A stretch of DNA of 27,444 bases from a virus. Location of the stretch: positions 1-27,444 of IMG/VR virus record IMGVR_UViG_3300028558_000086; one strand, 5' to 3'. Under the pieces are notes generated by a model, which saw only the letters and a program-made list of their open reading frames with translations, was not told where the DNA came from and searched no databases. Each line of letters starts with the position of its first letter. Within the stretch, counting starts at the first letter, position 1. Position numbers and translations under genes: made by a program. Below, piece after piece: positions 1 to 27,444 of this stretch.

Positions 1-2
1 AG

Positions 3-1229
3 CTTGGGAAGTTCAGGTACATCGACAGCGAGGTCGACAAGGATACCACCTACTACTACAGAATCAGGGCTTTCAGTGGTCCTCTTGTTGTCAGTTCTGA
101 TGGTACTGTTGATTTCCCTGATCCTGAAGTAGACGCCACCACCAATGAGCTGATCCAACGATGGCCAACCTCGGACCCGAACGACCCGGTGGTCATGGGG
201 CGCCCAAGTCCGATCCTCACCTGTCGGCTTCCAAATATCCCAGCTAACTTTGATGTGATAGCTGTCTTGGAAGCCACCTTCAAGATGGCTTTCGCTATTG
301 GGTTTCAACTACCCCTTGATGCTGATTCTAAGTTCGACTCGAATGGGCTACCCATCAATGGCACTCCGGCTAGCCAAGTTGGCAGGGGTTCTCTCACCAA
401 CATTGGTGGGGCGATGTCCCGGATACTGCCCTTGTCGTTCCCTGTCCCTGTCGAAGCTGACCCGACCACTAAGGACTTCCCAGACGTCCCTCAGAACTAT
501 CTATTGGTCAAGCTGACGGCGGCGCAACTAGCTCAGACGGTAGGTTCTTCTCTTCTTGAGAATAGCGCCATGCTGTCTCCGATGAGGGACTTGTATCAAG
601 GGGCAATACCTCGTCAGATCCCCAATGAGGGTAACTTTAAGGGGAACAACACTTCAATCCAAGCCATGGTTTTGGCTTTCAACGATATCCCGAGTGAGTT
701 CCCCGCTACGTATGACCCAGACGTGTACACAACGTACACGGCAGCTTACTCTGACGTGAATACAAGGCTTAACCTATTATCTGCTGTCAACTTTATCAAG
801 TCATTCACCTTAGGTGGTACACCTGTTGATTGGGTATCCATCAGTTTGCTAAGGGACATCATACCTTGGAGCGGACAGTTCATCTACGACCTACTCAATC
901 GAATTGATGCTCTTGCGGATGCTTTCAAGTCAGCTGTTGACGAGATCAAGTCATACATCGATGCGGTTGTCAGGAAGATTGATGTACTAGAGAGATTCAT
1001 AAAATACCTAATAGAAATACTGAATTTTCTTGATAGCTTCTCAGCTGGCTTCTACTTTTTGAATGTCCCTAGTACGGCTGAGGGTATTCCAGGCTGGATC
1101 AAGGCCATCGATAGCGCTGGTGGTACGAAACCCCCCTCAGGTCCTGGCGGGTACTCTGCAGGAGTTGGCCTCGCCTATGCTGGAACTAACGTGGATGCTT
1201 TCGTGACAGCCTTCGGGCTTATCTTTTGA
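3..1229 (+). CDS. Phage structural protein, 3' part, fibronectin-III-like segment and coiled coil
   Basis: The reading frame is open from the left edge of the window, so this is the C-terminal 408 residues of a longer protein; GTG and ATG codons near 189-195 are probably internal. The first residues (YIDSEVDKDTTYYYRIRAF) look like the last strands of a fibronectin type III domain, common in phage tail proteins. About residues 295-345 form a long helical stretch with heptad-like spacing (IDALADAF, VRKIDVLERFIKYL), suggesting oligomerisation. The last part is Gly/Pro-rich. It lies at the head of a one-strand baseplate block, so a tail or baseplate role is inferred from context. I do not recognise the specific family. 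Confidence 0.75.
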   Translation, partial: LGKFRYIDSEVDKDTTYYYRIRAFSGPLVVSSDGTVDFPDPEVDATTNELIQRWPTSDPNDPVVMGRPSPILTCRLPNIPANFDVIAVLEATFKMAFAIGFQLPLDADSKFDSNGLPINGTPASQVGRGSLTNIGGAMSRILPLSFPVPVEADPTTKDFPDVPQNYLLVKLTAAQLAQTVGSSLLENSAMLSPMRDLYQGAIPRQIPNEGNFKGNNTSIQAMVLAFNDIPSEFPATYDPDVYTTYTAAYSDVNTRLNLLSAVNFIKSFTLGGTPVDWVSISLLRDIIPWSGQFIYDLLNRIDALADAFKSAVDEIKSYIDAVVRKIDVLERFIKYLIEILNFLDSFSAGFYFLNVPSTAEGIPGWIKAIDSAGGTKPPSGPGGYSAGVGLAYAGTNVDAFVTAFGLIF

Positions 1230-1255
1230 TGCTCATGGTGTGGTGAAGGTTTTAG

Positions 1256-1432
1256 ATGAAAACCGAAAAGAAGGCTACTTGTCATCCTAGTACCGGTGCT
1301 ATACGAGGTATTCTGTGCAGTAGCTGCAATAGAATGATAGGGTTTGCTAAGGACTCTCCTAGTATTCTAGCCTCAGCAATCAAGTATCTTCATAAGTACG
1401 CCGAAGCACCTCACGAGAAAAAGGTAGGATAA
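1256..1432 (+). CDS. Mini endonuclease-VII-like protein (C-terminal half of the HNH domain)
   Basis: This 58-residue ORF matches the second half of the phage recombination endonuclease VII domain. It has H10, a TG..RG run at 13-18, LCSSCN at 20-25 (second zinc Cys pair C21/C24 and the conserved Asn25), then IGFAKDSP and an alanine-rich helix ending YLHKY, like the family's DDPxLLxxAxxYL. The first CxxC pair is absent. The family's catalytic Asp-His is replaced by Ala7-Thr8, so resolvase activity is doubtful. A TAG stop lies directly before the ATG, so the ORF cannot extend upstream; a GAAGG Shine-Dalgarno-like sequence precedes it. It ends three bases before the next start codon. It may be a relic of a homing HNH gene, or a small binding protein. 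The fold call is good; the function is unknown. Confidence 0.7.
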   Translation: MKTEKKATCHPSTGAIRGILCSSCNRMIGFAKDSPSILASAIKYLHKYAEAPHEKKVG

Positions 1433-1435
1433 ACT

Positions 1436-2185
1436 ATGCTCGATTTTCTCGGGACCTTCAACAAGTCGCAGTTCACCAGACTCGCTACTTATGTGCGAAG
1501 TCAGATGGTTTATATCGACTTTAGAATCAAGCACTTGGCTATTGAGCAACAACGAGTTGGATTCCTCCAATTTGCCTACGATACAGGAGGGAGACCAACA
1601 TCCTACTCAACAGGATCCCCTGGATTTACTACCTACATTGGCAAGCTCATTTCGGCTTACGAGGTTCTCGGTGGGGATCCGTTCTATGACTTGCAAGTAC
1701 GAAGCAAGAGCGATCCTGTTTACTATCTGAAGGGGACCGAGACAGCCACCTCAAAGATACTTTCCAATGGTGAGCCTCTACCTCTTCCAGGGCTATCTGA
1801 TGGTGACTCTGGTAATGCAGTTCGTTCAATGCGGTCTTGGACTGAGGGCAACCTAGATCGTCTTGAGAAGATTGAGCGCAAGATTCGGCGGGCCATAGAC
1901 TACTCAGATCAGCTACAGGATGAGGTCAACGAACTCAACGCTATCAAGAAATCAGTTGATTCTGATGGCTCACTTGAGAATCTCATAGCACTGGTAAACC
2001 AGTTGTTCATTGATCCTAGTTATCGTGCTATTGCGGATGACAAGGGGCAAGACCCATTTGGTAAGTACACCCATGCTCCTATGTCATCCTACGACCAGGG
2101 TGGTACTCGTGCGCCGACAGATGGGCCATCGTTCGAGCGCGGCTCCGATGGCTATACGACTTCCGGTGGAGGGTCAAATACATGA
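1436..2185 (+). CDS. Hypothetical virion-associated protein with central coiled coil
   Basis: The product has 249 residues, with no signal peptide or membrane segment. The N-terminal 60 residues are helical and amphipathic (FLGTFNKSQFTRLATYV). About residues 130-190 are a strong charged coiled coil (RLEKIERKIRRAI, DQLQDEVNELNAIKK). The last 40 residues are Gly/Ser/Pro-rich and probably flexible. The ATG has a good Shine-Dalgarno (AGGTAGGA) that overlaps the end of the preceding mini gene, and the stop overlaps the next start as ATGA, so it is translationally linked to a probable baseplate gene. A structural or assembly role in the baseplate is inferred from position only; I do not recognise a family. 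Confidence 0.7.
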   Translation: MLDFLGTFNKSQFTRLATYVRSQMVYIDFRIKHLAIEQQRVGFLQFAYDTGGRPTSYSTGSPGFTTYIGKLISAYEVLGGDPFYDLQVRSKSDPVYYLKGTETATSKILSNGEPLPLPGLSDGDSGNAVRSMRSWTEGNLDRLEKIERKIRRAIDYSDQLQDEVNELNAIKKSVDSDGSLENLIALVNQLFIDPSYRAIADDKGQDPFGKYTHAPMSSYDQGGTRAPTDGPSFERGSDGYTTSGGGSNT

Positions 2186-3318
2186 GCTATGACCGCCAAT
2201 TAGAGCAGTTATGCACTCATTTGGTAGCTGAAGAGTATCTGCTAATGCGTGGGGACAGGCAGGTGGCTACTCCGTTGCGACCCATCGCCTCATCCAATTC
2301 AGTTGTGGTTCGAGCCAATGGTGTTGCTGAGATCCCCTCCTATGGGGTTGAAACTCCGGCGCAGTCTGGTGGGACTCGTTCTGGTCCTTTCACGATCATA
2401 GCTGGGGTCAATGATAGGTTGAGGTTCAGGGTTGGTAACGATCCTTGGCAGGATGTTAGGATTCCGAGTGGACTTCGAATTCAACCAGATCACCTGGCAC
2501 TATCCATCAACACAAGAGTGAATGGGCTGCAGTTCTACACTCAAAATAACAAAATGCTCTTCCGGTCCAACTTACTTGGTAAGGATGCGACCGCCTTTCT
2601 TGACTCGACGAGTACCCTGGCAACGCTACTCGGGATCCCAGTCAACCGACATTTCAATGGTAAGAAGGTGTTCCCTGGGTGGGCTCTGGTCAATAAGACA
2701 GGCACTCTAGCGGATCGCCCTCTGCGCTTGATTGTCTTTGATGAGCCACTTCAAGCGGATCTCAACTTCCTGGAGATCAACTACACTACCGTTCGTCAAG
2801 AGTGTCGTAGGTGTGGTGGTCTTGGAATCGAGAACGATTGGCGCTACGGTGTTACTGGGGAAGTCAATCAAGTACGTGACGAGATACTCCTGATTCAGGA
2901 GTTACAGAAGATCATCTACACTATCACTGGTACTAACTCATTCCACAACTGGTATGGTACTAGAATCATTGACCAAATTGGTGAGAAGCTCGTAGTTGGT
3001 GGGATTCTTCAGAATCGAATCATCTCAGACATCAACACTGCTTTCGGTCGCTGGCAATCCATCAAGAAACAACAGGAGGAGACGGTAGGTCAAGCTGTCT
3101 CTGATGAGGAGTTCCCGTTCCAATTGCAAGGGGTGGCATTGGAGCAGAGCCAGGATGACCCGACAGTTCTGTTCATTACTGCCACAGTTTCAAATAGATC
3201 CCTGAAACCAATCCAACTAACACGTGGGTTGCGGCTTCCATACCCAAATAACCTACTAGGCGCGACGGCTCAACAAGAGATCGTCAACAACTTACAAAAG
3301 TACTCATTAGTTCAATAA
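2182..3318 (+). CDS. Probable baseplate protein with single CxxC motif
   Basis: The product has 378 residues. The N-terminal half is beta-rich (SNSVVVRANGVAEIPSYG, then a DPW...RIP...INTRVNG pattern) and resembles ligand-like or scaffold domains of phage wedge proteins. The middle holds a Cys pair at C208 and C211 in CRRCGGLGIENDWRYG, followed by a helix and TGTNSFHNWYGTRIIDQIG at about 250-270. This combination of a CxxC/GxG/ND block and a 'T.TGTN.F..WYGT' block recurs, in my experience, in baseplate proteins encoded just before gene J, in the position where gp25/W-like wedge genes sit. It starts inside the previous gene (ATGA) and ends 8 bases before the J-like gene. The baseplate assignment is moderate; the exact homologue is not identified. 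Confidence 0.65.
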   Translation: MSYDRQLEQLCTHLVAEEYLLMRGDRQVATPLRPIASSNSVVVRANGVAEIPSYGVETPAQSGGTRSGPFTIIAGVNDRLRFRVGNDPWQDVRIPSGLRIQPDHLALSINTRVNGLQFYTQNNKMLFRSNLLGKDATAFLDSTSTLATLLGIPVNRHFNGKKVFPGWALVNKTGTLADRPLRLIVFDEPLQADLNFLEINYTTVRQECRRCGGLGIENDWRYGVTGEVNQVRDEILLIQELQKIIYTITGTNSFHNWYGTRIIDQIGEKLVVGGILQNRIISDINTAFGRWQSIKKQQEETVGQAVSDEEFPFQLQGVALEQSQDDPTVLFITATVSNRSLKPIQLTRGLRLPYPNNLLGATAQQEIVNNLQKYSLVQ

Positions 3319-3326
3319 GGCGTAGT

Positions 3327-6300
3327 ATGGCTACCGCACCACAGATCTTGCTCCGGGATGGTTCTGGTTACACTACGAACCTTGTTTTCACGACTAATCA
3401 AGAATCCATTGTGATTCAGGGTAAGGTCGATAGCTCGACCTCTGACATCCAAGTATCTATCAATGGTGCTGCCTTCGTCTCGGACTCGACTCTCGTTGAC
3501 TTCAACCTCCCAAGTTTCACCATTCCTAACCTGAACAGTTACCCTGATGGTCTAGCTCTTAGTCCCGGGATCAATACTATTCAGGTCCGTACTATTGACA
3601 TTGTTGGAGGGGTGAGCGTCCCTTCTACAGTCCAGGCGACCCTCATTAGCCAATCTGACGTACTCCAAGTGGAGACTCCTTCCGGTATCCGCATGCGAAG
3701 GCTAAGGGGTTCAGTTCGGGTTCTATCAGCTCTCCCAGTCCAGCGCTTCAGTACTGCAGGAATACCGCTTCCGACCAACTTTGTTGGTTACAACTTCTAC
3801 GCCTCAACCTCAGCTGGTGGTACCACTGGGTACTATAAGATTAATGCAACTACGGTCTCCGCGAAGTCCACGATCTTTGAGGAGAATGCCAATCAGTTTG
3901 CCTCCGATCAGACAATATTCGATGCGGGGGATCAGTTCCTAGCAGTCAGTGTGGTTAGTAAGGATGAGTTCGGAAACACTATTGCTACTAAGTTGGATCG
4001 GACGTATGACACGTCGGTCTATAGCAACAAGATTCGATTCACCTCAACCTTTGAAGACTACTCGCTAACTGAGTTCATTGGATTTGAGCACGTTCGTTCT
4101 GGGACACCGGATAGCATCAATGACGACCAGTGGTCTGGGGTAGCTGATACCGATCCTCTCTACTATGTCGTGACTGGAGTGTACTTTGATCCACTGACTA
4201 GTTCAGAGGTAGAGAGCGCTTTCTCTCAAGAGGTGCTCGGGAGTCCACTGATCATTGACACCTCGGTACGATCATTACCTGGTCGCACTCAGTTTCAGGT
4301 GGTTACTGACTATGTAACTGCCGTCCAAAGGGTGAATGCTGAAATTGGACTTATTCCAGGGTCAACCACGAGAGATGTCTCAATCGACCCTTTCAGTTCA
4401 GAAGCTGAAAGGCTCTACTTCCTCATAGACTTCGTCAATCGTACTCAGAGCTTCCTGACTCTTCTCCAGATTGATGATGCCAATGGTGATGGGGTTTCGG
4501 ATCCGGTAGATGGTAGCGCCTACAAGACTGCCCTCAAAGCGGCTCTCGGATACTCAACAAACGATGCTGTTCAAAGCCTAATTGATTCAGCTTTCGACAA
4601 GCTCGCAGGGAACATCAACAAGTCTCGGTTGCCAGGGCGTCCAGCCTTTGGTCAAGAGGTTTTCTACACTCCGACCCGCCCCTCGTTCGACCTGCCTATC
4701 CCAACAGGTACGATTGTAACGACAAATGCTGACTCGTCTCTCGGTATCCCTTCAGTGAGGTTCCGAGTTGGTGGGTCATACCTAATGTCTGCAGCTATCG
4801 CAGACACCTACTACAACTTCGACACTAAACAGTACGAGATTACCGTAGACATCATCGCTGAGACAGTGGGGTCTGATGGGAATAGACCTGCTGGGCAGAT
4901 CACAAGTGTTCAGGGTGTCTCAGGTTTTCAGGTTGTTAACAACGACGCTACTGTCTTTGGGTCAGACCGAGAGAGCAATTCAGACCTAGCAACTCGATGT
5001 ATGCTAGGTTACTCAGTAGATACTGGTACCGCCGGAGGGTATGCCTCAACTTCAGCTGAGCAGGTAGGTATCGTTAAGTCCAAGATCGTCAAGAGCGGCG
5101 ACGAGCTGATGATGCGCGATTACGATGAGGTTAGGCACAAGCACATCGGTGGCAAGGTTGATATTTGGATTCAGGGTACTCAGGAGCGTCAGGTATCCGA
5201 GAGGTTTGCATTTACCTACGATATCGCGAGGGATATCACCTGCATTGTATTGGACGCCACCAACCTCATCTTCCGAGTCCAAGATAGTCGGGTAACCTCG
5301 ACAACCCCTATCACAGAGATTCTTGACAACCTCACTCTTGGGTTCGGAGTTCGTAACGTCACTCAGGGTCTCAATTATTTGCTCACAGGAGTTATCATCA
5401 TTGACTACCAGACCTTCCAGGTAGATGCGAGCATCCCTGGTCAAGTAGTCACCAACTTCGATGATGTTGTAACAGCTGACTATCGTTTCCGAAGTGTCAA
5501 CCAATTCACCTTCACCTTTCAGCCTGTGCGTCGAGTAGTGTCCGTAGTTGGAGAGGTGTCCGGTGCTTTGAACAGCACCTTAGGCTACAATCTCTATAAG
5601 ACTGCTGATCCTCTGTTGGAGGGTGAGAGCACGATTTCCACCGACTACCTGTCAATCAACCAGGTAGGTGGTATCCCCTCGGGCGCTAGCATCCAAGTCA
5701 ACAATGAGAATCACGTATTGGTTGGTGCTCAACCAATACCCCTCGGAAGTATTGGCATTAATACCAAGAGTATTCGTGTATTCAGTGCAGATCGGTCTAT
5801 CGAGTATGACGGCCCTGATGCTACGATTCCGGATTATGAGGTACTCGAAGGCGGAGCAACCACTCCTGCCAAGATCCTGAGGACCGCTACTTCAGACATT
5901 GTCAACGGGGCTACAGTCTCGGTGGATTACTCACACGACGAGAACTTCACAGTCAATTATGTGATTAATGACTTGCTGCAACAGCTTCAGCGGACGGTGA
6001 ATAGCAAGCGGCACACGACGGCGGATGTGATCATCAAGCAGGCTATCGAGAACTCAATCACCCTTGAGACCACGGTCCAGTTGCTTGTAGGGGCCACGAA
6101 GGATAAGGCTGATCCTGACATTCGTACCAATACCAGTTTGGAGACGGATCAGAGGCTCATTGGACGTGGCTTGGCTCAGGGTGATGTCATTCATGCGATT
6201 GACGAGTCCCAGGGTGTTGACTTCCCAGTGGTACCCTTGGCTCGCATGGCCTACGCAGATGGGTCTAGGAAGCTTCGTGAGTCTCTTACGTCGGCCTATC

Positions 6301-6773
6301 TGCACCTCAGCTCATTGGACCATGGGAGCAACGTTGCCTATCTCTTGACCAATCCACTTGCTTTCCCAACGACGGATGGTGGTGGCCTTGTTACTGAGCA
6401 CAAGGGAGTTTTCCAAGATGACGAGGCTATGCTACTGGTGGGTGCTCTTGCTCAGGTAGCTCTCGCCCCTCAGCAAGCATTCATCATTGGAGCGGGAGGG
6501 GCCGTTATCAACGGGTACACTGATACGGCTACCTTGGTAGCCGCGGGCTTCACCACCTCGAGCACGCAACAAGCGGAGCTCCTAAGAAGGACTGCAAATC
6601 ACATAGTCTTTTCATTGGCCGGCTTTGGGGTTATTCCTGACCTACCAACTGATCACTTCTACACGGTTTCCTACGTCATTCGTGGGGACTCCGGGTCGCA
6701 TGATATCCCAGCCACCAGTGTTGAGTTCATCACCTTGGGCAACTTCACAATCACCTATGCACAGGCTATGTAA
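3327..6773 (+). CDS. Baseplate J-like protein, enlarged, with Ig-like domain and EF-hand-type loop
   Basis: The product has 1148 residues, much longer than P2 J or Mu gp47 (about 300-360). Residues 1-105 look like an Ig-like beta domain; 105-330 are further beta-rich modules. The baseplate-J core begins near residue 460: GSDGNRPAGQIT, then NNDATVFGSDRESNSDLATR, then GTAGGYASTSAEQVGIVKSKIV at about 510-590, matching the family's 'GN..AG.I', 'GG.D.ES..ELR.R' and 'Gt..gY...a...GV..v' blocks. Residues 900-1000 (INDLLQQLQRTVNSKRHTTA, then a GDVIHAIDESQGVDF block) resemble the C-terminal half of J. Residues 384-395 (DANGDGVSDPVD) fit a calcium EF-hand loop. It is followed by a tail-I-like gene, the normal order. 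It should form part of the baseplate wedge. Confidence 0.88.
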   Translation: MATAPQILLRDGSGYTTNLVFTTNQESIVIQGKVDSSTSDIQVSINGAAFVSDSTLVDFNLPSFTIPNLNSYPDGLALSPGINTIQVRTIDIVGGVSVPSTVQATLISQSDVLQVETPSGIRMRRLRGSVRVLSALPVQRFSTAGIPLPTNFVGYNFYASTSAGGTTGYYKINATTVSAKSTIFEENANQFASDQTIFDAGDQFLAVSVVSKDEFGNTIATKLDRTYDTSVYSNKIRFTSTFEDYSLTEFIGFEHVRSGTPDSINDDQWSGVADTDPLYYVVTGVYFDPLTSSEVESAFSQEVLGSPLIIDTSVRSLPGRTQFQVVTDYVTAVQRVNAEIGLIPGSTTRDVSIDPFSSEAERLYFLIDFVNRTQSFLTLLQIDDANGDGVSDPVDGSAYKTALKAALGYSTNDAVQSLIDSAFDKLAGNINKSRLPGRPAFGQEVFYTPTRPSFDLPIPTGTIVTTNADSSLGIPSVRFRVGGSYLMSAAIADTYYNFDTKQYEITVDIIAETVGSDGNRPAGQITSVQGVSGFQVVNNDATVFGSDRESNSDLATRCMLGYSVDTGTAGGYASTSAEQVGIVKSKIVKSGDELMMRDYDEVRHKHIGGKVDIWIQGTQERQVSERFAFTYDIARDITCIVLDATNLIFRVQDSRVTSTTPITEILDNLTLGFGVRNVTQGLNYLLTGVIIIDYQTFQVDASIPGQVVTNFDDVVTADYRFRSVNQFTFTFQPVRRVVSVVGEVSGALNSTLGYNLYKTADPLLEGESTISTDYLSINQVGGIPSGASIQVNNENHVLVGAQPIPLGSIGINTKSIRVFSADRSIEYDGPDATIPDYEVLEGGATTPAKILRTATSDIVNGATVSVDYSHDENFTVNYVINDLLQQLQRTVNSKRHTTADVIIKQAIENSITLETTVQLLVGATKDKADPDIRTNTSLETDQRLIGRGLAQGDVIHAIDESQGVDFPVVPLARMAYADGSRKLRESLTSAYLHLSSLDHGSNVAYLLTNPLAFPTTDGGGLVTEHKGVFQDDEAMLLVGALAQVALAPQQAFIIGAGGAVINGYTDTATLVAAGFTTSSTQQAELLRRTANHIVFSLAGFGVIPDLPTDHFYTVSYVIRGDSGSHDIPATSVEFITLGNFTITYAQAM

Positions 6774-7585
6774 TGGCTGATCGATTTGTAAATGACCCAG
6801 ATCGGCTCAACCATACGGTTGATCAAGATGGTAAGGAGTACAACCTACGCCTTATTCAAAGAACTCAGAGTATATTCAAGAATTTGCTCGACCTTCTGCC
6901 TAGCAACTACATCTCGACGATAGAAGGCCCAAACTATTCAGTTGAAGTCAAGGCCGTCGCTTTGGAGCTGGCTCGCTTGGAGTTGGCGCTAGAGGATGTC
7001 AAGTTTGACATAGACTTTGAGACAACTCGTACTGATTTCCTCTATACACTGATCGGATACATGGTCTTCATGGATGGTCACTTGCCGACGACCAACTATG
7101 ATGATGAGCAGTTCAGGCAGTTTCTACTCAATGTGATCGGGATCTACTTTGAGGGTTCAATCCCCAAGGCAATGGTTCAAGGTGTTCAGTTGTTCTTCAC
7201 TGGTGCCCTGACCTTCACAGAGAACTTCCTGCAGGCTAGGTTACCTGCCTCAGGTTTTGACATCTCCGATGAGTTTGGGTTTCAAGTCGACGTTACCGAC
7301 ACTGTGACTGGGTTCCCAACGGACACCTTCACTCTCGAAGCCAACGTTCGTCTCATATTGAATATCATTCGGCCCGCGCACACCTTATTCAAGATTCGGT
7401 ATGTATTCACTGATCAATACAATCCAAATGGTGGGCTTGGGATCTTGGATGCTTCGAGGGGTAGTCTATCAAGTTACTACTACGATGACTTTAGGGTGTA
7501 CTCACATGGGTTACTAGATCAAGATCGCTTGGGTCGAAAGGTCAATCAACTCGTGATAGGCGAAGACCACACAGGTGACTTCTAA
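6773..7585 (+). CDS. Tail protein I-like baseplate protein
   Basis: The product has 270 residues and starts in a TAATG overlap with the J-like gene, indicating coupled translation. The N-terminal part has the short LLP turn (NLLDLLPSNY) and a helical region with an acidic stretch (LEDVKFDIDFETTRTDFLYT), followed by the compact LIGYMVFMDG segment. The middle has a helix-rich 'KAMVQGVQLFFTGALTF' region. The last third has ILNIIRPAHTLFKIRYVF, the 'rPAhT...' element seen near the end of tail protein I/gp48-type proteins. Position directly after J is the classical place for gene I in P2/Mu-like tails. It probably sits at the outer baseplate wedge and connects fibres. The call rests on context plus weak motif likeness. 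Confidence 0.65.
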   Translation: MADRFVNDPDRLNHTVDQDGKEYNLRLIQRTQSIFKNLLDLLPSNYISTIEGPNYSVEVKAVALELARLELALEDVKFDIDFETTRTDFLYTLIGYMVFMDGHLPTTNYDDEQFRQFLLNVIGIYFEGSIPKAMVQGVQLFFTGALTFTENFLQARLPASGFDISDEFGFQVDVTDTVTGFPTDTFTLEANVRLILNIIRPAHTLFKIRYVFTDQYNPNGGLGILDASRGSLSSYYYDDFRVYSHGLLDQDRLGRKVNQLVIGEDHTGDF

Positions 7586-7593
7586 GAGGACAG

Positions 7594-10500
7594 ATGGCCT
7601 TTACAGGAATACTCGGAACATCTAGTAGTCAGCCTGGCAATATCCTCTTGGGGGTTGGTGCAACGGCTACCACTCTGTCAATAACCTTCCAAGGGTCATC
7701 TAACCTGCATGCCAACGCAGTAGCCTCAGCACTATTTGTTGATTCAGCAGAGTTACTTCTAAGTAGTAGCATCGTACTAGTCAAGTTCAGCAAAGATATG
7801 ATGGTTGATTCGGTCTTACTCGACCCAGCCTCATACTCATTCTCTGGGCCTTCAGCTGTGACCATCCTCGGAGTGTTCACGGCAGACTCTAAAGTTGTGG
7901 CCTTGTATGTGTCTGGTATTGTGGCTGGTACTTATATCGTGACTGTCACTGGTGCTGTTCACTCTACTGACTTGGATCTTGTCATCTTCGGGGCTAACAC
8001 AGCTACCTTCCAAGCTCTGATCCCTTACCCCTATCGATCCATCTTCACTAATAAGGGTCCGATTACCAAACCCGAGCTGATTGTACAGTCTGGTAGTCAA
8101 TGGTCAGTTCAGACGACTCCAGTCCGATTCTTCGGAACTGTAACTACAAGTGAGGTAGTTGTTCCTGGGGCCAGCTTGGATTCAACTCATGTCGGCCTAT
8201 ATCTTAGGCTAGAGGCTGCTACTTCGACAGTAGACCCTGTTAACGGTGGCGATTACAAGATTCTAGCGGTTATCAGCCCAACCAGAGTCAAGGTTCAAGC
8301 CAGCTTTAGGGCTCCGGCGACTGATCCAAGCAACAACATCATTTCTAATGTATGGTCAATAGTTGACCATAGAAATGGGTTCATTGCTAACGAGCCATCA
8401 GATGTGTCAGTTATTGTCAACGGTAACCCGGTTCTAGTCGATAGGGTTGTAGGACTTCTTGGGCAGATCGTTCTTCTTGACCCCCCATTACCTGGCTCTA
8501 CTATCTCAGTTGACTATTCATGGATCAATGACCCCACGGTTGAGATCCGCCGGATGAACTCTCTTGAGTTCGTGTCAAATAGATGGAATAGGGAAAACGG
8601 AGTCAATGGTACTAGGGTGTTCCCCTACCGTAACGCGATTCAATCAACTAGGGGTGCACAGGCTAGGATCTCGGATGATGACATTCGAGCCCCAAAGCCA
8701 CAGCCAAAACTTCGTGAGCTGTTCTATCGGGCGTATGAGCGGGCCTACACTGCTCTCTCGAATGACCCGACTTCATTGTTGTTGAATACTCCGAAGAATC
8801 GAGTTGCGTTCCCGCCTCTGTCTCGTCAGATATCTCAGGTATCCGTAGCCTATGATGCTAACTCACTACCTGAAGCTGACTCCGCCAATCCGTGGCAGCG
8901 AGTTGGTACAGGAACAGCTTCAGTCACCGGCGGCATCCTAACCGTCATCAGCAACACGATTGGGCCGTTCCCTGAGGGGCAACCATTCTATTGGAGCCGT
9001 GGTGTTGACCTGACCTTCCCTCATGCCTATGCAACGACTTGGCGCTTGAGGGTTGATGCTACGACCCCTGACGGAGTCTTCACCGGGCTTTGCACTGGGT
9101 GGTCCGATAGTAATCGAGCTGTGATCCTCGGGTACTTGCTTGATGGTGGGGTGCGCAAGATTGGATTCCTCACAAGAGGTAATGGAAACAACCCAACCCT
9201 TATTACAGCTTGGTCTGGTGGGGTCGATAGTCTTGGCAACCCGACAGGGCTACCATTTACCTTCGACTGGTCTGTCCTCCACTCTTATCGCCTGTTTCGG
9301 GATACAAGTGGTGTTGTCAGGTTCTATGTCGATGGTGAGGTTGTGGCCAGCCTGGCTATATCCGAGGACCAGTTACCATTCTTAGAGGAGCTGAACGACT
9401 CCTTCAACGAGATTCAGAACATATTCTTCGGAGCTTTGAGCAGAGGAGCTACAAGCCGGAGTGCTTGGGATTTCGTTCACTATTTAGTCCTGCCCACCAA
9501 TCCTCAGCAAAGCGTCCCGTCATCCTTTGCTTCCTATATTCCGACCCTGCTACCAGAGGATGCCTCGCCTCCGTGGACTCCAGTTGGGTACCATGGGAAC
9601 GAGAGCCTACTCGGTGGAGCATTGGTACTCGACTCTACCTCGGCGACTGATCTACCAACCTCGCAGGAAGTCGGTCTAGTCGGTGGTGACTTCAAAGGGT
9701 TCACTCGTATTGAGCCATTGTTGGGTACAACTTCCAATACAGTACTTGACTTCGAAGTCAGCCTTCGAACGTTCACCCATGGGATTACTCCGAACGCTGT
9801 TATGGTGGCGATAGACGATGGGAATCGTCTCGTTCAAGTTTGCTTCTTCCCGACAACCCCACAACCGAAGGTTAGTTATCCAGGTCGGTCGCTTCCACAA
9901 GAGGCAACCCCACGCTCTTGGACTTCTCTTGGTGGAGCCCCAGTGGTTATGGTCGGACGCACTCTCCGGATTAGTGACAATAGTTTAGTTGATGGGCGTG
10001 TCTTCGCCATAGATGATCTTGAGATCTCGTCCTCTGTTAATCGGATCTTTTCAGCATCAATTGACTACTACTACGAGTTTAAGTGTGCTGTTCTATCCTC
10101 AACTCCTGACTTGACGTCAGATCAATTCTGTGGCGCGACGTCTGACGTCTATGATGGCACCAAAACTATTGGGGTCATGCTAAGAAAGACTCCAGTCCCT
10201 GAGGTAGCTCTCCACTCGGATGGACTTGTACTCGCATCATTTCCTTTCAATTGGGATGACCATCAGCCACATATCTACCGTGTAGCCAAGAACACTGCAG
10301 CTGACTTGGTGATTCTATTCGTTGATGGAACGCTCCTTGGCTCCTTCGCATACTCTGGGTTCACTACGGTCTCTCCAGTATCAACCCCGATACTCTCGTT
10401 CGGATCCTCGACAGCTAGCAGTAGTCAATCTCTTTCCGTGGTGGATTGGTACTATGTGAATGGTTGGAGATCCCAAAACCCCACTGGAGTATCGCACTAC

Positions 10501-11547
10501 GTTGGTATTTGGAAGGGAGCTGACTCAAACAGCCTTCTTGGGTACTATCTGCCTCTTAAGGCTAAGGGTTCAGCTAGGACAGCTGGTAATCAACTCACTG
10601 ATCTCTTGGCGGACTTTGTCGCTTCTGGAGTTCAAGGTGGGGATGACGTCATCATAGATTTCGGAGCTAATCGAGGGGTATACTCAGTATTCTTGGTAAG
10701 TACTAACACTATCACATTTACAAATCAGTTTCCTCAGCCTGGACACACGATAGTTGAGTATAGGATTCCGTCTCAATTAGAATGGACGATGGATCACACC
10801 TATCAGTTACTTCGAGACCCTGGTGGGTTCGTTGGGTTGTTTATTGACTCGAGTACTACTCCAATCATCCAGATTGAGTACAACAACACGACTCTCCCAT
10901 CTAGCTCGCTCGGGCTTCCAGGTCAGTTCAATCGAGGCCTGCCCTCAGTAACCTGGGGAGCCTTCGACCCAACTAACTTGTCTCAGACTGCTTGGTCGTT
11001 CCTGCAGTATGGGATCACTCGGGCTCCCATCGAGGTCAAGGCAGTCCCTCCTCACCAAGTATCTAACCAGCGGAATGTCATGAGTTCGCCGGAACATCTC
11101 TTTGGGAAGGTAGCCCACAACCATACTCAGTACTCATCTGCCTCAACTGGAGTTCCTTACCTTTGGGAGGAATACGTGAACAACCCCAACGTTCACGCCT
11201 TCACTCAGTTGAATGACGGAACTCCTCTTGTACCCTCTACTCAAACTTACGACGTTCGCAAGAAGTCGATACCCCCGTTCCCACCTTATGGTGCTACTGG
11301 GTTTGGTGGCGCGGCTCTGGGCGTCGATGGCTTTGGTTTTGGTCCTCTTGGTAATGTACCCTCTCTCAGGGTACGGTTCAATGTCCCGGATGGGGTTCTG
11401 TACAACAGGCTTGAGGTAATCGAGAGATCTTCAGGTGAGCCAGACCTACTGTCTGCTTTCTCTGATGACCAAGTGTCAATGGTATTCGACCCACCTGTAG
11501 TGTCCCTATCGATCAGTTTCTCTGGGGACTCCGGATTAGATTTATAG
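7594..11547 (+). CDS. Large tail fibre/adsorption protein with repeated LamG-like lectin domains
   Basis: The product has 1317 residues and follows an AGAGGA Shine-Dalgarno. Residues 1-150 contain an Ig/SbsA-like beta module (VLVKFSKDMMVDSVLLDP). From about 429 to 1150 there are at least three concanavalin A/LamG-like jelly-roll modules. Each has a 'H.Y.L.RD..G....FVDG' hairpin (HSYRLFRDTSGVVRFYVDGE near 570; HIYRVAKN...LFVDGTLLGSF near 910; HTYQLLRDPGGFVGLFID near 1070) and each closes with a Trp/aromatic strand (WDFVHYLVLP, VDWYYVNGW, WSFLQYGIT). These modules usually bind glycans, so a role in host recognition is likely. The C-terminal 160 residues are a different, loop-rich domain with EHLFGKVAHNHTQYSS. 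It lies between the tail-I-like gene and two further tail genes. Confidence 0.75.
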   Translation: MAFTGILGTSSSQPGNILLGVGATATTLSITFQGSSNLHANAVASALFVDSAELLLSSSIVLVKFSKDMMVDSVLLDPASYSFSGPSAVTILGVFTADSKVVALYVSGIVAGTYIVTVTGAVHSTDLDLVIFGANTATFQALIPYPYRSIFTNKGPITKPELIVQSGSQWSVQTTPVRFFGTVTTSEVVVPGASLDSTHVGLYLRLEAATSTVDPVNGGDYKILAVISPTRVKVQASFRAPATDPSNNIISNVWSIVDHRNGFIANEPSDVSVIVNGNPVLVDRVVGLLGQIVLLDPPLPGSTISVDYSWINDPTVEIRRMNSLEFVSNRWNRENGVNGTRVFPYRNAIQSTRGAQARISDDDIRAPKPQPKLRELFYRAYERAYTALSNDPTSLLLNTPKNRVAFPPLSRQISQVSVAYDANSLPEADSANPWQRVGTGTASVTGGILTVISNTIGPFPEGQPFYWSRGVDLTFPHAYATTWRLRVDATTPDGVFTGLCTGWSDSNRAVILGYLLDGGVRKIGFLTRGNGNNPTLITAWSGGVDSLGNPTGLPFTFDWSVLHSYRLFRDTSGVVRFYVDGEVVASLAISEDQLPFLEELNDSFNEIQNIFFGALSRGATSRSAWDFVHYLVLPTNPQQSVPSSFASYIPTLLPEDASPPWTPVGYHGNESLLGGALVLDSTSATDLPTSQEVGLVGGDFKGFTRIEPLLGTTSNTVLDFEVSLRTFTHGITPNAVMVAIDDGNRLVQVCFFPTTPQPKVSYPGRSLPQEATPRSWTSLGGAPVVMVGRTLRISDNSLVDGRVFAIDDLEISSSVNRIFSASIDYYYEFKCAVLSSTPDLTSDQFCGATSDVYDGTKTIGVMLRKTPVPEVALHSDGLVLASFPFNWDDHQPHIYRVAKNTAADLVILFVDGTLLGSFAYSGFTTVSPVSTPILSFGSSTASSSQSLSVVDWYYVNGWRSQNPTGVSHYVGIWKGADSNSLLGYYLPLKAKGSARTAGNQLTDLLADFVASGVQGGDDVIIDFGANRGVYSVFLVSTNTITFTNQFPQPGHTIVEYRIPSQLEWTMDHTYQLLRDPGGFVGLFIDSSTTPIIQIEYNNTTLPSSSLGLPGQFNRGLPSVTWGAFDPTNLSQTAWSFLQYGITRAPIEVKAVPPHQVSNQRNVMSSPEHLFGKVAHNHTQYSSASTGVPYLWEEYVNNPNVHAFTQLNDGTPLVPSTQTYDVRKKSIPPFPPYGATGFGGAALGVDGFGFGPLGNVPSLRVRFNVPDGVLYNRLEVIERSSGEPDLLSAFSDDQVSMVFDPPVVSLSISFSGDSGLDL

Positions 11548-11560
11548 ATTGGAGTAGGTA

Positions 11561-12208
11561 ATGTTCAAGGTTAGCGACACATTCAAGCGGATTAGAGAAG
11601 CTGTGTCCATGGCGATGACTTGTCGCTATGAGGATAGGATGACTTGCATCAAGAAGGGTGAAGTCTTCATGGTCCTTCGGGATGGCAGGACCGGAGAGAT
11701 TCAAGAACAACGCCATTATGACAACCTTGTAGTTCGAGATGCTTCGATCTTGGTTGCGCGTCTCTTCAAGAACAATGCTGAGACAGGGTTGCATGGGGGT
11801 CTCTGCTTGGCTATCGGTACCGGGGATACTGGTTGGAATCCGATGGCGCCCCCGGCGGCTACACTAACCCAACGGGCTCTATTCGCTGAGTTGACACGGA
11901 AGGTGTTTGCCTCGTCTAACTTCGTGGATTCTCTTGGCAACCCAACAGCGGTCCCGACAAATGTAGTTGACTTTGTAACCACCTTCACGGAATCAGAGGC
12001 GGTAGGGCCTCTTGTTGAGATGGGCATCCTAGGTGGGACTATTTCAACCAACATGGCTACTAGGAACCCAGTTTCACCTCCAAATGGCCCGTATGACGCG
12101 ACAGTTGATTTGACCCAGAAGGAAACGATGGCTAACTACCTTACGTTTCCAGTTCAGAACAAGCCTGCCACCTCGACCCTAACTATTGTTTGGCGGCTGA
12201 CTTTCTAA
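11561..12208 (+). CDS. Conserved-type phage virion protein (VGTG/EMGxxGG family)
   Basis: The product has 215 residues. It starts at an ATG after GGAGTAGGTA, 13 bases after the lectin-fibre gene. A pattern often seen in phage tail-region proteins is visible: YDNLVVRDASILVARLF (about 50-65), LCLAIGTGDTGWNPMAPPAA (about 80-100), LFAELTRKVF, FVTTFTESEAVGPLVEMGILGG (about 140-160), and a final TLTIVWRLTF strand. The alternating hydrophobic strands suggest a compact beta fold; there is no signal peptide or membrane segment. Such proteins typically lie beside fibres, so this may be a small baseplate or fibre-connecting component. The molecular role is not known to me. Confidence 0.65.
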   Translation: MFKVSDTFKRIREAVSMAMTCRYEDRMTCIKKGEVFMVLRDGRTGEIQEQRHYDNLVVRDASILVARLFKNNAETGLHGGLCLAIGTGDTGWNPMAPPAATLTQRALFAELTRKVFASSNFVDSLGNPTAVPTNVVDFVTTFTESEAVGPLVEMGILGGTISTNMATRNPVSPPNGPYDATVDLTQKETMANYLTFPVQNKPATSTLTIVWRLTF

Positions 12209-12238
12209 TACCCCCCCAATGTTGTTTTGATAGCTCTT

Positions 12239-12267
12239 CCTCTGTGGAACGGATCTAGATCCAGAGG
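12239..12267 (+). promoter_or_regulatory. Inverted repeat enclosing the Shine-Dalgarno of the 2107-residue fibre gene
   Basis: CCTCTG (12239-12244) is complementary to CAGAGG (12262-12267), and the right arm contains the AGAGG that serves as Shine-Dalgarno six bases before the ATG at 12274. Inside lies a perfect 12-base palindrome, GGATCTAGATCC (12251-12262). As RNA the arms could hide the ribosome site and limit synthesis of the very large fibre protein. The pairing is seen; the regulation is inferred. Confidence 0.4.
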
Positions 12268-12273
12268 TAGAGA

Positions 12274-15200
12274 ATGTCGAATAATTACGGTGAGGGCGTC
12301 TCCAGAGTTCTTGACCCAGCTACTACTCAATTCCTGAGTGTTCTGTGGCAAGAGGGTCTACCGCCACTCGACTCCGAATGGAACCTCGTAGGTGATTTGG
12401 CTGCTGGCTGGGACCGTCAGAAGGTCTTGCTGGGGACCCCCTCAGGTTGGTTCGGAAACGACATCAACCCTTCAAAGGACTATCAGACTGATCCAACTTG
12501 GTCCAACTGGTTCAAGTTTGGCCGACAGCGTGTTGGCGACAAGCAGTCCATCATGTGGGCGGCCGTCAATGGTTGGTTGGTTCCTGTCACCGGTACTCAG
12601 ACTGGGGACCCTCCAGGGAGTCCGGATGATGTGGACACCTGGAACAAGATTCTCCTTGACCCACCTCCGGGGTTGACTGGCGATGCTCGGCCTGACTTTG
12701 TGTTCCTTGAGGTCTGGAAAGCTCGGGTTGGACCCTACCCGTCGACTCTCAACAAGCCGAATGGGTCCGCCATCTACAAGTACGGCAACATCGAAGGAGG
12801 CTTCAGCTACCTTGCTGATGACCTACTTGATCCGGCGATTGGTGAGGAGACAACCGAACGCATTCAGCTGCAGTATCGGATTCGAGTCGTCAAGGGTCTC
12901 ATTAACCTCGGAACCAACCCTGACGGTTTTGATCCAACAGTGGTCAAAGCCCAAGGAGCTCAAGCTACGCCACCCTCTGTGGGTGGCTACACCTTCACGA
13001 ATATGCGTGAGGAGTTGGGTGATCCAGGTCTTTGGAGAGCTGGCGATGGTACTGCGAATGTTCTAGGTACCGTGGACGGCTATGTCTACGCAATCCCTAT
13101 TTGCATCGTTTTCCGACGCAATTCCATCTCGTGGACAGGTGAGCCTTCTCAGAACCTCAACGGTGGTTTCAACCGTAATCCTACCGCCGTTGATCGTACT
13201 GGTACTCTAACATTCTCGACAGTACCTACTCTTGCTTCTGACCTAAGTGCATCCTCCTCTCCTGCAATTCTGGTTTCAGCTTCAAGTATCCCGCTTCCAT
13301 TAGCTCCAAGTTCTCCTGTAACGATCAGGATTGACGAGGAACTAATCACCTATTCTGGTATCTCTAGTACCAATATCACCATAACGGGTCGTGGGGCGAA
13401 TGGAACTGCACCGGCAGTTCACAAGGCTGGTGCGACCATTACGGTGGTATCGACTCGTCCTGACGGGCTATACTCGGATCAGGTTACAGGAACCGACATT
13501 CACGACTTGAGGCACGCAGTTAACCCCGCTGGGTTCAACTACGACAACATGCTCAAGTCGAACCTGGATAAGTTGCTACGAGGGCAACTACGGGCAAACT
13601 GGAAGAGGACAGGTACCGACCCGCGCGGTATCTACCTCCTCTATGAAGATAAGATCAGCTTAACCCCTCCAATCAGTCTGGGTATTACTGGACTTGATGG
13701 CCCTGATCTTATTCGAATGATCTTCTCAGATGCTGCTGTTCAGCAGCCAGTCGAGGTGATCTGCAAGCCAGCTACTTGGAGTTCAACTCCAAGCTTCCCT
13801 CTGGATGGCACCCAGATTTGGGGTCTACAGATTACATCTAGCATTTCATTTCAGGGTTCAACTGGCGTTTGGAGTATTGGTGACCGGATCAGTATTCCAG
13901 TAGCCCAGTTCAAGACTGGGGTGTCAGTTCCGGATGCTGACCAGATCAGATTCCTCAACGACCAGCCTGCAGCGGGAACCGGTACTTCCTCTGGAACACT
14001 GCAGTTCATCGATGCCTCTGGTGATTACGTAACCAATGGGGTCGAAGTTGGGGATACGCTAGTCATCTTTGCAGGCGCGGCAGCTGGGTCTTATACGATC
14101 ACCCAGGTAACGACTACTGTCCTTACCGTAACCGCAACCATTCCGGCAGCGGTCCTGTCGACCTACGTCATTCGAAAAGGTGTGGGTGCACTTCAGATTC
14201 GTGTCGAGGGACAGGCAACCCCACTAGCACAACACAACTTCACTGTTACTCCGCCTAATCCAGGTCCGACAGACGATCTGGTGATCACTATCAACTCGGG
14301 GAATGCTTTCCCGACTAGCGGTACTGCAAACCTCTATATCACAACGCACATTCAGTATGGTGGTGGTAGGGGCTTATCCAGGCGCCCGGATTCAATTCAC
14401 AGCGTCACTTTGTTGAATCCAAACTCTCAGCTACTCCACCAGGCAGAGTACTCTCAAACAGGTACTTTCTCACTTCGAACAGCTTGGGCTCCACTTTGGA
14501 GCAAGTTTAGAGGGGACACCTATAAGAGCCTTCTACCAGTAACAGCTGAAGCTTATGCGGATCTTGGGTCAAAGACAGTAGTCATCTCTCCGTTCCAAGC
14601 GATTCAGTTCCCAATCCCTACCCCGATTACCGGTAGCATAATGCATGTTCTTGACGGGCATAACCCTGACCCGTTGAGTCTTTTTGACCACTCCCAGTAT
14701 GTCATTCTTCCTCGACACTTGGTTCCTGGGTGGGGTGCAGTAGAAGTACCCATCATCCCGGTCACAGGAGGTGGCAACTTCCATCGAGGCATCAACTTCA
14801 TGCTGATGTCCCAAGAAGGCAGTACTCCTACTGGGACATCCTTTAACAACAACTACATCAATTACACAATTGGTGGTACAGCCGCTGTATTCTCTACCCT
14901 GAATCTGTCAACCTCGTTGCCCGCAGATTACAACGGGTTGCTGCACTACGGGAGTTTTGCATATACCTCTAATTATGCGGGTATTCGTACCTTCAATGAT
15001 GACCCGACGGTAGTCGGAGCGCTTTCAACTGCACGAGGGTTGGGACGTCATGGCCTAGAACTTCCTCCTTACTACGGTATCGCAAGGTTGTTCGCTGTCT
15101 ATGAGGCTCAAGACTACAAGACCCACGGATCGTCTTTCACTATGAGTGGGGGTCGTACCTTTACTGGTACAGGAGCTACCAACCTACTGCGCGGTGACTT

Positions 15201-18200
15201 CAACGGGCCGACATTCTGGATTGAAAAAGATGTCAATGGGGACAGTACCTTCATCCTAAATGCCGATACTATCGACATAACAAAGTCCCCCAATCTGATC
15301 CCCACCTTCGACTCTGGGAACTATGTCATCGAAGCTTGTGTGTTCGGCTTTGATCGTAATTCATTCGATCTAACTCAGCCATTCAAGCTTGCTCTGAGCA
15401 CAGCCCCGGGGAGTCTGATAGCTCCCTATGCAATCTTGCCAGGACCTATCTCTGGGTCTGATACGGCACTCATCAACTACAGTAGGACTCCGTACCAAGG
15501 GGATGCATGGGGAACCGCCACTTCGTTCTCAGACAAGGGGTTCACTCCAGGTCCATTGACGAGTGCAAACGCTTTCCAGCTGGCTTCGACCTCGCTCATT
15601 CCCAACATGCTCACTCGTCCAAACCAGAAGCCAGTAGAGGTCCTAGCTTCAATTGGTTTCGTGACCACGTTGGGTACCGGTCGTCTCTCTGGTGACTTCT
15701 CGGTAGCGAATGCTTACGACATTCGAAACGTAGGGTACGAAGATCCAACTGACCCAAGCGCACCTTATCCGCCTCTTGGGCCATCTAACCCAAGACCTCT
15801 CGTCAAGTCTGGAGCGCTTGGGAGCCTCGCCAACTACGGGGATCTAGAAGCCAACCCAGAGTACCTAGGGTGCACTGAACGGCTCCCCTTGGGCGCGCTA
15901 TACCGCGACAAAGACTTTCATGGGTCCAGGTTCTCGGATGAGTTGTCCTCACCCTTTGTCTACATGGATACAGCTGGCGTAGGCTCGGGGGTCGCGGGTC
16001 TCGCTCGCACCTTAGAGTTAGATCAGACAGAGGTTTTGGCGATGCCGGCTTCTGTATCCGCGGGCGTGCCTGGTGACGTCCTGGTGATGGTTGACGGAGA
16101 GTCCTCCGATTACACTCAGTTGCTTAACTACAGGACCAATCGAGGTGGCTCAGCTTTCGTTGGTTCTGGGGATCGACCTGGCGGTGAGATCTTTGCCACT
16201 TACTCCAGGCTCTTGGGTTCTGGTAAGGGTACTCGAGTCCTTGTCGGTCGTGCGTTCCTTGTTAGGAATGCTCCTACCTCCGTTGGGTCAACTGAGGTCT
16301 CCGGCGGTGACGAGCTGATGATGACCATCGCTACCCAGGTCATGGAGCTTGGGACGACCCCAATCGAAGCCATGATCCTATTGGGGACGAATGGGTCAAG
16401 TGAAGGGTATGCAGCGGCTGACACCTACCGTATCGAAGGCCACCCCCTTCTAAGCAATCACACATTCTACGATGTTGACCCAAGTGTGATCCAACTCCCT
16501 CTTGGGAAGACTATCGCTCAGATCACGGCTCCTTCTCCGACACCAGCTATTCCGATTGGCGCGAATGATACTGTCTACGCCAGTGATGGGGTCCGCAACT
16601 TCTGGACAAACATCCCTACCCTCACAGCACTGGTTTTGATTGACAATCTATTAGTTGCTGGAAACGTAGTAGTCTCGTCCAATGCAATCACATTCACTAA
16701 TGCCTCACGCATTAGTACTTCTAATCTATCCTCTGGTACCACCAGTTCGCTAATTGTTAGTACTGGAGACGGTACGGGGACTGCTGGCACAGGCAACCTC
16801 ATACTTACTCCTGGAACCTCAAGCGGTTCTGGATCCGCTGGTGGGCTCGTTCTAACGGGTGGAGCCTGCACGGGTTCTTCAGGTAATGGTGGTGGAGTTA
16901 CTCTAGCAGGCGGCACCACCTTCAACGGGAATGGTGGGAGTGTTGCTATCCGAGGTGGGACTGCGGGTGTCTCTGGTAATGGTGGAAATGTCACCATATC
17001 AGCGGGGCTTGGTACTATCACTAATGGTTCAGTATCCGTTAGGATAGGACCTCTTGTTACAGTAGTTAGCTTCACCAATACGGATCTCATTCTTGGTCCA
17101 GATAGTGCTGGGGACTATGGAATACACTTCACTGCTGAGACTACCAACACCACAATAGATCAAGCTGATGCTGTATCAGGTAATGGATCCACACTCACCA
17201 TTAAGTCCCAGACTGCAGCCCCTGGGAATAACGATGGTGGTATTATTCATATCGTAGCAGGGCATGGCACCGGATCAGGTCGAACTGGAACTGTTCAAAT
17301 ATCTAATGGATTACGCACTAATGTACTGATCAGTGCTACCGACATTGAGAGTACATTTTTTGACCACAATATCACCGAGTTGGGTGATCCGAACGCTATT
17401 GACGTCTATAGTCTGACTTTTAGTTCAAGAGTTCTAGCCCCTAAGATAGGGCAGAAACCCGTTAATGGTGATGGTGAAACCCTCACCATTAAGTCTGCTG
17501 ATGTAGCAGCAGCTTTCTTCGGCAAGGGTGGTGACCTGGGTATCTTTGCTGGTAACGCCACGGGTGATGTCTCTCATCAGCATCAGGGTGGTGACATTTA
17601 CCTGAAGGCTGGTAAGGGTTCTTTTGCTCGCTCGGGTCAGGTGTTCTTACAGGTTGAGACTGGTACAACCATGTCTCCCTCACCAGTGACAGTGGCCACT
17701 ATCAATCAGGCAGCGGTTACTGTTGATGTTAGCGCTCTTAACTTTGATCCAACAGTATTTCACCCTGTTATCTCTCAGCAGGATGCAGTTGCAGGTCAAG
17801 ATGGTACTGTACTCAAGGTACAAGCCCAAAAAGGTGATCAAGCTGGTGGTTCATCCCATAACGGTGGGGACCTCGTTCTAGTCTCAGGTGCTCATGGTCC
17901 CAGTGGAGGTAATGCTGGAGCCATCAACTTGTTCCTAGGTTCTGAGGCTTACCCGACACTAGGAGCAGATAGAACTGGTTTGGCCTTCCGAGGGTCTAGC
18001 AGTGGTAATAATGGCATAGGGATTGTTGATTCTACTACAGATCCACCGACTATGCCGCTCAACTGCACTAGTGCTATTTACGCAGTTGGCAGCCCGATAT
18101 CCTCTAGTACACAACTCAAGTATTCAGATGGTAGCTCTGTTACTCGATACCTTGAGGGTGTTTCAGAGAGGGTTGTTGTTAACAGTGCTAGTATCGTTAA

Positions 18201-18597
18201 CCCAATAACTTCGGCTAACCCTGTCACTTCATCCTCTCCAGTCCTGCTTAGTGCGTTCGCGCAGTCGTTCGCTGTAGAGGGGGGTGACATTCTAGAGGGT
18301 TCAGTCATTGTCCACTTGGTAGCAGCGGCATCTGCTGGTAACGCAGCTAGCTTCCACTTGATAATAGTTGATGGAGTTACTCCATTGGACATCACCTCGT
18401 ATCAATTCCCTATGGACAATGGTGTTGATGTGTACCTAACGGTACCCTTCTCCTTCACTATTCCGAATGTTAGCTCTGGAACTGTCGAGATTAAACCAGA
18501 GGCTTCGGTTAGTGGTGGATCTCTAGACGTGACTACCCCGCATACTGGTGGCAAGTGGTTGTTTGCCAAGCATGTCGTAGGTGCAGCAGGTACTTGA
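12274..18597 (+). CDS. Giant tail fibre/tip protein with glycine-rich beta-repeats
   Basis: The product has 2107 residues. The N-terminus has VLWQEGLPPLDSEWNLVGDL, the 'QG..LD.EWN...D' pattern that opens many phage fibre proteins, and DFVFLEVWKARVG near 145. Residues about 390-700 are beta-rich modules. Near 1505-1590 is a glycine-rich run with 'GNGG.V.I.GG' units (GNGGGVTLAGG, GNGGSVAIRGG, GNGGNVTISAG), suggesting a narrow beta-helix or polyglycine-II-like fold. Three imperfect repeats of about 100 residues follow (starting near nt 17161, 17452 and 17776), each with 'G.G.TL.IK....GG.I.I..G'. The last 140 residues look like a separate jelly-roll tip (AFAQSFAVEGGDILEGSVIV to the end). It is probably the host-contacting fibre. 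It ends just before a strong terminator. Confidence 0.75.
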   Translation: MSNNYGEGVSRVLDPATTQFLSVLWQEGLPPLDSEWNLVGDLAAGWDRQKVLLGTPSGWFGNDINPSKDYQTDPTWSNWFKFGRQRVGDKQSIMWAAVNGWLVPVTGTQTGDPPGSPDDVDTWNKILLDPPPGLTGDARPDFVFLEVWKARVGPYPSTLNKPNGSAIYKYGNIEGGFSYLADDLLDPAIGEETTERIQLQYRIRVVKGLINLGTNPDGFDPTVVKAQGAQATPPSVGGYTFTNMREELGDPGLWRAGDGTANVLGTVDGYVYAIPICIVFRRNSISWTGEPSQNLNGGFNRNPTAVDRTGTLTFSTVPTLASDLSASSSPAILVSASSIPLPLAPSSPVTIRIDEELITYSGISSTNITITGRGANGTAPAVHKAGATITVVSTRPDGLYSDQVTGTDIHDLRHAVNPAGFNYDNMLKSNLDKLLRGQLRANWKRTGTDPRGIYLLYEDKISLTPPISLGITGLDGPDLIRMIFSDAAVQQPVEVICKPATWSSTPSFPLDGTQIWGLQITSSISFQGSTGVWSIGDRISIPVAQFKTGVSVPDADQIRFLNDQPAAGTGTSSGTLQFIDASGDYVTNGVEVGDTLVIFAGAAAGSYTITQVTTTVLTVTATIPAAVLSTYVIRKGVGALQIRVEGQATPLAQHNFTVTPPNPGPTDDLVITINSGNAFPTSGTANLYITTHIQYGGGRGLSRRPDSIHSVTLLNPNSQLLHQAEYSQTGTFSLRTAWAPLWSKFRGDTYKSLLPVTAEAYADLGSKTVVISPFQAIQFPIPTPITGSIMHVLDGHNPDPLSLFDHSQYVILPRHLVPGWGAVEVPIIPVTGGGNFHRGINFMLMSQEGSTPTGTSFNNNYINYTIGGTAAVFSTLNLSTSLPADYNGLLHYGSFAYTSNYAGIRTFNDDPTVVGALSTARGLGRHGLELPPYYGIARLFAVYEAQDYKTHGSSFTMSGGRTFTGTGATNLLRGDFNGPTFWIEKDVNGDSTFILNADTIDITKSPNLIPTFDSGNYVIEACVFGFDRNSFDLTQPFKLALSTAPGSLIAPYAILPGPISGSDTALINYSRTPYQGDAWGTATSFSDKGFTPGPLTSANAFQLASTSLIPNMLTRPNQKPVEVLASIGFVTTLGTGRLSGDFSVANAYDIRNVGYEDPTDPSAPYPPLGPSNPRPLVKSGALGSLANYGDLEANPEYLGCTERLPLGALYRDKDFHGSRFSDELSSPFVYMDTAGVGSGVAGLARTLELDQTEVLAMPASVSAGVPGDVLVMVDGESSDYTQLLNYRTNRGGSAFVGSGDRPGGEIFATYSRLLGSGKGTRVLVGRAFLVRNAPTSVGSTEVSGGDELMMTIATQVMELGTTPIEAMILLGTNGSSEGYAAADTYRIEGHPLLSNHTFYDVDPSVIQLPLGKTIAQITAPSPTPAIPIGANDTVYASDGVRNFWTNIPTLTALVLIDNLLVAGNVVVSSNAITFTNASRISTSNLSSGTTSSLIVSTGDGTGTAGTGNLILTPGTSSGSGSAGGLVLTGGACTGSSGNGGGVTLAGGTTFNGNGGSVAIRGGTAGVSGNGGNVTISAGLGTITNGSVSVRIGPLVTVVSFTNTDLILGPDSAGDYGIHFTAETTNTTIDQADAVSGNGSTLTIKSQTAAPGNNDGGIIHIVAGHGTGSGRTGTVQISNGLRTNVLISATDIESTFFDHNITELGDPNAIDVYSLTFSSRVLAPKIGQKPVNGDGETLTIKSADVAAAFFGKGGDLGIFAGNATGDVSHQHQGGDIYLKAGKGSFARSGQVFLQVETGTTMSPSPVTVATINQAAVTVDVSALNFDPTVFHPVISQQDAVAGQDGTVLKVQAQKGDQAGGSSHNGGDLVLVSGAHGPSGGNAGAINLFLGSEAYPTLGADRTGLAFRGSSSGNNGIGIVDSTTDPPTMPLNCTSAIYAVGSPISSSTQLKYSDGSSVTRYLEGVSERVVVNSASIVNPITSANPVTSSSPVLLSAFAQSFAVEGGDILEGSVIVHLVAAASAGNAASFHLIIVDGVTPLDITSYQFPMDNGVDVYLTVPFSFTIPNVSSGTVEIKPEASVSGGSLDVTTPHTGGKWLFAKHVVGAAGT

Positions 18598-18607
18598 TAA
18601 ACCAAGA

Positions 18608-18639
18608 GGGCTCACCGGCTGTGCGCCAGTGAGCCCTTT
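18608..18639 (+). terminator. Rho-independent terminator after the fibre block
   Basis: GGGCTCAC pairs perfectly with GTGAGCCC. An inner GGC/GCC pair closes a TGTGC loop (with one C/A mismatch), and the hairpin is followed by TTTAT on the plus strand. It sits 10 bases after the fibre stop and between convergent genes. The minus-strand copy is followed by a less T-rich sequence, so it may end the reverse lipoprotein transcript less efficiently. Confidence 0.85.
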
Positions 18640-18656
18640 ATGCTTCTACTTGACTA

Positions 18657-20396
18657 TCAGAATCCGTCGGGAGTTACTGGAGATGAACTCACAGGTAAGG
18701 ACAAGTTGCCAGTCAGCTTGCCCCAGCACTTTATAGTTCCACTCTTGAGAACTGCGCAGGTCGATTCATTAGCCCCGACTGCCACGCTTGTGGCGTCTAG
18801 GATCCCAGGTACAACTACGCCGATATTGTTGGTCTTCGTTGTTCCATCACCTAACTCACCACTCTCGTTAAAACCCCAGCATTCAACTTCTGAGGTTGTA
18901 GTGAGTGAGGGGCGGCTGTAAACTCCACAGGCATGGGATGAGCCTGCTGCTATCCCAGAGTTCTGTAAGCTAATCGTCTGATAGGTTATTGTGGAGGGGG
19001 CTAGGGTTGGTACTGTGCTATTGTATTGTGACCCCCAGCAAAAAGATTGGTTGGCATCAGATATGTAGCAGATATTGCTGGACCCAACAGAGAACTGAAT
19101 AGCATTCGAGATGCTCTGAATTGCTATTGGGGTTGATGTTGACTTGGTGGTAGTAGTTGTTGCAAACTCTCCGTTGAGACTTTGCCCCCAGCACTTGATG
19201 GTCTTGTCACTCAGCAAGGCGCAAGCGAAGCTTGCGTTTGCCGCTATCCCTATCGCGTTGGTGATCCCGACCACCTGAGTTAGGGTTGCAGAGTAGTAGT
19301 AGTCGCTCGAAGTGCCATCAATGCCGTTACCAAGGGTCCCATACTTGTTGTACCCTACACACCATACGGTATGGTCAGCAAGAAGGACACAGGTGTAGAA
19401 GTTCCCAACAACGACATCAATCGCATTTGACACCCCGAGGAACTGAACTGGGTTTGGGTTGGGGGTGTAAGGGTCAGCATCATTGGGCAAAGAGCGTCCA
19501 TCTCCAAGCTCACCGTCAGCATCGGAGCCCCAGCATTTGACAGTACCATCATTCAAGAGAGCGCAAGTATGGCTCGTGTATGTCGATACTTTGACAGCAT
19601 TCGAGATTCCAGTAACTTGGACAGGGGTCGCATTGTTGTTAGTTGTTCCGTTCCCAAGTTGACCAGACTTGTTTAACCCCCAACACTTGATGTTGCCGTT
19701 GCTCAATACTGTGCAGGTTTGGCTTGAACCAACTGATACCTGAGTGGGGACTGGAGGAGCTACTGCAGAGCTTCCACCCGTCGAAGGGCTTCCACCGGTG
19801 CCTGGAGTTGAGCCACCGGTGCCTGGAGTTGAGCCACCGGTGCCTGGAGTTGAGCCACCGGTGCCTGGAGTTGAACCTCCGGTGCCTGGAGCTGAACCTC
19901 CCGTGGCTTGGCTTCCACCGGTGCCTGGAGCTGAACCGCCGGTACCCTTGGTTGAACTTCCGCCGGTTGCCTTTGATCCTCCGGTACCCTGAGTAGAACT
20001 TCCGCCGGTTGCCTTTGATCCTCCAGTTGCCTTTGATCCTCCAGTTGCCTTTGATCCTCCGGTACCTTGTGGGCTCCCGCCGGTACCCTTTGGAGTCGTG
20101 GTGCCTATCGAGCTGAACCCGCCCGTAGAGGTTGTACTCTGGGGGGAGCTTCCGCCGGTGGCTTGTCCTTGGTCCCCGCCCGTCTCGCCAACTACCGCTG
20201 AGGTCCCCGCTACATTAGCCGAGGAGCCACCCGTAGACTCGGAAGAGGAGCCACCCGTAGACCCAGTCTCTGTATTCAGGGTCGCTGATCCACCAGTACT
20301 CTCTACCGTGCTCACGGAAACTGGGGTTCCATCAGAATTACTTCCGCAAGCGGTGAGTACGAGAACTAGTGCGATTATGGTCTGGAACTTGGACAT
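18657..20396 (-). CDS. Surface lipoprotein: TGGS-repeat linker plus seven-bladed RCC1 propeller
   Basis: I start at the second ATG (20396): GAGG lies seven bases before it, and the likely promoter would start RNA downstream of the first ATG at 20408. That gives 579 residues. The signal peptide MSKFQTIIALVLVLTAC ends in an LTAC lipobox, so the protein is lipidated at Cys17. Residues about 25-225 are Ser/Thr/Gly linker with about 20 TGGS motifs. The rest is seven RCC1-type repeats of about 45-60 residues with the signature 'C.LL..G..KCWG.N..G.LG.GT', enough for a closed propeller. Nearly every blade has two Cys, suggesting disulfides and an exported location. Such lipoproteins are common in Myxococcota genomes. 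Here it is the only reverse gene in a phage block, hence a likely cargo gene. Its binding partner is unknown. Confidence 0.9.
   Translation of the reverse strand: MSKFQTIIALVLVLTACGSNSDGTPVSVSTVESTGGSATLNTETGSTGGSSSESTGGSSANVAGTSAVVGETGGDQGQATGGSSPQSTTSTGGFSSIGTTTPKGTGGSPQGTGGSKATGGSKATGGSKATGGSSTQGTGGSKATGGSSTKGTGGSAPGTGGSQATGGSAPGTGGSTPGTGGSTPGTGGSTPGTGGSTPGTGGSPSTGGSSAVAPPVPTQVSVGSSQTCTVLSNGNIKCWGLNKSGQLGNGTTNNNATPVQVTGISNAVKVSTYTSHTCALLNDGTVKCWGSDADGELGDGRSLPNDADPYTPNPNPVQFLGVSNAIDVVVGNFYTCVLLADHTVWCVGYNKYGTLGNGIDGTSSDYYYSATLTQVVGITNAIGIAANASFACALLSDKTIKCWGQSLNGEFATTTTTKSTSTPIAIQSISNAIQFSVGSSNICYISDANQSFCWGSQYNSTVPTLAPSTITYQTISLQNSGIAAGSSHACGVYSRPSLTTTSEVECWGFNESGELGDGTTKTNNIGVVVPGILDATSVAVGANESTCAVLKSGTIKCWGKLTGNLSLPVSSSPVTPDGF
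19790..20100 (-). repeat. Tandem coding repeats (21-bp and 18-bp units) encoding TGGSTPG / TGGSKA
   Basis: Reading the plus strand, the 21-base unit CCTGGAGTTGAGCCACCGGTG occurs three times exactly at 19801-19863 and continues as near copies to about 19944. From about 19960 to 20065 an 18-base unit built around CCGGTTGCCTTTGATCCT is repeated. All units are multiples of three, so gain or loss of copies keeps the frame and only changes linker length. Confidence 0.85.
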
Positions 20397-20411
20397 TTTA
20401 TGCCTCATACA

Positions 20412-20440
20412 GTATTACGTCCGAGCAGCCTGGTTCTCAA
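20412..20440 (-). promoter_or_regulatory. Sigma70-like promoter of the RCC1 lipoprotein
   Basis: On the minus strand, TTGAGA (20440-20435; 5/6 to the -35 consensus) is separated by 17 bases from TAATAC (20417-20412; a poor 3/6 -10 match, while the overlapping AATACT is 4/6 with an 18-base spacer). Transcription would begin around 20405, just inside the first ATG, leaving GAGG and the second ATG as the translation start. The call is by eye, without scoring. Confidence 0.45.
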
Positions 20441-20510
20441 CAAGAAACCTAAATCCCCTCATCTTTTCTGGATATCTCACCCCGTAGTACTTGTGGGTGA
20501 CTTTTTCACT

Positions 20511-20539
20511 TATCTAGGGGTTTTGTATACCCCTAGATA
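20511..20539. promoter_or_regulatory. Perfect 10-bp inverted repeat in the divergent control region
   Basis: TATCTAGGGG (20511-20520) and CCCCTAGATA (20530-20539) flank a 9-base T/A-rich centre with GTATAC. It lies between the reverse lipoprotein and the forward envelope cassette, 14 bases before the ATG at 20554, and its right edge touches the only AGGA-like ribosome site. No T-run follows on either strand, so it is not a normal terminator. A repressor operator or a translation-controlling hairpin both fit. The rest of 20397-20553 holds no gene that I can see. Confidence 0.6.
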
Positions 20540-20553
20540 GGAACCAGAAAAAG

Positions 20554-21015
20554 ATGGACATCAATAGCCTAGCCAGCAGTATTTTCAACGTCCAAACGAT
20601 CTATCTCTGTTTGGCAATCTACGTCGTAACTTACTTGATTCGTAGGGTAATCGAGGGCACTTGGAGTATCCTCATCCAGCAGGGTGAAGCCAAGAAGGTA
20701 TCCGTGTCCAGTAGAATTTGGGAGGAGGTAGTTGTACCGATACTCCCAATCATGATCGGTGGCGGATTGAGTTTTGCCGCAAAAACCTTCGTTTGGCCAG
20801 ACTTTGCGATCAAGACGAAGCTTGCTAGGTTCTTGTACGGGTGTATCTGTGGTTTGTTCTCGGCTTTCATCTACAATAGAATCCGAGGTTGGCTGAAGAG
20901 CAGATCTGACTTCTCGGTAGATGAGGCAGACGAGCCTATTGCATTGAAAGCCCCTAGGCTCGATGGTCCTATTCCCCCTGCTCCTCCAAAGTCAGAGCCC
21001 CCCAAGGCTGCCTAA
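20554..21015 (+). CDS. Small polytopic membrane protein, first gene of the envelope cassette
   Basis: The product has 153 residues. There are three likely membrane segments: about 16-33 (IYLCLAIYVVTYLI), 58-76 (VVVPILPIMIGGGLSFAA) and 92-109 (FLYGCICGLFSAFIYN). The C-terminal 40 residues are acidic, then Pro-rich (GPIPPAPPKSEPP), and probably cytoplasmic. Size and topology would allow a holin-type role, but there is no adjacent endolysin and I see no family motif, so I leave it as a membrane protein. It is the first gene after the divergent control region, 12 bases before the next membrane-anchored gene. Confidence 0.7.
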   Translation: MDINSLASSIFNVQTIYLCLAIYVVTYLIRRVIEGTWSILIQQGEAKKVSVSSRIWEEVVVPILPIMIGGGLSFAAKTFVWPDFAIKTKLARFLYGCICGLFSAFIYNRIRGWLKSRSDFSVDEADEPIALKAPRLDGPIPPAPPKSEPPKAA

Positions 21016-21027
21016 GGTTAACCATAA

Positions 21028-21597
21028 ATGACTGAATCAAGCACAGAGTCCTTCGGAACTAGGTTCTGGAAGGCGTTTGTAGGTTTCTTTTTCGGGATTT
21101 GGGCCTTCATAAAGAAGCTCAGCCCCAAAGTTTTGGGCCCGCTCGCGGCCCTTGTCATAATAGTAATTGCTGTCGTTCTAGTCTCCATGGGGTTCAAGGA
21201 ACTCCAGATTGGTGGCATCCTAGGGAAGCTGCTCGGGAAGAAGGGTGGGACTAATCCAGGTGGGCCAACAGTAGAGACAGCCAACACCATCGACCCCAAG
21301 CGTGTTGGCCCTGATGGCAAACTCATCCCCCAGGGAGATCCAGATCCGAAGGGTGATACTCAGGCGGTAGTCGTACCGATCCAGACCCCTGGGATATTCT
21401 CAGACCCAAGTACAGTTACTTATGTGGCTCCGGGTGACACCCAGCCGACAGTGATCCCCCTACCTACAGGTGTAACCAGCAAGCAAGTAGATCAGGTTAT
21501 CATAGTTCAGCCGAACGTGGTAGCTGTCACAGTTAAAGACACCTCAGGAGTATCTGCGCAGACAGTTGAGGATCTTCTTAACAAATATCGTAAGTGA
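21028..21597 (+). CDS. Membrane-anchored protein with Pro/Gly-rich periplasmic-type tail
   Basis: The product has 189 residues. Residues 14-30 are an aromatic amphipathic stretch (AFVGFFFGIWAFIKKL), followed by one strong membrane segment at about 36-56 (LGPLAALVIIVIAVVLVSMG). After it come a Gly/Lys-rich hinge, a Pro/Asp-rich linker and a small beta-like domain (about 115-189) ending in a short helix (TVEDLLNKYRK). One membrane anchor plus an extended tail would be compatible with an inner-membrane spanin or an envelope-bridging protein, but neither a second spanin subunit nor a family match is visible. The stop overlaps the next start (TGATG), so the two are probably co-translated. Confidence 0.7.
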   Translation: MTESSTESFGTRFWKAFVGFFFGIWAFIKKLSPKVLGPLAALVIIVIAVVLVSMGFKELQIGGILGKLLGKKGGTNPGGPTVETANTIDPKRVGPDGKLIPQGDPDPKGDTQAVVVPIQTPGIFSDPSTVTYVAPGDTQPTVIPLPTGVTSKQVDQVIIVQPNVVAVTVKDTSGVSAQTVEDLLNKYRK

Positions 21598-22493
21598 TGG
21601 ACCCCAAGCTCAACCCCCTTGACCAACTCATCGCAGCTCGTGTAAAGTTTCGTTTCGCCTCTATTAGGAACGCAAACCCGATAGATACTAACGACTACCA
21701 ACGGGCTATCCGATCATTGAAGGAAGCGGACTCCATCCTCGCTGAGGTAAAGACGTCCACCTCTAGGCATGAGTCAGCAGCAAAAAGTGCATTGAATGCA
21801 TTTTCTACTGCTGTTGACGAGATTCCTGGTAAATTGGAGAAGCTTGGGATCAACATCAAGGGGATTCAGAGGTTTCAGACTCAGCTCGTGAACCTAGTCA
21901 AGGTTGCAAAGAAGGGCTCCCCCCTACGAGCGTACAGTACATTCTCTAGTGATAGGCCTCTCAATAAGGTCGAGAGCGTCATAAACAGTCTGGGTAAGGC
22001 TGCCCTGAAGTCCGCCGGAGTTGGGACTAAGATACTGAAGCCAGCTCTAGTTGCTCATACTTTGCAAGATGTAGTGAGTGTCTTCAGTGATGTTATCTAT
22101 GCTTGCGATGAGTGGTATGCTTTTGCAGGTTCTAGTGCCAGCAGTATCGACCAACTTGTCATGGATGCTTGGTGGATTCAGGAAGAGCCCTTCTCTAGCG
22201 GATTCACACTAACCAGGGAGTACGAGGAGTACGTCAAAGCTCAGCGAGTTTTCGCTAAGCAGAATAAGGACCTTCTCGATACAGTTCGGCATAACGTTAT
22301 CGGTCTTCCAATGGCTAGCACCAAGTTCGAAGATTGCGAAGACGTTAACCTCTGCATATCTACTGCAATCAAAGCCCTCGATGAGGCTTTGAAGCTTAAC
22401 TTGGACTTCGGTAAGAAGTGGGGTGACTTCAGATCCAAGAATCAGGACCAGTCAACAGGACAGAAGTCCTTATTTGCACGGGCTAGGCGGTAG
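21597..22493 (+). CDS. Hypothetical alpha-helical protein of the envelope cassette
   Basis: I choose the ATG at 21597, which overlaps the previous stop (TGATG), rather than the GTG one codon earlier; this gives 298 residues. It is mainly helical: charged helices at about 35-100 (YQRAIRSLKEADSILAEV; LEKLGINIKGIQRFQTQLV), a region rich in Ala/Ser/Val at 125-190, and a final helix pair (STAIKALDEALKLNLDFG). Three cysteines lie at scattered positions; there is no signal peptide or clear membrane segment. It is followed after two bases by the hairpin leader of the secreted protein gene. I do not recognise the family. Being in the same run as two membrane genes and one secreted gene, it may act at the envelope; that is inference only. 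Confidence 0.65.
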   Translation: MDPKLNPLDQLIAARVKFRFASIRNANPIDTNDYQRAIRSLKEADSILAEVKTSTSRHESAAKSALNAFSTAVDEIPGKLEKLGINIKGIQRFQTQLVNLVKVAKKGSPLRAYSTFSSDRPLNKVESVINSLGKAALKSAGVGTKILKPALVAHTLQDVVSVFSDVIYACDEWYAFAGSSASSIDQLVMDAWWIQEEPFSSGFTLTREYEEYVKAQRVFAKQNKDLLDTVRHNVIGLPMASTKFEDCEDVNLCISTAIKALDEALKLNLDFGKKWGDFRSKNQDQSTGQKSLFARARR

Positions 22494-22495
22494 GC

Positions 22496-22518
22496 GTCAC
22501 CTCCGGTGTAGAGGTGAC
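22496..22518 (+). promoter_or_regulatory. Hairpin that sequesters the Shine-Dalgarno of the secreted barrel-like gene
   Basis: GTCACCTC (22496-22503) is perfectly complementary to GAGGTGAC (22511-22518), with a 7-base loop CGGTGTA. The right arm contains the GAGGTG ribosome site and ends one base before the ATG at 22520. The left arm is itself a copy of the anti-Shine-Dalgarno (CACCTC). In RNA this should lower initiation unless something opens it. The loop sequence recurs before two later genes. Confidence 0.65.
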
Positions 22519-22519
22519 C

Positions 22520-23119
22520 ATGAAACGCCTCCTGACTGCCTTGACGTTGCTCCTATGGCCTGTGGCAGCACAAGCTCAAGGAGCGTGTGCCTCGGGTTCG
22601 ACTTGTGTCTCAGACGTTGATCTGAAGACTTTTATCACCTTGGCACAAGAGAAGCAGTGCCTGCAGAAGACTCAACCCACTTTTCAGTTGGATCCTATCG
22701 CTGTTATAGTGGATAAGGATGGTCGAGTTTACTACTCCGGTGATGAGCCCAAACCATACTCCTTGAAACTGACTTGGTGCACCTACGAGGTGACCACTAC
22801 GGGTAAGGTGGCCTTGGTCGTCGCCAAGAATGAGCCACCAGTATGGGGTTTCAGATTCCGTCCTAAGTTTGCAGGGAGTTACTTGTTCGTCGATGGTTTC
22901 TCCAGTACTAAGGCGGTTGATGGAGTTGACATCGGAATCTTGTGGGACTTCCTCTACTATAAGGCGGTCAACCTCAACGTTGCTACTGGGTTCAGATCCA
23001 TTGGCGCTGGTCTAGGTGTTGACTTGTTCAAGAACATGACCTTGTATGGTGGTTACGCTTTTTCATGGTGGACTCTGAAGCACAACCCTAGTATAGGTGT
23101 TGGTTTTGCGCTCTGGTGA
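22520..23119 (+). CDS. Secreted protein with outer-membrane beta-barrel-like C-terminus
   Basis: The start is the ATG at 22520 behind GAGGTG, not the in-frame GTG at 22514; 199 residues. A clear Sec signal peptide (MKRLLTALTLLLWPVAAQAQ) has an AQA cleavage site near residue 18. The mature N-terminal part has four cysteines and a helical segment (DLKTFITLAQEKQCLQK). From about 110 onward come amphipathic strands with alternating hydrophobic residues (WGFRFRPKFAGSYLFVDGF, VNLNVATGF, SIGAGLGVDLF, MTLYGGYAFSWW), and the protein ends in GVGFALW with a terminal aromatic residue, the signal typical of outer-membrane barrels. The count of strands is low for a closed barrel on its own. A surface-modification, exclusion or outer-membrane-disrupting role is possible; none is proved. 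Its stop overlaps the endonuclease gene. Confidence 0.7.
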   Translation: MKRLLTALTLLLWPVAAQAQGACASGSTCVSDVDLKTFITLAQEKQCLQKTQPTFQLDPIAVIVDKDGRVYYSGDEPKPYSLKLTWCTYEVTTTGKVALVVAKNEPPVWGFRFRPKFAGSYLFVDGFSSTKAVDGVDIGILWDFLYYKAVNLNVATGFRSIGAGLGVDLFKNMTLYGGYAFSWWTLKHNPSIGVGFALW

Positions 23120-24087
23120 TGACTACGGCCTTCGTATACTCCATTACCAACAACCTCAGTAAAAAAGTGTACATTGGTAAGACCACGAACTTGAAAAGTC
23201 GATGGAAGTATCATAGAGGCGTCAAGAAACGCGGTTGGGTATCGCTCATCAGTCGTGCGATTAGAAAGTATGGTGTTGAAAACTTCACCTTTACAGTACT
23301 AGCTTCCTACTCGAGTGAGGAGGAAGCTTACTCAGGAGAAGTTGATTGGATCTCTAGGCTTCAATCCAATGACCCTGGCAAAGGTTACAACCTTGAATCT
23401 GGCGGCATGGGAGGTAAGAGAGCTTCCGAAGAGACTCGGCTCAGACAATCATTGAAACGTAAGGGTATACCAAGACCTCCAGAGGTTATAGCTAAGTTAC
23501 ATTCCCCTGAATCTCGAAAGAAAGTAGCTGATGCTAAGCGAGGGCAACACCTACCTGAAGTCACGAGGAAAAAGATCTCGGCTGCTCATCTAGGAAAGCC
23601 TAAAAATCCAAAAGCCGTAGAGAAGTCAGCTGCTGGGCATCGAGGGAAGCCATTGTCTCAAGAGCATAGAATTAAGTTGAGTCATGCTCTAAGGGGCCGA
23701 GTCTTCTCCACCGAACATCGAGAGAAGATAGCTGAGTCAAATAGAGTCAAAGGCCTTGCTGCACGAGGTGTACCATTATCACCAGAACGTAAGGCTAAAA
23801 TAAGCTTGGCACTTAAAAGTGTAACTCATACTTGGGCAAAACCTCTAACACTAGAGCACAAAACCAAGCTTAGTTTAGCTACAAAAGGTCGTCCTCTAGC
23901 ACCTGAGCACATTGCTAAGTTGACCGAAGCAAATAGAATTAACGGTGCAAAGAGGCGTGGAGTACCTCTAACCCCAGAACGTCGAGCTAACATGAGTGCT
24001 GCTCAGAAAGGTCGCCCAAAGTCACCTGAACATATAGCAAGAGTGGTTGAGGCTAAAAGGGCTGCTCGACTTGCCCGTCAAACTTAA
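23119..24087 (+). CDS. GIY-YIG homing endonuclease with NUMOD3-like DNA-binding repeats
   Basis: The start is the ATG at 23119, in a TGATG overlap with the previous gene; 322 residues. The GIY-YIG nuclease domain covers about 1-95: VYSITN (6-11), VYIGKT (17-22), catalytic Arg28 in SRWKYH, catalytic Glu74 in GEVDWI, and YN (90-91) before an ESGG turn, as in I-TevI/Seg enzymes. The 'GIY' triplet is degenerate (FVY). The rest (about 100-322) is some 11 helical modules of 17-27 residues of the NUMOD3 type ('LSPEH..KLS.A.KGRP'), which contact DNA in such enzymes. It should cut a phage-less allele nearby and spread itself. Placement between an envelope gene and the replication genes is typical of a free-standing homing gene. 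Confidence 0.92.
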   Translation: MTTAFVYSITNNLSKKVYIGKTTNLKSRWKYHRGVKKRGWVSLISRAIRKYGVENFTFTVLASYSSEEEAYSGEVDWISRLQSNDPGKGYNLESGGMGGKRASEETRLRQSLKRKGIPRPPEVIAKLHSPESRKKVADAKRGQHLPEVTRKKISAAHLGKPKNPKAVEKSAAGHRGKPLSQEHRIKLSHALRGRVFSTEHREKIAESNRVKGLAARGVPLSPERKAKISLALKSVTHTWAKPLTLEHKTKLSLATKGRPLAPEHIAKLTEANRINGAKRRGVPLTPERRANMSAAQKGRPKSPEHIARVVEAKRAARLARQT

Positions 24088-24091
24088 TCTT

Positions 24092-24111
24092 AGTCGGTGT
24101 ATTAGTACCGA
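24092..24111 (+). promoter_or_regulatory. CGGTGTA leader motif before the SNF2-type helicase
   Basis: AGTCGGTGTATTAGTACC precedes the ATG at 24111. TCGGT (24094-24098) can pair with ACCGA (24107-24111), which includes the first base of the start codon. No ordinary purine-rich Shine-Dalgarno is present; GGTG at 24096-24099 is the only match to the 16S tail. The same AGTCGGTGTA occurs before the gene at 25870. Confidence 0.45.
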
Positions 24112-25844
24112 TGCCCAAAGAGTCTGCGGCTGTCAAAGAACAGTACGAGAAGGTATATGCACACCTGAAGAAGGTTAGGGCTAGTACCACTGTCGAGATC
24201 AAGCCTACCCCAATGCTCAGAACAGAGATCCGTGGGTTCGATGGGACTCTCGAGCAGCTGAAGGTTAGATACTACCAGGTTCAAGGGATCTACCACCTTC
24301 TGATCATGAATCGGATGGTGCTCGGGGACGGGACTGGGCTAGGGAAGACCTTGCAAGCCATTGGAGCTCTTTGCTACATATGGGAGCGCGATCCTCAGGT
24401 CAAGGTCATGGTCGTCTGCCCCAAGTCCTCTATAGGTCAATGGGCGTCTGAGTTCGACAAGTTCTCGACAGGAGTCAAGACCTTCCAGGCTGTTGGGGAC
24501 TTGAACCATCGCAAGGAGGCCTACAGCAACTGGTCCAAGCATGTCGGACCCGCAGTGCTCATGGTGAACTATCATGGAGTGGTCCGGGATTGGGATCAAG
24601 GGATCACTAAGGCCGAGCCACCTCCAGGGTCGAAGAAGGGGACTGTGACTATCGCCGGTCGAGGGTATCTTGATGACTTGACGATGAAGATCCCAAAGCT
24701 AGCTCTGATCCTTGATGAGGTTCAGGCTTGCAAGAACCCGACGACGAAGACCCATCAGACTTGTAAGTTCCTAGCGGACCGCGCCAAGCGAGTTTGGGGT
24801 TTGACCGCAACCCTTCTTCAAAATCACTTGATTGAAGGGTTCGGAATCTACAAGGTCATTCGACCCCAGACATTCGGTAGCAAGTCTGGTTTCCTCAATG
24901 TGTACTGTGTGACCGAGATGCAGAGGGTCAAGGGTGGGGGGAAGATACCCATTATCGTTGGCTATAAAAACCTTGCTCACTTTCGAGAGACCATTGATCC
25001 GTTCTTCTACGGTCGTCCCAAGCACTTAGTGTCGAAGGAACTTCCAGCGCTAACAACACGAGAAGTGATCTGCGAGCTCTCGTCCGTTGAAGATCGTAAG
25101 TACCAAGAGGCATTGAGTGGGGTCTTCGAGCTTGGAACCGGAGAGGTCAAGAACTACGAAGAAACTAAGCAGATGACTAGCCTGATCTACATCCAGGAAG
25201 TCTGCAACTCCCTCAGTTTAGTGAAGTTTGGTGAGGATGAGTTTGAGAGGCCTGTCACCGCTGCAGAGGGTCGAAGCTCTAAAGAGGCGGCCCTGGTCTC
25301 ACTCATGACAGAAGAGTTTGACGACCAGAAAGTCATTGTCTACACCAGATTCAAGAGTCACGTAGCTCGACTTCAAGCGATCTTGACCAAAGAGGGAATC
25401 AAGAGTGTAGCTATCACGGGAGCAGTTACAAAGTCTAGTGATCGTAAGGCGGCCCAGGATAAGTTTCAAGATCCTGACAGCAAGATAAAGGTGATTTTTA
25501 TCACTGATGCTGGTAGTGAGTCGATTAATCTGCAGGCTGCTGCAGCAATGATCTTCTTCGATACACCGTGGTCTTGGGGCAGATATGTTCAGTTGCTAGG
25601 TAGGATGATTCGAATCGGCTCCCCCCATCAAGCCGTTTTGGCCATTCATTTACTAGCAAAGCGGCCAGGCAGTGGCAAGAAGACCGAGACTATCGACCAT
25701 AAGGTCATCCAAAAGCTACGCAAAAAGAAGGGCTTGATTGACCAGGTCATTGGCGAGGCAGCCGTAGGTGCTCTGAAGTTCGAGCGCCACGAGGATGACG
25801 TTCGCGACTTGATCAACTCTTTGCGGGACATTCCGAAGAAGTGA
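24111..25844 (+). CDS. SNF2-type (superfamily 2) DNA helicase/translocase
   Basis: The product has 577 residues. Motifs in order: I GDGTGLGKT (about 71-79), Ia VMVVCPKSSIGQW, II LILDEVQACKNP (about 200; DEVQ in place of DEAH, with the SNF2-typical KNP), III WGLTAT, then a second RecA domain with IV KVIVYTRFKSHV, V ITDAGSESINLQAA, and VI QLLGRMIRIGSPHQ. The spacing and 'GR..RIG' end fit SNF2/Rad54-like proteins rather than RecQ or UvsW. It should be an ATP-driven double-strand DNA translocase, acting in fork remodelling, recombination or displacement of bound proteins during phage replication. It is about the minimal size for the core, with no accessory domain. It is first in a run with a zinc-ribbon protein and a DnaB-like helicase. 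Confidence 0.9.
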   Translation: MPKESAAVKEQYEKVYAHLKKVRASTTVEIKPTPMLRTEIRGFDGTLEQLKVRYYQVQGIYHLLIMNRMVLGDGTGLGKTLQAIGALCYIWERDPQVKVMVVCPKSSIGQWASEFDKFSTGVKTFQAVGDLNHRKEAYSNWSKHVGPAVLMVNYHGVVRDWDQGITKAEPPPGSKKGTVTIAGRGYLDDLTMKIPKLALILDEVQACKNPTTKTHQTCKFLADRAKRVWGLTATLLQNHLIEGFGIYKVIRPQTFGSKSGFLNVYCVTEMQRVKGGGKIPIIVGYKNLAHFRETIDPFFYGRPKHLVSKELPALTTREVICELSSVEDRKYQEALSGVFELGTGEVKNYEETKQMTSLIYIQEVCNSLSLVKFGEDEFERPVTAAEGRSSKEAALVSLMTEEFDDQKVIVYTRFKSHVARLQAILTKEGIKSVAITGAVTKSSDRKAAQDKFQDPDSKIKVIFITDAGSESINLQAAAAMIFFDTPWSWGRYVQLLGRMIRIGSPHQAVLAIHLLAKRPGSGKKTETIDHKVIQKLRKKKGLIDQVIGEAAVGALKFERHEDDVRDLINSLRDIPKK

Positions 25845-25847
25845 CCA

Positions 25848-25862
25848 AGTCGGTGTAGTACC
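25848..25862 (+). promoter_or_regulatory. CGGTGTA leader motif before the zinc-ribbon replication gene
   Basis: AGTCGGTGTA (25848-25857) is followed by GTACC, so GGT-GTAGT-ACC (25852-25862) can form a very small hairpin, seven bases before the ATG at 25870. The core is identical to that at 24092-24101, and both genes also begin ATGCCC. As there, no usual Shine-Dalgarno is seen. Confidence 0.4.
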
Positions 25863-25869
25863 TCGGACG

Positions 25870-26748
25870 ATGCCCGATCCCCCTGTCTGTCCGATTTGTA
25901 AGAGTCAGGACGGTAAAATAGATGTCGGTGACGACGCGGACAAGAAGCAATGTGTGTGTAGCTTCCGAACCAACATCAAGAAGAGACTCCCGCCGGATAT
26001 AGCTGAAGCTCCGCCTATGAACGCATCTCCGTTACTGGAGGTAGGTGGTCCAGGTGAGGTGAAGGTTGATCTTACTTCGGAGAATTTGTTCATCAAGGGT
26101 TATTGGTCAGATCTTGCTTCACACTTGAGGTTGGTGCTCACTATCAAGATGCTGCACAACTTGTTGTATCAGTTCCAAATCATTACTGATGCTCGTTTGC
26201 GCGATGTGTACGTTGGGTCAGAGTCATACACCGCTCGAAGTCGAAAGAAGCGTGACGACATAGAGACCAACAACAAGCTCTCTGATGTCATAGGGGGTGA
26301 CCGTGAGCTGGTAATCATTCGCCTTGGGTTCCTCGGGTACGCTAATAGGGCGATGCCTGGAATCCTCAAGGAGGCCATCCTTCTGCGCCATGCAGTAGGT
26401 AAGCCTACTTGGATAATTGAAGAGCCCAATAGTATTTTCGGACCAGGTCACTTCTCGTATGACGCTGAGGTAGCAGAGCTAATCTCTCAAAGGTTCTCAG
26501 TTGTCGAGATCAAAGCACGAGTTGAACGTGAGCTAGTCCCACGAGGAGTTAAAGGAGCACATCTAGCTGTCACTGAAGAAGAAGGTATGAGTCTGGACAC
26601 TGAAGAAGCTCCAAAACCACGTAGGAAGTTCGTAATGCCCGAGCCTGCAATCCCAGCCCCTGCTTCATCTACAATAGACATGGGGTTGCTTACCGATGAC
26701 GGTAAGAAAAAGAAGTACAAGGGAAAGCGCAACGGGGGTAACTTCTGA
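25870..26748 (+). CDS. Zinc-ribbon replication-associated protein, possible helicase-loader-like
   Basis: The product has 292 residues. The N-terminus is a small zinc ribbon: C7-P-I-C10 and C28-V-C30. The middle (about 147-215) has LVIIRLGFLGYANRAMPGI, then LLRHAVGKPTWIIEEP, then a FGPGH turn and DAEVAELISQRFSVVEI. This reads like the Walker B/sensor side of a DnaC/IstB-type ATPase ('D.L.I..LG.......LP..L.E.I..R...GKPT.'), but no Walker A loop is present before it. The C-terminal 80 residues are Pro- and Lys-rich and look disordered (GKKKKYKGKRNGGNF). The stop overlaps the start of the DnaB-like gene, so a partner role in helicase loading is a fair guess. I cannot confirm the family. Confidence 0.6.
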   Translation: MPDPPVCPICKSQDGKIDVGDDADKKQCVCSFRTNIKKRLPPDIAEAPPMNASPLLEVGGPGEVKVDLTSENLFIKGYWSDLASHLRLVLTIKMLHNLLYQFQIITDARLRDVYVGSESYTARSRKKRDDIETNNKLSDVIGGDRELVIIRLGFLGYANRAMPGILKEAILLRHAVGKPTWIIEEPNSIFGPGHFSYDAEVAELISQRFSVVEIKARVERELVPRGVKGAHLAVTEEEGMSLDTEEAPKPRRKFVMPEPAIPAPASSTIDMGLLTDDGKKKKYKGKRNGGNF

Positions 26749-27444
26749 TGAAGGGATTACTTCGGTCAGTCATTGACTATGGTGGTATTACTCAGGAGAA
26801 TCTGAAGGCTAACTTTCAGAGGCTCACTCAGTCCAAGCTTGAATGGCCACATCCTGCGGACAAGCGCATCTATGACTTCCTCAGGAAGTACTTTCATCAG
26901 CGCCTTGAGATGCCTTCGAAGCAGACGATCATCGATCACTTCGAAATCAAGAAGGACCAAGAGGCTATTGAGCGGGTTGGGGACCATGAGGTAGCCCCTC
27001 CCTATAGTCGTACTAACTTCACCCATTTACTACATGAGACTCTTGAAGAGCAGAATAAGATTCGGGCTATCACGATTCTGAAAGAGGCCCAGGAGATCAT
27101 CACCAAAGGACTCATCGTTGAAGAAGAGACCAAGCGTGGTCTTCGAGACGGGGTGATGCACTTCGCGCGCAACACTCATCGCCTGTTGGTCTACGAACAC
27201 AACTCCAGGATTGATGGTAACATCAGGGACGACGGACAGGAAGTCTGGGATGAGTACCTAGATGCCAAGGCCAACAAGGGCAACGTCTGGGGGATGTTCT
27301 GTGGCATCAACGGAATCGACTCGTTCGTCAAGGGAATCAAGAAAGGTGAGATGTGGGTTCATGCTGCTTTCGTAGGTGAACTCAAGACAACCTTCGCCTT
27401 GAACTGGTGCTACAACCTTATCACTCGATACAAGAAGAGTGCTA
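26748..27444 (+). CDS. DnaB-like replicative helicase, 5' part
   Basis: The gene starts at the ATG overlapping the previous stop (TGATG) and runs off the right edge; 232 codons are visible. The first 150 residues are helical (YDFLRKYFHQRLEMPSKQTI; HETLEEQNKIRAITILKEA), where DnaB has its N-terminal and linker domains, though I see no clear DnaB N-domain signature. From about 185 the RecA-like core begins: GINGIDSFVKGIKKGEMWVH, then AAFVGELKTTFALNW. This corresponds to the DnaB block 'G....D....G...GEL...AA.PG.GKT.FALN', but with GELKT where GxGKT is normal. It probably unwinds DNA at the phage fork. The missing 3' part should hold Walker B and the arginine finger. Confidence 0.75.
   Translation, partial: MKGLLRSVIDYGGITQENLKANFQRLTQSKLEWPHPADKRIYDFLRKYFHQRLEMPSKQTIIDHFEIKKDQEAIERVGDHEVAPPYSRTNFTHLLHETLEEQNKIRAITILKEAQEIITKGLIVEEETKRGLRDGVMHFARNTHRLLVYEHNSRIDGNIRDDGQEVWDEYLDAKANKGNVWGMFCGINGIDSFVKGIKKGEMWVHAAFVGELKTTFALNWCYNLITRYKKSA

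Follow-up and report, generated by a model that had tools for sequence, protein, structure and literature searches.

Analysis of the window, a complete IMG/VR record of 27,444 bases without end repeats, indicated that the RCC1 lipoprotein gene at positions 18657 to 20396 (minus strand) is real and intact, and that it belongs to an antisense lipoprotein slot that recurs beside a phage tail gene and is not a lone insertion. The motif in front of the gene suggests that it is wired to the non-structural, probably early, promoter class of the phage. The recurring slot and the phage-wide promoter class are additions to the original prediction, which had described a phage-borne RCC1 lipoprotein lying alone inside a tail/lysis-type region. 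The phage setting agrees with the Baseplate J-like protein encoded at 3327 to 6773 (plus strand) and with the tail-like genes of the window, and the surface role that had been proposed, including superinfection exclusion, is judged plausible.

The anatomy of the gene is close to certain. The deduced protein has 579 amino acids, or 583 if the alternative in-frame ATG at 20408 is used. Its N-terminus, MSKFQTIIALVLVLTAC, shows a positive n-region, a hydrophobic core and a lipobox cysteine; this call was made by inspection rather than with a dedicated predictor. The putative signal peptide with the lipobox LTAC, ending at Cys17, occupies 20346 to 20396 (minus strand) and is kept in the related contigs L004 and L060; the protein is taken to be exported and lipid-anchored, and the residue at position +2 is glycine rather than aspartate. 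It is followed by a low-complexity stalk of about 200 residues of TGGS-like and TGG units, read directly from the translation (residues 18 to 215; 19752 to 20345, minus strand) and predicted to be disordered, and by an RCC1 propeller (residues 216 to 579; 18660 to 19751, minus strand). Pfam searches identified RCC1_2 in six stretches (E 3e-34) and RCC1 (E 3e-21), and the RCC1 repeat families PF00415/PF13540 scored above the curated cut-offs (116.2 bits against 22 and 76.2 against 21.7). By our own count the propeller holds seven CxnCWG/CVG repeats with 14 cysteines forming seven pairs. All 14 cysteines are common to the window protein and its L004 homologue; in an alignment of 16 sequences 12 of the 14 were invariant and the remaining two nearly so, and cysteine pairing is therefore regarded as a general trait of exported RCC1 repeats. 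An AlphaFold2 model built from the 16 aligned sequences placed a confidently modelled 27-stranded propeller, starting at residue 217, after a disordered linker, and the top PDB matches of the model were the seven-bladed RCC1-type folds UVR8, HERC2 and RCC1, with TM-scores to the target of up to 0.83. The complete seven-bladed propeller with paired cysteines and the TGGS linker foreseen from the nucleotide sequence were thus recovered by repeat counting and by structure prediction.

A search for the same insertion in related phage genomes revealed two further copies. The 183.5-kb viral contig L004 (also G001) encodes a full-length homologue, placed and oriented as in the window and 54% identical to the window protein by tblastn and 65% by MAFFT, which sits between the same tail gene (74% identical) and the same downstream genes, including a SNF2-type helicase that is 87% identical. 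The third copy, a TGGS-RCC1 lipoprotein of 562 amino acids, was found on the 512.6-kb contig G023 (IMGVR_UViG_3300028654_000001) on the upstream side of the tail gene. The gene is hence antisense to and beside the same tail gene in all three phages, but on differing sides, and its leader and promoter are kept. Differences between the window and L004 propellers were distributed 85/91/172 over the three codon positions, a bias to the third position. The relatives keep the gene intact, so the pseudogenisation or loss of conservation that had been named as grounds for doubt did not occur. An assembly join at 18.6 or 20.4 kb had been named likewise; identical junctions and gene order on the independent contig L004 make a chimera very unlikely. 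A further contig, L014, is identical to the window over 4349 bases (100%) and ends at window position 20410, 14 bases from the open reading frame; no other near-identical contig extends to this side, and the near-identical population was sampled once across the gene. L014 derives from another metagenome record and its base 1 falls exactly at the lipoprotein promoter, a coincidence perhaps caused by the TGGS repeats or by strain variation. Exact-pattern scans of viral contigs for variant alleles found none in the scanned set, which may omit records close to the window.

The neighbour of the lipoprotein gene encodes a tail protein of 2107 amino acids, probably a fibre (12274 to 18597, plus strand), which gave a weak PHROG tail match, follows the Baseplate J-like gene and would be the receptor-binding protein. 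It is 74% identical in L004, as noted, and 64% identical in L060, the third RCC1 phage. To survey the surroundings of this gene, relatives were gathered via neighbouring genes without the lipoprotein as a query, giving 50 contigs, mostly of jumbo phages; 7 kb on either side of the tail gene was extracted from 48 further contigs, and lipoproteins were called by a simple lipobox rule. An antisense lipoprotein gene was detected within 1.3 kb of the tail gene in 12 of the 50 contigs; a thirteenth antisense lipoprotein, in G012, was the only one that did not adjoin the tail gene. The slot lies downstream of the tail gene in the window, L004, G009, G037 and G059 and upstream in G003, G023, G026, G033, G040, G041 and G050. 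By the same rule no lipoprotein was detected beside the tail gene in the other 38 relatives. The position of the gene in a tail region was confirmed, its description as solitary was not. The many long antisense open reading frames of GC-rich relatives were judged spurious.

The heads of the 12 slot lipoproteins were RCC1 in three, other propeller-like in eight and Lcl_C-like in one. The G009 lipoprotein combines a TGGS-type stalk with a different propeller-like head, while G033, G040 and G041 share related cysteine-rich stalks with DUF5050-like heads (the Pfam match of G033 being over the cut-off and that of G040 just under it). The Lcl_C match of the G026 head was under the Pfam cut-off, the G003 head gave a weak match to the Lactonase propeller, and the remaining heads were termed propeller-like from their repeats, without Pfam support. 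On a tree of the tail protein N-terminus the lipoprotein state changes at least seven times and its presence is patchy, while the RCC1 trio (window, L004 and G023) forms a single clade. The C-terminal 700 or so amino acids of the tail protein (16501 to 18594, plus strand) were detected only in phages with an RCC1 lipoprotein (3 of 3 against 0 of 47); because the trio forms one clade, this association may represent one event and not three. In G037 (L192, about 4694 to 5264), an open reading frame adjoining the 845-aa lipoprotein begins by repeating the C-terminal sequence of that protein, VVTPQTLYRAPVT, which may be left over from head exchange or from a duplication.

The original prediction gave the gene its own promoter and a shared terminator, and evidence was obtained for both. 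The sequence TTGAGA-N14-ACGTAATA (20413 to 20440, minus strand) stands directly before the lipoprotein start in the window, L004 and G023, despite the location of the gene on different sides of the tail gene. When G023 was scanned with the pattern TTGAGAN7CCCTCANACGTAATA, allowing up to three mismatches, 25 sites were found against none in the reversed sequence used as a control. Nearly all of these sites have the start codon of a small open reading frame within about 20 nt, and they mostly precede small non-structural reading frames. Their density reached 9, 9 and 4 sites per 20 kb in mixed-strand regions of small reading frames, against 0 to 1 in the baseplate/tail, portal and terminase regions, where large reading frames lie nearly all on one strand; the sole site in the tail region of G023 is that of the lipoprotein itself. 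From the type and location of the genes that carry the motif, we infer that the lipoprotein would be made early. A matrix trained on 31 non-lipoprotein sites, with 215 genes as background, gave the upstream regions of the lipoprotein genes of the window, L004, G023, G033, G037 and G041 higher scores than any of the background genes (Mann-Whitney p 7e-6; 4e-4 after removal of the three RCC1 phages), and the last three of these six are non-RCC1 lipoproteins. Five lipoproteins had no convincing motif by matrix scoring. A generic sigma-70 scan alone was uninformative (1 site against 1.5 expected), and the idea of a random cargo gene with its own sigma-70 promoter was replaced by that of the regulon motif. 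The convergent lipoprotein and tail genes share a bidirectional terminator hairpin at 18607 to 18637 (both strands; z -3.9 and -4.4), and equivalent, differing hairpins occur at the same junction in L004 and in one more distant relative.

The 28-bp consensus of the G023 sites is KTGAGAN7CCCTCANACGTARTA (for example L255, L259, L270 and L274-L289), and start codons often lie 5 to 6 nt past it, which suggests leaderless or very-short-leader mRNAs for many small genes. The phage group, which has no isolate among the annotated phages searched, gains a specific promoter consensus. Queried with the baseplate protein, that collection gave matches in two phages only, an uncultured one of 485 kb and Tunturiibacter phage Tunturi_5, and no close isolate was found.

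The arrangement resembles that of known exclusion lipoproteins. Phage T5 encodes Llp from an early lipoprotein gene adjoining pb5/oad and blocks FhuA with it, Llp of BF23 blocks BtuB and is unrelated in sequence to that of T5, and Rtp45 blocks LptD (PMC9586334, PMC4728585, PMC12685063); related coliphages hold exclusion factors beside a J-like tail protein (PMC11990801). A phage lipoprotein gene beside a receptor-binding or tail-tip gene is common to T5 Llp, BF23 Llp, Cor of T1-like phages, Rtp45 and the window, and besides the RCC1 trio nine further phages have a lipoprotein gene beside this tail gene. Related phages of the Llp type use unrelated proteins for the same blocking role, and blocker and receptor-binding gene are treated as a module; the slot lipoproteins may behave likewise. 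Early expression is known for T5 Llp and would hold by inference for the window lipoprotein. The latter, with about 560 residues when mature, a long stalk and a propeller head, differs from the small lipoproteins of the Llp, Cor and Rtp45 type (Rtp45 is of about 6 kDa); Llp and Rtp45 act on the periplasmic side, whereas the window protein is presumed to be displayed on the surface, and the slot genes, unlike those of the Llp type, are antisense to the tail gene and lie on either side of it. Since the protein has 579 amino acids and all its recognisable sequence is RCC1, neither small size nor sequence relation to Llp or Cor was found and it is not filed as a member of that type.

Other RCC1 proteins share parts of this architecture. 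Bacterial RCC1 lipoproteins from an Archangium MAG (L044) and from Polyangiaceae (L230-L252) likewise have a lipobox, a glycine-rich or acidic stalk and six to seven CxnCWG repeats; the window copy differs in lying on a phage, beside a tail gene and behind a phage-wide promoter, and its propeller is only about 30 to 40% identical. RCC1-type repeats are also present in the RCC1/BNR proteins of the cyanophages S-SRM01 and BUCT-ZZ01, with 26 to 30% identity over the propeller only (57 to 59% of the query). Eukaryotic RCC1, UVR8 and HERC propellers have the same seven-bladed fold, but the window protein is predicted to lie outside the cytoplasm, rich in disulfides and held by a lipid anchor. Weak matches were obtained to PHROG families named regulator of chromosome condensation, and this chromatin/Ran label has no functional meaning here.

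The relation to bacterial proteins extends to the origin of the slot lipoproteins. The L044 gene, with lipobox, glycine-rich GTGGS stalk and RCC1 repeats, lies on a bacterial chromosome, and the G003 phage lipoprotein (DSG stalk, cysteine motif and propeller) is 36% identical to Polyangiaceae proteins over most of its length. This lipoprotein matched 6 of 41 Polyangiaceae genomes and none in the one control family searched. On the propeller tree the window and L004 copies group together (100/100) and the L060 copy is unresolved; the tree resolves no nearest bacterial relative for the window propeller either. The host is probably Myxococcota-like, for which the Polyangiaceae matches are only suggestive. 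A seven-repeat RCC1 lipoprotein with an acidic DA-rich stalk is encoded far from the tail gene in G032, at about 221.3 to 222.7 kb (L220, 7335 to 8747), and it groups with Myxococcota propellers (96/79).

We tentatively favour early surface conversion or superinfection exclusion, with a logic like that of T5 Llp and a protein of a different family, and rate its chance as a little below even. The lipoprotein would probably be made early from the non-structural-class promoter, separately from the opposing late tail operon, exported and lipidated at Cys17, and the glycine at +2 would probably direct it to the outer membrane. The TGGS stalk may hold the disulfide-rich propeller away from the anchor, and the propeller would most likely bind and mask, or jam, whatever structure the tail fibre of the same phage recognises, so that infected cells and debris would stop adsorbing progeny or competing phages. 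This scheme is in keeping with the lipid anchor, the extended stalk, a head suited to binding, a promoter that is probably early, the tail-fibre neighbour and frequent replacement; the confinement of the tail C-terminal region to the RCC1 phages also speaks in its favour. Refilling of the slot with differing stalked lipoproteins would be expected if the blocker must follow a changing receptor. Against the scheme stand the far smaller size of the known exclusion lipoproteins, the 38 relatives in which no slot lipoprotein was detected and the five lipoproteins with no convincing motif. A tight receptor match is argued against chiefly by the RCC1 trio, in which the head does not track the tail tip: the tail ends of the window and G023 are 71 to 78% identical, yet their heads only 32%, while those of the window and L004 are 49% identical, yet their heads 63%, and no covariation of head and tip was found in the trio. 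The tail C-terminus (16501 to 18594) itself is mosaic, since it is more similar to G023 than is the N-terminus (57%), while towards L004 the order is reversed (N-terminus 84%, last part 49%).

Among the other readings, a surface reprogramming distinct from exclusion, in which a mimic of host adhesion or recognition proteins alters contact, aggregation, kin recognition or predation and improves phage spread, is unlikely, but less so than the rest. Myxococcota-type bacteria are social and predatory, and the phage lipoproteins copy their architectures (Archangium L044; Polyangiaceae, 36%); such bacteria are, however, only a probable host, and such reprogramming alone leaves the repeated placement beside the tail-fibre gene unexplained. 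That placement equally escapes a scavenger, decoy or inhibitor binding an enzyme or a diffusible ligand in the surroundings and protecting the infected cell, which we consider improbable even though propellers, those of RCC1 type included, are binding platforms of general use, as in the secreted RCC1-type propeller BLIP-II that binds beta-lactamase, and the slot heads are diverse. A gene located between tail and holin-like genes might encode a virion or lysis factor, one that anchors or assists the tail fibre or acts together with the lysis cassette next to it; its opposite strand, its lipoprotein signal peptide, its non-structural promoter class, the relatives that mostly do without it and its retention in L004, where the lysis-side genes are replaced, leave this role little probability. 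Equally small is the chance of neutral cargo (a moron) acquired from hosts and retained with no particular function: presence is patchy on the tail tree and the sequences are host-like, but the reading frame is conserved with third-position-biased change and 14 conserved cysteines, the promoter is shared with the phage and the placement is repeated and non-random.

Early surface conversion, if extended to the whole group, would describe a jumbo phage family whose exchangeable antisense slot holds host-like (Myxococcota-like), stalked and mostly propeller-bearing lipoproteins, expressed from an early promoter and recoating the cell outside the membrane, as a surface counterpart of the periplasmic Llp type whose head changes with the receptor; this wider picture is possible and is proposed with more reserve. 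Should it hold, the lytic conversion that coliphages achieve with small exclusion lipoproteins would reach giant phages in a large, modular and stalked form that borrows host surface architectures. An antisense lipoprotein beside a tail gene with a non-structural-class promoter would then be a genomic rule for finding receptor-blocking proteins, and such blockers in uncultured giant phages would lead to the targets of their tail fibres.

The original prediction had also joined the lipoprotein in one system with the divergent envelope/lysis-like cassette at 20554 to 23119 (plus strand), which comprises a holin-like gene, two unknown genes and an outer-membrane barrel-like gene. This link was abandoned and the cassette is judged to be outside the system. 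L004 keeps the lipoprotein while detectable homologues of the genes at 20554, 21028 and 22514 are absent nearby, and cassette genes are present in many relatives without any lipoprotein. The genes at 21028 and 22514 co-occur modestly with lipoproteins (Fisher p 0.04 and 0.02), values that are uncorrected for kinship and reflect detectable homology. An 86-aa antisense open reading frame at 26766 to 27026 (minus strand) is 50% conserved in L004, where it overlaps a longer gene on the opposite strand, and is probably a shadow reading frame. Between the outer-membrane-like gene and the helicase, a free-standing GIY-YIG/NUMOD3 homing endonuclease is encoded at 23116 to 24087; it is absent from L004, and in L064 and L074 homologues occupy different positions within the same cassette.
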